This document shows positions 1 through 64,000 of a DNA stretch of 64,000 nucleotides, one piece after another (the first letter of the stretch is position 1; each line of letters opens with the position of its first letter). Made by a program: the position numbers and the translations under genes. The DNA comes from an uncultured Pelagibacteraceae bacterium (GTDB lineage: Bacteria > Pseudomonadota > Alphaproteobacteria > Pelagibacterales > Pelagibacteraceae). The notes under the pieces were generated by a model. The model worked only from the letters and a program-made list of their open reading frames with translations, was not told the DNA's origin and searched no databases. Where the stretch lies: contig CACBWM010000001.1 of NCBI GenBank assembly GCA_902542975.1, positions 163,296-227,295 of the forward strand. The letters run 5' to 3'.

Positions 1-314
1 AAAGAATAAACAGGTCAATTGACGAAAGTTCTTATCTTCTTGGCTACTCTAAAATTAAAACTTTCTTAGGAATTCACGTTCCTTATTTAAAAAATTCTGT
101 TTTTCTAATAGGGATATTGATTACTATAGAGATAATAAAAGAATTACCTATAACTTTAATATTAAGACCATTTAACTTTGAAACTTTCGCTACAACAGCA
201 TATATTTTTGCATCTCAAGATCTTTTAGAAGCTGCAGCTGTTCCATCATTATTCTTGATATTAATTGCAAGTACATTTATTTTGATTACATCTAGATTTA
301 TTTTAAAAGACTAA
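1..314 (+). CDS. Iron(III)-type ABC transporter permease, C-terminal fragment
   Basis: The reading frame is open from base 3 to the stop at 312-314, so this is the end of a gene that begins outside the window. The ORF-track start at 117 is internal. The visible part contains IKELPITLILRPFNF followed by a hydrophobic final membrane segment. That stretch is characteristic of FbpB-type inner-membrane permeases for ferric iron. Its stop codon shares one base with the ATPase gene that follows (TAATG), so the two are translated from one mRNA. The exact substrate cannot be read from this fragment; ferric iron is inferred from family resemblance. Confidence 0.8.
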   Translation, partial: RINRSIDESSYLLGYSKIKTFLGIHVPYLKNSVFLIGILITIEIIKELPITLILRPFNFETFATTAYIFASQDLLEAAAVPSLFLILIASTFILITSRFILKD

Positions 315-1369
315 TGACTGATAATTTTTTTGAAATTGATAATGTTTCCTTTGCTGCGGGTGGGAAAAACAAGGTTAATAATGTTACCTTAAAAATTAAA
401 AATGAAGGTGAAATTATATGTTTACTTGGACCTTCTGGCATAGGCAAAACTACAATACTAAGAACTATTGCAGGTCTAGAAAAAATTAATAAAGGTAAAA
501 TTAATCTAAAAGGCAGAACACTTTCATCTCAAAACATTCATATTGAACCAGAAAATCGTAATATTGCTCTATCATTTCAAGAGAACAGTTTATTTCCTCA
601 TTATAATATAGAAAAAAATATTAATCTTGGCTCTGATAGAGTAAAAAATGAAAAGAAAATAGAAACAAAAGAAATAATTAATTTTTTAAATTTAAATAAA
701 ATATTAAATAAATTTCCCCATGAGATCAGTGCGGGCGAAGCTCAAAGAGCATCTTTAGCTAGATCTTTAGTTTCTCAACCAGACTTATTAATGTTGGATG
801 AGCCACTATCTAATGTAGATCAAAGTTTTAAAGAGGAAATCCAAGTTGAATTAAAGCAAATTTTAACCAATTCTAAAATAACAACAATAATTGTAACTCA
901 CGACTCATATGAAGCTTTTTATTTAGGTAGTAAATGTGGAATAATTTTAGATGGAGAATTAAAGCAGTATGACGATCCATACAATGTTTATCATTTACCA
1001 AATTCATTAGAAGTAGTTAATTTTTTAAATAGAGGTACTTTAATACCGGCAGAAGTTACCAGTCCGAAAAGTCTTGAAAATGAGGATTTAGGTACAATAA
1101 CTGGAAATTTCGCTAGACCGTTCCCAATAGGATCTAAAGTGAAACTTTTAATACAGCCAGAAGACTTACAACATGATGATGCGAGCAATCTAAAACTTGA
1201 AGTGGTAGATAGAAAATTCAGAGGATCAAATTTTATTTATACATTAAAAACATTAAGTAATAAATTAATACCAGTTTTTGTGCATTCTCATCATATTCAT
1301 CAACATGAAGTCGATGAAAAATTTGGTATAAAAAGACCCATCCATATCGATCATATTGTTTGCTTTTAA
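314..1369 (+). CDS. ABC transporter ATP-binding protein, FbpC-like (iron)
   Basis: This is the cytoplasmic ATPase of the importer whose permease ends just upstream. Walker A is GPSGIGKT at about residues 39-46, Walker B is LLMLDEP at about 158-164, and the switch histidine is in VTHD. The signature motif reads ISAGEAQR (about 138-145) instead of the usual LSGGQ, so its first residues are unusual. At 351 residues it carries an extra C-terminal domain of about 130 residues, probably the TOBE-like regulatory domain of the FbpC/PotA/MalK group. The start overlaps the permease stop by one base. Iron as substrate is inferred from the permease. Confidence 0.85.
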   Translation: MTDNFFEIDNVSFAAGGKNKVNNVTLKIKNEGEIICLLGPSGIGKTTILRTIAGLEKINKGKINLKGRTLSSQNIHIEPENRNIALSFQENSLFPHYNIEKNINLGSDRVKNEKKIETKEIINFLNLNKILNKFPHEISAGEAQRASLARSLVSQPDLLMLDEPLSNVDQSFKEEIQVELKQILTNSKITTIIVTHDSYEAFYLGSKCGIILDGELKQYDDPYNVYHLPNSLEVVNFLNRGTLIPAEVTSPKSLENEDLGTITGNFARPFPIGSKVKLLIQPEDLQHDDASNLKLEVVDRKFRGSNFIYTLKTLSNKLIPVFVHSHHIHQHEVDEKFGIKRPIHIDHIVCF

Positions 1370-1395
1370 ATTTAATTATATAAATCCAAATATGT

Positions 1396-3834
1396 ATGAA
1401 AGAGTTACCTAAAAGTACTAAGGTAGTTGTTATAGGCGGTGGTGTTGCTGGAACATCATGCGCTTATCATCTGGCAAAATTTGGATGGAAAGATGTTGTT
1501 TTGCTTGAAAGAGATTTACTTACTTCAGGAACTACTTGGCATGCAGCAGGTCTTCTAGGTCAATTAGGTGCATCATCAACAATTACAAAAATTAGAAAAT
1601 ATTCTTTAGATCTTTATAAAGATTTAGAAAAGACTACAGGTCTATCAACTGGAATGAAGCAAAATGGTGCAATCACAGTTGCATCTACCAAAGAAAGAAT
1701 GCAAGAACTACTAAGACAAGCAACAACTGCTCAATTATCAGATGTTGAAGTAGAGGTTCTTAATAAAAAACGTTTAAAGGAATTGTATCCCGTATTACAA
1801 ATTGAAGATATTGTAGGTGGTGTTTACATGCCGAAAGATGGTCAAGCAGATCCTGTTGGAGTAACTAATGTTCTTGCAAAAGCTGCAAGAATGGAGGGTG
1901 CAAAGATTTTTGAAAAAACCCCCGTAAAAAAAATTTTAATCAAGAATTCAAGAATAAGAGGGGTAGAAACTGATGCAGGTATTATAGATTGTGAATACGT
2001 CGTTATGGCAACAGGAATGTGGTCAAGACAATTAGGTGAAGAAATAAATGTAAGTGTACCTTTATATCCAAACGAACATTTTTATATCATTACAGAACCA
2101 ATAAAAGACTTACCTCAAAATCTTCCAGTATTAAGAGATTATAATGCTTGTTTATATTTAAAAGAAGACGCTGGAAAGATGCTTGTAGGTATTTTTGAAC
2201 CTAAGGCAAAACCGGCATTTAAAGAAACAGGAAGAGTTCCAGATAATTTTTCATTTGGTGAACTACCAGATGATTTTGATCACTTTGAACCTTACTTAGA
2301 AAAATCATTTCATAGATTACCAATGTTAGAAAGTGCAGGAATAAGAAAATTTTTCTCAGGTCCAGAGTCTTTTACTCCAGATACTCAGTATTTATTAGGT
2401 GAAACTCCTGAAGTTAAAAATTTATATACATGCTGTGGCTTTAATAGCATAGGAATTGCTAGCTCAGGAGGAGCGGGTAGAGTTACTGCTGAATGGATGA
2501 TGAATGGACATATTAATGAAGATTTATTTTCAGTGGATATTAAAAGGTTTCAAAAATTCCACTCATCGAAAAACTTTATTATGGAAAGGGTAACAGAAAC
2601 ACTTGGTGATCTGTATGGAATGCATTGGCCTTATAAACAACCAAATACGTCAAGAAATCAAAAGCTTTTACCTTATCACGAGGAATTAGAAAATGCTGGA
2701 GCTTGTTTTGGAGTCACAGGAGGATTTGAAAGACCAATGTGGTATTCGTTGAATGGTAAGGAGCCTAAATACGAATATAGTTTTAATTATCAAAATTGGT
2801 ATCCATCAGCAAAACACGAGACTTTAAATGCTAGGAAGAATGTTGGTTTATTTGATTTTTCAACATTTTCAAAATTTGATTTGAAGGGTGAAAAAACCCA
2901 TCAAGAATTACAAAAGTTATGTACTGCAAATATTAAAAATGAAATTGGAAAAACAACTTACACTCATATGCTAAATGAAGATGGGGGAATAGAAACAGAT
3001 TTAACTGTTGTATGTATGGATAAAAACTTTTTTAGAGTTGTAAGCTCTGCAGCTACAAGAGAACACGATAAATACCATATCTTAAAGTATTTAGATGAAG
3101 ATGTATCTTTTAAAGATGTAACAGAGGATATTTGTTGTCTAGGACTATTTGGTCCAAAGAGTAGAGAGATGATTTCGAAAATAAGCAATGATGATTTTAG
3201 TAACGATAAATTTAAGTTCGGAACAGGAAAGTTCATAATGATAAATGGTGTTAAAGTTTGGGCTCAACGACTTTCTTACGTTGGTGAATTAGGGTTTGAG
3301 CTTTACATTGACTCAAGTTTAGCTAAGGACTTATATGAAATTCTGATTAATGAAGGGAAAAACTTTGAACTATCTCATTGTGGAATGCATGCAATGGATA
3401 TTATGAGAATGGAAAGTGGATTTGTTCACTGGGGGCATGATATTTCACCAGAAGAAAATCAGTATCAAGCAGGTTTAAATTTTGCAATTAGTTATAAGAA
3501 AAATGTAAACTTTATTGGAAAAGATGCTCTATTAAAAATTAAAGACCAAAAATTAGATAAGAGAATGATGATGTTTACTCTTAAAGACAGCAAACCTGGT
3601 GAGCCACTTTTACTACACGAAGAACCTATTTATATGGATGATAAAATTATTGGTAGAACAACTTCAGGAAATTATTCTTTTTGTTATGATAAAAACCTTT
3701 CATTTGGATATGTCAATTCTGGAAATACAGTTGAAACATTAAAAGACAAAAATATATATATCGAAATTGAAAAACAAAAATATCCAGTTGAAGTGTTGGA
3801 AAAACCTTTAAACAATAAAGATTTTAAGAACTAA
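1396..3834 (+). CDS. FAD-dependent dimethylglycine/sarcosine dehydrogenase-like protein
   Basis: The 812-residue protein has two parts. The N-terminal DAO-type FAD domain carries VVIGGGVAG near residue 12 and the TTWHAAG motif whose histidine (about residue 49) is the covalent flavin site in dimethylglycine and sarcosine dehydrogenases. The C-terminal half, from about residue 430, resembles the folate-binding GCV_T/aminomethyltransferase domain. Such enzymes demethylate dimethylglycine or sarcosine and pass the one-carbon unit to tetrahydrofolate, part of glycine betaine catabolism. Whether dimethylglycine, sarcosine or another N-methyl amine is the substrate cannot be decided here. The gene overlaps the 3' end of the convergent exporter gene by 11 bases. 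Confidence 0.85.
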   Translation: MKELPKSTKVVVIGGGVAGTSCAYHLAKFGWKDVVLLERDLLTSGTTWHAAGLLGQLGASSTITKIRKYSLDLYKDLEKTTGLSTGMKQNGAITVASTKERMQELLRQATTAQLSDVEVEVLNKKRLKELYPVLQIEDIVGGVYMPKDGQADPVGVTNVLAKAARMEGAKIFEKTPVKKILIKNSRIRGVETDAGIIDCEYVVMATGMWSRQLGEEINVSVPLYPNEHFYIITEPIKDLPQNLPVLRDYNACLYLKEDAGKMLVGIFEPKAKPAFKETGRVPDNFSFGELPDDFDHFEPYLEKSFHRLPMLESAGIRKFFSGPESFTPDTQYLLGETPEVKNLYTCCGFNSIGIASSGGAGRVTAEWMMNGHINEDLFSVDIKRFQKFHSSKNFIMERVTETLGDLYGMHWPYKQPNTSRNQKLLPYHEELENAGACFGVTGGFERPMWYSLNGKEPKYEYSFNYQNWYPSAKHETLNARKNVGLFDFSTFSKFDLKGEKTHQELQKLCTANIKNEIGKTTYTHMLNEDGGIETDLTVVCMDKNFFRVVSSAATREHDKYHILKYLDEDVSFKDVTEDICCLGLFGPKSREMISKISNDDFSNDKFKFGTGKFIMINGVKVWAQRLSYVGELGFELYIDSSLAKDLYEILINEGKNFELSHCGMHAMDIMRMESGFVHWGHDISPEENQYQAGLNFAISYKKNVNFIGKDALLKIKDQKLDKRMMMFTLKDSKPGEPLLLHEEPIYMDDKIIGRTTSGNYSFCYDKNLSFGYVNSGNTVETLKDKNIYIEIEKQKYPVEVLEKPLNNKDFKN

Positions 3835-4705
3835 TTTTCTTTTTTCTACTTTCAGCTTGAACAAATAAAACTCCAAAAACAATTATTCCAATAACTCCAA
3901 AAGTTTTATTAAAATCAAAAGGAACTCCAAATATGTAAAAATTTATTAATGTTGACCAAATTAATTGTGAATATTGAAAATTAGTTACAAAAGATAAATT
4001 TGATAGTTGAATTGCAAATATAATTAAAAGGTGACTAGTAAAACCTAATACACCTAAAAATATCAACCAAACCCACAACCTTTTATGTTCAATAGGAGTC
4101 CAGTCTAACATTACATAAATAGAGAAAACAATAGCCCCCACAACAGCAGCATAAAATAACGCCACTAAAGGATCATTATTACCAGAAATAAATTTTGTAA
4201 AAAATTGATATAGAGCCCAACATACTGGTGGTACCAAAGGAAAAATTAAGTCTAAACTTAAAACTTTCATACTTGGACTCATTGAATAAATTATACACCC
4301 GAAGCTTAACAACATTAAAATTATACCTTTAGGAGAAAGAATATCTTTTAAAAACAATGCTGTTAAAATTGATACAATTAAAGGAGCTGAGAAGAAAACC
4401 ACATAAATATCCACAAGGTCAAATTTTTGTAAAGAATGAATGAAAAAAAAAGTAGCAAAAACCATTAATATAGATCTAATAATATTAATTTTAAAATTTC
4501 TTTTTAAATTTAATTTGGGTTTAAGTAATGCAAATAAAATTAAAATAATAATAAAGTGAAAAAAAAATCTGCCCCAAATTACTTGATTTAATGGCATTAA
4601 TGTTCCCAGATATTTTGCAGTAGAGTCTTGGCAAACTAAAATAAAAAATCCTGATATAGATAAAATTATAACTTTGGTAATAGATTTGTTTTTTATTAAA
4701 TTCAT
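3824..4705 (-). CDS. EamA/DMT-family transporter
   Basis: The 293-residue, very hydrophobic protein has about ten predicted membrane segments in two similar halves. This is the arrangement of drug/metabolite exporters with two EamA domains (for example FILVCQDSTAKYLG near the start). It probably exports a small metabolite from the cytoplasm; the substrate is unknown. It is the last gene of a minus-strand group after a dehydrogenase (15-base gap) and GMP reductase. Its 3' end overlaps the convergent dehydrogenase by 11 bases, so no separate terminator fits between them. Confidence 0.8.
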   Translation of the reverse strand: MNLIKNKSITKVIILSISGFFILVCQDSTAKYLGTLMPLNQVIWGRFFFHFIIILILFALLKPKLNLKRNFKINIIRSILMVFATFFFIHSLQKFDLVDIYVVFFSAPLIVSILTALFLKDILSPKGIILMLLSFGCIIYSMSPSMKVLSLDLIFPLVPPVCWALYQFFTKFISGNNDPLVALFYAAVVGAIVFSIYVMLDWTPIEHKRLWVWLIFLGVLGFTSHLLIIFAIQLSNLSFVTNFQYSQLIWSTLINFYIFGVPFDFNKTFGVIGIIVFGVLFVQAESRKKKISS

Positions 4706-4720
4706 AATTTTGATTAAATT

Positions 4721-5794
4721 TTAGACTGAACTAAGATTATCTAAAATTTTTTTTGAACACTGTTCTGTATTACTAGACCCTTGAAGATCTTTTGTTCGAC
4801 TGTTTTTATCTTTAAGAGTTAATTCAATTGATTTTACTATTCTATCAGAAGCTTCTTTTTCACCTAAATAATCTAACATCATTGCAGCTGACCAAATTTG
4901 TCCTACTGGATTAGCTATTCCTTGGCCCGCAATATCTGGCGCAGATCCATGTACAGGTTCAAATAATGATGGATACTTATTCGTTGGATTTATATTTCCA
5001 GACGGTGCAATTCCAATTGTTCCAGTACAAGCCGGTCCTAGATCTGATAAAATATCTCCAAAAAGGTTTGATGCAACTATCACATCAAAACGTTCAGGAC
5101 TTAGAACAAATCTAGCAGCTAATATATCTATATGATATTGATCAGTTTCTACATCAGAATAATTCTTTTTATTCTCATTAAATCTCTCATCCCAATAAGG
5201 CATTGTAATTGATATTCCATTTGATTTTGTTGCACTTGTTAATTTTTTTCTTTTTCTTTTTTTAGCTAATTCAAAAGCAAATTGTTGAACTCTATCTATT
5301 CCATATTTTGACATTATTGTTTCTTGAATAACCACTTCTCTATCAGTTCCCTGATACATTCTTCCACCGACTGATGAATATTCTCCTTCAGTATTTTCTC
5401 TAACAATTATCATGTCAATATCACCAGGTTTTTTATTAGCCAATGGTGCATTTACACCTTCAAAAAGTTTTACAGGTCTTAAATTAATAAACTGATCAAA
5501 TTCTCTTCTAAATTTTAATAAAGAACCCCAAAGAGTTATATGATCTGGATACTTATCTGGCATACCAACTGCACCAAAGAAAATTGCATCGTGTTTATTT
5601 AATTTATCTTTCCAGTCATCTGGCATCATTTTTCCATGTTTTTCATAATAATCACATGATGCAAAATCATAATCTTCTATATTTAATTTGAATTGATGTT
5701 GTTGAGAAATTTCTTTTAATATTTTTTGTGCTTCGGGTACAACTTCTTTACCAATACCGTCACCAGCAATTGACGCTATAGAATATTCTTTCAT
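4721..5794 (-). CDS. Tartrate/D-malate dehydrogenase (isocitrate/isopropylmalate dehydrogenase family)
   Basis: The protein has the beta-decarboxylating dehydrogenase fold. It opens with IASIAGDGIGKEVVPEA and contains LWGSLLKFRREFDQFINLRP, VRENTEGEYS, SNLFGDILSDLG and EPVHGSAPDIAG, which supply the metal and NAD-binding residues. The segment around the FRREFDQ arginines matches the TtuC/DmlA branch (tartrate or D-malate dehydrogenase) better than LeuB or Icd. The length of 357 residues is normal. It starts immediately after the guaC stop and precedes the exporter gene. Exact substrate (tartrate, D-malate or a related 2-hydroxy acid) is not resolved. Confidence 0.8.
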   Translation of the reverse strand: MKEYSIASIAGDGIGKEVVPEAQKILKEISQQHQFKLNIEDYDFASCDYYEKHGKMMPDDWKDKLNKHDAIFFGAVGMPDKYPDHITLWGSLLKFRREFDQFINLRPVKLFEGVNAPLANKKPGDIDMIIVRENTEGEYSSVGGRMYQGTDREVVIQETIMSKYGIDRVQQFAFELAKKRKRKKLTSATKSNGISITMPYWDERFNENKKNYSDVETDQYHIDILAARFVLSPERFDVIVASNLFGDILSDLGPACTGTIGIAPSGNINPTNKYPSLFEPVHGSAPDIAGQGIANPVGQIWSAAMMLDYLGEKEASDRIVKSIELTLKDKNSRTKDLQGSSNTEQCSKKILDNLSSV

Positions 5795-6829
5795 CTATTT
5801 GACAAATGTATCGTTAAATTGCTTTGTAACTCTTACAAAAGTAGTACATTTACTTAATTGTTTTAATGAGGGCGCTCCAACATATGTGCAACTACTTCTC
5901 ACACCACCTAAAATATTTAAAATTGTATCATTAATTTTACCACGGTACTTAACTCTTACTGTTCTACCTTCACTGCTTCTATAATCAGATAAACCACCAT
6001 AATGTTTTTTGTTAGCTGTTTCAGAACTTGATCCATAAAATTCAATATACTTTGAACCGTTAGATTTTACTAATTTTCCTTTACCTTCGTCATGACCTGC
6101 AAACATTCCTCCAAGCATAACAAAATCAGCTCCACCACCAAATGCTTTAGCAACATCACCTGGACATGTGCATCCACCATCTGCAATGATATGTGCACCC
6201 AATCCGTGAGCAGCATCAGCACATTCTATTACTGCACTTAACTGAGGATATCCAACTCCAGTTTGTATTCGTGTAGTACAGACACTTCCAGGTCCAATTC
6301 CAACTTTCACAATATCTGCTCCTGATAAAATTAATTCTTGAGTCATATCAGCAGTAACAACATTACCTGCTATGATTGTTTTCGTTGGATATTTATCTCT
6401 AACAGATTTTAAAAATTTACTAAAATGCTCTGAATAACCATTTGCAACGTCAATACAAATGAATTTAATGAAACTAAATTCTTTTAAAACTTTATCTAAA
6501 TTTTGAAAATCTTCTTTTTTTGTTCCAATACTTAAAGCTACATTTGGATATATTGATTTAATCTTTTTAAATTGTTTAATTTTTTTAACATCATGCTGTT
6601 TTGTTAAGCATGTAATCATTCCGTATTCAGATAATTTTTCTGCTACACCAAGTACGCCTACACCATCCATATTAGCAGCCATTATAGGAATTCCAGACCA
6701 TTCGTTTTTACTGTATTTAAAACGATAAGTTCTCTTTAAATTAACGTCTTTTCTACTTTTAAGAGTGCTTCTTTTTGGTCTGAAAAGTACGTCTGAATAA
6801 TCTAGTTTTAGCTCTTCTTCAATTCTCAC
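5795..6829 (-). CDS. guaC: GMP reductase
   Basis: Converts GMP to IMP with NADPH, allowing guanine nucleotides to be reused for adenine nucleotides. The sequence shows the IMPDH/GMPR barrel with [15 protein letters not shown] (catalytic cysteine loop), [10 protein letters not shown] and [11 protein letters not shown]. The ORF track starts at 6847 with MYTFIFV. Enteric GuaC proteins begin MRIEEDLKL, which matches this protein from the GTG at 6829 (VRIEEELKL), so I prefer 6829. The protein from there is 344 residues, the usual length. It leads a three-gene minus-strand group. Confidence 0.88.
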
Positions 6830-6951
6830 AAAAATGAAGGTATACATTCAATGAATAATAATTCAATTTAATAATTGACCTTATTAACGTTGTATTTGAA
6901 CAATTTTAAAATTACTGATTGAATTATAAAAATATAAATTAAATAAAATAA

Positions 6952-7827
6952 ATGTTTGAAGGTTTTAAGAGCAGATACGTAAAAGTAAAAAAAGGGAAAG
7001 TATTTTGCAAAGTTAAAGGAGACGGTCCACCTTTATTATTACTTCATGGTTACCCTCAAACACATTTAATGTGGCATAAAACAGCTCCTGAGTTATCAAA
7101 AAGCTTCACAGTCGTTGCAGCAGACCTTAGAGGTTATGGAAATAGTTTAGCACCACCTTCTGATAGTAAACATTTTAATTATTCAAAAAGAGAAATGGCA
7201 AGTGACATGAAACAAATGATGGTAAAATTAGGATATCCTAAATTTTTTGTTGCAGGTCATGATAGAGGTGGAAGAGTTGCTCATAGATTGGCAAGAGATC
7301 ACAGAAAAAACGTCCTTGCTCTTAGCGTTTTAGATATTTGTCCAACTTTAGATATGTATGAACTAACAACTAGAGATTTTGCAAAAGCTTACTTTCATTG
7401 GTTTTTCTTAATTCAACCAAAATGGTTACCAGAAAGAATGATAATGAGTGATCCAAGGAAATGGATGAAGTATTGCTTGGACAAATGGTCTGGCAATCAT
7501 AAGTTTGGAAAAGTTGAAGAGGGTTACTTAAAGTGCTTTAAGCAACCAAAGAGAATTCATGGATCATGTGAAGATTATAGAGCATCTGCTACTATTGATC
7601 TTGATCATGACAGATACGACCGAAAGAAAAAATTAAATATTCCTGTTCAAGTTTTATGGGGAAAAAATGGAGTTATAGGTAAACAATTTAAACCAATTAA
7701 AATTTGGCAAAAATATTCAAATAAAAAAGTTGTTGGAGTTGCTGTTAAATCTGGACATTTTATACCAGAGCAAAATCCCAAAGAAACAATTAAACAATTA
7801 AAAAGTTTCTTTTTAAAAAATGTTTAA
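6952..7827 (+). CDS. Alpha/beta hydrolase, haloacetate (fluoroacetate) dehalogenase-like
   Basis: The 291-residue alpha/beta hydrolase carries the complete active-site set of fluoroacetate dehalogenases. The nucleophile is Asp104 in GHDRGGR, with carboxylate-binding Arg105 and Arg108. The acid is Asp128 in VLDICPT. The halide pocket is His149-Trp150 and Tyr209 in DYRAS, and the base is His269 in GHFIPE. Spacing from nucleophile to acid (24) and to His-Trp (45) equals that of the characterised enzyme family. It would hydrolyse haloacetate to glycolate in the cytoplasm, although related epoxide hydrolases share the fold. It overlaps the following dioxygenase gene by 8 bases, implying an operon. 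Confidence 0.82.
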   Translation: MFEGFKSRYVKVKKGKVFCKVKGDGPPLLLLHGYPQTHLMWHKTAPELSKSFTVVAADLRGYGNSLAPPSDSKHFNYSKREMASDMKQMMVKLGYPKFFVAGHDRGGRVAHRLARDHRKNVLALSVLDICPTLDMYELTTRDFAKAYFHWFFLIQPKWLPERMIMSDPRKWMKYCLDKWSGNHKFGKVEEGYLKCFKQPKRIHGSCEDYRASATIDLDHDRYDRKKKLNIPVQVLWGKNGVIGKQFKPIKIWQKYSNKKVVGVAVKSGHFIPEQNPKETIKQLKSFFLKNV

Positions 7828-8608
7828 AGTAATTCCTAATAAAAAAAATATAGGCGCAGAATTAGTCTGTGATTTAAATAAAATTAATAATTCTACATTA
7901 AAAAAAATTAAAACTGCCTTATCAAAATATGGAATGATTTATTTTAGAAACCAAAAATTAAGCTCTGATCATTATGTAAAATTTGCAAAAAAATTTGGAA
8001 AACTAGCAAACTATCCAAGACTTAAAGGATTGAATAAAAAATATCCTCAAATAACTGTTGTTCAAAGAAAATCTACTGACAAAGGCCCTAGTTTTGGTGA
8101 GCAATTTCATACTGATTCAATTTATACTAAAAAACCACCTAGATTTACTATGTTGCTTTCTAAATTAGTTCCAAAAAAAGGTCAGGCAAACACAGATTTT
8201 TGTTCCCAATATTTAGCTTATGAAAAATTACCAGCTAATTTTAAAAGAAAGTTTAAAAATGAAAAATGTATATTTTCATCAGAAGGCCCTATTTCTGTAA
8301 CAAGATTAGAAAGAGAGAAAGAAAAGGGAAAAAAAGCTAAAGAACTTATTTCAAAGCATAAATTAATAAGAAAAATAAACAGTAAATACACTTTATATTG
8401 TAGTCCAGGACACTTTATTCGTTTTAATAATAGTAAAATTGATAAAAAATTAAAAACTTATCTTTTCAAACACCAATTAAAAAAAAGTTTTCAATACTCC
8501 TTAGAGTGGGAAAAGAACCAATTAGCTATTTGGGATAATAGATCTATGCTACATCAAGCAACGGCCTTTAAAGGTAATAGAATTATGCATAGAATTACTG
8601 TCCAATAA
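7820..8608 (+). CDS. TauD/TfdA-family 2-oxoglutarate-dependent dioxygenase
   Basis: The 262-residue protein has the iron-binding facial triad of this family: FHTDS (His97, Asp99) and LHQA (His245). An arginine near residue 258 in MHRIT would bind 2-oxoglutarate. Family members hydroxylate sulfonates, phenoxyacetates, carnitine precursors and other small acids. Nothing in the sequence fixes the substrate. The start lies inside the end of the dehalogenase-like gene, and the stop shares one base with the AEC carrier start. The three proteins are therefore probably made together. Confidence 0.82.
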   Translation: MFKVIPNKKNIGAELVCDLNKINNSTLKKIKTALSKYGMIYFRNQKLSSDHYVKFAKKFGKLANYPRLKGLNKKYPQITVVQRKSTDKGPSFGEQFHTDSIYTKKPPRFTMLLSKLVPKKGQANTDFCSQYLAYEKLPANFKRKFKNEKCIFSSEGPISVTRLEREKEKGKKAKELISKHKLIRKINSKYTLYCSPGHFIRFNNSKIDKKLKTYLFKHQLKKSFQYSLEWEKNQLAIWDNRSMLHQATAFKGNRIMHRITVQ

Positions 8609-9531
8609 TGTTTCAGGTATTTTTAGAATTAACTCCATTTATAGGAATTACTCTTATTGGTTATATTTTAGGATATATTAAAATATTTGATATACAAAAG
8701 GCTAGAATATTTAATTTATTTTCATTTTATATAGCTGTACCAGCTTTAATCATAAAACTAGTTGCGCAAAGTGACATTGGGGAAATAGACGTATCTCAAA
8801 TTTCATCATATTTTTTAATGCAGTTAACAAGCGGAATATTTGCTTTTTTATTAACTAAAAATACTTTTAAAAGATCAATACAGGAGTCTATTATTTGGGC
8901 TTTAACAGTTGCTTTATCCAATCACGTAATATTAGTTTTACCTATTGCTGAAATATTTTTTGCAGGAAGTACGATAACTCAAATATCAGGTATTATTTTA
9001 ATGGATAGTGTAGTTTTATTATCCATAGTGAGTTTCTTTTTAGAGCTTAATGTAAAAAAAAGAATTAAATTATTTCAGTTTTTAAAAAATTTAATATTAA
9101 ATCCTATGATATTAGCAATTTTAATTGGATTTATAATAAGAATTTCAAAGATCAATATAGACGAAACCCCATTTGAGTATATTCTTCAAAGATTGGCAGA
9201 GTGTGTGATGCCAGTTGGTTTATTTGCAATCGGTATTATTCTATCTTTTTATTCAAAAAAAGTTTTCAATAAATTAACAATCACAATTTCAATATTAAAA
9301 CTTATTATTTCACCACTGATTTTGCTGATTTTAGGTTACACATTCTTTAGCTTATCAAATCCAATTAATTTTGCCGGAGCCTTGTTGGTTAGCGTTGGTC
9401 CTTGCGGAGCCACCTCAATAGTTATGTGTTCTGCATATAATGTAAGTCCGGAAAATATCATTAAGGCAATATTTATCTCTACATTTGCTTCAATATTTAC
9501 CTTTTTATTTACTATAAATTTATTAAATTAA
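8608..9531 (+). CDS. AEC-family transporter (auxin efflux carrier/malate permease type)
   Basis: The 307-residue integral membrane protein has about ten hydrophobic segments and the AEC-type layout, with FNLFSFYIAVPALIIKLV in the first half and VGPCGATSIVMCSAYNV near the end. AEC carriers move small organic anions such as malate or auxin across the inner membrane. Translational coupling to the dioxygenase (TAATG) suggests it carries the substrate or product of the two upstream enzymes; that is inference. Direction of transport cannot be told from sequence. Confidence 0.82.
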   Translation: MFQVFLELTPFIGITLIGYILGYIKIFDIQKARIFNLFSFYIAVPALIIKLVAQSDIGEIDVSQISSYFLMQLTSGIFAFLLTKNTFKRSIQESIIWALTVALSNHVILVLPIAEIFFAGSTITQISGIILMDSVVLLSIVSFFLELNVKKRIKLFQFLKNLILNPMILAILIGFIIRISKINIDETPFEYILQRLAECVMPVGLFAIGIILSFYSKKVFNKLTITISILKLIISPLILLILGYTFFSLSNPINFAGALLVSVGPCGATSIVMCSAYNVSPENIIKAIFISTFASIFTFLFTINLLN

Positions 9532-9537
9532 TTAAAT

Positions 9538-9987
9538 ATGTTTAAAAAAATATTTAGCATTCTTTTCATTTTCTTTTTTTTATCCTCAATCTCAATAGCC
9601 AAAGATAAAATAGATGAAACCATTGATAAAACTACCGATTTTTTAAAATCTATATCTAAAAGAAGTTTAAATAAATCTCAAACAGCAGAATTTTTAAACA
9701 ACTATGCGATAACCCTACAAGATGAGCGAAATCAAGGTGAAGTGACTTATATCTTTGATGAAAAGAATTATAAAAGATATAAAGACGGAAAAGTTATTTC
9801 AGAAGATGGGTGGCGTTTTACAAATTTAGGAAAATTAAGAGTTTTTTCAGGTGATATTAAATTAACTTGGAAATTTAAACTTGATAAACAAAATGTAATA
9901 GTCATTAAGACTAAATTTCAACCAATAGGTAAAGAATATCCATTCACCTATCAACTAAAAGAAAAGTTTTTTGAAACAGTTAATTAA
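9538..9987 (+). CDS. Exported protein of unknown function
   Basis: The 149-residue protein has a clear Sec signal peptide (MFKKIFSILFIFFFLSSISIA, cleavage expected after the alanine). A charged mature part of about 128 residues follows, rich in lysine and aromatic residues. I do not recognise a family. The mature part has no cysteine and no further membrane segment, so a soluble periplasmic protein is most likely. It follows the AEC carrier after 6 bases, and its stop shares one base with a 37-codon basic ORF. Confidence 0.65.
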   Translation: MFKKIFSILFIFFFLSSISIAKDKIDETIDKTTDFLKSISKRSLNKSQTAEFLNNYAITLQDERNQGEVTYIFDEKNYKRYKDGKVISEDGWRFTNLGKLRVFSGDIKLTWKFKLDKQNVIVIKTKFQPIGKEYPFTYQLKEKFFETVN

Positions 9988-10100
9988 TGTCAAAAAGATA
10001 TAGTGGAAAATCATTTAAAGACTCTAGCGTAATGAAAAAAGCCAAACTTTCTTTAAAGGAAAAAAGAAAGATTAAAAAAGATAAGAAAAAGAGTAAGTGA
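9987..10100 (+). CDS. Small basic protein, 37 aa, hypothetical
   Basis: This ORF is too short for the supplied track. It starts with ATG overlapping the preceding stop (TAATG) and ends TGA at 10098-10100. It encodes a 37-residue protein beginning MSKRYSGKSFKDSS, with about half of its residues Lys or Arg and a tail of KEKRKIKKDKKK type. The coupled start favours real translation. The composition suggests nucleic-acid or ribosome binding, but lysine-rich translations arise easily in A-rich DNA, so reality is uncertain. Confidence 0.5.
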   Translation: MSKRYSGKSFKDSSVMKKAKLSLKEKRKIKKDKKKSK

Positions 10101-10151
10101 AATCTTGTTTGCATCAAAAAATAAAAGTAGTATAAACCAACAATTATTTAC

Positions 10152-10228
10152 GGCGGGGTAGCTCAGTTGGTTAGAGCGCGGGACTCATAAGCCCGAGGTC
10201 AGTGGTTCGATCCCACTTCCCGCTACCA
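10152..10228 (+). tRNA. tRNA-Met (CAT), elongator type
   Basis: A complete 77-base cloverleaf can be folded, including an encoded CCA. The acceptor is GGCGGGG against TCCCGCT (G-U at both ends), the D stem is GCTC/GAGC, the anticodon loop is CTCATAA, and the T arm is AGTGG-TTCGATC-CCACT. The C11-G24 D-stem pair and paired acceptor end argue against an initiator tRNA. A lysidine-modified tRNA-Ile2 has the same anticodon and cannot be fully excluded. The top pair of the anticodon stem is A31-G39, a mismatch, while the four pairs below it are G-C. Confidence 0.9.
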
Positions 10229-10272
10229 TTTTTAGGCCTTTTAATCACTAAATATATCCTTATAAATTAACT

Positions 10273-11121
10273 GTGAAATTTTTATTAAAAATTCTAATAT
10301 TTCAGTTTGTTTTTATCTCAGCTTCTTTTGCTAAAGTAGATGAAGTAGTAGATAGATTTTATTCTTCTTTGGAAAGTTTTTTGGAGGAGAATTTTGAAAA
10401 TACTGATTTTTCAATAAAAAAAATTGAGACTATTAAACCAGAAATAGGAATACAAACATTTAAAATTTTTGCAGAAGATAGTTCAGACTTATCTTTTTTC
10501 CAAGGATCTTTATTTTTACACGACAGTGACAGAGAAACATTTAATTTTGGAATTGGACAAAGATATTTATCTAATGATGAAAGTATATTATTTGGTTTAA
10601 ACGCTTTTTATGATTATGAATTTGATTATGAGCACCAAAGATTTAGTATAGGTGCTGAAATTAAATCTTCCATCCTAGATTTAAATTACAATCAATATTT
10701 TGCTGAAAGCTCTAGCAAAAAAGGAAAAGATAGTAAAAATGAAGAAGCTATAGATGGTTATGATGCAGAAGTAGGAGCACATCTTCCATACATTCCATCT
10801 ATGAAAGTATATTTAAAAGTTTTTGATTTTGAAGTACCAAGTGGAAACGATTTTCAAGGATTAGAATTTTCTACACAATTAAAAATACCAAATTCAGGCT
10901 TATCTTTTGAAATTGGCCACACTGATTACGATCATCACAATGATCAAAGTTATATAAATCTTAAGTATAGTAATAGTATAAAAAATCCTGGTACTTCTTT
11001 ATTTAGTAGTGAGGCTTTTGAAAGAATTTCCATGAAAGATAGAATGTATGAGAAAGTTAGAAGAGAAAATGTTATTAAGAAAAAAGGAGCGAGTTTTACT
11101 GTTAAAGCAGGAGGATTTTAA
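10273..11121 (+). CDS. Inverse-autotransporter/intimin-type beta-barrel protein
   Basis: The gene starts with GTG and encodes 282 residues with a signal peptide ending near residue 20 (ISASFAK). The centre, LFGLNAFYDYEFDYEHQRFSIG, matches the inverse autotransporter barrel signature (GvNaFYDyd...h.R.s.GaE) of intimin and invasin. YDAEVGAHLPYIP fits the next strand pair. Typical family members are much longer, with a C-terminal passenger after the barrel; here the protein ends shortly after the barrel-like region. The next gene, encoding an exported Thr/Gly-rich protein, starts at the very next base. An outer-membrane pore or anchor is the likely role. Confidence 0.72.
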   Translation: MKFLLKILIFQFVFISASFAKVDEVVDRFYSSLESFLEENFENTDFSIKKIETIKPEIGIQTFKIFAEDSSDLSFFQGSLFLHDSDRETFNFGIGQRYLSNDESILFGLNAFYDYEFDYEHQRFSIGAEIKSSILDLNYNQYFAESSSKKGKDSKNEEAIDGYDAEVGAHLPYIPSMKVYLKVFDFEVPSGNDFQGLEFSTQLKIPNSGLSFEIGHTDYDHHNDQSYINLKYSNSIKNPGTSLFSSEAFERISMKDRMYEKVRRENVIKKKGASFTVKAGGF

Positions 11122-11970
11122 ATGAAAAATTTTAAATATTTATTTTTGATTTTATCTACAATTTTTATTTTTGAGATGTTTAATTCTAATAAAGCTGAAG
11201 CATGTACGATTTCTTCTGGGGTTGTCTCGGAAAGTGATATTAATAGTGGATGTGATACAGCACCTGCAGAATATGAAATAGTAATTTATAAACTTTATTT
11301 ATGTACAAGTATTCCAACTGAAGCAACAACATCATCTACAGTTGTTTTAACTCCTTGCTCTCAAGTATTTAACAATGATAGCGGAGCTACTGCTGCTGTA
11401 ACCCAAGGGGCTGAAATTGTTCTAGATGGAACTTATACACGACCTCCAAATGGAACTTATACACATGGATATGCTTATATGGATAATACCTTTGGTATAA
11501 CATGGGCAGGCGAGCTTAGTGGCGCTAAAACAGGAACATCTAGTGGAACTGGAGTTTTTTGTGGTACAAAAGCTGGCTCAGGAACACATGCAAAAGGAAG
11601 CACTCACACTGGAAATTCTGTCTGTGGTTCAAGCGCTATAACAGCAGGAAAATTTGTTGAGACATTAGCTCAATTTGGTGCACATGACGATGCATTTTCG
11701 TCAAAGGCTGAGGTTGATAATATAAATGGAACAACAGCGAGTATTATTGGATATTTAGTTGATAGCAACGAACATAGAGCAGCTAACACAGGTGAAGTTG
11801 TAAAGCTAGAAGGTCTTGTAAAATTTGCAGACCCTATTACAGTTACTGGAGCGACATCTTCTTTAAGCATGACATTTAATGTTGGAGAGGGAATGCACTT
11901 ATCAAACACAGGTGCGGACACACTTTGGATTGGAAGTGGTCCTTTCCAAGCAATTATGTCTGCAAATTAA
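11122..11970 (+). CDS. Exported Thr/Ser/Gly/Ala-rich protein, probable surface protein
   Basis: The 282-residue protein has a signal peptide (hydrophobic stretch then NKAEA, cleavage before the first cysteine region). The mature part is poor in lysine and rich in Thr, Ser, Gly and Ala, unlike its neighbours. It has six cysteines that could form three disulfides, and a short repeat (GTYTRPPN/GTYTHGYA). I recognise no named domain. The composition resembles extracellular adhesin, pilin-like or S-layer proteins. It begins directly after the barrel gene, with no spacer, so the two are surely co-expressed. Confidence 0.65.
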   Translation: MKNFKYLFLILSTIFIFEMFNSNKAEACTISSGVVSESDINSGCDTAPAEYEIVIYKLYLCTSIPTEATTSSTVVLTPCSQVFNNDSGATAAVTQGAEIVLDGTYTRPPNGTYTHGYAYMDNTFGITWAGELSGAKTGTSSGTGVFCGTKAGSGTHAKGSTHTGNSVCGSSAITAGKFVETLAQFGAHDDAFSSKAEVDNINGTTASIIGYLVDSNEHRAANTGEVVKLEGLVKFADPITVTGATSSLSMTFNVGEGMHLSNTGADTLWIGSGPFQAIMSAN

Positions 11971-12494
11971 TGGCCTGGAAAATCTAAAAGATTTTCAACA
12001 GAATATCCCTTTTTAACTAGATTATCTGTACCACCTAAATCAAAAAGATTTATTACAAATATAAATCCAGCCACTTTACTTTTTGATATTTCTATTAATT
12101 TCGCTGCTGCTTCTGCAGTACCACCAGTAGCAATTAAATCATCAATTATTAAGACTTTATCACCTTCATCGAATGAATCTTTGTGGACTTCTATTGTCGC
12201 CGTTCCATATTCAAGCTCAAAGTCTACTGAATGAACATCAGCAGGTAATTTATTTTTTTTCCTCAACATTATGAATGGTTTATCAAGTATATAAGAAATA
12301 GCTGATGCAAAAACAAATCCTCTAGACTCTACAGCTCCAATTTTATTAAACTGAAATTTTTTTGATCTTTCAACGATTTGATTAATACATTCTTTGAATG
12401 CCTTTTCATTTTTAATAAGTGTTGTTATATCTCTGAAAAGAATTCCCTTTTTGGGATAGTCTTGAATTGACCTAATATGTTCTTTTAAATCCAT
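11967..12494 (-). CDS. apt: Adenine phosphoribosyltransferase
   Basis: Makes AMP from adenine and PRPP. The PRPP-binding motif VLIIDDLIATGGTA and the family opening MDLKEHIRSIQDYPKKGILF are present. The track ORF begins at 12650, but that extension runs through the divergent mtnP gene and is not part of the family. The ATG at 12494 gives a normal 175-residue Apt. Only 28 bases separate this start from the mtnP start, so a single tiny region must hold both promoters. Adenine is the other product of methylthioadenosine cleavage by MtnP, which explains the pairing. Confidence 0.93.
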   Translation of the reverse strand: MDLKEHIRSIQDYPKKGILFRDITTLIKNEKAFKECINQIVERSKKFQFNKIGAVESRGFVFASAISYILDKPFIMLRKKNKLPADVHSVDFELEYGTATIEVHKDSFDEGDKVLIIDDLIATGGTAEAAAKLIEISKSKVAGFIFVINLFDLGGTDNLVKKGYSVENLLDFPGH

Positions 12495-12522
12495 AAAACT
12501 TAAATATAATCTTAAATCTATT

Positions 12523-13395
12523 ATGGCAAATAATAAATTAGCTATTATTGGTGGAAGTGGCCTATATGATGTTGAGGAGTTTAAAGATAGAGAGACACTC
12601 GATATAAATACTCCATGGGGAAAACCCTCAGATTTAATATTAAAAGCCAAATTTAATAATAAAGAAATTTATTTTTTACCAAGACATGGAAAAGGTCATT
12701 TTATTTCTCCATCGAAAATAAATTTTAGGGCAAATATTGATGCTCTCAAGCAACTTGGTATTACTGACATAGTTTCTGTTTCAGCTGTAGGATCTTTAAA
12801 GGAAGATCTACCTCCAGGTAAATTTGTTATCGTTGATCAATTCATTGATAGAACTTTTGCAAGAAATAAAACCTTTTTTGATGATGAAATTGTTGCGCAT
12901 GTATCAATGGCACACCCAACCTCAAATGGGCTGATGAATGCTTGCGAAGATGCCATTAAAAAAGAAAATATACCTTATCAAAGAGGTGGAACTTATGTTG
13001 TAATGGAAGGTCCACAATTTTCTACATTAGCAGAGTCAAATCTATATAGATCTTGGAAAGCCGATGTTATTGGAATGACAAATATGCCAGAAGCTAAGCT
13101 AGCAAGAGAAGCAGAAATTAGATATGCTTCGGTTTCTATGGTAACAGATTATGATTGCTGGCATCCAGATCACGAGAATGTTGATGTTCAACAAGTTATA
13201 AAAGTACTCTTAAATAATGCCGCGAAGGCAAAAAATATGATTAAAAACTTAATAGAGAACTTTGAAAATTATATTGATCCTAATGATCCAACTAATAATT
13301 GCTTAGATGTTGCAATAATTACTGCTCCAGAAAAAAGAACACAAAAAACTAAAGATAAATTAAAAACAATTGCAGGAAGGATTTTAAATATATGA
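12523..13395 (+). CDS. mtnP: S-methyl-5'-thioadenosine phosphorylase
   Basis: Cleaves methylthioadenosine (MTA) with phosphate to adenine and methylthioribose-1-phosphate. The protein has IIGGSGLYDVEEF (phosphate site), FLPRHGKGH, GMTNMPEAKLAREAEI and VTDYDCWHP. The last motif carries the aspartates that recognise the adenine amino group and marks the MTA branch of the purine nucleoside phosphorylases. Length 290 is normal. It is divergent from apt and followed, with a 4-base overlap, by an exported hydrolase-like gene and then mtnA. Confidence 0.93.
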   Translation: MANNKLAIIGGSGLYDVEEFKDRETLDINTPWGKPSDLILKAKFNNKEIYFLPRHGKGHFISPSKINFRANIDALKQLGITDIVSVSAVGSLKEDLPPGKFVIVDQFIDRTFARNKTFFDDEIVAHVSMAHPTSNGLMNACEDAIKKENIPYQRGGTYVVMEGPQFSTLAESNLYRSWKADVIGMTNMPEAKLAREAEIRYASVSMVTDYDCWHPDHENVDVQQVIKVLLNNAAKAKNMIKNLIENFENYIDPNDPTNNCLDVAIITAPEKRTQKTKDKLKTIAGRILNI

Positions 13396-14324
13396 AGAAA
13401 CTATTTTTAATTGTACTATTTTTTATTATTTCTACTTACGCTTACGCTAACGGTAAAATTTTAAAAAGTGGATTTTTTACTAAATCAGCTTCAGTAGAGG
13501 AGGGTATGGACGTAAAAGATCCAAAAAACAAAATTATAATTATTTATAATCATGGTCAAAATTCAAATGATAAAGCACACAAGAATGAATGTGTTTGGGT
13601 AAATCAAATAAGAAATCAAGCTTCATTGGTTGATGAGGAAATTAATGGTAAAAAAATTATGGTTTATAATTTCTGCTCAAATGATTTTGCAGGCGATATG
13701 TCATTAAAAAAACACTGGTGGAAGTCCAAAACTCCTTATGTGGGTAAACATAAGTTAGAAAAAAGGATTGAAAAAAATCTAGAATTAGTTGAAAAATTTA
13801 TAAGTATTGGAGTTCCAAGAAAACAAATTATCATATCAGGTCATTCATGTGGGGGTCTATTAACTCTAATGTTGTTATCAGCTTACCCAGAAAAAGTAGG
13901 AGGGGGAATATCATACATGCAAGCTTGTTTTGGTAAGCTTTCTAAAACTTATAAAGTAAAAAAAGTAGGCCCAGAAAAGGCATTAGAAAAATTTGCTAAA
14001 AAATACCCAGGCCCTGCTGAATTAAGAGCAAGACTAATTAATAATATTAAACAATCTGATAATGTTTCTGTTTTAGCTTTCACTCACCCGAAGGATAAAT
14101 GGGAGGGATTGTTATCTGACTGGTTAGAGGAAGTTCCAGGAGTTAAAAGAATTGTTATTTCTGAAGATTATAAAATTAAAGGAAAATCTTGTTTTGTTAA
14201 AGGAGTTGATTGGCAAAAAAATATCTCAAAACAGAAAAATCCAGGTCATGAAATGAACCAGGCTGATTGTTTTCAATATTATAATCCAACAATTAAAGAA
14301 TACATTGCTTCAAGAATAAAATAA
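13392..14324 (+). CDS. Exported alpha/beta-hydrolase-like protein
   Basis: The 310-residue protein starts with a signal peptide (MKKLFLIVLFFIISTYAYA). Its mature part contains a nucleophile-elbow motif GHSCGG (Ser152) after a beta strand (QIIISG), an oxyanion-type IIYNHGQNS near residue 50, and a late GHEMNQ that could supply the catalytic histidine. It is therefore probably a periplasmic serine esterase or related hydrolase, substrate unknown. It is locked between mtnP (4-base overlap) and mtnA (one-base overlap, TAATG). It is co-expressed with methylthioadenosine salvage, although an exported enzyme is not an obvious step of that pathway. Confidence 0.68.
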   Translation: MKKLFLIVLFFIISTYAYANGKILKSGFFTKSASVEEGMDVKDPKNKIIIIYNHGQNSNDKAHKNECVWVNQIRNQASLVDEEINGKKIMVYNFCSNDFAGDMSLKKHWWKSKTPYVGKHKLEKRIEKNLELVEKFISIGVPRKQIIISGHSCGGLLTLMLLSAYPEKVGGGISYMQACFGKLSKTYKVKKVGPEKALEKFAKKYPGPAELRARLINNIKQSDNVSVLAFTHPKDKWEGLLSDWLEEVPGVKRIVISEDYKIKGKSCFVKGVDWQKNISKQKNPGHEMNQADCFQYYNPTIKEYIASRIK

Positions 14325-15403
14325 TGAAAATTAATGGCCTTGAATATAAAACAATTTGGTTTGATGAAGAAAAACAAGTTGTAAAAATAATAGATCAAAC
14401 GAAGCTACCACATAAATTTATAATAAAAGAATTAAGTTCAGTTAAAGACGCTATAAATGCTATCAAAACAATGGAAGTTCGAGGTGCTCCATTAATCGGA
14501 GGCACAGCTGCATTTGGATTAGTTTTAGCTATAAAAGAAAATAACAGTTTAGATTTTATAAAAAAAAGTTCAGAGGAATTAGTTGCATCTAGACCAACAG
14601 CAATAAATCTCCAATGGGCAATACATAGAATGAATAACAAATTATCATTTGTTGAACCTGAAGATTTATTTAGAGTTGCACTCAATGAGGCTAAGGAAAT
14701 TTGTAAAGAAGATGAGAGGTTTTGTGAAAGTATTGGTAAAAATGGATTAAATATTATTGAAGATATATATAATAAAAAAAAAGATACGGTAAATATTCTC
14801 ACACATTGTAATGCAGGTTGGTTAGCTACAATAGATTGGGGGACAGCAACTTCTCCTATTTATCATGCACATAAAAAAGGAATACCAATACATGTTTGGG
14901 TAGATGAAACTAGACCAAGAAATCAAGGGGCAAACCTTACATCATATGAACTTAATGAAGAAGAAATTCCAAATACAATTATAGCAGATAATACTGGAGG
15001 AATATTAATGCAAAGAGGACAGGTCGATATGTGTATTGTTGGAACAGATAGAACTTTATCTAACGGAGATGTGTGCAATAAAATTGGCACATATTTAAAA
15101 GCTCTTGCAGCTCATGATAATAATGTTCCTTTTTATGTTGCTTTACCAAGTTCAACCATAGATTGGAATTTAAAAAACTCCAAAGATATTCCAATAGAAG
15201 AAAGAGATCCAAAAGAACTTTCTCATGTGGATGGAATTAATAAAGATAATAAAGTTGATAAAGTTTTAATTTATCCAGAGAAAAGTAAATCATTAAATTT
15301 GGCTTTTGATGTAACTCCAGCTAAATATGTTACAGCATTAATAACAGAAAAAGGATTATGCGAAGCCTCTACCGAAGGTTTAAATGGTCTCTTCAAAAAC
15401 TAA
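14324..15403 (+). CDS. mtnA: Methylthioribose-1-phosphate isomerase
   Basis: Isomerises methylthioribose-1-phosphate to methylthioribulose-1-phosphate. The 359-residue protein has the eIF2B-like isomerase fold with VRGAPLIGGTAAFG, the catalytic-cysteine motif THCNAGWLAT, WVDETRPRNQGA and IVGTDRTLSNGDVCNKIGTY, which carries the catalytic aspartate. It is translationally coupled to the upstream hydrolase gene and overlaps the downstream aldolase gene by 20 bases. The next enzyme in this operon decides where the product goes. Confidence 0.93.
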   Translation: MKINGLEYKTIWFDEEKQVVKIIDQTKLPHKFIIKELSSVKDAINAIKTMEVRGAPLIGGTAAFGLVLAIKENNSLDFIKKSSEELVASRPTAINLQWAIHRMNNKLSFVEPEDLFRVALNEAKEICKEDERFCESIGKNGLNIIEDIYNKKKDTVNILTHCNAGWLATIDWGTATSPIYHAHKKGIPIHVWVDETRPRNQGANLTSYELNEEEIPNTIIADNTGGILMQRGQVDMCIVGTDRTLSNGDVCNKIGTYLKALAAHDNNVPFYVALPSSTIDWNLKNSKDIPIEERDPKELSHVDGINKDNKVDKVLIYPEKSKSLNLAFDVTPAKYVTALITEKGLCEASTEGLNGLFKN

Positions 15404-16028
15404 TAAAAAGAAAAATGATGTTATTAAGTTTTCAAAAATGCTTAATGACAAAAAATTATCAGCTTTAAGATCTGGCAATATATCAGTCAGACACAACAAT
15501 GGTTTTTTTATTACCCCTTCAGGAAAAAAATACTCATCACTAAAAGTAAAAGATATAGTGTTTGTAAGTCTAGATGGAAAATATGAAAAAACATATAAAC
15601 CTTCATCAGAATGGAGATTTCATCAAGATATTTATGTTAAAAAGAAAGATGCTCAAGCAATAGTCCACTCACATTCAACTAATGCAACAGCCCTATCTGT
15701 TCACAAAAAACCTATTCCAGCTTTTCATTACATGGTTGCTCTTGCTGGAGGTAACGATATTAAATGTGCAAAATATGCAACTTATGGAACAAGAAAGCTT
15801 TCAAAAAATATATTAAAAGCTTTGAATAATAGAAAAGCCTGTTTGATTGCAAATCACGGTCAGATTGCATTCGATAAAAATTTACCTGATGCTTTTGAAT
15901 TAGCCCAAGAAGTTGAAAATTTGAGTTTACAGTATATAACTGCTCTTAAGCTTGGGAAGCCAAAAATTCTTTCTATAAATGAAATGAATAAAGTTTTAAA
16001 AAAAGCTAAAAATTATAAAAGAGGTTAA
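15384..16028 (+). CDS. Class II (FucA-like) aldolase, probable methylthioribulose-1-phosphate aldolase
   Basis: The 214-residue protein belongs to the class II aldolase/adducin family. Metal ligands are His95 and His97 (VHSHS) and His158 (ANHGQ); the catalytic glutamate is Glu76 (SSEW). Directly after mtnA it should act on methylthioribulose-1-phosphate. Two family roles fit: the MtnB dehydratase of the methionine salvage cycle, or the aldolase that splits the sugar into dihydroxyacetone phosphate and 2-methylthioacetaldehyde (DHAP shunt). No mtnC, mtnD or mtnK-like gene is nearby, and the sequence looks more like FucA, so I favour the aldolase. The start at 15384 lies inside mtnA and is tentative. 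Confidence 0.75.
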   Translation: MVSSKTNKKKNDVIKFSKMLNDKKLSALRSGNISVRHNNGFFITPSGKKYSSLKVKDIVFVSLDGKYEKTYKPSSEWRFHQDIYVKKKDAQAIVHSHSTNATALSVHKKPIPAFHYMVALAGGNDIKCAKYATYGTRKLSKNILKALNNRKACLIANHGQIAFDKNLPDAFELAQEVENLSLQYITALKLGKPKILSINEMNKVLKKAKNYKRG

Positions 16029-16031
16029 TAG

Positions 16032-17072
16032 GTGACAAAAGTTGGTGAACATATAACTCTAGATATCATTGGAACAAAAAAAGAATATGATCCCTCATTT
16101 TATGAAAAGTTAGTTTATAAAATTGCAAAATTAGCAAAAGTAACAGTTTTAAAAATATCAAAATATAAATTTGAACCTCAAGGTTTTACATTGGTAGCTC
16201 TGTTAGCGGAAAGCCATATAAGCTTTCACACTTTTCCGGAAAATGAAATTATAAGCTTTGATTTTTTTACTTGTGGTAAAGTTTCACCATCAGTTGCTCT
16301 TAAAGTAATTAAAGAAGAAATAGAACATAAACAAATCATTATTAAGGAATTTAACAGAGATACGATTGATCTATATCATGATAACTATAGTTCACCAGGA
16401 TTAAAAAAATCTTATGTTGTAAATAAAGTATTAGAAAATTTTAAATCCAAAGCAGGTCAATATATTGAAATATTAGATTTAGAACAGTTTGGAAAAGCTT
16501 TATTTATTGATAATGAAATACAAGTCGCTGAGAGTGATGAACATTTATATAGCTCAACCTTTGTAAATTCTGGTCTTAATTTGAATTCAAATAAAGAGAA
16601 AGCTGCAATTATTGGTGGAGGTGACGGCGGTGTTGCAAGAGAATGTATTTCACAAAATTTTGGATTCATAGATTGGTATGAATTAGATCCTGAAGTCGTT
16701 GATGTATGCGATAAACATTTAAGTAAAATAGGAGAAAAGGCTACAGAAAAAAATTCATTTAAATGTGTCTGGGGTGATGCATTTGAGAGCATTAAATCAG
16801 TCAAAGATAATACCTATGATCAAATTTTTGTTGATCTTAACGATGATCAATTTTGCATAGATTTAGCTGCAAAAAATATGTCATCTTTAGAAAGAATTTT
16901 AAAACCTAAAGGTGTAATTACTGCTCAAGTCGGAAGCCAAGACAAAAAACCTAAACAAGTTGAAAATTGGTTAAATGTTTTTAACAAAAATTTTGGAAAT
17001 ACAAAACTTTCAAGAGTTTATATACCAAGTTTCGATTGTTCTTGGAATTTTTCCTCGTCAATAAATCATTAA
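16032..17072 (+). CDS. Fused S-adenosylmethionine decarboxylase / spermidine synthase
   Basis: The 346-residue protein joins two enzymes. Residues 1 to about 115 are a SpeD proenzyme with AESHISFHTFPE. Self-cleavage is expected between Glu60 and Ser61 to form the pyruvoyl group, and His66 and Cys81 (FTCG) are conserved. Residues from about 125 onward are an aminopropyltransferase (SpeE) with IIGGGDGGVARE and the acidic ELDPEV and VDLND motifs. One polypeptide thus makes decarboxylated AdoMet and transfers its aminopropyl group, releasing MTA. The gene starts with GTG, 3 bases after the aldolase stop, so the MTA producer sits with the MTA salvage genes. Confidence 0.88.
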   Translation: MTKVGEHITLDIIGTKKEYDPSFYEKLVYKIAKLAKVTVLKISKYKFEPQGFTLVALLAESHISFHTFPENEIISFDFFTCGKVSPSVALKVIKEEIEHKQIIIKEFNRDTIDLYHDNYSSPGLKKSYVVNKVLENFKSKAGQYIEILDLEQFGKALFIDNEIQVAESDEHLYSSTFVNSGLNLNSNKEKAAIIGGGDGGVARECISQNFGFIDWYELDPEVVDVCDKHLSKIGEKATEKNSFKCVWGDAFESIKSVKDNTYDQIFVDLNDDQFCIDLAAKNMSSLERILKPKGVITAQVGSQDKKPKQVENWLNVFNKNFGNTKLSRVYIPSFDCSWNFSSSINH

Positions 17073-17130
17073 TTTTACTTTTTAAAACAAAAATTTTATG
17101 AAATAATCTTCAAAATTTTGGAGGAAAAAA

Positions 17131-17958
17131 ATGAAAAAATTAAAAGTATTAGGACTTGGTATTTTAATATCATCATTCCTAACAATTTCTTCAATTGCAG
17201 ATCAAATTAAAATTGGAACTGAAGGTGCATATCCACCTTGGAATTCTAAAGACTCAGCAGGAAATTTGATTGGCTTTGAAGTCGAATTAGCAAATGAACT
17301 ATGCAAAATTATGAATCATGATTGCACTATTGTTGAGCAAGATTGGGATGGAATGATACCAGCTTTAGTTTCAAGAAAATTTGATGCTATTATGGCTGGA
17401 ATGTCAATAACTGGTGAGAGAATGAAAACAATAAATTTTTCTCAAGGTTATGCTGATGAAGTTGCATCATTAGCTGTTATGAAAGGATCGAAAAACGAAG
17501 GCCTTAAAACAATGTCAGCTATAAATCTATCTGACGTAAGTGCTGATGAACAAGCAACACTAGATATTCTGACCAAAGCATTTAAAGGTAAAACTATTGG
17601 TGTACAAACAGCAACAATTCACCAGAACTTTTTAGAATCTGGATTAATGGGCAATGTAAAAATTAGAACTTACAAAACTCAAGATGAAGTTAATTTAGAT
17701 TTATCTGCTGGTAGAATAGATGCAGCATTAGCTGCAGCAGTTGCTTTTACAGATTATGCAGAAAAATCTGGCAAAGCAGTTGTATTAACTGGACCAACAT
17801 TTGCAGGTGGAGATTTTGGTAATGGTGTTGGTGTAGGTATTAGAAAAGGTGATTCTAAACTTTTAAATGATTTTAATGCAGCAATTGATAAAGCTAGAGA
17901 TGATGGCATTATTAGTAAGCTTGCTATAAAACATTTTGGTTTTGACGCTTCTATGTAA
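17131..17958 (+). CDS. Polar amino-acid ABC transporter substrate-binding protein
   Basis: The 275-residue periplasmic binding protein has a signal peptide (ISSFLTISSIA) and the family 3 pattern KIGTEGAYPPWNSKD near the mature N-terminus, then GFEVELANELCK and WDGMIPALVSRKFDAIMAG. These fit the HisJ/ArgT/OccT group, which binds basic amino acids, opines or related compounds. A good ribosome binding site (GGAGG) sits 7 bases upstream of the ATG. Two permease genes follow. A strong hairpin separates this gene from the first permease and probably favours the binding protein in expression. Confidence 0.88.
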   Translation: MKKLKVLGLGILISSFLTISSIADQIKIGTEGAYPPWNSKDSAGNLIGFEVELANELCKIMNHDCTIVEQDWDGMIPALVSRKFDAIMAGMSITGERMKTINFSQGYADEVASLAVMKGSKNEGLKTMSAINLSDVSADEQATLDILTKAFKGKTIGVQTATIHQNFLESGLMGNVKIRTYKTQDEVNLDLSAGRIDAALAAAVAFTDYAEKSGKAVVLTGPTFAGGDFGNGVGVGIRKGDSKLLNDFNAAIDKARDDGIISKLAIKHFGFDASM

Positions 17959-17967
17959 TAAATTATT

Positions 17968-17995
17968 TATGGGTGGCTATAATTAGCCACCTATA
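17968..17995 (+). promoter_or_regulatory. Intercistronic hairpin after the amino-acid binding-protein gene
   Basis: GGTGGCTA (17972-17979) pairs with TAGCCACC (17984-17991) around a TAAT loop, and four weaker pairs extend the stem to about 12 bp. No T-tract follows, so it is not a classical terminator. It ends 2 bases before the permease ATG and covers the region where a ribosome binding site would lie. It could protect the upstream mRNA from 3' decay and lower permease translation. Confidence 0.75.
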
Positions 17996-17997
17996 TT

Positions 17998-18690
17998 ATG
18001 GAACTTCTATATTTTGGTGATAAAGGCTGGGGAGATGAGTTATTCTTTGCAACCTTAATGACAATTGCGGTTTCAATAACCGCAATGATAATAGGCTTTA
18101 TATTTGCTGCTTTATTCACTCCATTAAAATTATCTAATAACAAATTTCTTAATTCTATTGGTAATGCATACACCACTGTTATTAGAGGTGTACCTGAGCT
18201 TCTAGTAATTTATTTATTTTTCTTTGGCGGAAGTGGAGCAATTATGTTTGTTGCTTCTATATTTGGTTACAATGATTACATTGAAATTAATGCTTTTTTA
18301 ACTGGTTCATTTTCAATAGGGATAATATCGGGAGCGTACTCTACTGAAGTATTTAGAGGAGCCCTACAATCAATTGATAAGGGTCAGTTCGAAGCTGCAA
18401 AAGTTTTAGGTTTTAATAAATATATTTACTTCTTTAAAATTATTTTGCCTCAAATGCTAAGACTAGCAATTCCAAACTTAAGTAATGTTTGGCAAATTAC
18501 ATTAAAAGATACTTCTCTTATATCTGTAACGGGTTTAGTTGAAATAATGAGACAATCCTATATTGCAGCTGGTTCAACTAGAGATCCATTATTTTTTTAC
18601 TCATTTGCAGCAGTGCTATACTTAATGCTTACATTTTTAAGTATGCAATTATTAAATAGATTAGAAACAAAATATAGCAAAGGTTATTAA
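17998..18690 (+). CDS. Amino-acid ABC transporter permease (HisQ/OccQ type)
   Basis: The 230-residue inner-membrane protein has the HisMQ-type permease pattern: TVIRGVPELLVIYLFFF near residue 60 and the EAA-type loop DKGQFEAAKVLGFNKYIYFFKIILPQ. It would form one half of the transmembrane channel for the binding protein encoded upstream, together with the next permease. Its stop shares one base with that gene (TAATG). No ATPase gene lies in this cluster, so the energising subunit must be encoded elsewhere. Confidence 0.88.
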   Translation: MELLYFGDKGWGDELFFATLMTIAVSITAMIIGFIFAALFTPLKLSNNKFLNSIGNAYTTVIRGVPELLVIYLFFFGGSGAIMFVASIFGYNDYIEINAFLTGSFSIGIISGAYSTEVFRGALQSIDKGQFEAAKVLGFNKYIYFFKIILPQMLRLAIPNLSNVWQITLKDTSLISVTGLVEIMRQSYIAAGSTRDPLFFYSFAAVLYLMLTFLSMQLLNRLETKYSKGY

Positions 18691-19367
18691 TGGATATTGA
18701 ATTAATGATTAATAGTTTTCCTAAGTTGTTAAATGCAACTTTGATTACTCTTAAACTATTATCTGTATCTCTAATTCTTGGTCTTTTTATTGGATTAGGT
18801 TTTGCAATCTTGAGAATGAATAATAATAAGTTGATTAATAAATTTGCTTACGGATACTCATATATTTTTAGAGGAACACCTCTATTGGTACAAATCTTCA
18901 TAATATATTTTGGATTAGGTCAAATTGAATACTTAAGAACAACATTTTTGTGGGTAGTTTTAAAAGAACCATACTGGTGTGCGATAATCGCATTTTCATT
19001 AAATACTGGGGCTTATACTTCAGAAATATTGAGATCAGCTTTTCAAACTATAAAACCAGGATATTTAGAAGCTGGAAGAAGCCTGGGGATACCTTCAAAA
19101 ATTATTTTTACAAAAATACAAATTCCTATAGCAATAAAACAATCTTTACCTGCTTATGGTAATGAAATTATTTTAATGCTTAAAGGTACATCTTTAGCAA
19201 GCACAGTCACACTTATGGACTTAACTGGTGTTGCTAAATATATAATTTCAACAACGTTTAAGCCAGTAGAAGTATTTATTGTGGCAGGAGGTATTTATTT
19301 GTTTATGACTTTTATAATTCATAATGTTATTAGATATTTAGAAAAAAAATATGGATTTCAAACATGA
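18690..19367 (+). CDS. Amino-acid ABC transporter permease (HisM/OccM type)
   Basis: The 225-residue inner-membrane protein is the partner permease. It has YIFRGTPLLVQIFIIYFGLG and the cytoplasmic coupling loop KPGYLEAGRSLGIPSKIIFTKIQIP. It starts within the stop codon of the first permease and overlaps the following amidase by 4 bases (ATGA). The 70-residue track ORF inside it, at 18950-19162, is an out-of-frame shadow. Confidence 0.88.
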   Translation: MDIELMINSFPKLLNATLITLKLLSVSLILGLFIGLGFAILRMNNNKLINKFAYGYSYIFRGTPLLVQIFIIYFGLGQIEYLRTTFLWVVLKEPYWCAIIAFSLNTGAYTSEILRSAFQTIKPGYLEAGRSLGIPSKIIFTKIQIPIAIKQSLPAYGNEIILMLKGTSLASTVTLMDLTGVAKYIISTTFKPVEVFIVAGGIYLFMTFIIHNVIRYLEKKYGFQT

Positions 19368-20149
19368 AAATAGCTTGCATACAATTATCTAGTGGAGAAA
19401 ATTATGAAAATAATTTTAGAGATATTGTTAAATATGTAAATCAAGCTATAAAAAATAAATCTGATTTAATTATTACTCCTGAAACTTCGTCTTTGATGTC
19501 TAGTAGTAGAGAAACACTTTTTAAATATTCATTTGAAATGAATAAAGATCCAATTTTGATGAAAATTAGAGAAGTTTCAAAAAAATATAAGAAATGGATT
19601 TTACTCGGATCAATTTGCGTTAAGGTTAAAAATAAACTTAGAAATAGATCTATTCTTGTTGGACCGAATGGAAAAATTGTTAAATATTATGACAAAATTA
19701 ACATGTTTGATGTTAAAATTCCGAATAAAGAGCAACATAAAGAAAGCAAAACTTTTAAAGCAGGAAATAAATTAGTCACGGCTAATTTACCTTGGGGTAA
19801 AATAGGTTTTACAATCTGTTTTGATCTAAGATTCCCAGAACTTTACAGAAATTTATCAAAAAAAAATTTGAGTTTTATTGCTGTTCCTTCAGCTTTCACA
19901 AAGTTTACTGGACAAAAACATTGGTTAACACTTTTAAGAGCAAGAGCGATTGAAAATTTTTGTTATATATTTGCACCAGCTCAAACTGGTAGAAATACAC
20001 CTAAAAGAGAAACATTTGGTCATACGGCTATTATTTCACCAGATGGAAAAATATTAGCTCTAAAAAAATTAGGGAAGGGAGTGATATATTCAAAAATTAA
20101 TCCTAAGCTTTCCATGGATTTAAGAAAAATAATACCAAGTTTAATTTAA
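19364..20149 (+). CDS. Carbon-nitrogen hydrolase (Nit1/Nit2-like omega-amidase or deaminated glutathione amidase)
   Basis: The 261-residue nitrilase-superfamily protein has the catalytic triad Glu40 (ITPETS), Lys111 (YDKINMFD) and Cys152 (ICFDLRFPELYR). YDKINMFDVKIP is typical of the Nit1/Nit2 branch, whose members hydrolyse omega-amides such as 2-oxoglutaramate or deaminated glutathione. The ATGA overlap with the permease indicates an operon, so it may release ammonia from an imported or transaminated amide; that link is inference. Its end meets the convergent ATP-grasp gene with a 4-base overlap. Confidence 0.82.
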   Translation: MKIACIQLSSGENYENNFRDIVKYVNQAIKNKSDLIITPETSSLMSSSRETLFKYSFEMNKDPILMKIREVSKKYKKWILLGSICVKVKNKLRNRSILVGPNGKIVKYYDKINMFDVKIPNKEQHKESKTFKAGNKLVTANLPWGKIGFTICFDLRFPELYRNLSKKNLSFIAVPSAFTKFTGQKHWLTLLRARAIENFCYIFAPAQTGRNTPKRETFGHTAIISPDGKILALKKLGKGVIYSKINPKLSMDLRKIIPSLI

Positions 20150-21594
20150 TTTCTACTATCCACAATCAAAGTATCTTTAGATCCACCACCTTGAGAACTA
20201 TTAACTATTGTACTACCTTTTTTTAGAGCAACTCTAGTTAATCCACCAGTTGTAACATAAGTCGATTTACCTGTTAAAATAAAAGGTCTTAAATCTAAAT
20301 GTCTTGGTTCAATGTTATCAGGTGTGATTGTGGGAACAGTAGAAAGAATTTCTAATGGTTGTGCAATATAATTCCTTGGATTTTTTTTGATATTTTTTAT
20401 CATTTCTTCTTTTTCTGCTTTAGAGGCTTTTGGACCAATCATAATTCCGTAGCCACCTGATGCATTTGACGGTTTAACTACATATTTTGAGATATTATCT
20501 ATAACGTGTTCTCTATTTTTTTTATCTCCACAAAGAAGAGTTTCAACTTGATCAATAATTGGTTGTTCTCCTAGATAGTAAATTATCATTTTATTAACAT
20601 AAGAATAAACTGCTTTATCATCTGCAACTCCCGTTCCCAAAGCATTTATTATTCCAACATTTCCTTTTCTCCAACATTTGAAAACACCAGGCACACCTAA
20701 TAAGGATCCCTTGAAAAAAACTTTTGGATCCATAAAATTATCATCTATTCGTCTATAAATACAATCTACCTTCAAAGGGCCTTTAACAGTTTTCATGTAA
20801 ACATGATCGTTTTCAACAAATAAATCTTTACCCTCCACCAATGCTATTCCCATTTGTTCAGCAAGAAAAGAGTGTTCAAAATAAGCAGAATTATAAATAC
20901 CAGGTGTTAATAAAACCATGTGTGGGTTATTAGTCTTCTTTGGAATACACTCTGTCATACAATTGTATAATTTATTTGCATATTGATGAACTGAGGAAAC
21001 CTTATATCTTGTAAATAGTTCTGGAAAAATATCTCTCATAACCATTCTATTTTCCAGCATATATGAAACTCCAGAAGGAACTCTTAAGTTATCTTCAAGA
21101 ACTAAAAAATCCCCTTCAATATTTTTAATAAGATCAATCCCAGATATATTTGACCATGCTTTGTGTTTTGGTGAGAAACCTTCACACTCTTTTAAATACA
21201 ATGGAGAATTAAAAATTAGTTCTTTAGGTATTACTTTGTCTTTAAATATTTTTTTTGCATTGTAAACGTCGTCGATAAATAAATTTAGTGCCTTAACTCT
21301 TTGTGCAAGTCCTTTTGCAACCTTTAACCATTGACTTTTTGGTATAATTCTAGGAATGATGTCTAAAGGCCATTTTTTCTCTTCAGCTCTATTGTTTGCA
21401 GCATAAACTCTAAAATTTATTCCTCTAGCGCTTATTGTACTTTGACAATTTTTTTCTATTTCTTGTAATTTTTTTTTTCCGTATTTTTCAAGTATACCTG
21501 CAATGATCTTAGCATGACTTCTCAACTTCTTCTCTTTACTGATATATCCATCAAAAGTTGATTTAGAATCGTAATTTTTCCAAAAATCAGACAT
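20146..21594 (-). CDS. Circularly permuted ATP-grasp protein (Anbu-associated)
   Basis: The 482-residue protein matches the circularly permuted ATP-grasp family (former DUF404/DUF407). It has EDNLRVPSGVSYMLENR in the middle, then KPSNASGGYGIMIG, HLDLRPFILTG and a Ser/Gly-rich end VNSSQGGGSKDT. Such proteins are thought to form peptide-like bonds using ATP. In many bacteria they are encoded with the proteasome homologue Anbu, an alpha-E protein and a transglutaminase-like protease. Here Anbu is the divergent neighbour across 115 bases, and the other two partners are absent from the window. Confidence 0.85.
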   Translation of the reverse strand: MSDFWKNYDSKSTFDGYISKEKKLRSHAKIIAGILEKYGKKKLQEIEKNCQSTISARGINFRVYAANNRAEEKKWPLDIIPRIIPKSQWLKVAKGLAQRVKALNLFIDDVYNAKKIFKDKVIPKELIFNSPLYLKECEGFSPKHKAWSNISGIDLIKNIEGDFLVLEDNLRVPSGVSYMLENRMVMRDIFPELFTRYKVSSVHQYANKLYNCMTECIPKKTNNPHMVLLTPGIYNSAYFEHSFLAEQMGIALVEGKDLFVENDHVYMKTVKGPLKVDCIYRRIDDNFMDPKVFFKGSLLGVPGVFKCWRKGNVGIINALGTGVADDKAVYSYVNKMIIYYLGEQPIIDQVETLLCGDKKNREHVIDNISKYVVKPSNASGGYGIMIGPKASKAEKEEMIKNIKKNPRNYIAQPLEILSTVPTITPDNIEPRHLDLRPFILTGKSTYVTTGGLTRVALKKGSTIVNSSQGGGSKDTLIVDSRN

Positions 21595-21709
21595 ATTAAC
21601 TTAATTTTTTTACATAAGAGTTAAATAAGCAAATGATTAAATTCGATATCTGATATGAAATAAATGGGTTTTATTGTAATCACATATAATTTAAATAGTT
21701 AACTTTTAT

Positions 21710-22432
21710 ATGACTTATTGTATTGGAATTAAAACAGAGACGGGACTAGTTTTTGCATCAGACTCCAGAACAAATGCAGGATTGGACAATGTAAATATAT
21801 ATTCTAAAATGCTTACACACGATGTTGGAGATAGAACAATAGTAATTGTTACATCAGGAAATCTTGGAACTTCTCAAGCAGTTTATAATTCAATAAAAAA
21901 AGATTTAAAAAGTGAAACAGGTATTATGAATTTAAATACCTGTAGTGATTTTGAACAAATTGCATCCTATATTGGCTCTTTAAATATTGAACATTCATCT
22001 CCTCAAGGAATTAATACTGATAGCGTTTTATTAGGTTCAACTTTTATTGTCGGTGGTCAAATAAAAGATCAGCCTCCTGAATTATACTTAGTTTACCCTC
22101 AGGGTAATTATATTCGTCCAGCAGATAGCAAACCGTATTTAGTTATAGGTGAAGTAAAATATGGAAAACCTATTTTAGATAGAGTGATTACCCCAAAAGT
22201 CTCAATTGGAGATGCATCAAGGTGTGCACTGATATCAATGGATTCTACATTAAAAAGTGATTTAACTGTTGGTCCACCAATAGACTTTGCTGTGATAAAA
22301 AAAGATGAAATCAAAATAGCATCACTTAAATGTCTAAATATGAATGATCCTGAATTTTCAAAAGTTTGTAATCAATGGTCACAAGGTATTTTCAAGATAT
22401 TTGACTCTTTTCAAAGGTTTGACTGGGAATAA
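21710..22432 (+). CDS. Anbu, bacterial proteasome-like peptidase
   Basis: The 240-residue protein begins MTYCIGIKTETGLVFASDSR, the characteristic start of Anbu (ancestral beta subunit). Removal of Met would expose Thr2 as the N-terminal nucleophile; Asp18 and Lys33 fit the other beta-subunit catalytic positions, and VTSGNLGTSQAV fits the Ser/Gly site. Anbu forms self-assembled ring or helix-like particles, and its physiological substrate is unknown. The ATP-grasp gene lies divergently upstream. There is no propeptide in front of the threonine. Confidence 0.88.
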   Translation: MTYCIGIKTETGLVFASDSRTNAGLDNVNIYSKMLTHDVGDRTIVIVTSGNLGTSQAVYNSIKKDLKSETGIMNLNTCSDFEQIASYIGSLNIEHSSPQGINTDSVLLGSTFIVGGQIKDQPPELYLVYPQGNYIRPADSKPYLVIGEVKYGKPILDRVITPKVSIGDASRCALISMDSTLKSDLTVGPPIDFAVIKKDEIKIASLKCLNMNDPEFSKVCNQWSQGIFKIFDSFQRFDWE

Positions 22433-22434
22433 AA

Positions 22435-22824
22435 CTAATATTTGGTGTATTCTTTAATTTCTTTAATTTTAGAGCCAGTTTTATTATTTATTTCTAATTT
22501 TAATTTTGCTCTTTCATCATTAAGGAAGTGAACATCTCTTGATAATTTAATAAATTTTTCACCAAAATCAGAATTTTTTTCGCAAAGCCTTTTGTCATCT
22601 TCTATTACCCAAAGCTTTGAATTAATTTCTTTTAGTGAGTTATATAAATTTTCAATTTCACTGTAATTTTTAATATTTGTATTTAATTGATCTTTTAATA
22701 TTTTATATTCATTTTTTATAAAGTTTAGTTTCTCAGGATCTTTAATTTTTTCAGATTTAATTTCTAAAATTGAAATTTTATCCAGCAATTCTCCAACTGA
22801 TACTTCTACTAAAATTTTATTCAT
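22435..22824 (-). CDS. DUF6165-like coiled-coil protein
   Basis: The 129-residue cytoplasmic protein opens with ILVEVSVGELLDKISILEIK and contains NSKLWVIEDDKRLCE and FGEKFIKLSRDVHFLNDERA. These match a small conserved family (I believe DUF6165) often found beside heptosyltransferase-like genes. The sequence is mostly heptad-like charged helix, so a coiled coil is likely. It is divergent from a GT9 glycosyltransferase gene with 32 bases between starts. Function is unknown; involvement in LPS or polysaccharide assembly is inferred only from context. Confidence 0.7.
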   Translation of the reverse strand: MNKILVEVSVGELLDKISILEIKSEKIKDPEKLNFIKNEYKILKDQLNTNIKNYSEIENLYNSLKEINSKLWVIEDDKRLCEKNSDFGEKFIKLSRDVHFLNDERAKLKLEINNKTGSKIKEIKEYTKY

Positions 22825-22856
22825 ATAAATTGATATTATGTTAAGTTGTTAAAAAT

Positions 22857-23798
22857 ATGTCTAATATACTTATTATAAAACATGGATCTTTAGGTGATAT
22901 AGCGCAAGCAAGTGGTGCAATTCAAGATATATCTGATAATCATCCAAATGATGATCTTTATATACTATCAACCAAACCTTATTATGATTTATTAAAAAAA
23001 AATCCAAATATAACTGATGTTATTTTAGATAAAAGACTCTCTAGGTTTAACTTAATTTATTTATATTTATTAATGAGAAAGATAAAAAAATATAAATTTA
23101 TTAAAGTTTACGATCTTCAAAATTCCAAAAGAACTAGTTTTTATAAAAATGTTCTATTTCCAAAAGCAACATCAGAAATTTGGTCATCAACAGAAACAAC
23201 ACTTCCTGAAGGAACTAGTAAGATTGATTTTGACAAAGACACTGTACTAAACCGCTTTGAACATCAATTAAATGTTTCTGGAATTAAAACCAATCACGTA
23301 ACAAAACCAGACTTTTCTTGGAGCTGTGAGGATATTTCAGAAATCAAAAAAAAATATAATTTAAATAAATATTTAATCTTATTTCCTTTTTCATCATCTC
23401 ATTTAACTATAAAAAGATGGCCATATTACAACGAATTGATAAAAAAAATTAAATCTTCTTTTAGAGATGAAATCCAAATATTAATTGCTCCAGGTCCAAA
23501 TGAAATCAAATTAGCCAATGATATTGAAGCTAATATTATTTTAGATAATGATAAAGCTCTAAATATTTCACAACTTTCATCATTAATTAAAGATAGTTAT
23601 TTTGTTATATCTAATGATACAGGCCCAGCACATATGGCGGCACATTTAAATGTAAAAGGATTGGTTTTATTTGGATCACATACTACAGCTAAAAAAGTTA
23701 GTATAGAGCGAGAACATTTTAAAGCAATTCAAGTTTCAGATTTAACCAAACTTTCAGCAGATAAAGTATTTCAAAGAATGCAAGAAGCAATTAATTAG
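22857..23798 (+). CDS. Glycosyltransferase family 9 (heptosyltransferase-like)
   Basis: The 313-residue protein has IIKHGSLGDIAQASGAI at its N-terminus and SNDTGPAHMAAHL with LFGSHTTAKK near the C-terminus. These are the acceptor and donor-site motifs of ADP-heptose:LPS heptosyltransferases (WaaC, WaaF). It should add a sugar to the LPS core on the cytoplasmic face of the inner membrane; the exact sugar is not certain. The 3' end overlaps the convergent AbrB-family gene by 8 bases. Confidence 0.85.
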   Translation: MSNILIIKHGSLGDIAQASGAIQDISDNHPNDDLYILSTKPYYDLLKKNPNITDVILDKRLSRFNLIYLYLLMRKIKKYKFIKVYDLQNSKRTSFYKNVLFPKATSEIWSSTETTLPEGTSKIDFDKDTVLNRFEHQLNVSGIKTNHVTKPDFSWSCEDISEIKKKYNLNKYLILFPFSSSHLTIKRWPYYNELIKKIKSSFRDEIQILIAPGPNEIKLANDIEANIILDNDKALNISQLSSLIKDSYFVISNDTGPAHMAAHLNVKGLVLFGSHTTAKKVSIEREHFKAIQVSDLTKLSADKVFQRMQEAIN

Positions 23799-24870
23799 TT
23801 TTTCTAAATTTTGATAATAAAAAAGGCAAAAATAAAACTATTATGAAAATTCTTAAAAAATGATGGTAGCTCACAAATATTGGATCTATGTTATAAGCAA
23901 CACTAATAACAACCATTTCATGAATTCCTCCAGGTGCAAAACTTAAAAAAGTTGGTATAAATTCAAATCCTATATAAGTGAGCAAATAAGCAGTTATCAT
24001 TGCAACAATTACCAAAATTGAACTAACTATTATTCCATGAAATATAAAAAATAATAATTCTTTAATTTTTAATCCGTTTAATCTGGTACCTAAAGCGGTG
24101 CCTAGAAATATAAATGCAATATTTATAAATGCATCTGGAAATCTGGCATTAATTATTTCAAAAGTATAAAAAGCACCAGATAAAGCCATTGCACCAACTA
24201 AAGTAGGTGATGGAATTTTATAATTTTTTAAGATGTTTGCAAAAATGAAACAAATTATTAACAGAAATAATATTTCTAAAAAATATCTTTCGTTATAGAT
24301 ATTTTCATAGTTATAACCTGTCATTTCCGAGAAGCCTAAATTATTAATAAAAAAAATAGGCACAAAACTCACAATAAATATCACTCTTGTAGCCTGAGGG
24401 ATCAAAACACCCTTATCGTTTTTTGATTTACCAAATTCTAATAATGCTGCAGATATTGGAACAAATGCGCCCGGGAGAGCTGCTAAAACTGAAATGAATT
24501 TACTAAATTTACAAACTTTAAAAAAATAATAACCAGCAAGAATAGTACTGACTATTGTGCAGATTAACATCGCTAATGACGAAAAAATCCATAGATGAAT
24601 TTTATACAATAATGTTACATTTAAAGTTCCACCAAGAATTATACCAACAATTAAAAATATAGGATTTAATAATTTAGTTGGAAAAACTATTTTAAAGTTT
24701 GTAAATGCAAAACATAAATTTAAACCTAGAGATCCTAATAACCAGGGCAAAGGTAGATTAATTAAAGTACCTAAGTATCCACCAACAAGTCCTATAAATA
24801 GAGCTTTATAACTACCTACTAAAGCTAAAATATATTCCTTTATGTTTTTGGAAAAATTATATTTGAGCAT
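23791..24870 (-). CDS. AbrB-family membrane protein (putative transporter/regulator)
   Basis: The 359-residue protein has about ten membrane segments in two related halves, each with a glycine/proline-rich motif (NLPLPWLLGSLGLN; YKIPSPTLVGAMALSG) and the ending FAPGGIHEMVVISVAYNIDP. This is the duplicated AbrB family, historically mislabelled ammonia monooxygenase. Members are presumed transporters of unknown substrate. It is divergent from TTT operon 1, with only 61 bases between the start codons, so shared regulation or a related substrate is possible. Confidence 0.8.
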   Translation of the reverse strand: MLKYNFSKNIKEYILALVGSYKALFIGLVGGYLGTLINLPLPWLLGSLGLNLCFAFTNFKIVFPTKLLNPIFLIVGIILGGTLNVTLLYKIHLWIFSSLAMLICTIVSTILAGYYFFKVCKFSKFISVLAALPGAFVPISAALLEFGKSKNDKGVLIPQATRVIFIVSFVPIFFINNLGFSEMTGYNYENIYNERYFLEILFLLIICFIFANILKNYKIPSPTLVGAMALSGAFYTFEIINARFPDAFINIAFIFLGTALGTRLNGLKIKELLFFIFHGIIVSSILVIVAMITAYLLTYIGFEFIPTFLSFAPGGIHEMVVISVAYNIDPIFVSYHHFLRIFIIVLFLPFLLSKFRKTN

Positions 24871-24931
24871 TGACTAAAATTTATAACTTATGTTTAATGA
24901 TGGTTTCATAAATATAATAAGAGAGGAAATA

Positions 24932-25906
24932 ATGAAACTAATTAAAACTTTTATTTCAGTTTTATTCTCTGCTTTCCTTCTATTTTCATCAACAAGTTCA
25001 TTTGCAGTTGAAAAATTACATTTTTTAATTGGCGGTGGTGCTGGTGGTGGTTGGGATGGAACTGCTAGAGGTACTGGAGAAGCATTAACAAAAGCTGGTT
25101 TTTTGAAAAGTGCATCATTTGAAAACATGTCAGGTGGTGGAGGTGGTAAGGCTTTGGCTTACCTAATCAATAACGCTCCGAAAGATACAGTTTTAGTTCA
25201 GTCAACACCATTGGTGTTAAGATCTATTACAAGACACAAAGGTTATGTAAAAGGTACTGGCACTTTATCTTATAAAGATGTTAAACCAATTGCAGGTGTA
25301 ATTGGAGATTATGGTGCAATAGTTGTTGCAAAAAATTCACCTATCAAAAATTTCAAAGATGCAGTTGATCAATATCAAAAAGATCCAAAGTCAATTAAAA
25401 TGGCTGGAGGATCTGTAAGAGGAAGCATGGACCACTTAATTGGTGCGTTAGCTTTCCAAGCAGCTGGAGCAAATCCAAACGATGTGATCTATGTTCCATA
25501 TGATGCTGGTGGAAAAGCGCTTGCTGGACTTTTATCTGGAGAAACTCAAATACTTTCAACAGGCTTAGGTGAAGTAATGGGTGCTAGAGATCAAGTAAGA
25601 ATAATTGGTATCACAGCTCCTGAAAGAGTAGGTGATGCACCAGAAGCTCCAACATTAAAAGAGCAAGGATATGATGTTCAGTTTGTTAACTGGAGAGGTT
25701 TCTTCGCACCAAAAAGCATGAGTATGAGTGACTATAACAAAATCTCTAAAATGCTTGGTGATGTTCAAAAGACACCAGAGTGGGAAGCTGTTAGAAAAAG
25801 AAATGCATGGGTAAATATTTATAACCCTGGTTCTAAATTTGATGCGTTCTTAGAAAAACAAACAGTTGAAATGACAGCTCTGATGAAAAAACTTGGAGTA
25901 ATATAA
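24932..25906 (+). CDS. Tripartite tricarboxylate transporter substrate-binding protein (TctC type), operon 1
   Basis: The periplasmic binding protein of a TTT importer. The track ORF begins at 24890, but the ATG at 24932 is preceded by GAGAGGA at 5 bases and opens the signal peptide (FISVLFSAFLLFSSTSSFA), giving 324 residues. The mature protein starts KLHFLIGGGAGGGWDG, the glycine-rich ligand loop, and has MAGGSVRGSMDHL and VPYDAGGKALAGLLSG. Substrate is a di- or tricarboxylate or similar acid, not identifiable here. A strong terminator-like hairpin lies immediately downstream, inside the start of the next gene. Confidence 0.88.
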   Translation: MKLIKTFISVLFSAFLLFSSTSSFAVEKLHFLIGGGAGGGWDGTARGTGEALTKAGFLKSASFENMSGGGGGKALAYLINNAPKDTVLVQSTPLVLRSITRHKGYVKGTGTLSYKDVKPIAGVIGDYGAIVVAKNSPIKNFKDAVDQYQKDPKSIKMAGGSVRGSMDHLIGALAFQAAGANPNDVIYVPYDAGGKALAGLLSGETQILSTGLGEVMGARDQVRIIGITAPERVGDAPEAPTLKEQGYDVQFVNWRGFFAPKSMSMSDYNKISKMLGDVQKTPEWEAVRKRNAWVNIYNPGSKFDAFLEKQTVEMTALMKKLGVI

Positions 25907-25930
25907 TCTTTATAGATTATTAAAGAATGT

Positions 25931-25977
25931 AAAGCAGTGAGAATAAGTCCTACAAAATTTATCTCACTGCTTTTTTT
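25931..25977 (+). terminator. Intrinsic terminator/attenuator overlapping the tctB start
   Basis: AAAGCAGTGAGA (25931-25942) and TCTCACTGCTTT (25962-25973) form a perfect 12-bp stem with a 19-base loop, followed by more T residues (TTTTTTT at 25971-25977). This is the strongest intrinsic terminator in the window. It begins 25 bases after the tctC stop. The GTG start of tctB lies in its left arm, so read-through is needed to express tctB and tctA. Confidence 0.85.
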
Positions 25978-26407
25978 AGTTTTATCAGTATTTTATCTAT
26001 ACACTGCATACAACATTCAAGTATTTGCATTTGATGAAAACGCACCATTCAATGCTAGGACTTTCCCAATATATTTAGGTTGGGCAGGAATAATTTTATC
26101 GAGTTTAAAAATAATTTTACCTGAAAAACTTACTACAGAGGTAAACCATAAACACTTAGATTACAAAAGTATAATTTATCTTATAATTATCTCACTAATA
26201 TATGCTGCTGTAATATTAAAAATTGGATATTTTATATCAACTTCTTTATTTCTTTTTGCATCTTACTATTTCTTAGGTGAAAGAAGATGGGGACTGATGT
26301 TTATTTTATCTTTCCCATTTGTTGCTGCATTTATGTATTTGTTACACGGATTATTAAACATTTATCTTCGTGATCCGTTTTTAAAATACATTGGAGTTAT
26401 GGGATGA
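25937..26407 (+). CDS. Tripartite tricarboxylate transporter small permease (TctB type), operon 1
   Basis: The 156-residue protein with four hydrophobic segments is the small membrane subunit of the TTT importer (ARTFPIYLGWAGIILSS near the first loop is typical). The only standard in-frame start is the GTG at 25937, since an in-frame TAG lies at 25913 and no ATG follows before the first membrane helix. That GTG is inside the left arm of the terminator hairpin. Its end overlaps tctA by 4 bases. Confidence 0.82.
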   Translation: MRISPTKFISLLFLVLSVFYLYTAYNIQVFAFDENAPFNARTFPIYLGWAGIILSSLKIILPEKLTTEVNHKHLDYKSIIYLIIISLIYAAVILKIGYFISTSLFLFASYYFLGERRWGLMFILSFPFVAAFMYLLHGLLNIYLRDPFLKYIGVMG

Positions 26408-27903
26408 TCGAAGGAATACTTATCGGATTATCAACTGCTTTATCTCTAACAAATATTTTAATGGTGATGGTTGGATGTTTTGCAGGAACAATAATTGGAA
26501 TGTTGCCTGGACTTGGACCAATGACTGCAATTGCATTAATGATACCAATTACCTACGGCTTTGATCCATCAACAGGTTTAATTTTAATGGCAGGAGTTTA
26601 CTATGGTGCAGTATTTGGAGGATCTACATCTTCAATTTTGTTAAATGCTCCTGGAATACCAGGAACTGTTGCTACTGCTTTTGATGGTTATCCAATGGCA
26701 CAACAAGGTAAAGCTGGTAAAGCTTTAGCAATCGCCGCTTATAGTTCATTCGCAGGTGGAACAATTTCTGCAATATTTTTATTAGTTGCAGCCCCTAGTT
26801 TGTCAAAAGTAAGTTTAGCTTTTAGATCACCTGATTATTTTGCATTAATGATCTTAGGTTTAACCGCAATTTCTGCATTTTCGTCAAAAGGACAGTTTTT
26901 AAAGGCAATGATGATGGTTGTTTTAGGATTAATGCTAGCAACAGTTGGTCAAGACTCATTGTCAGATATCACAAGATTCACATTTAACAATATGAACTTA
27001 ACTGATGGAATAAGCTTTGTATTAATTGTAATGGCAACATTTGCAATGAGTGAAGCTCTAACGATTATTTTTAGAGGAAAAGATCCAAACAGAGCTGCAA
27101 AACAAATTTCATTAACAGAATTAGGCTCAATTAAAGTAAATAAAGAGGAAACAATTAAAATGGCTAAAACAATACCTAGGTCATCTATACTTGGTTTCTT
27201 AATTGGTGTTTTACCTGGCGCAGGAGCAACAATTGCATCTTTCTTAGCATATGGAATGGAGAGAAATTATGTAAACGAAGAAGAAAAACAAAAATTTGGA
27301 AAAGGTAGCGTTCATGGTTTATCAGCACCAGAAACTGCAAACAATGCAGCTTGCTCTGGTTCATTTGTTCCATTACTAACATTAGGAATTCCTGGAAGTG
27401 GTACAACTGCTGTAATGCTTGGAGCTCTTTTAGGTTTTGGTATTCAGCCAGGACCAAGACTTTATCAAACTAACCCTGAAATTTTTTGGTCGGTTATTAT
27501 GTCAATGTACATTGGTATGGTAGTGCTTTTAATTTTAAATTTACCTTTAATTCCTTATATCGCTAGAATTTTAGCAGTACCGAGAAATTACTTAATTCCT
27601 TTAATTTTATTTTTTTCAGTAACAGGAATATATTTAATGTCATTTAACAATTTTGATATTTTTTTAATGATAGGTATTGCAGTGGTTGCAACTTTTTTAA
27701 GGCTCTATGATTTCCCCATGCCACCTTTAATATTGGCTTTCGTACTCGGGGGGCTAATGGAGGAAACATTGAGAAGATCACTATTAATAAGTGATGGATC
27801 ACCTAATTTTTTATGGGATAGACCAATAACTCTAATAATATTATTGATCACAATAACAATTGTTGGTTGGCAAATTTTTTCAACTTTTAGAAAAAAAAAT
27901 TAA
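26404..27903 (+). CDS. Tripartite tricarboxylate transporter large permease (TctA type), operon 1
   Basis: The 499-residue protein has about 11-12 membrane segments. Conserved TctA motifs are GMLPGLGPMTAIALMIP, APGIPGTVATAFDGYPMA, GVLPGAGATIASFLAYG and LTLGIPGSGTTAVMLGALL, the paired glycine/proline loops expected to form the translocation path. It works with the TctC and TctB proteins encoded just upstream (ATGA overlap with tctB). Its 3' end overlaps a convergent small membrane-protein gene by 4 bases. The track ORF on the opposite strand at 27185 is a shadow. Confidence 0.9.
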   Translation: MIEGILIGLSTALSLTNILMVMVGCFAGTIIGMLPGLGPMTAIALMIPITYGFDPSTGLILMAGVYYGAVFGGSTSSILLNAPGIPGTVATAFDGYPMAQQGKAGKALAIAAYSSFAGGTISAIFLLVAAPSLSKVSLAFRSPDYFALMILGLTAISAFSSKGQFLKAMMMVVLGLMLATVGQDSLSDITRFTFNNMNLTDGISFVLIVMATFAMSEALTIIFRGKDPNRAAKQISLTELGSIKVNKEETIKMAKTIPRSSILGFLIGVLPGAGATIASFLAYGMERNYVNEEEKQKFGKGSVHGLSAPETANNAACSGSFVPLLTLGIPGSGTTAVMLGALLGFGIQPGPRLYQTNPEIFWSVIMSMYIGMVVLLILNLPLIPYIARILAVPRNYLIPLILFFSVTGIYLMSFNNFDIFLMIGIAVVATFLRLYDFPMPPLILAFVLGGLMEETLRRSLLISDGSPNFLWDRPITLIILLITITIVGWQIFSTFRKKN

Positions 27904-28316
27904 ATATAAATTTTATCAGCTAGACCGTAGCAAAGAATTCCACTTAGTACTGTTAAAATTCCCGATGCTATAACACCTTCACTATTTGTTTTTTCGTTAT
28001 GTCCAAGCTTATTGACATAAATTGTATATATTCCAATAAGGAAATATAAAACGTTTTGTGCAAAAATTAGTGTAAAGAAACCCCATGTTCCTGCTAAACC
28101 ATCCTCTTTGATTAACATTATGTAAAGTGCTACTAAAATTGATGCAATAAACGGTGCCCCAAAAAATCTAACCATCACTGCTGCAGAATGATCTATATTG
28201 TATTGATCTAAAAATGATTTTGTTGCTACAACTGTTCTAAAAGCATAAACGGCGTAAACGATAAAATGAACAGTAAAAATACTTAAATAAATTATTCCAT
28301 TAAATTTATCTAGCAT
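27900..28316 (-). CDS. Small membrane protein of unknown function
   Basis: The 138-residue protein has four hydrophobic stretches (residues about 8-28, 48-66, 78-98 and 115-133) with short charged loops, so it is an inner-membrane protein. I do not recognise a family. It is the last gene of a minus-strand group after a thioredoxin-like protein and a glycosyltransferase, and ends in a 4-base overlap with tctA. Co-expression with the glycosyltransferase might hint at an envelope role. Confidence 0.65.
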   Translation of the reverse strand: MLDKFNGIIYLSIFTVHFIVYAVYAFRTVVATKSFLDQYNIDHSAAVMVRFFGAPFIASILVALYIMLIKEDGLAGTWGFFTLIFAQNVLYFLIGIYTIYVNKLGHNEKTNSEGVIASGILTVLSGILCYGLADKIYI

Positions 28317-28325
28317 GCTTTAACT

Positions 28326-29408
28326 TTATAAGATTCTTTTGTAGTTTTCAATTATCTTATCCCAAAGAAAATTTTCGGAATGTGTTTTGCACTCTTTTCC
28401 AAATTCAATATATTTATTTCCCTCAAATAAATTATCTATACTTGAATAAATTTCATCTAAACTGTTACCATCACAAATTAACCCCGTTTTATTATGGATA
28501 ATTGCATCAGAAGCACCACCATCTTTACCACCAATAGACGGTATCCCATATTGTGCAGCCTCAATGAAAGAAATTCCAAAGCCCTCAACAGACGTTCTGT
28601 GAATTATTGATGGCATTATAAAAATATTAGATTTTGCAATTAATGCATTTTTCAATTCATTAGAGATATCACTTAAAAAATTTACATATTTATCAAGATT
28701 TAATTCTATCACTAATTTTTTTAAATTTTCTTCTTCATCTCCATATCCTATACAAGTGTAGGTAATATCAGGATATTTCTCTTTTAAATTTCGAATAGCC
28801 ATTATAACTTTTTCATGATTTTTTCTTTTATCAAATCTTGATACAGTAATTAGTCTTTGTTTTTTTCCTTTTAGCATTTCTTCTGCTTGTTTAAGGTCAT
28901 CTTTTGGAATTTCTTCAACGGGATCTACACCTGGATTTATGACTATTAATCTTTTTTCTTCAACACCAAGACTAACAGCTAAATTTTTTGTAAAATTTGA
29001 GTTTGCCACCACATGGCCAACATTGTTTAAAACTTCTAGAACTTTTTTGTTCAGTCTAGATCCTTTAGGGTGATTAATTTCTTTGGAATGTATTAAACAT
29101 ATTTTCTTTTTTGGGGATTTTATAAGTTCTAAACTTTTCCAATGATCTGCAATGATACAATTTACGTTTTTATTTTCATTTAAGTATTCATTTATTAGTA
29201 GAGATTTTCTATATTTTCTTAATAATTTAACTCCGCTAACTCTTTCAATTGTAAATGAAACTTTATCATCAAACTTTTTATGATCTTCGTGATAATCGGC
29301 AAAAACTTTAACCATATCAAGTTTTGATAAAGATCTCGCTAATCCCCACATCAAATTTTGCATACCACCAACTTCAGGAGGGAAAGTTCTGGTTATTATT
29401 AAATACAT
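28326..29408 (-). CDS. Glycosyltransferase family 4 protein
   Basis: The 360-residue GT-B glycosyltransferase starts YLIITRTFPPEVGGMQNLMW, an acceptor-side glycine loop. It has the donor-side motif VSRFDKRKNHEKVI and, near residue 270, EGFGISFIEAAQYGIPSIG, which corresponds to the E-x7-E motif of family 4. It would use a nucleotide sugar to extend an LPS or exopolysaccharide chain. It overlaps the stop of the upstream thioredoxin-like gene by one base. Confidence 0.85.
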   Translation of the reverse strand: MYLIITRTFPPEVGGMQNLMWGLARSLSKLDMVKVFADYHEDHKKFDDKVSFTIERVSGVKLLRKYRKSLLINEYLNENKNVNCIIADHWKSLELIKSPKKKICLIHSKEINHPKGSRLNKKVLEVLNNVGHVVANSNFTKNLAVSLGVEEKRLIVINPGVDPVEEIPKDDLKQAEEMLKGKKQRLITVSRFDKRKNHEKVIMAIRNLKEKYPDITYTCIGYGDEEENLKKLVIELNLDKYVNFLSDISNELKNALIAKSNIFIMPSIIHRTSVEGFGISFIEAAQYGIPSIGGKDGGASDAIIHNKTGLICDGNSLDEIYSSIDNLFEGNKYIEFGKECKTHSENFLWDKIIENYKRIL

Positions 29409-29962
29409 TAATTAGATGACCACTTTATACCACAACCCATACTTGGGAATTGTTCTTCAGGACCTTTACCTGTTTTTGAAACTTGTCTCATAGCAATAAA
29501 TAAATCGCTATCTCCAGATCTGACAGGCTTTAGTTCTCTTAATTCTCTTATTCTTCCCCTATATTGGAGACCAAAATCTTTATCATAACCGAAAAAATCT
29601 GGAGTACATACAGCATCATATTTTCTTGCAATGTCTTGTGTTTCATCAATTAGGTAAGGAAAATTAAACTTATGTTTAATTGCAAACTCTATCATTTTTT
29701 CAAAAGAGTCTTCTGGATAATTAATTGGATCATTAGAGCATATTGCAACTGAATTTATTCCTAAATCACTAAGCTTAGTACAGTCCTCCACCACATCTCT
29801 AATAATTGCTTTTACATATGGACAATGATTACAAATAAACATTATCAATGTTCCATTTTCACCTTTGATATCATTTAAAGATATTAATCTGTTCTCAGTA
29901 GATTTTAATTCAAAGTTTTCTGCTTTTTTTCCAAAATCACATACTGGTGTTTTAATAGGCAT
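29408..29962 (-). CDS. Thioredoxin-fold peroxiredoxin-like protein
   Basis: The 184-residue thioredoxin-fold protein belongs to the AhpC/TSA-related PRX-like group. Its active-site loop is FICNHCPYVKAI, where the CNHC pair replaces the usual CxxC or peroxidatic TxxC motif. A conserved VCTPDFFGYD supplies the cis-proline. No signal peptide is present, so it should be cytoplasmic. It probably reduces peroxides or disulfides. Its start lies only 20 bases from the divergent carbonic-anhydrase-like gene. Confidence 0.8.
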   Translation of the reverse strand: MPIKTPVCDFGKKAENFELKSTENRLISLNDIKGENGTLIMFICNHCPYVKAIIRDVVEDCTKLSDLGINSVAICSNDPINYPEDSFEKMIEFAIKHKFNFPYLIDETQDIARKYDAVCTPDFFGYDKDFGLQYRGRIRELRELKPVRSGDSDLFIAMRQVSKTGKGPEEQFPSMGCGIKWSSN

Positions 29963-29982
29963 AATGTAATAATATATAAATT

Positions 29983-30495
29983 ATGTTTTACGATTTGGAA
30001 GATAAAAAACCAAAAAACTCTGGCGAAAATTGGGTAGCACCAAATGCAACTATTATTGGAGATGTCACATTAGAAAAAAACTCTAGTGTTTGGTTTAATG
30101 CTGTAATTAGAGGGGATAATGAAAATATTCATGTCGGAGAAGGTTCAAATGTTCAAGACGGAAGCGTTTTGCATACTGACCCAGGTTGCCCTTTAAGAAT
30201 TGGTAAAGACGTAACCATCGGTCATATAGTTATGCTACATGGATGTACAATTGGAGATAATAGTTTAATTGGCATTGGAGCTGTCATTTTAAATAATGCC
30301 AAAATTGGCAAAAACTGCATCATAGGTGCAAAAGCATTAATAACTGAAAATAAAGAAATTCCGGATAACTCACTAGTAGTTGGAGCCCCAGGCAGAGTAG
30401 TTAGAAAACTTACTGACGAAGAAATAGGTAAAATTACTGAGAACGCAAAACATTACCAAGATAATTGGAAAAGATACGTAAAAACTGTTTTTTAA
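29983..30495 (+). CDS. Gamma-class carbonic anhydrase-like hexapeptide protein
   Basis: The 170-residue left-handed beta-helix protein has hexapeptide repeats and the three zinc-binding histidines of gamma carbonic anhydrases: His64 (VLHTD), His81 (IGHIV) and His86 (MLHGC). NAVIRGDNENIHVGEGSNVQDG is the usual family signature (PaaY, CaiE, YrdA). Many such proteins hydrate CO2, others have unknown roles. It begins a small plus-strand group with the DUF1330 gene after one base and an exported zincin-like gene. Confidence 0.85.
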   Translation: MFYDLEDKKPKNSGENWVAPNATIIGDVTLEKNSSVWFNAVIRGDNENIHVGEGSNVQDGSVLHTDPGCPLRIGKDVTIGHIVMLHGCTIGDNSLIGIGAVILNNAKIGKNCIIGAKALITENKEIPDNSLVVGAPGRVVRKLTDEEIGKITENAKHYQDNWKRYVKTVF

Positions 30496-30496
30496 T

Positions 30497-30787
30497 ATGC
30501 CAGCAGGGTATGTAATTGCACAATTAAGAGTAACTAATCCAGAAAATTATAAAGAGTACATTGAAAAAGTTAATCCAATTGTAAAAAAATTTGATGGAGA
30601 GTTTTTGGTAAGAAATGGTGAGTATCAAATATTTGATGGTAAAACTAATTTTCCAAGAATAATAGTTCTAAAATTTCCAAGTTATGAAAGAGCGCTAGAG
30701 TGGTATAATTCGGAAGAATATAAACCTATAAAACAGATTAGACTCGATAATTCTGAAGGGACAAATATAATAATTAGAGGAATATGA
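30497..30787 (+). CDS. DUF1330 family protein
   Basis: The 96-residue protein matches the dimeric ferredoxin-like-fold DUF1330 family: GYVIAQLRVTNPENYKEY at the start, then FDGEFLVRNGE and FPSYERALEWYNSEEYKPI. The fold is shared with small ligand-binding or monooxygenase-like proteins, and no reaction is established for this family. Its 3' end overlaps the next gene by 4 bases (ATGA). Confidence 0.85.
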   Translation: MPAGYVIAQLRVTNPENYKEYIEKVNPIVKKFDGEFLVRNGEYQIFDGKTNFPRIIVLKFPSYERALEWYNSEEYKPIKQIRLDNSEGTNIIIRGI

Positions 30788-31650
30788 AAAAAATATTATT
30801 AGCATTATTAATTACATTATTTAGTTCATCAATATTCGCATCAGATGAAAAGCCAGGTAGATTTTTTGAAGACCAACCAGATGTAACTGATGATTATCAA
30901 ATTCATTTTATTTATTTTCTTGCAAAAAAAACAAAAGATAATGAAAGAGACATAAATGGCTGGATAGAAAAAGAAGTCAAAAAAATAGATGATTTATTTT
31001 TTAAAATGACTGGCGATAAGCAAAGATTAAAATTTGATTATAGACAAGATGGCAAACTAGATATCTCATTTGTAAGAATGGATCGTAAAGCTAGAAAAGG
31101 TGGATGGAATGTTAATTATCCAGATTATTACTTGCAAAAACAAGGATTTAATAATCCAAAAAAATTATATTTCTCATTCACAGATGCGGCAAGCGGAGAT
31201 GGAGGTCAAATGGGACCTCATCATGGATACTTGTTTATAAAAAGAGCATCAGGTCAAATTACTAAAATTTCAATTCATGAATTACTTCATGGCAATGGTT
31301 TTGCTATGCCTTGTACCAAAGGAGTTAAAAATGGATCACATTTAACCACTGGTATTCTTAGTCAAAATCTTTCAAAAAAATTTGGAAAAGGTGTTTACGA
31401 TCACAATGATCCAACTTGTCCAGACTTAAAAGATTCAGTTTATTTAACTCCAACCTCAGATAATCCATTTGATCCACTACAAATTGCTTGCGCTTTAGGT
31501 CAAAAGAAAAGAGGTAATCCTCCTGGAAATTATCAAATTCCAGCAAGATATACTCATAAAAAATTACTTAAAGGACGAAAAAATGAATGGTGTACTTATA
31601 AGTTAACTGAGTATGCCAAAGAAGATTGGTTCAAAAAATGGAAAGAATAA
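30784..31650 (+). CDS. Exported zincin-like putative metalloprotease
   Basis: The 288-residue protein starts with a signal peptide (LLALLITLFSSSIFAS). Near residue 165 it has ISIHELLHGNGFAMPC: an HExxH zinc motif with Gly and Asn immediately after, as in short-spacer metalloproteases. The preceding GGQMGPHHGYLFIKRA is a plausible edge strand. I do not recognise the family, but a periplasmic metallopeptidase is the simplest reading. It is coupled to DUF1330 by an ATGA overlap. Confidence 0.65.
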   Translation: MKKILLALLITLFSSSIFASDEKPGRFFEDQPDVTDDYQIHFIYFLAKKTKDNERDINGWIEKEVKKIDDLFFKMTGDKQRLKFDYRQDGKLDISFVRMDRKARKGGWNVNYPDYYLQKQGFNNPKKLYFSFTDAASGDGGQMGPHHGYLFIKRASGQITKISIHELLHGNGFAMPCTKGVKNGSHLTTGILSQNLSKKFGKGVYDHNDPTCPDLKDSVYLTPTSDNPFDPLQIACALGQKKRGNPPGNYQIPARYTHKKLLKGRKNEWCTYKLTEYAKEDWFKKWKE

Positions 31651-31665
31651 TCTTGTTAAAATTTA

Positions 31666-32065
31666 TTATTTATCACTTAGTTTTAATATTTTAAAAGATA
31701 ATTTTAATTTAGGAAATCTTTTATTTAAAATTAGTTTAATTTTTTTAAATGAATCGTTATGTATTTTCTTTTCTATAACTGAATTAAAATCTTTCTTTCT
31801 ATTTACTATTTTAGCTGCACCACAATCTTCGTGATTGATAACTATTAATTTACTTATATTATGTAACTTTATTGAAGTTGATAAATTATCCAAAAAGGTT
31901 GATTGCCATTTTTTAAATTTTTTAGAAGTCACACCAATGGCTGCTCCAGCAATAGTAAATGAGCTATATTTTCCAGTTAATTTCTTTTTTTTTAAATAAT
32001 TAAAAAACTTTTGGCTGAAACCTTGGATCCATACATGACAAAATCATAGCTTCATATTTTTTCAT
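31666..32065 (-). pseudogene. Small beta-carbonic-anhydrase-like protein, frameshifted
   Basis: Two frames together encode one protein of about 133 residues. The first starts at ATG 32063-32065, which shares a base with the upstream stop (TAATG), and reads MKKYEAMILSCMDPRFQPKVF before an in-frame TAA. The track ORF (GTG 31932 to 31666), extended upstream in its own frame, supplies NYLKKKKLTGKYSSF, IAGAAIGV and VINHEDCGA. These pieces resemble a small beta-carbonic-anhydrase-like family with Cys...His-x2-Cys zinc ligands. Removing one T from the TTTTTT run near 32002-32007 restores a single frame. It may be a real mutation, a slippage site or a sequencing error. Confidence 0.7.
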
Positions 32066-32670
32066 TACGGTACCAACCAAGTATCTTTATTACTATCAAT
32101 GTCAAATCTAGCTCTTCGATGTCCTTTTGCAGCTAAATACAACCACTCAATAGATTTAATTTTACACTGTATAACAGTAAAGTTTTTATATCCTTCTTCG
32201 CTTTGTTCTTTTGTGTAATCAAAATTATCTAATTCAGGTTTTAAACCAGATGTTGGAATATCAGACACTGTACCTGGTCCATTATCTACTAAGTAACATT
32301 TACGACTTATATGTTGAGTTTTTTCCCAAGATTGTTTTGTTATATCATTATTGTGATTAATAATTGCTTCAACTTTTAATCTAACCTGAATTTTTTCATC
32401 TTTATCGTAAAATAACATAGATGAATTAGGATTTTTTTCTAAGATTTTAATTTTATCAGATCTAATATCACTGTGGAATTGCACTAAACTATTTTGTTCA
32501 TCTGATTTTCTAAGAACAACAATTCTACTTTCAATATTGTCTTCACTCCCACACGAAAAAACAGGTATTCTAAAAGGAGACGATCTATTAGTAACAGCAT
32601 CAGTTAACATTAACCAAATTTTCTTTTTTATTTCGGAAAAATCCTCGTAGTAGGGAACAGTGGTAGACAC
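32065..32670 (-). CDS. Pyridoxamine 5'-phosphate oxidase-like flavin-binding protein
   Basis: The 201-residue protein has the split-barrel flavin-binding fold: SRIVVLRKSDEQNSLVQFHSD (phosphate-binding strand-turn), SSMLFYDKDEKIQVRLKVEA and the C-terminal IEWLYLAAKGHRRARFD. These fit the PPOX-like group near PdxH, but the true PdxH pyridoxal-binding set is not fully evident. A role as an FMN-dependent oxidase or reductase is likely, substrate unknown. It lies 2 bases after the dehydrogenase gene and is translationally coupled to the frameshifted downstream gene. Confidence 0.8.
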   Translation of the reverse strand: MSTTVPYYEDFSEIKKKIWLMLTDAVTNRSSPFRIPVFSCGSEDNIESRIVVLRKSDEQNSLVQFHSDIRSDKIKILEKNPNSSMLFYDKDEKIQVRLKVEAIINHNNDITKQSWEKTQHISRKCYLVDNGPGTVSDIPTSGLKPELDNFDYTKEQSEEGYKNFTVIQCKIKSIEWLYLAAKGHRRARFDIDSNKDTWLVP

Positions 32671-32672
32671 AA

Positions 32673-33548
32673 TTACTTTTTCTTTTTTAACCTAGCAATT
32701 AAACTTGAGCTATCCCAACGGTTTCCACCCATTTTTTGAACTTCAGCATAATAACCATCAACAATTTCAGTTACTGGTACAGGTGAACCATTTCTTTTTG
32801 CTTCTTCAATACAAATTTTTAAATCTTTTCTCATCCAATCTACAGCAAATCCGTAATCAAATTTATCAGCAACCATAGTTTTATATCTATTTTCCATTTG
32901 CCATGACTGAGCTGCACCTTTAGAGATAGTTTCCATAACTTTGTCCATATCTAAACCTGCATTAATTCCAAAATTTACTGCTTCAGATAAACCTTGAACT
33001 AAACCACCAATACACATTTGATTAACCATCTTAGTTAATTGTCCACTACCTGATGGTCCGATTAAAGTTACTTTTTTACTATAACAATCAATTATTGGCT
33101 CCGCTTTTTTAAAATCACTATCATCTCCACCAACCATAACGGTTAATATTCCACCTTCTGCACCTGATTGTCCTCCAGATATAGGAGCATCTAAAAAACC
33201 AAATCCTTTATCTTTTGCAGCTTTATAAAGTTCTCTAGAAATTTCAGCCGACACTGTTGAATTATCTATATATACACATCCTTCTTTAGCATTATGAAAT
33301 AACCCATTATCACCTATAGAGACTTGTCTTAAATCATCGTCATTCCCAACACATGTAAAAATAAAATCAGCATCTTTAGCAGCTTCAGATGGTGTATCAG
33401 CCATATTACCTTTGTATTCAACAATCCATTTTTCTGCTTTTGATTTTGTTCTGTTAAAAACAGTTACATTATGTCCTGCTTTTGATATATATCCTGCCAT
33501 TGGATAACCCATTACACCAAGACCTATGAAAGCAACTTTAGAAGTCAT
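32673..33548 (-). CDS. 3-hydroxyisobutyrate dehydrogenase / tartronate semialdehyde reductase family protein
   Basis: The 291-residue beta-hydroxyacid dehydrogenase has the NAD(P) motif FIGLGVMGYPMAGYI at its start, the substrate-binding DAPISGGQSGAEGG near residue 120 and the catalytic lysine Lys173 in SGQLTKMVNQ. Family members oxidise 3-hydroxyisobutyrate or reduce tartronate semialdehyde; the sequence alone does not choose. The gene is divergent from an MFS carrier, with 8 bases between starts. Confidence 0.83.
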   Translation of the reverse strand: MTSKVAFIGLGVMGYPMAGYISKAGHNVTVFNRTKSKAEKWIVEYKGNMADTPSEAAKDADFIFTCVGNDDDLRQVSIGDNGLFHNAKEGCVYIDNSTVSAEISRELYKAAKDKGFGFLDAPISGGQSGAEGGILTVMVGGDDSDFKKAEPIIDCYSKKVTLIGPSGSGQLTKMVNQMCIGGLVQGLSEAVNFGINAGLDMDKVMETISKGAAQSWQMENRYKTMVADKFDYGFAVDWMRKDLKICIEEAKRNGSPVPVTEIVDGYYAEVQKMGGNRWDSSSLIARLKKKK

Positions 33549-33556
33549 ATTTTTTT

Positions 33557-34765
33557 ATGTTTAAAAATTTAAGTTTAAAAGTAATTGTATTTGGATTTAT
33601 ATTTACATTTTTTTCAAGCTTTGGACAGAGTTTTTTTCTTGGAATATTCAATACGAGTATTAGAGAGACACTATCGATAACCCATGGACAATTTGGCTCA
33701 ATATATGCATCTGCAACATTGTGCAGTAGTTTATTACTTATTTGGGTTGGAAAGAAAATTGATGATATAAATATTTTTCGATTTGCAATCTATGTAACAT
33801 TACTTTTATCTTTTTCTTGTTTTTTCTTTTCAAAAATTTCATCAATAGTTTTTTTATTCATTGCAATTTTCTTAATGAGGTTTTCAGGACAGGGAATGAT
33901 GTCTCATACTGCAACAACAACAGTTTCAAGATATTTTACAAAATCACGGGGCAGGGCATTAAGTATTTGTTGGTTTGGTTTATCTAGTGCTGAATTTATT
34001 TTACCTGTTTTAATGGTATTCTTGTTGTCATTAACAACTTGGCAAAATATTTGGACAGTAATTGCTTTATTAATTTTAATATTTTTACCAATTGCATCAT
34101 TCTTTCTAGTTCGAACTGTTAAACTTGATACGAGAGAAAGCACTGAAGGTGAAGAATTTAAAGAGGAAAATATTAAGCAATGGAAAAGAATTGAAGTAAT
34201 AAAAGATTATAAATTTTATATCGTTAGCATGAATATGCTTGCAATGCCTTGGATTGCAACCGGTGTATTTGTTTATCAATCATTTATTACTGAATCAAAA
34301 AACTGGGGACCATTTGTGATTGCTCAGTCTTTTATGTCATATTCAGTATTTTCAGTAATTACACTTTTAATATCTGGTTTCTTAATTGATAAATTTACAA
34401 GTCGAAAACTTTTAATTTTTATGAATATTCCTTTATTTCTGTCGACTTTTGTAATTATTTATTTTGATGCACAATTTACTGCATTTATATTTCTAGGTTT
34501 AATTGGAATATCAAATGGTTTGGCAAACGTTTTGGGATCTTCTACTTGGGCTGAAGTTTATGGTGTAAAGCATATTGGATCTATTAAAGCTTTGACCACT
34601 GCACTTATGGTTTTTTCAACAGCTTTTGGAACAGCTCTTTTTGGAATTTTAATTGATATTGGATTTTCAATTGAGAAAATTGCTTTAATTTCTGCACTTT
34701 ATATACTTATTTCTTTTGTTCTTCTTTTTTTAGTTAGAAAAAAATTAAATCCAATTTTAGTATAA
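33557..34765 (+). CDS. MFS transporter
   Basis: The 402-residue protein has twelve predicted membrane segments. The characteristic cytoplasmic loops are GKKIDDINIFRF between helices 2 and 3 and GFLIDKFTSRK in the second half, the degenerate MFS signature. LMRFSGQGMMSHTATTT in the fourth or fifth helix resembles the monocarboxylate/oxalate-type MFS group. Substrate is unknown. It is divergent from the hydroxyacid dehydrogenase, which may handle a related acid. Confidence 0.85.
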   Translation: MFKNLSLKVIVFGFIFTFFSSFGQSFFLGIFNTSIRETLSITHGQFGSIYASATLCSSLLLIWVGKKIDDINIFRFAIYVTLLLSFSCFFFSKISSIVFLFIAIFLMRFSGQGMMSHTATTTVSRYFTKSRGRALSICWFGLSSAEFILPVLMVFLLSLTTWQNIWTVIALLILIFLPIASFFLVRTVKLDTRESTEGEEFKEENIKQWKRIEVIKDYKFYIVSMNMLAMPWIATGVFVYQSFITESKNWGPFVIAQSFMSYSVFSVITLLISGFLIDKFTSRKLLIFMNIPLFLSTFVIIYFDAQFTAFIFLGLIGISNGLANVLGSSTWAEVYGVKHIGSIKALTTALMVFSTAFGTALFGILIDIGFSIEKIALISALYILISFVLLFLVRKKLNPILV

Positions 34766-34771
34766 AAATAC

Positions 34772-34800
34772 TTGATTTTGTTGATCTTGGAGTATATTTA
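34772..34800 (+). promoter_or_regulatory. Putative sigma-70 promoter of rpoZ
   Basis: TTGATT (34772-34777) and TATTTA (34795-34800) are separated by 17 bases. A start site about 6-7 bases downstream would fall at or next to the rpoZ ATG (34808), and no ribosome binding site precedes that ATG. The rpoZ mRNA may be leaderless. This is a pattern match in AT-rich DNA, so confidence is limited. Confidence 0.4.
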
Positions 34801-34807
34801 ATCGCCC

Positions 34808-35335
34808 ATGGCAAGAGTTACCGTTGAAGACTGTATAGATAAAGTAGATAGCCCTTATGAATTAGTTTTGGTTGCTAAAGAAAGAGCTACTCAACTTAAT
34901 TCAGGAATTGAACCTACATTAGATAGAGATAACGATAAGCACACAGTTATTGCTTTAAGAGAAATAGCCGAAGAGACAATTAAAGTTCCAGATTTAACAG
35001 AGGCTGCAGTTTACAAACTTAGAAAACATGTAGAACAAATTGATGATACTGCTGAAGAAGATGAAGATGTTGGTGATGATTTTGAAAATCTGTACAAAGG
35101 TGAGATTTCAAAAAGTGGTGTACCAATTCTTCCTTCAAAAAGAGCTAGAAAAATCCCTGAAAAAATTCAAGTTTCAAAAGAAGATCTTGCTGAACTATCA
35201 CCGTCAGCACAGCCTGATGTTAATGTAGAAGCTCCAAGTGAAGCTGAAGAAAGTGATGACGTTTCATTAGATCAAGTTTCTGAAGCAGAAGAGCAAGTTG
35301 CAGATAACGCGAGCGACGAAGAAAATAATTCTTAA
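34808..35335 (+). CDS. rpoZ: RNA polymerase omega subunit
   Basis: Residues 1-60 match Rpo[31 protein letters not shown] and [12 protein letters not shown]. The omega subunit helps assemble the polymerase around beta-prime and forms part of a ppGpp site in proteobacteria. At 175 residues this protein is longer than most omega subunits. The extra C-terminal 90 residues are acidic and low-complexity (DEDVGDD, EAEESDD, DEENNS) with a short basic linker ([10 protein letters not shown]). The tail is probably disordered. It ends at the base before the convergent CoA-transferase stop. Confidence 0.9.
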
Positions 35336-36478
35336 TTAGGAAAACTCTTTTAATATTTGTTCCCTGTGTTCATCTAGATCAGGAATATCCCCTCTAGTAC
35401 TTTTATCTTCGTATGAGGACATTTTTATTGGATTACCTGCTAATCTAAAATCACCAACTACTTTATGATAAGCTTTAACAATCATGTTTCTTGCTTCGAC
35501 TTGAGGATTTTCTACCGCTTCTTTAATATTAAATATTGGTCCACATGGTATTTTTAATTTTTCCATCTCACTTATCCATTCAGAAGTATTTTTTGAAGAA
35601 AGTTTATCTTCAAAAATTGATTTTAGTTCATTCATATTTTCACATCTTAGTGAATTGGTATTAAATCTTTTATCACTGACCATTTCAGGTATTCCTAATA
35701 CTTCACAAAGTTTTTCATATAATTTATCGTTACCTGCAGCAATGATTATATAACTATCTTTTGTTTTAAATGCCTCAAAAGGAGCAATTGAAGGATGTCT
35801 AGATCCCATTGGTTTAGGAATTTCATTTTTGGATAAATATCTTGCAATTGCATTCTCTAAAATCGCAATTTGGCAGTCTAACATTGAAACATCTATAAAC
35901 ATTCCCTTGCCTGTTTTTTGTCTATCATACAAAGCTGCATTAATTCCGATTGCAGTAAAAAGGCCTGCTGTAATATCACCAATTGAAGTTCCAACCCTCG
36001 TTGGTTCACTATTTGGATGACCTGTAACACTCATCAGTCCACCCATTCCCTGAACAACCATGTCATAAGCGGGTAATTCTTTTAAAGGTCCGGTTTGACC
36101 AAAACCAGATGCAGATGCATATATTAATTTTGGATATTTTTTGCTTACATCTTTCCAACCATATCCCCATTTTTCTAAAGTACCTGGTTTAAAATTTTCT
36201 ACTAAAATATCTGCTTTTGCTAAAATTTTATCAAAGATTTTTTTGTCATCCTCATTTTTTAAATTAAGCGCAATACTTTCTTTTCCTCTATTTAGTGACA
36301 TAAAATATGCCGAATAGTCTTTTACAAAAGGTCCAAACTTTCTTGAATCGTCACCAATTTCTGGTGCTTCTACTTTAATTACACGTGCACCGAGATCAGA
36401 TAAAATCATTGTACAATATGGACCTACTAAAACCCTAGTAAGATCAACAACTAATAAATTTTTTAAAGGCCCATCCAT
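35336..36478 (-). CDS. CoA-transferase family III (CaiB/BaiF)
   Basis: The 380-residue protein has the family III pattern: LLVVDLTRVLVGPYCTMILSDLGA at the N-terminus, KVEAPEIGDDSRKFGP, and GTSIGDITAGLFTAIG carrying the catalytic aspartate (Asp168). These enzymes move CoA from one acyl-CoA to another carboxylic acid. It is divergent from a TRAP transporter operon that ends with malonyl-CoA decarboxylase. An attractive inference is that it activates the imported acid, possibly malonate, in place of a CoA ligase. Confidence 0.85.
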   Translation of the reverse strand: MDGPLKNLLVVDLTRVLVGPYCTMILSDLGARVIKVEAPEIGDDSRKFGPFVKDYSAYFMSLNRGKESIALNLKNEDDKKIFDKILAKADILVENFKPGTLEKWGYGWKDVSKKYPKLIYASASGFGQTGPLKELPAYDMVVQGMGGLMSVTGHPNSEPTRVGTSIGDITAGLFTAIGINAALYDRQKTGKGMFIDVSMLDCQIAILENAIARYLSKNEIPKPMGSRHPSIAPFEAFKTKDSYIIIAAGNDKLYEKLCEVLGIPEMVSDKRFNTNSLRCENMNELKSIFEDKLSSKNTSEWISEMEKLKIPCGPIFNIKEAVENPQVEARNMIVKAYHKVVGDFRLAGNPIKMSSYEDKSTRGDIPDLDEHREQILKEFS

Positions 36479-36560
36479 AATAAGTATGTCATTTCCTTAT
36501 ATTGACTCTTCTGCTCAAGTTCAATTTAATATCACCATTATAAATAAAAAGGGGAAAACT

Positions 36561-37571
36561 ATGTTAAGAAAAATAACATTATATTTGTCTTCAATAATTA
36601 TAGCTTTTTCAATAGTAGGATCTGCATATGCAGTTACATTAAAAGCAAGTCACCAATGGCCAGGAACACCAAGAGCTGATGGCTCTTTTGACCCACGTCA
36701 TGAAATGGTACAAATTATTGCTGATGAAGTTAAAAAAGCAAACGTTGATTTAGAAATTAGAATTTATCCAGCTAAGTCACTTTATAAGCCAAAAGAACAG
36801 TGGAAACCTATGACTACAGGTCAATTAGATATTTCTGCTTTCCCATTAGCTTATGCATCAAAATTCCATCCAGAATTTGATGCTACATTGATGCCAGGAA
36901 CTGTAAAAAATCATGAGCATGCATTGAGATTTAATAAAGGTCCAATGATGACAGAGATTAAAAAAATAATCAGTGATGCTGGTGTTGTAGTACTATCTGA
37001 TGCATGGTTAGGTGGTGGTTTCGCATCAAAAACTAAATGTATCAAGAATCCAAGTGATGCTAAAGGACAAGTCATGAGAGCTGCAGGAAAAGCTTTCAAC
37101 CAAATGTTAGAGGCTGCTGGTGCAGGTATTCAAAGTATGCCATCATCTGAAATTTATACTGGATTACAAACTGGTGTATTAACAGGTGCAAATACTAGTT
37201 CAGGAAGTTTTGTAAGTTACAAAATTTACGAACAAGTAAAATGTGCAACTCCTCCAGGAAAATTTGGTTTATGGTTTATGTATGAGCCAATTTTAATGTC
37301 TAAGAAAAGCTACAATGCTTTAAATTCTAGCCAACAAGTGGCTTTGATGAAAGCAGGAAAAGTTGCTGAAAAATATATGACAGCTCAAGTAGAAAACTTA
37401 GATAAAAAGTTTGAGGAAGCATACAAAGCTGCAGGTGTTAAATTAGTGTATATGGATGCTGATGATCATGCTGCATGGGTTGATATTGCAATAAAATCAT
37501 CTCACAAAGCATTTGCTGAAAAAGTTCCAGGTGGCGATAAGCTAATGGAAATGGCTTTAGCAGTTAAATAA
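36561..37571 (+). CDS. TRAP transporter substrate-binding protein (DctP type)
   Basis: Periplasmic binding protein of a TRAP importer. The track ORF starts at 36486, but the ATG at 36561 follows AAGGGGAA at a good distance and opens the signal peptide (LYLSSIIIAFSIVGSAYA), giving 336 residues. The mature part has LKASHQWPGTP, FPLAYASKFHPEFD and GQVMRAAGKAFNQML, typical of DctP proteins with an arginine that binds the ligand carboxylate. A hairpin terminator follows. Ligand is unknown; malonate is suggested by the downstream decarboxylase. Confidence 0.87.
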   Translation: MLRKITLYLSSIIIAFSIVGSAYAVTLKASHQWPGTPRADGSFDPRHEMVQIIADEVKKANVDLEIRIYPAKSLYKPKEQWKPMTTGQLDISAFPLAYASKFHPEFDATLMPGTVKNHEHALRFNKGPMMTEIKKIISDAGVVVLSDAWLGGGFASKTKCIKNPSDAKGQVMRAAGKAFNQMLEAAGAGIQSMPSSEIYTGLQTGVLTGANTSSGSFVSYKIYEQVKCATPPGKFGLWFMYEPILMSKKSYNALNSSQQVALMKAGKVAEKYMTAQVENLDKKFEEAYKAAGVKLVYMDADDHAAWVDIAIKSSHKAFAEKVPGGDKLMEMALAVK

Positions 37572-37585
37572 AATAATATATAAAG

Positions 37586-37621
37586 AACCCCTATTTATTC
37601 AGTATAAGTAGGGGTTTTTTT
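37586..37621 (+). terminator. Intrinsic terminator between dctP and dctQ
   Basis: AACCCCTA (37586-37593) pairs with TAGGGGTT (37609-37616), weaker pairs extend into the loop, and the T-tract runs to 37621. The dctQ ATG is at 37622, directly after the last T, so no separate ribosome binding site exists outside the structure. Partial read-through would set a high binding-protein to permease ratio. Confidence 0.88.
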
Positions 37622-38116
37622 ATGAAAGAAAAATACTTAAAATTCTGTGATTACGTCGCAAGAGCTTGTGGTGCTTTTGCTGTTCTAGCTTTACTTTTAT
37701 CAATTCTTGTAATTGTAGAATTAGTTTTCGAGAGATACTTTTTTCAAAGAGCAATAACTTGGCAAACAGAGCTTGTCACAATGCTTCTAGTTGCTTCAAC
37801 ATTTATAGGTAGTGCATATGTTTTAAGTGAAAAAGCTCATGTCAGCATGGAGTGGATTTACGATTTTTTATCAAAAAAAAATATTTTAAGACTTAAAATT
37901 TTTACCTCATTAGTCAGTTTATTATTCTTTTTAATTTTATTTTATTTTGGTTTTTTAATGGTTGAGGAAGCGTTTACTAAAAATTATTCGACAGGAACTG
38001 TTTGGGATCCTCCTTTGTGGGTACCATATTCTTCAATGATGATAGGTGCTGCATTAATGATTTTACAATATATAGCAGAGATTATTAAGCTTACAGACGA
38101 AAGGGATGCTAGCTAA
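37622..38116 (+). CDS. TRAP transporter small permease (DctQ type)
   Basis: The 164-residue protein with four membrane segments is the small TRAP subunit: LVIVELVFERYFFQRAITWQTELV, with the conserved W near the second helix, and the DPPLWVPYSSMMIGAALM end. It bridges the binding protein and the large permease. Its ATG directly abuts the upstream terminator T-tract. Its stop shares one base with dctM. Confidence 0.88.
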   Translation: MKEKYLKFCDYVARACGAFAVLALLLSILVIVELVFERYFFQRAITWQTELVTMLLVASTFIGSAYVLSEKAHVSMEWIYDFLSKKNILRLKIFTSLVSLLFFLILFYFGFLMVEEAFTKNYSTGTVWDPPLWVPYSSMMIGAALMILQYIAEIIKLTDERDAS

Positions 38117-39447
38117 TGGATCCATTAATAATTGCAATAATCGTTGCTGTTTTTACTTTAATAGTTTTATTTTCGGGAATACCAATTGCTTTTGGTTTAA
38201 GTTTTGTATCAATTGCTCTTTTAGTTGCTTTCGAAGGTTTTCAAATGTTAGATGTTTTTGCTGAAACTTTCTATGCAGGTTTAAATTCGTTTGTTCTGCT
38301 TTCAATACCAATGTTTATATTAATGGGAATGGCAGTTGCTAATTCTCCAGCTGGAAAAGATTTATATACAGGATTGGACAGATGGTTATGGAGGGTGCCT
38401 GGAGGTTTGGTTATTTCTAATATAGGAGCTTGCTCAATCTTTGCTGCACTAAGTGGATCAAGTCCCGCAACCTGTGCTGCAATCGGCACAATGGGAATTC
38501 CTGAAATGAGAAAAAGAGGATACTCAGATCAAATTGCAACAGGAACCATAGCAGCTGGCGGAACTTTAGGAGTACTAATTCCTCCAAGTATTGTTTTAAT
38601 TGTTTATGGAATTGCAACTGGAACATCTATTGGAAGATTATTTTTAAGCGGGTTGATACCTGGATTTATGCTTGCAGGTATGTTCGCTATCTGGGCACTG
38701 ATACACAGTTACTTTATTGATAAAGATTCAGCTAAAGCTCTAAAGAATAGAACTCCACCAACCTTTAAAGAAAAAATTGAAGTTTTACCAAGGATACTTC
38801 CTTTCTTAGCAATAATTGCTGGTGTCTTATATGTTTTATATGGTGGTGTTGCTACCCCATCAGAGGCTTCAGGAGTTGGAGCCTTTTTAGTTTTTGTTTT
38901 GATTGCAGTTGTCTACAAAATTTACCAACCAAAAAAAATATGGAATATTGTTAAAGTTTCAATGAAAGAAAGTGTGATGATAATGTTTATTATTGCAGCG
39001 TCTTATCTTTTTGCATTTACATTATCTCAACTTTACGTAACTCAATCATTAGCTCAAAGCATGGTTGAAATGAGCTCTAATAAATGGGTAGTATTTATTT
39101 TAATAAATATTTTTTTATTAATTGCAGGTTTCTTTTTACCACCAGTTGCAGTTATTGTTATGACTTCCGCAATATTATTGCCAGTTATAACTCAACTGGG
39201 ATTTGATCCTTATTGGTTTGCAATTGTATTTACAATTAATATGGAAATTGGTCTTATTACTCCACCCGTTGGATTAAACCTATATATAATTAAAGGTATA
39301 ACACCAGATGTTAGTTTGTCAGAAATTTTAAAGGGATCTATACCATTTATGATAATTATGGCTTTAGCCATACTTATTTTATGCATTTTTCCCGAGATTG
39401 TAACTTGGTTACCTGACAAAATAATGGGTAAAAGTTTAGGTTTTTAA
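38116..39447 (+). CDS. TRAP transporter large permease (DctM type)
   Basis: The 443-residue protein has 12 or more membrane segments. DctM motifs are present: LLSIPMFILMGMAVANSPAGKD, SGSSPATCAAIGTMGIPEM, GTLGVLIPPSIVLIVYG and NMEIGLITPPVGLNLYI. It drives sodium-coupled uptake of an organic acid. The start overlaps the dctQ stop by one base. The malonyl-CoA decarboxylase gene follows after 15 bases, in the same direction. Confidence 0.92.
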   Translation: MDPLIIAIIVAVFTLIVLFSGIPIAFGLSFVSIALLVAFEGFQMLDVFAETFYAGLNSFVLLSIPMFILMGMAVANSPAGKDLYTGLDRWLWRVPGGLVISNIGACSIFAALSGSSPATCAAIGTMGIPEMRKRGYSDQIATGTIAAGGTLGVLIPPSIVLIVYGIATGTSIGRLFLSGLIPGFMLAGMFAIWALIHSYFIDKDSAKALKNRTPPTFKEKIEVLPRILPFLAIIAGVLYVLYGGVATPSEASGVGAFLVFVLIAVVYKIYQPKKIWNIVKVSMKESVMIMFIIAASYLFAFTLSQLYVTQSLAQSMVEMSSNKWVVFILINIFLLIAGFFLPPVAVIVMTSAILLPVITQLGFDPYWFAIVFTINMEIGLITPPVGLNLYIIKGITPDVSLSEILKGSIPFMIIMALAILILCIFPEIVTWLPDKIMGKSLGF

Positions 39448-39462
39448 TATATAAAAAACACC

Positions 39463-40770
39463 ATGTTAAATATAAAAAGAATATTTGAGACGATTGCTGA
39501 TGCTGGTCAAAAAATTTTAGAGAAAAAATCATTAAAAAAATTCTCTAAAAAAAGAGATTTGATTGAGTTATGTGATGACCTGTTATCATCTAAAGGAGCT
39601 GCTTTCGGTATCACTCTAGCAAGAGATATTCTTTTTAGATATCATAACTTATCTCATGAAGATAAATTAAAATTCTTACTTCAAGTAAATGAAAAATATA
39701 AACCTGATACAGCAAATATTGATAATGCAATTAAAGACTATACAGAAAATAAAAATAGTAGATCAATTTTAAATTTATCAAGAATTACATCAGGAACTAG
39801 AAAAGAATTGTTTGTTAGATTAAACATGGCTCCGAATGGAACCGCAGAGATTGTTTCTTTGAGAGAAGATTTACAATTGTTTTTAATAAAAAATCCTGAA
39901 TTAAAGGAATTAGATTATGATTTGATTGATATTTTTAAAAATTGGTTCAACCCTGGATTTTTAAAATTAAGAAAAATAACTTGGGACACAAAAGCTGCAA
40001 TATTAGAAAAATTATTAAAATATGAAAAAGTTCATTCAATGAAAGATATGAATGAGTTGAAAATTAGATTAGGAGAAAACAGAAGATTTTTTGCTTATTT
40101 TCATCCAGCATTAGAAGATGAGCCAATAATTTTTGTTGAGATTGCATTAACTAAAGGTTTAGCTAAATCTATTCAAGAATTGACAAGACCTAATGATGGT
40201 AAAAAGGAAGATTATGATACAGCTACTTTTTATTCAATTAGCAACTGTCAAGAAGGGCTTTCAAGAGTTACATTGGGTAATTTTTTAATCAAAAGAGTTG
40301 TATACGAATTGCAAGAAGAACTACCAGATGTAAAAAATTTTGGAACCCTATCACCAATGCAAGGTTTTGCTGATTGGGTAAAATCATCAGAAAATGACAA
40401 AATAAGTGAAATAGTTCAAAAAGATAATTTTGTAAAAGTTGAGTTTTTAAAATCATTAGATCTTAAAATCGGAGATAGAAAATTTATAGATAATAAAGAT
40501 TTACTAACAAAACTTGCTTTAAATTACTTAGCTGTACAAAAAAATGATTTAGGTTTTCCCATTAATGATGTTTGTAGGTTCCATTTAAAAAATGGAGCTG
40601 AAATTGATGATATAGTAGTTAATGCTAATGTTTCTGATGTAGGTTTTAAAAGGTCATTTGGAATTATGGTTAATTACAAATATGAACTCGGGAAAATTGA
40701 GCAAAATCATCAAGAGTATGTAAACGAAAAGAAAATTAATATATCAAGCAAACTTAAAAAATATGTCTAG
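39463..40770 (+). CDS. Malonyl-CoA decarboxylase
   Basis: Converts malonyl-CoA to acetyl-CoA and CO2. The 435-residue protein matches the MCD family: MAPNGTAEIVSLREDL in the helical N-terminal part, YFHPALEDEPIIFVEIALTKGL, then in the GNAT-like catalytic half FYSISNCQEGLSRVTLGNFLIKR, TLSPMQGFADW (catalytic serine) and CRFHLKNGA (catalytic histidine). It follows a TRAP transporter and overlaps dusA by 8 bases. Together with the divergent CoA-transferase it would turn imported malonate into acetyl-CoA, or control malonyl-CoA levels. Confidence 0.88.
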   Translation: MLNIKRIFETIADAGQKILEKKSLKKFSKKRDLIELCDDLLSSKGAAFGITLARDILFRYHNLSHEDKLKFLLQVNEKYKPDTANIDNAIKDYTENKNSRSILNLSRITSGTRKELFVRLNMAPNGTAEIVSLREDLQLFLIKNPELKELDYDLIDIFKNWFNPGFLKLRKITWDTKAAILEKLLKYEKVHSMKDMNELKIRLGENRRFFAYFHPALEDEPIIFVEIALTKGLAKSIQELTRPNDGKKEDYDTATFYSISNCQEGLSRVTLGNFLIKRVVYELQEELPDVKNFGTLSPMQGFADWVKSSENDKISEIVQKDNFVKVEFLKSLDLKIGDRKFIDNKDLLTKLALNYLAVQKNDLGFPINDVCRFHLKNGAEIDDIVVNANVSDVGFKRSFGIMVNYKYELGKIEQNHQEYVNEKKINISSKLKKYV

Positions 40771-41764
40771 ATTAAATAGAACTGTCTCTGTTGCTCCAAT
40801 GATGGACTGCACAGACAAACATGAAAGATTTTTCTTAAGACTAATTAGTAAAAACGTTCTTCTCTATACTGAAATGATTGTCTCAGAAGCTATTGATAGA
40901 GGAGATAAAAAGAAACTATTAGAATTTGATATGAGAGAAAAACCTGTTGCTCTGCAACTTGGTGGTTCTTCTCCAAAACTATTAGGAAATGCAGCATATT
41001 TAGGTGAAGAATTTGGTTATGATGAAATAAATTTAAATTTAGGTTGTCCAAGTAAAAAAGTTCAGAAAAATAGATTTGGGGCTTGTTTAATTCAAGAACC
41101 TAATCTTGTTGCTGATTGTCTAAGTGAAATGATTTCAAAAACAATACTTCCTGTAACAGTTAAAACTAGAATTGGATATGACAATGTTGATCAATACGAA
41201 GATTTATATAATTTTGTGAATATTTTAAAAGAAACAGGTGTTAAAACTTTTATAATCCATGCCAGAAAAGCAATGTTAGGAAAATTTACACCTAAACAAA
41301 ATTTAAATATTCCCCCTTTGAAATATGAATACGTAAATAAATTAAAGAAAGATTTTCAAAATTTAGAAATAATAATAAATGGTGGCATAACTTCCACTGA
41401 TCAAATTAAAGAACATTTAGATAATGTAGACGGTGTTATGATTGGAAGATCTATTTATCATTCCCCTTACATGTTAGCAGATATTGAGAATCAAATTTTT
41501 AATAATAGTGAAGTTTTGACAAGACAAGAAGTTGTTGAGAAACTAATTGAGTATGTAAAAGAAGAAATTAAAAAGGGAACAAGATTAAATCAAATCATGA
41601 GACATACTCTTGGTTTATTTCATGGACAAACCGGTTCAAGTTTTTGGAAAAGATATTTAAGTGAAAATATGTGTGTAAGAGATGCCGATGTTAAGAAAAT
41701 TGATCACATAATGGATAAAGTAAAATTTAATCCACAAAGTATATCGGCAGGTCAAATTGAATAA
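40763..41764 (+). CDS. dusA: tRNA-dihydrouridine synthase A
   Basis: Reduces uridines 20/20a in the tRNA D-loop using FMN. The 333-residue protein has SVAPMMDCTDKHERFF at the start, LQLGGSSPKLL, NLNLGCPSKKVQKNRFGACLI (catalytic cysteine in GAC) and VKTRIGYDNVDQYEDL. These are hallmarks of DusA rather than DusB/C. It overlaps the malonyl-CoA decarboxylase end by 8 bases and the next permease gene by 8 bases if the TTG start is used. Confidence 0.92.
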   Translation: MSRLNRTVSVAPMMDCTDKHERFFLRLISKNVLLYTEMIVSEAIDRGDKKKLLEFDMREKPVALQLGGSSPKLLGNAAYLGEEFGYDEINLNLGCPSKKVQKNRFGACLIQEPNLVADCLSEMISKTILPVTVKTRIGYDNVDQYEDLYNFVNILKETGVKTFIIHARKAMLGKFTPKQNLNIPPLKYEYVNKLKKDFQNLEIIINGGITSTDQIKEHLDNVDGVMIGRSIYHSPYMLADIENQIFNNSEVLTRQEVVEKLIEYVKEEIKKGTRLNQIMRHTLGLFHGQTGSSFWKRYLSENMCVRDADVKKIDHIMDKVKFNPQSISAGQIE

Positions 41765-42197
41765 TACTCTTTTAGAGATTAATAATATTTATTTTATTTT
41801 TTTAATGATGGCAGCTGCTGTCCCAGTTGGTTTTTTTGCAGGATTTTTTGGAATTGGTGGAGGATTAATTTCAGTTCCATTTTTATTTTTTGTATTTGAA
41901 GCATTTAATGTAGATAAAGATTATTTAATGCATTTATCTGTAGGGACAGCTTTCTCAATAACAATTTTAACAGCAACAGCTTCAGTATTAACTCATAGAA
42001 AATATAATGCAGTTGATTTTAATATAATTAAAAATTATGGGACATTTGTAATTATTGGTGTTTTCTCTGGAACATTAATGGCAGCATTGATGAATACTAA
42101 AACATTATTATTCTTTTTTTCTGCTGTTGTTTTCTTTTTTGGAGCCTACTTGTTATTACAAAGTGAAAAGAAAAAAAAAATTAAGAAAAAAATTTAA
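41757..42197 (+). CDS. TauE/SafE-family permease, N-terminal half (frame-split)
   Basis: The first half of a sulfite exporter/sulfoacetate-type TauE/SafE permease. VGFFAGFFGIGGGLISVPFL is the family signature in the first repeat. The frame ends at 42197 after a lysine-rich stretch; the second half lies in the next frame. A run of ten A residues (42171-42180) causes the break, and nine A residues would give one protein of about 278 residues. The track start is TTG at 41757, but tandem ATGs at 41805 just before the first helix are an alternative. A full TauE/SafE protein has two such repeats. Confidence 0.75.
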   Translation: MNNTLLEINNIYFIFLMMAAAVPVGFFAGFFGIGGGLISVPFLFFVFEAFNVDKDYLMHLSVGTAFSITILTATASVLTHRKYNAVDFNIIKNYGTFVIIGVFSGTLMAALMNTKTLLFFFSAVVFFFGAYLLLQSEKKKKIKKKI

Positions 42198-42591
42198 TAT
42201 TTTCCCAAGAATAATATTTGGATTTTTGTCAGGATTAATATCTGCTCCTATGGGGATAACAGGAGCTATGATGAATGTTCCTATATTAAGATATTTTGGT
42301 TATCCAATTAACTTAGCAATAGGAAGTTCAGCAGCGATTGGATTTATAATAGCTTTATTTGGATCAATTGGATTTTTTACATCTGGCATGATGTTAAAAG
42401 CAGATATCCCATTAAGCATAGGGTTTATTAATATACCTGCATTTATAATATTTGTTCCTATAACAACATTCATGGCAAGGATTGGAGCAAAAACAGTTCA
42501 AGATCTAGATAGAGTTAAAACACAAAGATTATTTGGTGTTTTTCTTTATGTTATCGGTACTTTATTTTTATATAGATTTTTAGTGACTTAG
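42127..42591 (+). CDS. TauE/SafE-family permease, C-terminal half (frame-split)
   Basis: The second half of the same permease. The authentic coding part begins at the A-run around 42171 and carries the second repeat signature FLSGLISAPMGITGAMMNVPIL, then four more membrane segments. The ATG at 42127 is in the wrong frame relative to the first half and gives a short unrelated N-terminus (MFSFLEPTCYY), so separate initiation there is unlikely to be the normal form. Both repeats are well conserved, which argues for a recent frameshift, slippage at the A-run or a sequencing error rather than an old pseudogene. Confidence 0.75.
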   Translation: MFSFLEPTCYYKVKRKKKLRKKFNIFPRIIFGFLSGLISAPMGITGAMMNVPILRYFGYPINLAIGSSAAIGFIIALFGSIGFFTSGMMLKADIPLSIGFINIPAFIIFVPITTFMARIGAKTVQDLDRVKTQRLFGVFLYVIGTLFLYRFLVT

Positions 42592-42626
42592 GAGACGAGG
42601 TGGTTTCAGTCTCCCTCCGCCACCTC
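42591..42626. other. GC-rich interleaved inverted repeats (possible pseudoknot or bidirectional terminator)
   Basis: GGAGAC (42591-42596) pairs with GTCTCC (42609-42614) and GAGGTGG (42597-42603) pairs with CCACCTC (42620-42626). The two stems are interleaved, so they form either alternative hairpins or an H-type pseudoknot. By my count 23 of 36 bases are G or C, in otherwise very AT-rich DNA. It lies between the 3' ends of two convergent genes, so a bidirectional termination or mRNA-end role is likely. No T-tract follows on either strand. The rest of the gap to 42679 shows nothing recognisable. Confidence 0.6.
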
Positions 42627-42679
42627 AATTATATATTATTCGATTCTCTAATTTTCTCTTAACTCTTTATAGTTGAATT

Positions 42680-44134
42680 TTAAATTTTTTGATCGTAATC
42701 CCCAACCTTACCAGTATGTTGAAGCAGATTATCAATAAAGTCAAAAATCTTCTTTTTTCTATCTTCAGAGGTTGGACTTTCAGTAACTACAACTAAAGAG
42801 GGTTTATTAGAAGATGCTCTTATTAATCCCCAAGACCCATCATCAAAAGAAAATCTTACTCCATTAACAGTTAATATTTCTCTAATTTCTTGATCATCTA
42901 CTTTAGTTTTATTTTCTTTAATATTTGTTATTTCTTTAACTAAATTCTCAACTACTTCATATTTTTCACTATCTTTACAATAAGGAGCCATAGTCGGGCT
43001 TTGATAAGTTGTTGGTAATTCATCAAGTATTTCACTAATTTTTTTGTTATTTTTATCGAGAAGCTTACAGACCTGTATTGCCGAATTAATTCCATCATCA
43101 TAGCCATATCCCAAAGGTTTATTAAAAAAGAAATGACCACTTTTTTCAAATCCCGCTAAAGCGTTATCGGTATTTACCTTTCTTTTGATATGGGAATGAC
43201 CAGTTTTCCAATAAATTGTTTCACATTTATTCTCATTTAATACTCTGTCATTGGCATAAAGTCCTGTCGATTTTACATCAACAATAAATTTACTATTTTG
43301 ATGATCTTTTGAAAGATTTCTAGCAATTAATAGTCCTATTTTATCTGAAAAGATTTCATTACCTTTATCATCAATAACCCCAACTCTATCTCCGTCTCCA
43401 TCAAAACCAAATCCAATATCAGCTTTATTTTCTTTAACTGCTGAAGAAATTGCATGTAACATTTCTAAGTCTTCAGGATTTGGGTTGTATTTTGGAAAAG
43501 TCCAATCCAGGTTACAATCAAGTTCAATGACTTCACACCCAATACCTCTTAAAATTTCGGGTGCAAATATTCCAGCTGTTCCATTTCCACAAGCAACTAC
43601 TACTTTAATTTTTTTATTTAATGGATTTTTTGTTATCAAATCATTTTTATAAACATCCTGAAAATCATCAATTTTTTTTACATTACCTTCACCATTAATA
43701 AATTTTTGATTTAGAGTAATCTCTTTTAGTTCTTTCATTTCTTCAGGTGCATGAGTTAATCCTTTTTTGATACCCATTTTTACACCTGTCCAACCATTTT
43801 CATTATGACTAGCTGTAACCATTGCAATTGCATCTGAGTCTAAATTAAATTGTGCAAAATAAACCATAGGAGATAATGATAATCCTATATCTTCGATTTT
43901 GCATCCAGTTGAAACTAAACCCTCTTTTAATTTTTCTTTGATATGTTCACTGTAAGACCTGTAATCTTGGCCAACTATAATTCTTGGATTGTTTTTTTTT
44001 GTATGATTAATTATTTGAGTTCCAAGACCTTTACCAAGTTGAACGATTCCATCATCATCTATGTCTTTTTCGTATACCCATCGTGCGTCATATTCCCGAA
44101 AGCCGTAAGGATCAATTTTTCCCGAATTATTCAT
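42680..44134 (-). CDS. Phosphomannomutase/phosphoglucomutase
   Basis: The 484-residue alpha-D-phosphohexomutase starts PYGFREYDARW and has the phosphoserine loop VTASHNENGWTG (Ser109), the metal site GFDGDGDRVGV and the sugar-binding loop GFEKSGHFFF. It interconverts hexose-6-phosphate and hexose-1-phosphate for nucleotide-sugar and LPS synthesis (AlgC/ManB type). Which sugar it prefers cannot be told. It is convergent with the split TauE/SafE gene and divergent from nrdA. Confidence 0.88.
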   Translation of the reverse strand: MNNSGKIDPYGFREYDARWVYEKDIDDDGIVQLGKGLGTQIINHTKKNNPRIIVGQDYRSYSEHIKEKLKEGLVSTGCKIEDIGLSLSPMVYFAQFNLDSDAIAMVTASHNENGWTGVKMGIKKGLTHAPEEMKELKEITLNQKFINGEGNVKKIDDFQDVYKNDLITKNPLNKKIKVVVACGNGTAGIFAPEILRGIGCEVIELDCNLDWTFPKYNPNPEDLEMLHAISSAVKENKADIGFGFDGDGDRVGVIDDKGNEIFSDKIGLLIARNLSKDHQNSKFIVDVKSTGLYANDRVLNENKCETIYWKTGHSHIKRKVNTDNALAGFEKSGHFFFNKPLGYGYDDGINSAIQVCKLLDKNNKKISEILDELPTTYQSPTMAPYCKDSEKYEVVENLVKEITNIKENKTKVDDQEIREILTVNGVRFSFDDGSWGLIRASSNKPSLVVVTESPTSEDRKKKIFDFIDNLLQHTGKVGDYDQKI

Positions 44135-44208
44135 GTGGATATATGTACATTTTTTTAAAATTTTTATTGATAAATATTTAATAAGTTCTATAAATGTTCT
44201 ATTGATTT

Positions 44209-44255
44209 ACAATTTATATAGTATATCAGGTAAATCTACACACTATATCTAGTTA
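44209..44255 (+). promoter_or_regulatory. Pair of NrdR-box-like sites upstream of nrdA
   Basis: Two 16-mers, ACAATTTATATAGTAT (44209-44224) and ACACTATATCTAGTTA (44240-44255), both resemble the NrdR consensus ACACTATATATAGTGT, with core matches of 8/10 and 9/10. Their starts are 31 bases apart, about three helical turns, as in known NrdR-regulated promoters. They lie 41 bases or more upstream of the nrdA ATG. Repression of ribonucleotide reductase by NrdR with ATP or dATP is therefore likely; nrdR itself is not in the window. Confidence 0.7.
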
Positions 44256-44295
44256 TTTACTAGATTTTTTAGTATAAAGATAAAAAGGGAGTTTA

Positions 44296-46233
44296 ATGAA
44301 CAAAATATTGTCTCAGGCAATCAGGAAGGCTGTCTCTGATTATAAACCAGCGGAAAAAATCAGCAATAATGACAAAAGACCAGACTTATTTTCACTAAAT
44401 AACAACACAGAGTTGTTTCAAAATTCTAAAGGGATAACTATTAAAATAGATAGATCTAGAGACAATAATTTAACAGATTTTGGAAGAGCAACACTAAGTG
44501 ATAGATACCTTGGAGAAAACGAGTCTTTCCAAGATTTATTTGCAAGAGTTGCGAGTCATTATGCAGATGACAACTTACACGCGCAAAGACTTTACAACTA
44601 CATAAGTAACTTATGGTTTATGCCAGCAACACCAGTTTTATCAAATGGTGGGACAAAAAGAGGTTTACCAATTTCTTGTTTCTTAAATGAAGCAGGGGAT
44701 AGCTTAACAGGAATATTAGATCTATGGAGTGAAAATGTTTGGTTAGCTGCTAAAGGTGGAGGTATTGGAAGTTACTGGGGTAACTTAAGATCTATCGGAG
44801 AAAAAATTGGAAGAGTTGGAAAAACTTCAGGCATTATTCCTTTTATAAAAGTTATGGACTCTTTGACAATGGCGATCAGTCAAGGCTCTTTAAGAAGAGG
44901 ATCTGCAGCTTGTTATCTTCCAATTGATCATCCAGAGATAGAAGAATTTATTGAAATGAGAAGACCAACAGGTGGTGATCCAAACAGAAGATCATTAAAT
45001 TTACACCATGGTGTATTAGTTTCAGATGCATTCATGAGAGCTGTTGAGTTGGACGAACAATGGGCACTGAAAAGTCCAAAAGATCAATCAGTACAAGCAA
45101 CTGTTTCTGCAAGAAATTTATGGATTAGATTATTAACTGCAAGAATTGAAACTGGAGAACCTTATATTGTTTTCATTGATACAGTTAATAGAATGATACC
45201 TCAACATCATAAGCTTGCTGGTTTGACTGTTAAGACATCCAACTTGTGTAGCGAAATAACTTTACCAACAGGAATTGATAAAGAGGGTAGAGATAGAACA
45301 GCAGTATGTTGTTTATCATCTTTAAATTTAGAAACTTATGATGAATGGAAAGATGATAAAAACTTTGTTCCAGACGTAATGAGATTTTTAGATAATGTAT
45401 TAACGGACTTTACTGAAAAAGCACCCGAGTCATTTAGTGATGCAGTTTATTCAGCATTAAAAGAAAGAAGTGTTGGTCTAGGTGTTATGGGACTTCATTC
45501 ATTCTTCCAACAAAAAATGATTCCTTTTGAGTCTGTGATGAGTAAAGTTTGGAATAAAAAAATATTTGAAAGCATCCAAAAACAAGTTGATCAAGCTTCA
45601 AAAGATTTGGCCGATGAAAGAGGTGCATGTCCAGACGCTGCTGATTATGGTATTAATGAAAGATTTTCAAATAAAACTGCAATAGCTCCTACTGCTTCGA
45701 TTTCAATTATTTGTGGTGGAACTTCTCCAGGTGTTGAACCAATTGCAGCTAATAGTTATACACATAAAACCTTGTCTGGATCATTTAATGTTAGAAATAA
45801 ATATCTAAGTAAATTATTAGAGAAACACGGTAAAAATGACGATGAAACATGGTCAAGTATAACAACTAACCAAGGTTCAGTTTCTCATCTTGATTTTCTA
45901 ACCCAACAAGAAAAAGACGTATTTAAAACTGCTTTTGAACTAGACCAAAAATGGATTGTAGAGTTAGGTGCAGATAGAACACCTCATATTTCACAAGCAC
46001 AGTCAATAAATATATTTATACCTGCAGATATTCATAAAAGGGACTTACACCAAATCCATTTCCAAGCTTGGAAAAAAGGATTGAAGAGCCTTTATTACTG
46101 CAGATCTAAATCAATACAAAGAGCGGAAAATGTAAACGATGCAAATTCTACAGATGTAACTGCAAATGTTTACAAATCTAAGAAACAAAAAAATCAACAA
46201 CCAGAATATGAGGAGTGTTTATCATGTCAGTAG
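44296..46233 (+). CDS. nrdA: Ribonucleotide reductase class I alpha subunit
   Basis: Reduces ribonucleoside diphosphates for DNA synthesis. Catalytic residues are visible: PISCFLNEAGD (first redox Cys), SNLCSEITL (Asn, thiyl Cys and Glu), AVCCLSSLN (second redox Cys), SLYYCRSKS (radical-transfer Tyr pair) and the C-terminal ECLSC redox tail. At 645 residues it lacks an obvious N-terminal ATP-cone, so classic overall allosteric control by dATP may be missing. It overlaps nrdB by 10 bases and is preceded by NrdR-like boxes and an AGGGAG ribosome binding site. Confidence 0.93.
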   Translation: MNKILSQAIRKAVSDYKPAEKISNNDKRPDLFSLNNNTELFQNSKGITIKIDRSRDNNLTDFGRATLSDRYLGENESFQDLFARVASHYADDNLHAQRLYNYISNLWFMPATPVLSNGGTKRGLPISCFLNEAGDSLTGILDLWSENVWLAAKGGGIGSYWGNLRSIGEKIGRVGKTSGIIPFIKVMDSLTMAISQGSLRRGSAACYLPIDHPEIEEFIEMRRPTGGDPNRRSLNLHHGVLVSDAFMRAVELDEQWALKSPKDQSVQATVSARNLWIRLLTARIETGEPYIVFIDTVNRMIPQHHKLAGLTVKTSNLCSEITLPTGIDKEGRDRTAVCCLSSLNLETYDEWKDDKNFVPDVMRFLDNVLTDFTEKAPESFSDAVYSALKERSVGLGVMGLHSFFQQKMIPFESVMSKVWNKKIFESIQKQVDQASKDLADERGACPDAADYGINERFSNKTAIAPTASISIICGGTSPGVEPIAANSYTHKTLSGSFNVRNKYLSKLLEKHGKNDDETWSSITTNQGSVSHLDFLTQQEKDVFKTAFELDQKWIVELGADRTPHISQAQSINIFIPADIHKRDLHQIHFQAWKKGLKSLYYCRSKSIQRAENVNDANSTDVTANVYKSKKQKNQQPEYEECLSCQ

Positions 46234-47237
46234 AAAGTCTAAAAGATGCAAAACAAAAAATTGTAGAACCAAAAAAAATGGGTCTATTAGTTGAGAACCC
46301 AGTTTATAAACCATTCAGATACCCATGGTGTTATGATGCTTGGTTAACTCAACAAAGAATTCATTGGTTACCAGAGGAAGTTCCACTTGGTGATGATGTT
46401 AGAGATTGGCAAAAAAATCTTTCTGAATCAGAAAAAAACTTACTAACTCAAATTTTTAGATTTTTCACTCAAGCAGATGTTGAAGTTAACAACTGTTACC
46501 TAAGACATTACACAACAGTATTTAAACCAACAGAAGTTTTAATGATGATGACTGCATTTGCGTCTATGGAAACAGTTCATGTGGCAGCTTATTCACATCT
46601 ATTAGATACTATTGGAATGCCAGAGTCAGAATATTCTGCATTCATGAAATACAAAGAGATGAAAGATAAGTATGATTACATGCAAAATTTTAATGTAAAC
46701 TCAAAAGAAGATATCGCAAAAACTGTTGCAGTATTTAGTGCCTTTACAGAAGGACTTCAGTTATTTGCAAGTTTTGCAATTTTGTTAAACTTCCCAAGAC
46801 ACAATAAGCTCAAAGGAATGGGTCAGATAGTTACTTGGTCAGTAAGAGATGAAACTCTTCATTGTAATTCTATGATTAGAATTTTTAAAGAGTTCATTAA
46901 AGAAAATCCTGAGATTTGGACACCAAAACTTAAAAAAGAACTTTATGAAGCTTGCAGAACTATAATTGAACATGAAGATGCATTTATTGATCTAGCTTTT
47001 GAAATGGGTCCAATGCAAGGTTTAACTGCTCAAGAAGTTAAAGATTACATTAGGTTCATTGGTAATAGAAGATTAACTCAGTTAGGTCTTGAGCCGATAT
47101 ATGATGTTCAAAAAAATCCATTAACATGGTTAGACACTATGTTAAATGCGGTAGAGCATATGAACTTCTTTGAAGGCAGAGCCACTGAATATTCAAAAGC
47201 ATCTACACAAGGTAACTGGATAGACGCTTTCTCCTAG
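46224..47237 (+). CDS. nrdB: Ribonucleotide reductase class I beta subunit
   Basis: Houses the di-metal/tyrosyl radical cofactor for NrdA. The track starts at a GTG (46215), but the ATG at 46224 follows AGGAG at about 8 bases and is preferred, giving 337 residues. Metal ligands appear as QADVEV (Asp), MTAFASMETVHVAAY (Glu, His) and VRDETLHCNSM (Glu, His). The tyrosine four residues after the ligand histidine (HVAAY) matches the radical tyrosine of class Ia and Ib enzymes, so this is not a Tyr-less class Ic subunit. Confidence 0.93.
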   Translation: MSVESLKDAKQKIVEPKKMGLLVENPVYKPFRYPWCYDAWLTQQRIHWLPEEVPLGDDVRDWQKNLSESEKNLLTQIFRFFTQADVEVNNCYLRHYTTVFKPTEVLMMMTAFASMETVHVAAYSHLLDTIGMPESEYSAFMKYKEMKDKYDYMQNFNVNSKEDIAKTVAVFSAFTEGLQLFASFAILLNFPRHNKLKGMGQIVTWSVRDETLHCNSMIRIFKEFIKENPEIWTPKLKKELYEACRTIIEHEDAFIDLAFEMGPMQGLTAQEVKDYIRFIGNRRLTQLGLEPIYDVQKNPLTWLDTMLNAVEHMNFFEGRATEYSKASTQGNWIDAFS

Positions 47238-47243
47238 GATTAA

Positions 47244-47498
47244 GTGATAGTAAGTCCCTGTATAAGTATTTGTAAGACTGATCCAGTATCAGGTCTATGC
47301 TATGGATGTGGAAGATCTGATGAAGAAAAAAAAATCTGGAAAGATCCTAAAACAACTGATGATTGGAAGAATAATAATTTAAAAGAATTAGAGAAAAGAC
47401 TTTCTGGGTGGCAATTAGAAGGTTTTAAAAAATCATATAAAAATAAAGTAGAAAAAGGCATCTCGTTATATAAAGAGAAGCTAAAATCAAATATTTAG
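47244..47498 (+). CDS. DUF1289 family protein
   Basis: The 84-residue protein begins with the DUF1289 cysteine pattern SPCISICKTDPVSGLCYGCGRS, four cysteines likely to bind a metal such as zinc. A charged helical tail follows. Family members are often called Fe-S or zinc-binding proteins, but no role is proven. It starts with GTG, 6 bases after the nrdB stop, and is probably co-transcribed with nrdAB. Confidence 0.85.
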   Translation: MIVSPCISICKTDPVSGLCYGCGRSDEEKKIWKDPKTTDDWKNNNLKELEKRLSGWQLEGFKKSYKNKVEKGISLYKEKLKSNI

Positions 47499-47598
47499 TT
47501 ACTATTATATATAAATCCCATTTAGGTGTGGTCAAATGATCCTTGTATTAGCAATTTCACTTTGATTATATAAATCTTAACTTTACGAGAGGAAAACA

Positions 47599-48570
47599 AT
47601 GAAAAAAACGTTAAATTTGTTACTTAGCGCTATTTTAGTAGTTACATCATTCATTGGTTTGGGAAATGTTGCCGTTGCTGACGGTCATGGTTTTCCATCT
47701 AAACCAATTGAAGTTGTTACTCACGCCGGTCTAGGTGGAGGAACAGATACAACAGCTAGAATGTTGTTAATAAGAACAAGAAAAAATCTAAAAAATAATG
47801 CATACATAACACCAAAAAAAGGTGATAGTGGAAACAAAGCTATGGCTTATGTAAAATCTAAGCCAAGAGATGGTCATACAGTTTTAGCAATTACTCCAAC
47901 ACATTTATTTAGAATGGCTAGGGGAGAAGCTGCATTAACAATCGATGATTTTGTTGGTGTTGCAAGAACTACAGTTGATCCAATTGTAATATTTGTAAAT
48001 GCAAAAAGTCCTTACAAAACAATTGAGGATTTAATTAAAGCTGGTCAAAAAAGTCCAATTAAATATGGAGGAACCAACGTAGGAAGTGTTGACCATATTT
48101 CAGGATTAATATTCGCAAGAGAAGCAAAAACAAAAATTGCTTTTGTACCATTCGAAGGTGGTGGAGCGATAATGACTAGTTTAGTAGGAAATCAAATCGA
48201 AGCTGCTGGATTAAACCTAGATGAAGGTAAAGATCAATTAGATGCAGGAGAATTGAGAGTACTAGCAGTAATGTCAGATGAAAGAATGTCTGCATTACCA
48301 GATACACCAACTTTAAAAGAAAAAGGTATTAATGCATCTTTTGCTACGGTTAGAGGTGTTGTTGTGCTTAAAGGTACACCACAAAAAACTATTGATACCC
48401 TTGAAAAAGGATTCCTTAAAGCAATGAAACATCCAGTTTACCAAAACTATTTACAAGGTGCTGGTTTGGATGCATCAAGTGTTGCAGGATCTAAAGCTTG
48501 GGATGCTGAAATTAAATCAATTTACAAAGAAGCAAGAGCTGCTTTAGTAAGTTTAGGTTTAGCTAAATAA
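47599..48570 (+). CDS. Tripartite tricarboxylate transporter substrate-binding protein (TctC type), operon 2
   Basis: The 323-residue periplasmic binding protein has a signal peptide (LSAILVVTSFIGLGNVAVA), the mature start KPIEVVTHAGLGGGTDTTAR, KYGGTNVGSVDHISGL and VPFEGGGAIMTSLVGNQIEAAG. A GAGAGGAAAA ribosome binding site precedes the ATG. It differs strongly in sequence from the TctC of operon 1, so a different substrate is likely. A PrpD paralogue at the end of the operon suggests a citrate- or methylcitrate-like acid. Confidence 0.87.
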   Translation: MKKTLNLLLSAILVVTSFIGLGNVAVADGHGFPSKPIEVVTHAGLGGGTDTTARMLLIRTRKNLKNNAYITPKKGDSGNKAMAYVKSKPRDGHTVLAITPTHLFRMARGEAALTIDDFVGVARTTVDPIVIFVNAKSPYKTIEDLIKAGQKSPIKYGGTNVGSVDHISGLIFAREAKTKIAFVPFEGGGAIMTSLVGNQIEAAGLNLDEGKDQLDAGELRVLAVMSDERMSALPDTPTLKEKGINASFATVRGVVVLKGTPQKTIDTLEKGFLKAMKHPVYQNYLQGAGLDASSVAGSKAWDAEIKSIYKEARAALVSLGLAK

Positions 48571-48582
48571 TTTCAAATACTT

Positions 48583-48606
48583 AATGGGGGTTATATAACC
48601 CCCATT
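48583..48606 (+). promoter_or_regulatory. Intercistronic hairpin after the TctC gene of operon 2
   Basis: AATGGGGGTT (48583-48592) pairs perfectly with AACCCCCATT (48597-48606) around an ATAT loop. No T-tract follows, so it is better read as an mRNA 3'-end stabiliser or weak attenuator than as a classical terminator. It ends 9 bases before the tctB ATG and occupies the expected ribosome-binding region. Confidence 0.82.
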
Positions 48607-48615
48607 CAAATCAAA

Positions 48616-49080
48616 ATGATAAAAGATATAAAAATTCTTAGTATAATTATAATTATATCAGTCGCATTATTTGCTTACACATTCACATTTGATGAAGTTC
48701 CTGAAATTTTAGCTCAAGGAATGCAACCTACAATGATGCCAAGATTAATTTTTTCTTTAATAATTTTTTTATCTATATTTCAGTTAATTCAGAATAAAAA
48801 TTTAAAGTCTGATAAAAAAGAATTAATTCGAAGAAATGCTTTTGTAACGTTTGCTTATACATTATTTATAGTTTTAATAGCAGATAAACTTGGATTTTTA
48901 ATTTCTATATTTTTATTCACTTTAGTTACACCCATGTTATGGCAAAGGAAAGATTATATAAAAATCTTTTTTTACTCTTTAACTATATCAATATTTGTTT
49001 TTGTTTTTTTTACACTTGTACTTCAATTAAAATTTCCTCAAGGGATATTAGAAGAATTTATAATTAGGAATTTTTATTAA
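48616..49080 (+). CDS. Tripartite tricarboxylate transporter small permease (TctB type), operon 2
   Basis: The 154-residue protein has four hydrophobic segments and the TctB-like AQGMQPTMMPRLIFSLIIFLS after the first helix. It pairs with the TctA protein that follows. The ATG lies 9 bases after a stable hairpin and lacks a clear ribosome binding site. Its stop shares one base with tctA (TAATG). Confidence 0.82.
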   Translation: MIKDIKILSIIIIISVALFAYTFTFDEVPEILAQGMQPTMMPRLIFSLIIFLSIFQLIQNKNLKSDKKELIRRNAFVTFAYTLFIVLIADKLGFLISIFLFTLVTPMLWQRKDYIKIFFYSLTISIFVFVFFTLVLQLKFPQGILEEFIIRNFY

Positions 49081-50552
49081 TGGAAATTTTATCAAATATC
49101 TCATTAATTTTAAATCCAACAACATTTGGTTTAATATTAGGATCTACAATTGTTGGAGTGTTGATAGGTGCTCTTCCTGGATTAAGCTCAGGAATGGCCA
49201 TTGCATTGTTATTACCGTTCACAATATATTTAGAACCCAGTCAAGCAATTGCAGCTATGGCAGCATTATATTGTGGTGGTACATTTGGAGGATCAATCAC
49301 GGCTATTTTAATTAATGCACCTGGTGCGCCACCTGCTGCTGCAACAGCTTTTGATGGTTTTCCAATGGCTCAGAAGGGCCAGGCAGGTAAAGCTTTAGGG
49401 ATGGCTGCAGTATCTAGTGTAGTTGGTGGAATTATTTCTTTGGCTGTCCTAATTATTTTTGCACCAACACTTGCAAGAATTGCATATAAATTTGGACCTC
49501 CTGAATATTTTGCATTGGCAATCTTTGGATTATCAATGTTAGCTTCTATAAGCTCAAAATCTCCTGTTAAAAATCTTATAGGTGGCTTGATAGGTTTATT
49601 TGTTGCAACAATTGGAGTTCATCTTACAACTGGTATTTCAAGATTTACATTTGGGGTTGCTGAACTTTTTGAAGGGATAAGCTTTGTTCCTGTATTAATT
49701 GGTTTATTTGCAATGTCAGAGATATTAGTCCAAGCATCAAAAAGTGAATTACTTTTAGAAAGAATTAAGTTTTCAGCAATAAAACTTCCTTCAATTTCAG
49801 AATTTAAGAGTTGTGTTAAAACAATTTTAAGATCATCGGGCATAGGAACTTTTATAGGCATTCTTCCAGCTGAAGGCGGAACAGTTAGCGCAATGATTGG
49901 TTATAACGAGGCAAGAAGATGGTCAAAAAATAAAGATAACTTTGGAAAAGGAGAAATAGAAGGAGTTGCGGCTCCAGAGTCAGCTAATAATGCTGCTACC
50001 GGTGGTGCAATGATACCAACTCTTGCTTTAGGTATTCCAGGTTCAGCAACTACAGCAGTAATTCTTGGAGGATTTCAAATTCATGGATTAAGAGCTGGAC
50101 CATATTTGTTTGAACAGCAACCTGACCTGCTTTACACAATTTTTTATGGCATGCTTTTAGCAAACTTTATCTTTTTAATTTTTGGTTTACTTGGAGCTAA
50201 AATATTCTCAAGAATTTCGTTAATACCAAGGGGTTATTTATGGCCATCTGTATTTGTATTTTGTCTTGTTGGATCTTATGGATTATCTCAATCTATGGTA
50301 GATGTTTACATAATGTTAATTTCAGGTGTTGTTGGATTTTTCTTAAGACGGTCAGGATTTTCTCCAGCACCAATAATTATGGGAATTGTACTAGGCGAAT
50401 TAGTGGAAAATTCATTAGCTCAATCAATCATAATATTTGACCAAAATATATTTATGTTTTTCACAAGGCCAATTGTACTTGTATTTTTTACATTAACTTT
50501 TTTAAGTTTATTTTACAGACCTATTAAAAATCTAATAATGAAAGGAAAATAA
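49080..50552 (+). CDS. Tripartite tricarboxylate transporter large permease (TctA type), operon 2
   Basis: The 490-residue membrane protein has the TctA motifs GALPGLSSGMAIALLLP, NAPGAPPAAATAFDGFPMA, GILPAEGGTVSAMIGYN and LALGIPGSATTAVILGGF. The loop GILPAEGG replaces the more usual GxLPGAGA, as seen in operon 1. It is the translocation pore for the acid captured by the upstream binding protein. Its stop overlaps the PrpD-like gene start by one base. The track ORFs at 49619 and 50240 are shadows. Confidence 0.9.
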   Translation: MEILSNISLILNPTTFGLILGSTIVGVLIGALPGLSSGMAIALLLPFTIYLEPSQAIAAMAALYCGGTFGGSITAILINAPGAPPAAATAFDGFPMAQKGQAGKALGMAAVSSVVGGIISLAVLIIFAPTLARIAYKFGPPEYFALAIFGLSMLASISSKSPVKNLIGGLIGLFVATIGVHLTTGISRFTFGVAELFEGISFVPVLIGLFAMSEILVQASKSELLLERIKFSAIKLPSISEFKSCVKTILRSSGIGTFIGILPAEGGTVSAMIGYNEARRWSKNKDNFGKGEIEGVAAPESANNAATGGAMIPTLALGIPGSATTAVILGGFQIHGLRAGPYLFEQQPDLLYTIFYGMLLANFIFLIFGLLGAKIFSRISLIPRGYLWPSVFVFCLVGSYGLSQSMVDVYIMLISGVVGFFLRRSGFSPAPIIMGIVLGELVENSLAQSIIIFDQNIFMFFTRPIVLVFFTLTFLSLFYRPIKNLIMKGK

Positions 50553-51976
50553 TGACTAAAGCTTTTACACCTAATATTAAATCTAAAAGAGGAAAAGACT
50601 TAACAAAATACGTTGCTAACTTTGTTCACAAAACAAAATTTAAAAATATTCCAAAAGAAGTTGTTGAGTTAGCAAAAAAACATATTTTGGATGGTTTTGG
50701 TTTAGCATTATCAGGCTCTGTTGCAAGAACAGGTAATTACTTATTTGCACATATCAAAAAAAGTTCAGCAAAAGGGAAGGCAACAGTTATTGGTTCAAAA
50801 ATGAAGGTTCCAACGCACTTTGCAGCTTTGGCAAATGGTGTAGGAATACATTCTGACGATTACGATGATACGCAATTAGCTGTAGCAAAAGATAGGGTTT
50901 ATGGGTTATTAACACATCCTACAGCACCTTGCTTGCCAAGCGCTTTTGCTGAAGGTGAAGTAAATAAAATTAATGGAAAAGATTTTTTAAACTCATATTT
51001 AATTGGTGTAGATGTAGAATGTAAAATATCTGAAGCCATGTCTCCACGTCATTATCAACATGGTTTTCACTCAACAGCAACATGTGGAACTTTTGCTTCT
51101 GCTTCTGCTGCAGCCAAAATTAGAAAATATGATCATAACAAAATTTTAAGATCTTTAGGGATTGCGGCCTCTCTTAGCGCTGGATTAAGAGAAAATTTTG
51201 GGACAATGACAAAACCACTGCACGCAGGTAGAGCGGCAGAAAGTGGAGTGATCGCTTGTGATTTAGTAAGATATGGTTGGTCTTCAACTGATAAAATTTT
51301 AGAATCTCCAAGAGGTTTCTTTCAAGCCCATGGAGGTGGATACGATATTAACTCATTAAAAGGTAAACTTGGAAGACCATGGACATTTAAATCTCCAGGT
51401 ATTTCTATTAAACCACATCCTTGTGGTTCTTTAACCCACCCTGGGATGACAAAGATGTTAGAGTTAATTAAAAAGTATGACATTAAGCCAGAACAAGTAG
51501 TTAAAGTAGATGTTGGCACAAATCATAACATGCAAAATGCTTTGATACATCATCGACCAAAAAATGAGTTTCAAGCTAAATTTAGTATGGAGTATTCTAT
51601 GGCAATACTTTTAATTGATAGAAGAGCATACATTCCTGAATATCAAGATAAAAGAATTAATAAATCTGATGTCCAACAAATGCTTAAAAAAGTGAACTTT
51701 TATAAAAACAAAATAGCTGAGGCCGCGGGTTACGACAAAATGACAACTATAATAGATATCTATTTAAAAAATGGCAAAAAGATATCTGGGAGAGGTGATT
51801 TTGGAAAAGGTAGTCCAGCAATACCAATGACTTACGACGAAGTTGCAGATAAGTTTCTAGGTTGTACAGAATTTGCTAAATGGCCTATATCTAAATCAAG
51901 AAAAATTATTGAAACAGTAAGAAACTTAGAAAAAGTTAAGGATATTAGAATATTAGGAAAGTTATTGTCTAAATAG
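50552..51976 (+). CDS. MmgE/PrpD family protein, paralogue in the TTT operon
   Basis: The 474-residue protein belongs to the MmgE/PrpD family: HILDGFGLALSGSVARTG, HSDDYDDTQLA, HPTAPCLPSAFA, HYQHGFHSTATCGTFASASAAAK and MTKPLHAGRAAESGV. Known members dehydrate 2-methylcitrate, decarboxylate cis-aconitate or act on iminodisuccinate. It is only distantly similar to the other PrpD here (53997-55499). Coupling to TctA by TAATG suggests it acts on the imported acid. It is convergent with the methylcitrate synthase gene with no spacer. Confidence 0.85.
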   Translation: MTKAFTPNIKSKRGKDLTKYVANFVHKTKFKNIPKEVVELAKKHILDGFGLALSGSVARTGNYLFAHIKKSSAKGKATVIGSKMKVPTHFAALANGVGIHSDDYDDTQLAVAKDRVYGLLTHPTAPCLPSAFAEGEVNKINGKDFLNSYLIGVDVECKISEAMSPRHYQHGFHSTATCGTFASASAAAKIRKYDHNKILRSLGIAASLSAGLRENFGTMTKPLHAGRAAESGVIACDLVRYGWSSTDKILESPRGFFQAHGGGYDINSLKGKLGRPWTFKSPGISIKPHPCGSLTHPGMTKMLELIKKYDIKPEQVVKVDVGTNHNMQNALIHHRPKNEFQAKFSMEYSMAILLIDRRAYIPEYQDKRINKSDVQQMLKKVNFYKNKIAEAAGYDKMTTIIDIYLKNGKKISGRGDFGKGSPAIPMTYDEVADKFLGCTEFAKWPISKSRKIIETVRNLEKVKDIRILGKLLSK

Positions 51977-53101
51977 TTATCTTTGATTTAAAAGCATAAC
52001 TTTTCGATATTTGCTACCTTTGTATTTAGCTAATGGTCTAATTAATTTATTAGATGAATGTTGTTCCATTATATGAGCTGACCAACCAGTAATCCTTGAA
52101 ATTACAAATATAGGTGTGAAGAAATCTGTATCAAAACCCATTAAATGATAAGTCGGTCCTGTTGGGTAATCTACATTTGGATGAATATTTTTTTTACTAA
52201 TCATTACTTTTTCTACGATATCGTAAATCTTTAAAAACTTTTTATCTTTTTTAATCTTAGCAACTTTTTTGAAATACGCTTTCATGGTTGGAACTCTAGA
52301 GTCTCCACTTTTATAAACTCTATGCCCAAAACCCATCACAACCTCTTTTTTCTTTAATGCGTTATTGATCCATTTTAAAGCATTCTCAGGTTTTTTTATT
52401 TTATTCATCATATGCATGACCTCTTCATTTGCTCCACCATGTAATGGTCCTTTTAGACTAGCTATAGCACCCGTTATAGCACCATGAATGTCAGATAAAC
52501 TACTTGTTATAGTTCTAGCTGTAAAAGTTGAAACATTAAAACTGTGCTCTGCGTATAAAATTAAAGATACATCAAAAGCTTTTACAATTTCTTTTTGAGG
52601 TACTTTTCCAAAACACATGTAGAAAAAGTTTTCTGCAAAAGTTAATTCTTTTTTTGGTTTAATAATCTTTTTACCTTTTCGAATTCTATAAAACGCTGCT
52701 AAAGCAGTTGGAGTTTTAGCTAAAATTCTTAAAGCTTTTCTTGTATTTGCTTCCTGAGAATTATCTGTTGTCTCTTTATCTTCTAATCCCATTACACTAA
52801 CTGCTGTTCTAGCAACGTCCATCGGATGAGACTTTTTTGGCATGTGTTTAATTATTTCGTAAAGATTTTTTGATAAATCTCTATGTCCTCTTTCAATTTT
52901 TTCAAATTGTCTTAGTTCAATACTATTTGGTAAATCGCCTTTTAAAATAAGATATGCAGCTTCTTCAAATCTACAAAATTCACACAGATCTTGAACAGCA
53001 TACCCCCTATAAGTTAATGAGTTAATTTCAGGCATAACTTTAGAAACTTCTGTTTCATCAACAACAATTCCTAATAAACCTTTTTTTACTTCTTCACTCA
53101 T
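51977..53101 (-). CDS. prpC: 2-methylcitrate synthase (citrate synthase family)
   Basis: Condenses propionyl-CoA with oxaloacetate. The 374-residue protein has LYAEHSFNVSTFTAR, GPLHGGANEEVM and the catalytic GFGHRVYKSGDSRVP, followed by VDYPTGPTYHLMGF. The short length and AEHSFNVSTF form are typical of PrpC and short citrate synthases rather than the long GltA. It is the third gene of a prpD-prpB-prpC operon, sharing one base with prpB, which strongly supports the methylcitrate role. Confidence 0.9.
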   Translation of the reverse strand: MSEEVKKGLLGIVVDETEVSKVMPEINSLTYRGYAVQDLCEFCRFEEAAYLILKGDLPNSIELRQFEKIERGHRDLSKNLYEIIKHMPKKSHPMDVARTAVSVMGLEDKETTDNSQEANTRKALRILAKTPTALAAFYRIRKGKKIIKPKKELTFAENFFYMCFGKVPQKEIVKAFDVSLILYAEHSFNVSTFTARTITSSLSDIHGAITGAIASLKGPLHGGANEEVMHMMNKIKKPENALKWINNALKKKEVVMGFGHRVYKSGDSRVPTMKAYFKKVAKIKKDKKFLKIYDIVEKVMISKKNIHPNVDYPTGPTYHLMGFDTDFFTPIFVISRITGWSAHIMEQHSSNKLIRPLAKYKGSKYRKVMLLNQR

Positions 53102-53997
53102 TATTCATGTCCCTCTGTACTAAAATTATATATCTTTTCGTCTAAAGAGTTGTATTTTTCATACTCAACTAAATCATACAATCTTTTTCTAGTTTGCATC
53201 TTATCTATAATATTATTTTGATGTCCATCCGCAAAAATGGCACGTAGACCATCCTCAACATTTTTCATTGCTAATCTTTGCGTAGTAACTGGATAAATTA
53301 CAATATTGTAACCAAGCTCTTCTAATTGTTTAAAATCTAGCAACTTCGATTTTCCGAACTCAGTCATATTAGCCAAAAGATAACAATCTAGTGATTTTCT
53401 AACTTTTTCAAACTCTGTTTCATCTTTTAATGCTTCTGGAAAAATAATTTCTGCACCAGCATCAACATAAGATTTGCAACGATCAATCATTTTATCAATA
53501 CCTTCTACGCTTTTAGCGTCAGAACGTGCAATGATTTTAAATTGTTTGTCTGATCTTGCTTCTACACATTCTCTGATTTTTTTTGTCATATCCTCTTTTG
53601 ATATCAGTTCTTTATTATCTAGATGTCCACATCTTTTCTGTTCAATTTGATCTTCTAAATGAATTCCTGAAATACCAAAATTTTCAAATGTTTGAACAGT
53701 TTCTTTACAAGATTTAAAACCTGTATCGACATCAACAACTGTTGGAAGATTTGTAACACGTGCAATTTGCTTAGATCTGTTACTGACATCATTAAGAGTT
53801 GTTAATCCAATATCAGGATATCCCAAATCATTAGACATCACACCTCCTGATACATAAACCCCGTCGTATCCAATTTCTTCAATAACTTTTGCTGTTAATG
53901 GATTATATGCACCTGGTATTCTTAAAATTTTATTAGATTTAAGTTTATTATCTAAATCAATTCTTTTCTCTTCAGGTTTTTTTTCAACAAAGTGCAC
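53101..53997 (-). CDS. prpB: 2-methylisocitrate lyase
   Basis: Splits 2-methylisocitrate to pyruvate and succinate. The 298-residue member of the isocitrate lyase/PEP mutase family has GVYVSGGVMSNDLGYPD, the metal-binding VVDVDTGFKS, and the catalytic loop EQKRCGHLDNKEL (Cys123). Length and loop agree with PrpB. It is embedded between prpD and prpC with one-base overlaps on both sides, giving a complete core of the 2-methylcitrate cycle. Confidence 0.9.
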   Translation of the reverse strand: MHFVEKKPEEKRIDLDNKLKSNKILRIPGAYNPLTAKVIEEIGYDGVYVSGGVMSNDLGYPDIGLTTLNDVSNRSKQIARVTNLPTVVDVDTGFKSCKETVQTFENFGISGIHLEDQIEQKRCGHLDNKELISKEDMTKKIRECVEARSDKQFKIIARSDAKSVEGIDKMIDRCKSYVDAGAEIIFPEALKDETEFEKVRKSLDCYLLANMTEFGKSKLLDFKQLEELGYNIVIYPVTTQRLAMKNVEDGLRAIFADGHQNNIIDKMQTRKRLYDLVEYEKYNSLDEKIYNFSTEGHE

Positions 53998-55499
53998 TAG
54001 AATATTCCTTTTTTATTGTTCGATTTTAAGTATCTTCTACTTACTTCAATATTTAGTTTTGTGAGCTGATTATTTTTTAATTTTTTCAAATTTTGAACAT
54101 CTTTTAAAAATCTATCACTTTCTTTTTTAGAAATAATATTTTCTGTTAAAATTTTAAATTTATTTATATAATCTTTCCTTTTAAAAGGTCTTTTGCCGTA
54201 AGGATGAGCATCTGCTCTTTCTAATTCCTCAATAATTTTTTTCCCATTATTTAACGTTACTATAACCTTTGCACCAAAAGATTTCTTTTTTGGATCAGGA
54301 TCATGGTATTTCTTTGTCCATTTTTTATCCTCATGTGTTTTAATTGATCTCCATATTTTAATTGTGCTTTTTTTATTAGCTCTTTTTTTAGTATAAGACT
54401 TTACATGATGCCAATCTGCATCTTCTAAAGCTACTGCAAAAATATACATTATTGAGTGATCTAAAGTTTCTCTACTAGCATTCGGATCCATTTTTTGTGG
54501 ATCATTAGCTCCAGTCCCTATTACATAATGCGTATGATGACTTGTATATATATCTATTTTTTTAATTGTATTTAAATTATCAATTTTTTTATTAAGTGCT
54601 TTTGCAATATCAATTAATGCTTGAGCTTGATATTCTGCAGAATATTCTTTTGTATATGTTTCGAGAATGGCTTTCTTTTCTTCGTTCTTTTTAGGCAAAG
54701 GAACAAAATATTTTGCATTTTTTCCATCTAATATTCTTGCAATTACACTGTCTTCACCTTCATAAATAGGACTTGGAGCTCCTTCACCTCTCATCGTTCT
54801 ATCTACAGCTTCAATTGCCAATTTTCCTGCATGAGCTGGAGCATATGCTTTCCAACTTGAAATCTCACCTTTTCTTGATTGTCTTGTTGAAACACTCACA
54901 TGTAATGCTTGTTGAACACCTTGATAAATTGTTTCTGTATTTAATTTTAACATAGATCCAATACCAGCAGCAACACTTGGGCCCAAGTGAGCGATATGAT
55001 CAACTTTGTGTTTATGAAGACAAATAGCTTTTACAAGATTAACTTGAACTTCATAAGCAGTTATAATTCCTCTTAATAAATCATTTCCATTTTTTTTTAA
55101 TTGTTGTGCCACTGCTAAAAGAGCAGGAATATTATCGCCAGGATGGCTGTAATCAGCCGCTAGAAATGTATCATGAAAATCTAATTCTCTAACAGCAGTT
55201 CCATTTGCCCACGCAGCCCATTCACAATCAAATTTAAGTTTTGAATTTATGCCAAAAAGATTAGCTCCATTTTTTCTAACATGTTTTTTTGCCATTTCCC
55301 TTGCAGATATTACAGGTCTTCTATTTAAGGAAGCTATAGCAACAGAAGCGTTATCAATAATTCTATTAATAACCATTTCTACTGAATTTTTATTTAATTT
55401 AGCATTATCGCTTGCTATCTCTGCTATTTTCCAAGCAAGCTGTTTCTTCTTTGGAAGATTTATTTTTGATGGATATACTTTAATTGTATGCGATAACAA
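53997..55499 (-). CDS. prpD: 2-methylcitrate dehydratase (PrpD)
   Basis: The 500-residue MmgE/PrpD protein has [75 protein letters not shown] and [19 protein letters not shown]. These match true PrpD (2-methylcitrate dehydratase). It is the first gene of the prpDBC operon that degrades propionate to pyruvate and succinate. No prpR-like regulator is adjacent. The track ORFs on the plus strand here are shadows. Confidence 0.9.
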
Positions 55500-55552
55500 A
55501 ATAACTCCTAATTTGTGATTTTGTTTTAATAGTTAAAATAAATTAATCAATA

Positions 55553-56233
55553 TTAAAGATATTGAGATACAATTTTTTCAATACCTACAAAGTCTTTTAT
55601 TAAGTGATTATGATAAATTTCATCAATATTTTTTTCAGTATATCCATCCTCTAGTAAAATCATTGGAATATCTGCCGCTTTAGCTGCATTTGCATCCGAC
55701 TCACTATCACCGATCATAATTGATTTATTTTTACTACCATCTAAAATTTCTATGATTGTTGTTATATGTCTCGGATCAGGTTTACAATAATCAAAAGTAT
55801 TATAACCCGCAACATACTCGAAGTAATCATATATCCCAATTTTTTTTAGAAGATCTACTGCAAGATGTTCTGTTTTATTCGTACATACAGCCATTGATAT
55901 ATTTTCTTTTTTACACCAATTTAAAAAATCTTTTGTACCAGGCATCAGAGTACTTTCATTTAAAATATTTTTTCCATAATAAGAAATAAATTCATCTGTC
56001 ATTTCATTTTTAATTTTCTCATTAATCGAAGTTAATTCTTTTTTTGCCTGGCTCCATATAGATCTACCAATCATTGCCCCAGCTCCTTGACCAACAGTAT
56101 TTTTAAGTTCATCTAGAGATTTTGTGGGGTATCCAAATTTCTTCATAACATGGTTATGAGCAAGCATTAGATCAGGTGCTGTGTCTACTAACGTACCATC
56201 TAAATCAAAAAGAACTGTGAATTTTTGTGTCAT
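55553..56233 (-). CDS. HAD-family phosphatase, phosphoglycolate phosphatase-like
   Basis: The 226-residue HAD hydrolase has motif I FDLDGTLVDTAPDL (nucleophile Asp), motif II AVCTNKTE, the lysine of motif III (CKPDPRH) and motif IV IGDSESDANAAKAADIP. These, and the cap sequence, fit Gph, which removes phosphate from 2-phosphoglycolate formed during DNA repair. Other small sugar phosphates are possible. It is divergent from the GlmU-like gene (69 bases between starts). Confidence 0.85.
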   Translation of the reverse strand: MTQKFTVLFDLDGTLVDTAPDLMLAHNHVMKKFGYPTKSLDELKNTVGQGAGAMIGRSIWSQAKKELTSINEKIKNEMTDEFISYYGKNILNESTLMPGTKDFLNWCKKENISMAVCTNKTEHLAVDLLKKIGIYDYFEYVAGYNTFDYCKPDPRHITTIIEILDGSKNKSIMIGDSESDANAAKAADIPMILLEDGYTEKNIDEIYHNHLIKDFVGIEKIVSQYL

Positions 56234-56302
56234 TTAAAAAGTATTAATAAGAAATAAATTGTGAATTAATTAAATCAATACCCAGTTATATACAACTATC
56301 TA

Positions 56303-56911
56303 ATGAATAGTCAAAATTTACAAAATAAACTAAGAGATAAATTTTTAAAAAAAGGTGTCAAAATGAAGGGGCCTGAGACAGTTTTTTTTTCTAAAGATAC
56401 TAAAATTGGAAAAAATGTAGAGATAGAACCTTATGTTGTGTTTGCCGATAAAGTGCAAATAGGAAACAATGTAAAAATTTTATCTTTCTCTCATCTTGAT
56501 GGTGTTAAAATAGATAATGATGTAAGTGTAGGTCCATACGCTCGTTTAAGACCTGGAACAAAAATAAAATCTGGATCAAAAATTGGAAATTTTGTTGAGG
56601 TAAAAAAATCTACAATACATAAAAATTCTAAAGTTAATCATTTATCATATATTGGAGATGCAGTAGTGGGGAAGGAAGTTAATATTGGAGCTGGAACAAT
56701 AACTTGTAATTACGATGGAAGAAAAAAAAGTATAACAAAAATAAAGGATAAAGTATTTGTTGGTTCAAATACTTCTTTGGTAGCACCAGTTACTTTAAAT
56801 GAAAAAAGTGTTATAGGTGCAGGCTCAGTAATTACAAAAAACGTAACTAAAGGGTCTCTAGCACTAACAAGAACAAAGCAACAAGAAAAAAAAAATTACA
56901 AAAGGAAATAA
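56303..56911 (+). CDS. GlmU-like acetyltransferase domain protein (no uridylyltransferase domain)
   Basis: The 202-residue protein is a left-handed beta-helix of hexapeptide repeats that matches only the C-terminal acetyltransferase half of Glm[62 protein letters not shown] and [13 protein letters not shown]. The whole N-terminal nucleotidyltransferase domain (about 230 residues) is missing, including the GxGTRM loop. It should acetylate glucosamine-1-phosphate. Its place 6 bases before glmS supports a UDP-GlcNAc role, with uridylyl transfer by a separate protein. Confidence 0.82.
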
Positions 56912-56917
56912 TAAGTA

Positions 56918-58738
56918 ATGTGTGGAATAGTTGGAATTACAAGCTCTAAAGAGGTTACTCCAAGAATTATAAGTTCATTAAAAAAACTTGAGTATAGAGG
57001 CTACGACTCTGCAGGTTTAGCAACTCTTTCAAATGGAAATATAAATGAGGTCAAATGTGAGGGTAGAGTAGACGCCTTAGAGAAAAACATTATACAAACT
57101 AAAATATCTGGCTCTATTGGTATCGGACACGTTAGATGGGCCACACATGGAAAACCTAGTTCAATAAATGCACATCCTCATTCATCAGAAGATGTATCTG
57201 TAGTTCATAATGGTATAATTGAAAATTCAACTATTCTAAAAAAGTTATTAGAAAATAAAGGCTATAAGTTTAAATCCCAAACAGATACAGAAGTAATTGT
57301 TCATTTGGTAACTGATTATTTAAAAAAAAATAATCTTAAAAATACAATTATAAAAGTTTTAAAAAAATTACACGGTAGTTTTGCACTTGGAATAATATTC
57401 AAAGACCAACCAGACTTAATAGTTGGGGCAAGAAGAGGATCTCCTCTTGCAGTTGGTTATGGTCCAAATGAACATTACCTTGGTTCAGATTCTTATGCAT
57501 TAAAATCAATGACTAATAAAATTTCTTATTTAAATGATGGAGAATTTTGCATATTAAAAAAAGATCAAGTCGAATTTTTTGATGCTGATGGAACCAAAGT
57601 TAACAAGAAGATTTTAAATCTTTCTAAAGATGATCAAAATTATGAAAAAGGAGATTACAAATATTATATGGCCAAAGAAATAGATGAGCAGCCGATTACC
57701 TTAAAAAATTGTGTCAATGAGTATATCGATAAACATAACAAAGAAATAAATATTTATAATTTTCCTTGGAAAATAAATGAAATTTCATCAGTAATTTTAA
57801 TTGGATGTGGAACAGCATATCACTCATGTCTTGTTGCTAAGTATTGGTTTGAACAAAGTACAAGTTTAGATGTGAGTGTTGATATAGCTTCTGAGTTTAG
57901 ATACCGAAAAATTAAATTTAAAAAAGATTGTCTTTACGTTTTTGTTTCGCAATCAGGAGAAACTGCAGATACATTTGCTGCATTAGATTTGTGCAAAAAG
58001 AATAATGTTAAAACTTGTGCTGTTGTAAATGTTGTTGAAAGTTCAATTGCAAGAGAAGCAGATCTAGTTTTGCCTATTCATTGTGGTCCAGAAGTCGGCG
58101 TTGCATCGACAAAGGCTTTTTTAGGACAAATGTTAGTTCTTTATTTATTATGTACTAAACTTTCTTATGAACAAAAATCAATTAATAAAAAGGACTATCA
58201 AAAGAAGATAAAAGATTTACTGTCTTTGTCTAAATCTGCAAAAAATACATTGGATATTGAAGATAAAATCCAAACACTTGGAAAAGATTTTGCTAACTCT
58301 AAAGGATCAATGTTTTTGGGTAGAGGTTATTCATATCCAATTGCACTTGAAGGTGCTTTAAAACTAAAAGAGCTTGCTTATGTCCATGCTGAAGGTTATC
58401 CAGCTGGAGAAATGAAACATGGACCTCTCGCACTCATAGAAGAAGGTATGCCGGTAGTAGTAATTGCTCCAAGAGATGAGCATTACAAAAAAACTATTTC
58501 AAATATGCAAGAAGTTATATCTAGAGGTGCAAAAGTTTTACTAATAACAAATAAAAGCACTGATGAAATTTATTCAGAGAATATTTGGGAGCAAATAGAA
58601 GTTGATGCCATTTCAGATGAACTTATTCCTTTTTTGACCACTATACCTTTACAAAAGTTAGCTTATTACTCTGCACTAGACAAAGGTTACGATATTGATA
58701 AACCAAGAAACTTGGCTAAATCTGTCACTGTTGAATAA
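56918..58738 (+). CDS. glmS: Glutamine-fructose-6-phosphate aminotransferase (isomerising)
   Basis: Makes glucosamine-6-phosphate, the first step of UDP-GlcNAc synthesis. The 606-residue protein has the glutaminase domain with Cys2 as nucleophile (MCGIVGITSS), LEYRGYDSAGLA and HVRWATHGKPS. Two SIS sugar-isomerase domains follow (IGCGTAYHSCLVAKYWFE, VSQSGETADT, GRGYSYPIALEGALKLKEL) and the C-terminal end is LAKSVTVE. It is co-directional with the acetyltransferase gene. Confidence 0.95.
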   Translation: MCGIVGITSSKEVTPRIISSLKKLEYRGYDSAGLATLSNGNINEVKCEGRVDALEKNIIQTKISGSIGIGHVRWATHGKPSSINAHPHSSEDVSVVHNGIIENSTILKKLLENKGYKFKSQTDTEVIVHLVTDYLKKNNLKNTIIKVLKKLHGSFALGIIFKDQPDLIVGARRGSPLAVGYGPNEHYLGSDSYALKSMTNKISYLNDGEFCILKKDQVEFFDADGTKVNKKILNLSKDDQNYEKGDYKYYMAKEIDEQPITLKNCVNEYIDKHNKEINIYNFPWKINEISSVILIGCGTAYHSCLVAKYWFEQSTSLDVSVDIASEFRYRKIKFKKDCLYVFVSQSGETADTFAALDLCKKNNVKTCAVVNVVESSIAREADLVLPIHCGPEVGVASTKAFLGQMLVLYLLCTKLSYEQKSINKKDYQKKIKDLLSLSKSAKNTLDIEDKIQTLGKDFANSKGSMFLGRGYSYPIALEGALKLKELAYVHAEGYPAGEMKHGPLALIEEGMPVVVIAPRDEHYKKTISNMQEVISRGAKVLLITNKSTDEIYSENIWEQIEVDAISDELIPFLTTIPLQKLAYYSALDKGYDIDKPRNLAKSVTVE

Positions 58739-58772
58739 ATAATAAAGTCTGTTAAAACAATTCTTAGTTGAA

Positions 58773-60152
58773 ATGAAAAATTGGAAAATAAATAGCTGGA
58801 GAAAATACCCTGTCAAACATATTCCTCAATATGAAGATGAGAAGGAATTGGAGATGGTTTTAAATAAATTAAAAACCTTCCCTCCGCTTGTTTTTGCAGG
58901 TGAAACAAGACATTTGAAAGATCAGTTAGCAATGGTAAATGATGGAAAAGCTTTTCTATTACAAGGTGGTGATTGTGCAGAAAGTTTTGCAGAATTTCAT
59001 CCTGACAATATAAGAGATACTTTTAAGGTTATTCTTCAAATGGCTTTAGTGATGACTTACTCAGCTTCTTTACCTATTGTAAAACTTGGAAGAATTGCTG
59101 GACAATTTTCAAAACCAAGAAGCGCACCAACTGAAAAACAAGGGGATAAAGAATTACCAAGTTATTTGGGAGACAATATAAATGCAATAGATTTTAATGA
59201 AAAAGCTAGAAGACCTGATCCAAAAAGAATGTTTAAGGCCTATTCTCAATCTGCATCAACTTTAAACCTTTTAAGAGCATTTTCAAAAGGTGGTTTTGCT
59301 GACTTAAATAAGGTTCACTTATGGAATTTAGATTATATTAAGAAAAGTCCCCAAGCTAAGAAATTTAAAGAATTAGAAGATAAAATAGCAGATGCATTAG
59401 CTTTTATGGATGCTTGTGGAATTACATCTGATTTTAATAATAGATTGTACACAGTTAATTTTTGGACTTCTCATGAGGCTTTACACTTACCTTTTGAAGA
59501 AAGCATGACAAGAGTAGACTCAACCACGGGTGAATATCACGATACTTCAGCTCACTTTGTTTGGATAGGGGATAGAACAAGACAATTAGATGGAGGGCAT
59601 GTTGAGTTTTGTAAAGGAATAGAAAATCCAATTGGCATCAAATGTGGTCCAACTTCTAAACCTGATGAAATTGCAAAGATATGTGAAGTTATAAATCCTA
59701 AAAACGAAAAAGGAAAAATTACTTTAATATCAAGGTTCGGTCATCAGAATGTAGAAAAATTCTTACCAAAATTAATTAGAAGTATTAAAAAAGAGGGATT
59801 AAATGTTGTGTGGTCATGTGATCCAATGCATGGCAATACAATTAAATCAACCACTGGTTTTAAAACAAGACCATTTAATGATGTTGTAAGTGAAGTTAAA
59901 AATGTATTTGCAGTTCATCAAGCTGAAGGCTCTTATGCTGGAGGTCTACACGTTGAAATGACAGGACAAGATGTGACAGAGTGCACAGGTGGAGCAAAAA
60001 AAATATCAGATGCAGATTTATCAAGCAGATATCATACGCACTGTGATCCAAGATTGAACTCTGATCAAGCTATAGAGTTAGCGTTTCTAATTTCAGATGA
60101 GATAAAAAAGAATAGTTTGTATTCTAAATCTGCAATTAAAGCGGCATCTTAA
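58773..60152 (+). CDS. 3-deoxy-7-phosphoheptulonate synthase, class II
   Basis: Catalyses the first shikimate-pathway step from PEP and erythrose-4-phosphate. The 459-residue protein is of the class II (plant-type) family: FAGETRHLKDQLA, LLQGGDCAESFAEFHPDNIRD (metal-binding Cys), GRIAGQFSKPRSAPTE and WSCDPMHGNTIKS. Class II enzymes are not homologous in sequence to AroF/G/H of enterics. It sits between glmS and nadE with short spacers and no obvious functional link. Confidence 0.93.
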   Translation: MKNWKINSWRKYPVKHIPQYEDEKELEMVLNKLKTFPPLVFAGETRHLKDQLAMVNDGKAFLLQGGDCAESFAEFHPDNIRDTFKVILQMALVMTYSASLPIVKLGRIAGQFSKPRSAPTEKQGDKELPSYLGDNINAIDFNEKARRPDPKRMFKAYSQSASTLNLLRAFSKGGFADLNKVHLWNLDYIKKSPQAKKFKELEDKIADALAFMDACGITSDFNNRLYTVNFWTSHEALHLPFEESMTRVDSTTGEYHDTSAHFVWIGDRTRQLDGGHVEFCKGIENPIGIKCGPTSKPDEIAKICEVINPKNEKGKITLISRFGHQNVEKFLPKLIRSIKKEGLNVVWSCDPMHGNTIKSTTGFKTRPFNDVVSEVKNVFAVHQAEGSYAGGLHVEMTGQDVTECTGGAKKISDADLSSRYHTHCDPRLNSDQAIELAFLISDEIKKNSLYSKSAIKAAS

Positions 60153-60189
60153 CAGTTTAAAAATAAATTTTTTTTCTTATATTTAAATT

Positions 60190-60927
60190 ATGACACCCAA
60201 AGATAAAGTGAATCACATTAAAAACTGGATTTCAGATTATGTGAATTCTATGCCAAAAAAAGCTCAATCTTTAGTGATTGGTATTTCTGGAGGAATAGAC
60301 TCTTCTGTCTCGAGTACATTAAGTGCTATGACTGGTTTAAAAACAATTGTTTTATCAATGCCTATTAAACAAAAATCTGCACAACATGATTTAAGTTTGG
60401 CACATCAAGAATGGTTAAAGAAGAATTTTAGCAATGTAGAGGGACATACATTAGAATTAGACAATTTATTCAAAACCTTCGAGGGAACACTAAATAATTT
60501 TGGTAGTGAACACGGGATGGCAAACTCTAGAGCAAGATTAAGAATGACAACACTTTATCAAGTAGCTGCCGCAAATAATGGAATAGTTGTTGGAACAGGA
60601 AATAAAGTAGAAGATTTTGGAGTTGGTTTTTATACAAAATACGGTGATGGTGGAGTAGATATTTCTCCAATAGCAGATTGTAATAAAACTGAGGTATGGG
60701 AACTTGGAAAAGAACTTGGAATTTTAAAAGAGATTATTGATGCTCCTCCTACAGATGGCTTATGGGATGATGGTCGTACTGATGAGGGACAGCTTGGTTT
60801 GTCATATAAAGAATTAGAAGAAGCAATGGATAATGAAAATTCTGTAAATAGAGATAAATATAATTCAATTCGAAGTGCAAATTTGCATAAAATGGAACCA
60901 ATTCCAGTATGCAAAATTCCTAATTAA
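60190..60927 (+). CDS. nadE: NH3-dependent NAD synthetase
   Basis: Amidates nicotinic acid adenine dinucleotide to NAD. The 245-residue protein has the PP-loop SGGIDSSVSSTL, GMANSRARLRMTTLYQVA, VVGTGNKVEDFGVGF and KYGDGGVDISPIADCNKTEV. There is no N-terminal glutaminase domain, so ammonia must be the nitrogen donor. It lies 45 bases upstream of cysS. Confidence 0.92.
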   Translation: MTPKDKVNHIKNWISDYVNSMPKKAQSLVIGISGGIDSSVSSTLSAMTGLKTIVLSMPIKQKSAQHDLSLAHQEWLKKNFSNVEGHTLELDNLFKTFEGTLNNFGSEHGMANSRARLRMTTLYQVAAANNGIVVGTGNKVEDFGVGFYTKYGDGGVDISPIADCNKTEVWELGKELGILKEIIDAPPTDGLWDDGRTDEGQLGLSYKELEEAMDNENSVNRDKYNSIRSANLHKMEPIPVCKIPN

Positions 60928-60972
60928 TCAAATAGATTCACAAATCTATAATTTAAGTATATTCCTAGTTGT

Positions 60973-62334
60973 ATGGCTAAAGATATATTTTTAACTAATA
61001 GTCTAGGTGGTAAGAAAGAAAAATTTACTCCCAAAAACGAAAAATCCATAGGCATGTATGTTTGTGGTCCTACCGTTTATGATGATCCACATATTGGTAA
61101 TGCTAGACCATTAGTTGTCTTTGACATTCTTTATAAAATTCTAAAAAATAAATATGGATCATCTCATGTAAATTATATCAGGAATATAACAGACATTGAT
61201 GACAAAATAATTAAAGCATCTAATGATAAAAATATTTCTATAAACGACTTAACTTCAAAAATTACTGAAAATTTTCATAAGGATTGTAATTACTTAAAAT
61301 GTGAAACACCAAACAGCGAACCAAAGGCAACAGAAAATATAAAACAAATGATTGAAATGATCACAGAACTAGAGAAAAAAGGGTTTGCATATTCAAAGGA
61401 TAAGCATGTTTATTTTGAAGTTAAAAAATTTAGTGATTATGGAAAACTATCTAATAAAAAGTTAGATGAATTAATAGCTGGTTCACGAGTAGAGGTTTCA
61501 GAAATAAAAAAAAATCCTGAAGATTTTGTATTATGGAAACCGTCAACAAGTAATGAACCTTCATGGGACTCTCCTTGGGGCAAAGGTAGACCAGGTTGGC
61601 ATTTAGAATGTTCAGTTATGTCAAAAAGATATTTAGGGGAAGAATTTGATATCCATGGTGGTGGTAGAGACCTGATTTTTCCTCATCATGAAAACGAGAT
61701 TGCTCAATCGAGATGTGCAAATGAAACAAATTCTTTTGCAAATTATTGGGTTCATAATGGATTTATTACTCTTTCTAATGAAAAAATGGCAAAATCTCAG
61801 GGAAATATTTTAAAAATAAAAGATTTTAAAAATAAATATAATGGCCAAGTTTTAAGATTAGCTTTAATAAGCGCTCACTATAGACAAAGTTTAGATTGGA
61901 ATGAAAAACTAATATCAGAATGTGAAAAGACTTTAAGTAAATGGTATTCAGTTTATTCTGATGTTGATAAAAGTACAATATTACCAGACGAATTATTAGA
62001 TCCTTTATATGACGATTTAAACACTCCAGGCTATATTGCTAATTTACATTCTTTATATAGTAAAGCTTCAACTGGGACGAAGGATGATAAAGCAACTTTT
62101 GTAAAAGCTTGCAACTTTATAGGTCTATTAACTGATACTTCAGAAGAGTGGCTACAAACAAAAAAAAATACAATTTCTCTTTCAGAGGATGAAATTAATT
62201 CAAAAATAGCTGAGAGAAATAAAGCAAGAGATGAAAAAAATTATCAATTAGCTGATAAAATTAGGAAAGATCTTTTAGATAAGGGTATTTTAATTGAAGA
62301 TAAAGATGGTACAACCTCGTGGAAATTAAAATGA
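60973..62334 (+). CDS. cysS: Cysteinyl-tRNA synthetase
   Basis: Charges tRNA-Cys. The 453-residue class I synthetase has the zinc and HIGH region MYVCGPTVYDDPHIGNARP, WHLECSVMSKRYLGEEFDIHGGGRDL and FPHHENEIAQS, and a KMSKS loop in the form KMAKSQGN. The C-terminal anticodon-binding end (ARDEKNYQLADKIRKDLLDKGI) is complete. It overlaps cimA by 4 bases (ATGA). Confidence 0.95.
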   Translation: MAKDIFLTNSLGGKKEKFTPKNEKSIGMYVCGPTVYDDPHIGNARPLVVFDILYKILKNKYGSSHVNYIRNITDIDDKIIKASNDKNISINDLTSKITENFHKDCNYLKCETPNSEPKATENIKQMIEMITELEKKGFAYSKDKHVYFEVKKFSDYGKLSNKKLDELIAGSRVEVSEIKKNPEDFVLWKPSTSNEPSWDSPWGKGRPGWHLECSVMSKRYLGEEFDIHGGGRDLIFPHHENEIAQSRCANETNSFANYWVHNGFITLSNEKMAKSQGNILKIKDFKNKYNGQVLRLALISAHYRQSLDWNEKLISECEKTLSKWYSVYSDVDKSTILPDELLDPLYDDLNTPGYIANLHSLYSKASTGTKDDKATFVKACNFIGLLTDTSEEWLQTKKNTISLSEDEINSKIAERNKARDEKNYQLADKIRKDLLDKGILIEDKDGTTSWKLK

Positions 62335-63932
62335 GCAAAGAAAAAATCTATATATTTGACACAACTCTTAGAGATGGGGCACAAACTCAAGGCGTTGACT
62401 TTTCATTAAATGAAAAAGAAAAAATTGCTAAATCTTTAGATAACCTAGGAGTTGATTATATCGAAGGGGGCTGGCCAGGAGCAAATCCAACAGATACAGA
62501 ATTTTTCAATAAGGATCTAAATTTTAAAAATGCCAATCTTACTGCTTTTGGTATGACTAAAAAATCAGAGCATAGTGCAAAAAATGACCCTATGTTGTCA
62601 TCTCTGATTAATTCAAAGAGTTCATCAGTTTGTTTATTTGGTAAAAGTTGGGATTTTCATGTGGATGTCGCCTTGGGTATTTCAAACGATCAAAATTTAG
62701 AAAATATAAGCGAGAGTGCAAAGCATATAGTTAATTCAGGTAAAGAATTTATGTTTGATGCTGAACATTTTTTTGATGGTTATAAATCTAATCCTGAATA
62801 TGCAATATCATGTTTAAAAGCTGCATATGATAATGGTGCAAGATGGATTGTTTTATGTGATACCAATGGAGGAACATTACCACACGAAATTTCTAAAATT
62901 GTTGAAAAAGTAACAAAGCATATACCTGGAAAAAAACTAGGAATTCATGCCCACAACGATACTGAAAATGCAGTTGCTAATAGTTTAGTAGCTGTACAAG
63001 CAGGAGTTAGACAGGTTCAGGGTACAATAAATGGACTAGGTGAAAGATGTGGTAATGCAAATTTAATGTCTTTGATCCCAACTTTTTTTTTAAAAAAAGA
63101 CTTTTCAGACAATTATGAAATTAATATTAAACCTGAAAACATTAAAAATTTAACTCAATGTTCAAGATTATTAGATGAAATATTGAATAGAAAACCAAAT
63201 AAACATTTACCTTATGTGGGTGCATCTGCATTTTCACACAAAGGAGGAATGCATGTATCAGCTGTACAAAAGGATCCAAAAACTTATGAACATATTAATC
63301 CTGACGAAGTAGGTAATGCTAGGAATATTGTTGTTTCTGATCAATCTGGACAATCTAATATAATGTCTAGATTAAATGCAATTGGCATTAATATTAAAAA
63401 AGATGATCCTAAAATTAAAAAACTTCTTCATGAAGTAAAAGATAGAGAGTTCATAGGATATAGTTACGACGGTGCTGATGCATCTTTTGAACTTTTAGCA
63501 AGAAGATTAATGGGTGAAATACCAAGATATATCTCAATTAATGAATATGATGTATCTGTTAAGAAAGATTCTACTGGTGAAGTTGTATCATTTGCAAAAG
63601 CAAAACTTGAAGTAGATGGTCATGAAATTTTATGTGAAGGCGAGGGTAACGGACCTGTTAATGCTTTAGATAATGCAATTAGAAAAAATGTAAACAAACT
63701 TGAAAAATACTCAGAATACTTAAAAGATCTAAAATTAGTTGATTATAAAGTTAGAATATTAAACACAGGTACTGGAGCTGTTACTAGAGTTTCTATAGAA
63801 AGTGCAGACTCAAAACATGGTAATTGGTTTACTATAGGAGTTTCTCCAAATATTATTGATGCATCTTTTAAAGCTTTAGTTGATAGTTTGGATTATAAGC
63901 TTTTCAAAGATAATGCTCCCGCAAGTACTTGA
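62331..63932 (+). CDS. cimA: Citramalate synthase
   Basis: Condenses acetyl-CoA and pyruvate to (R)-citramalate for isoleucine synthesis. The protein has the HMGL-like catalytic domain with IFDTTLRDGAQTQGVDFSLNEK, YIEGGWPGANPTD, FDAEHFFDGYKSNPEYA and GIHAHNDTENAVANSL, and a C-terminal LeuA-type regulatory domain. The EGGWPGANPTD form distinguishes CimA from LeuA. The track start (GTG 62319) is inside cysS; the ATG at 62331 forms a standard ATGA overlap and gives 533 residues. A methyltransferase gene starts in its stop codon. Confidence 0.9.
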   Translation: MSKEKIYIFDTTLRDGAQTQGVDFSLNEKEKIAKSLDNLGVDYIEGGWPGANPTDTEFFNKDLNFKNANLTAFGMTKKSEHSAKNDPMLSSLINSKSSSVCLFGKSWDFHVDVALGISNDQNLENISESAKHIVNSGKEFMFDAEHFFDGYKSNPEYAISCLKAAYDNGARWIVLCDTNGGTLPHEISKIVEKVTKHIPGKKLGIHAHNDTENAVANSLVAVQAGVRQVQGTINGLGERCGNANLMSLIPTFFLKKDFSDNYEINIKPENIKNLTQCSRLLDEILNRKPNKHLPYVGASAFSHKGGMHVSAVQKDPKTYEHINPDEVGNARNIVVSDQSGQSNIMSRLNAIGINIKKDDPKIKKLLHEVKDREFIGYSYDGADASFELLARRLMGEIPRYISINEYDVSVKKDSTGEVVSFAKAKLEVDGHEILCEGEGNGPVNALDNAIRKNVNKLEKYSEYLKDLKLVDYKVRILNTGTGAVTRVSIESADSKHGNWFTIGVSPNIIDASFKALVDSLDYKLFKDNAPAST

Positions 63933-64000
63933 TGTCATTAAAAAATATAACTTTCATTTTACACAAACCTCAACTATCAGAAAATATAGGAGCCTGTGCC
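63932..64000 (+). CDS. TrmH/SpoU-family RNA methyltransferase (TrmJ-like), N-terminal fragment
   Basis: The frame opens with ATG sharing one base with the cimA stop and runs off the window. The 23 visible residues include ITFILHKPQLSENIGACA, which matches the start of TrmJ/TrmH-family 2'-O-ribose methyltransferases (FILv.PQl.ENIGa.AR). The modified tRNA position cannot be determined from this fragment. Confidence 0.7.
   Translation, partial: MSLKNITFILHKPQLSENIGACA

Follow-up and report, generated by a model that had tools for sequence, protein, structure and literature searches.

Why does the start codon of a transporter permease gene lie inside a perfect terminator-like stem, and what might such a stem do? 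The question arises at the tctC-tctB junction of a SAR11 (Pelagibacteraceae) genome with a G+C content of 30%, from which we analyzed a stretch of 64 kb (the window). Few cells on Earth are as abundant as those of SAR11, which rely on binding-protein transporters and have few regulators.

A coding hairpin between tctC and tctB

The window carries an operon for a tripartite tricarboxylate (TTT) transporter in the order tctC-tctB-tctA, all three genes being identified by Pfam. Its features, given in window positions, are as follows.

24932-25906, + strand: tctC, solute-binding protein (SBP) of the TTT transporter (Pfam PF03401, 2.1e-14)
25903-25920, + strand: small hairpin across the tctC stop codon (ATAATCT/AGATTAT; predicted fold)
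25931-25942, + strand: left arm of the 12-bp stem, holding the tctB GTG (stem search, fold and family alignment)
25937-26407, + strand: tctB, small permease subunit (Pfam PF07331, 4e-15)
25937-25939, + strand: tctB start codon GTG, paired in the stem (GTG in 111 of 111 distinct junctions)
25943-25961, + strand: 19-nt loop with an inner helix of five pairs (25944-25948/25957-25961), codons 3-9 (fold; inner pairs covary in the alignment)
25962-25973, + strand: right arm, tctB codons 9-13 (ATC TCA CTG CTT T; rare CTG in 73 of 74 representatives)
25971-25977, + strand: T-tract of seven T, codons 12-14 (window sequence; interrupted by TTC in many genomes of genera g5 and g7)
26404-27903, + strand: tctA, large permease subunit (Pfam PF01970, 2e-151)

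The tctC reading frame has an additional in-frame ATG at 24890. In the tctB frame GTG 25937 is the first canonical start, preceded only by TAG 25913 and, further upstream, the tctC stop TAA 25904. Beginning 24 nt past that stop, AAAGCAGTGAGA (25931-25942) is perfectly complementary to TCTCACTGCTTT (25962-25973). An earlier, sequence-only reading of this DNA had located GTG 25937 within the left arm of a 12-bp stem without mismatches and codons 9-14 of tctB in the right arm and T-tract, so that the stem would be protein-coding; coordinates, pairing and coding overlap all agreed with our own analysis.

The junction folds with a minimum free energy (MFE) of -18.9 to -22.5 kcal/mol (z about -5 to -6), and none of 200 shuffles was as stable. 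No second perfect stem of at least 12 bp with at least five G+C pairs occurs in the 64-kb window, and 60 Markov simulations of the window produced none. A simple terminator scanner overlooked the hairpin because its loop limit is 8 nt. The junction nonetheless combines what is expected of an intrinsic (Rho-independent) terminator, a stable G+C-containing stem followed directly by a U-tract and lying 3' of a gene's stop codon, with what is expected of a hairpin sequestering a ribosome-binding site (RBS), a GTG paired in a stable stem in all genomes. Judged by sequence and fold, the element is terminator-like and is predicted also to occlude ribosome entry. The small hairpin across the tctC stop is weaker, with MFEs in relatives of about -4 to -7.5 compared to about -2 for shuffles, which it beats in most relatives.

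Known regulatory RNAs did not account for the junction. An Rfam search of the window returned tRNA only; the best match at the tctB site scored 25.1 bits against the 55 required, and a riboswitch or other known Rfam RNA was set aside since no match reached its gathering score. Neither component of a leader-peptide attenuator, a short regulatory open reading frame (ORF) and a competing antiterminator helix, was found at tctB: the region 5' of the gene holds just one ATG-TAA (25927), which is not conserved, and no competing helix upstream of the stem scored above shuffles. One specific candidate antiterminator, GCTCT near the 3' end of tctC pairing with AGAGC, was rejected. It shows no covariation with AAAGC in the window, many g7 genomes carry a different sequence at that position (for example AAGTTAATG), and overall scores equaled those of shuffles.

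Conservation, covariation and codon choice across Pelagibacteraceae

Using TctB-based whole-genome and GTDB searches, we collected 175 usable loci representing 111 distinct junctions in eight genera, with TctB identities down to 66%; 74 representatives have tctB sequences less than 95% identical to each other. The stem, with a GTG start inside it, was present at all 175 loci. The distance from tctC stop to GTG is most commonly 30 nt and ranges from 17 to 35. The same GTG at all 111 distinct junctions bears out its assignment as the tctB start, and ATG starts are absent, in keeping with the loss of pairing to the codon 11 C that an ATG would cause. Comparison of orthologous junctions had been set beforehand as the test of the proposal, with loss of the stem or a tctB start downstream of it as the contrary outcomes. 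We found no tctB-bearing relative without the stem and no start downstream of it, and both stem and protein are kept through compensatory and synonymous changes.

None of the 74 representatives has a non-standard pair among the nine outer pairs. Pair -5/35 is A-U in 14 representatives and G-C in 60; parsimony on the tctB tree places three double replacements there, with three changes per side and no intermediate seen. The other variable outer pairs (-6/36, -1/31, 0/30 and 1/29) underwent ten one-sided changes, all giving G-U; pair 0/30, for instance, is G-C in 73 representatives and G-U in one. This outcome is supportive rather than decisive, as coding also limits the direction of some of these changes. 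RNAalifold returned a 15-pair helix with a bulged A, in which inner pairs 24/45 and 27/42 covary. The covariation score of the stem was 0.168 compared to a shuffle mean of 0.102, was reached by none of 500 shuffles and exceeded all slid controls; these shuffles leave relatedness in, which the tree count removes for the main pair -5/35. Paired cells made up 97.7% of the stem alignment compared to 31-66% in slid controls.

Codon choice in tctB follows the stem. The start region is paired by the rare leucine codons CTG and CTC: CTG occupies codon 11 in 73 of 74 representatives, although it makes up 1.7% of leucine codons in the remainder of tctB, and codon 12 is CTC in 60 of 74 (background 2.1%) and CTT in 14, exactly those with A at -5. 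Of 111 degenerate positions in tctB, codon 11 is the least diverse in relative synonymous terms, and its third position changed 0 times on the tctB tree, where the mean is 13. TTC stands at codon 13 in 18 of 74 (24%, against a 16% background), with G opposite in 15 of the 18. Protein constraint accounts for the SLLF residues at this site, but not for CTG and CTC.

Terminator quality and ribosome-entry signals vary by genus. A Shine-Dalgarno (SD)-like match occurs in 7% of g1 genomes and in 0 of 19 in the window's clade, and most g1 genomes combine a long, near-perfect U-tract with the lack of an SD. With no SD to pair, ordinary RBS sequestration cannot be claimed in the window's clade beyond burial of the start codon. 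An SD (AGGAG, AGGGA or AGGAA) lies inside the left arm in all g5, g6 and g14 genomes and in 94% of g7, where it pairs with tctB codons 12-14. Stem stability is higher in these SD-bearing genera, and TTC often interrupts the U-tract. The U-tract is weaker in g5 and many g7 genomes, and termination may be weaker there, since the tract is not strictly kept. Occlusion of the start thus appears common to all Pelagibacteraceae members, whereas terminator quality varies. Slid controls scored as high as the SD extension of the stem, which is only suggestive as a separate covarying helix.

Taken across the family, the alignments show RNA-level selection on a stem that holds the tctB start codon together with, where one is present, the SD.

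Three other alphaproteobacterial loci also have structured junctions. In L239, from another family, a strong SD, GGGGGAGGA, at the tctC-tctB junction pairs with tctB codons 13-16 (TTC CTC CTC CTT) and there is no clear U-tract; tctB there appears to start with TTG. L242 and L243 carry strong hairpins in the tctC-tctB spacer, before the start.

In a search of 12 genomes for further copies of the motif, good scores occurred only at the tctB site and its reverse strand, the best match elsewhere having an E value of 0.006 (genome G103). Two loci in the collection deserve separate mention. At L157 (G266 C18) the start-codon stem is intact although tctB is interrupted (in-frame TAG, split matches). 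Loci L066 and L067 belong to the same 4130-base stretch found in opposite orientation at both ends of a single-cell contig (CACBMY010000011.1), probably a chimera of amplification or assembly.

Hairpins at other binding protein-permease junctions

Scanning the window for strong, co-directional stems with T-tracts, we obtained three hits, each between an SBP gene and its permease: one in an ABC, one in the TTT (tctB) and one in a TRAP transporter operon. The two additional features are as follows.

17972-17991, + strand: hairpin between an ABC SBP gene and its permease (ATG 17998); T-tract weak, almost absent (window scan)
37586-37621, + strand: hairpin between the TRAP genes dctP (SBP) and dctQ (37586-37616) with T-tract to 37621 (window scan; relatives)

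At the ABC junction (17972-18000) the ATG lies a few bases past the stem. At the TRAP junction AGGGG (37610-37614) in the right arm stands at SD distance from the dctQ ATG 37622, and the T-tract is the spacer between them. This arrangement is kept at 23 of 23 readable loci (of 25), two of them with different flanking stem sequence.

We extended the scan to the first 800 kb of a complete relative, G163, using heuristic gene calls. Strict hairpins followed 7 of 10 SBP genes (four Pfam families) compared to 11 of 801 other genes (p = 8e-11), a conservative contrast given that at least two SBP-like genes (PstS-like and Liv-like, judged from their N-termini) are counted among the others. Of the three SBP genes lacking a strict hit, two proved when inspected directly to have a strong hairpin without a good T-tract. 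SBP hairpins without T-tracts were found at 17972 in the window and at 16516 and 418310 in G163. At about 17310-17340 of G163 an ABC SBP-permease junction has a strong hairpin with almost no T-tract. Elsewhere in the 800 kb, strong co-directional hairpins also lie 3' of GroEL-, RecA-, ammonium transporter-, rhodopsin- and membrane pyrophosphatase-like genes, named from their N-termini only. Candidate start-embedded stems at 428482 and 299741 of G163 were left out of the count, the ORF starts there probably being miscalled.

Among 64 start regions in the window, that of tctB ranks second for structure, and its counterpart in G163 ranks fourth of 810; the tctB start region exceeds 99.75% of G163 gene starts in structure. 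The tctB hairpin lies where an SBP-internal terminator is expected, between the SBP and permease genes of one operon, in a lineage whose G163 genome is enriched for hairpins after SBP genes. The two scans show, at the level of predicted structure, that the tctB element belongs to a general SBP-hairpin-permease pattern in SAR11.

Candidate functions of the hairpin

Two kinds of related element are already known: internal terminators after SBP genes, and hairpins serving both as terminator and as cover for an RBS. In ABC importer operons of cellulolytic Clostridia, internal intrinsic terminators 3' of SBP genes have measured termination efficiencies of 20.7-96.1% (Wu et al. 2022, PMC9045158). 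As in SAR11, the hairpin lies directly past the SBP stop and ahead of the translocator gene, with partial termination predicted to give an excess of SBP. The Clostridial cases differ in being intergenic, confined to ABC importers and measured, whereas those in SAR11 span TTT, TRAP and ABC transporters and are known here from sequence; moreover, the tctB stem is coding and holds the start codon. In the pT181 attenuator, a single hairpin exerts both termination and RBS occlusion (PMC5435934). There too the terminator contains the RBS of the following gene; however, antisense RNA switches pT181 by way of an antiterminator, and we found no switch at tctB, where no competing upstream helix scored above shuffles. 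In addition, the pT181 RBS lies in the 3' half of the hairpin, whereas the tctB entry site is in the 5' arm and the 3' arm is coding; the dctP-dctQ hairpin, whose SD belongs to the 3' arm, resembles pT181 more closely in this respect. Bifunctional terminators that sequester an RBS were proposed as a class when no case had been demonstrated experimentally (Naville and Gautheret 2010, PMC2965389). The idea is exactly the one raised by tctB, but that study scanned 5' operon leaders, whereas the tctB element is at an internal junction and extends into coding sequence. Conserved hairpins in the vicinity of transporter genes, some of them terminator-like, are also found among the structured RNA motifs described in Pelagibacter, which include an rhtB element with a poly-U tail (Meyer et al. 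2009, PMC2704228). The text of that paper does not mention tct or tricarboxylate, and the tctB element matches no Rfam family.

Set against these systems, the hairpin is, we think, probably a constitutive element that fixes the SBP:permease ratio, giving abundant SBP and scarce permease through partial termination and translational occlusion. RNA polymerase leaving tctC would often stop at the stem and U-tract, yielding plentiful tctC mRNA that is monocistronic and protected at its 3' end. Where polymerase reads through, the stem would also conceal the ribosome entry site on the mRNA, so that tctB, and tctA translated downstream, would be produced slowly. It appears that, through compaction of the genome, a spacer element merged with the opening codons of the following gene.

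An unlikely but still appreciable possibility is translational control alone, the hairpin being selected to occlude the tctB start for low or coupled translation and the T-tract being a by-product of Phe and Leu codons. Consistent with this, SD and start are both paired wherever an SD exists, TTC at codon 13 accompanies an opposite G (15 of 18) instead of preserving the U-run, and L239, from another family, pairs its SD without a clear U-tract. It does not explain why most g1 genomes keep a near-perfect U-tract in the absence of an SD, nor why classical terminators occupy spacers, away from the next start, at other SAR11 SBP junctions.

We give rather less credence to a stabilizing or processing element, in which the stem would block 3'-5' exonucleases and protect tctC mRNA after processing of the full-length operon transcript. 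Strong hairpins without T-tracts at some SBP junctions would fit, as would the tendency of the small hairpin across the tctC stop to persist, but such a role leaves unexplained the start codon and SD inside the stem and the U-tract in most genomes. Slightly more doubtful is a regulated switch used throughout the family, in which access of a ribosome or factor to the start codon within a coding-region terminator would set both termination and translation of the permease genes; the invariant core (AGC..GTG/CAC..GCT) could serve as the recognition site of a trans-acting factor. A regulated attenuator fits less well than a fixed element that sets the ratio, as at other SBP junctions.

The sequence-only reading had itself suggested a self-sensing attenuator, with initiation of tctB translation melting the stem and suppressing termination. 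The start codon does lie inside the stem in every genome, but the geometry makes such antitermination kinetically unlikely, and we regard it as improbable overall. A 30S subunit requires RNA to about +15 of the start codon to be free of polymerase, which covers about 14 nt, and from footprint geometry the polymerase would then have about 10 nt left to transcribe, within a fraction of a second, before the T-tract ends. Furthermore, the 30 nt between tctC stop and GTG are too many for a terminating ribosome to cover the stem, the window's clade lacks an SD, and no alternative antiterminator pairing scored above shuffles.

A regulator-binding site in DNA is very improbable: the arms are inverted repeats with an invariant core, but all ten one-sided changes gave G-U, keeping the RNA pair and breaking DNA symmetry, and the inner helix, T-tract and long loop also count against it. 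An overlap arising by chance or forced by the protein is scarcely credible, for although SLLF residues are typical of TctB helix 1 (compare distant TctB N-termini), the protein leaves the CTG/CTC choice and 100% GTG unexplained, and codon choice, covariation and the lack of comparable stems in simulations contradict it.

A literature search, with most subscription journals outside its reach, found no paper on a coding-embedded tctB hairpin. What appears new is that the tctB stem is embedded in coding sequence, carries the start codon in its 5' arm and is maintained family-wide through codon choice, together with the evidence, from predicted structures, that SAR11 uses hairpins between SBP and permease genes in all three classes of transporter. 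At tctB an RNA structure clearly dictates both the start codon and the choice of codons, and the SAR11 junctions offer defined sites for testing bifunctional terminators. If the ratio-setting reading is correct, SAR11 could fix the stoichiometry of its transporters cheaply, by a hairpin that stops transcription past the SBP gene and hides the start of the permease.
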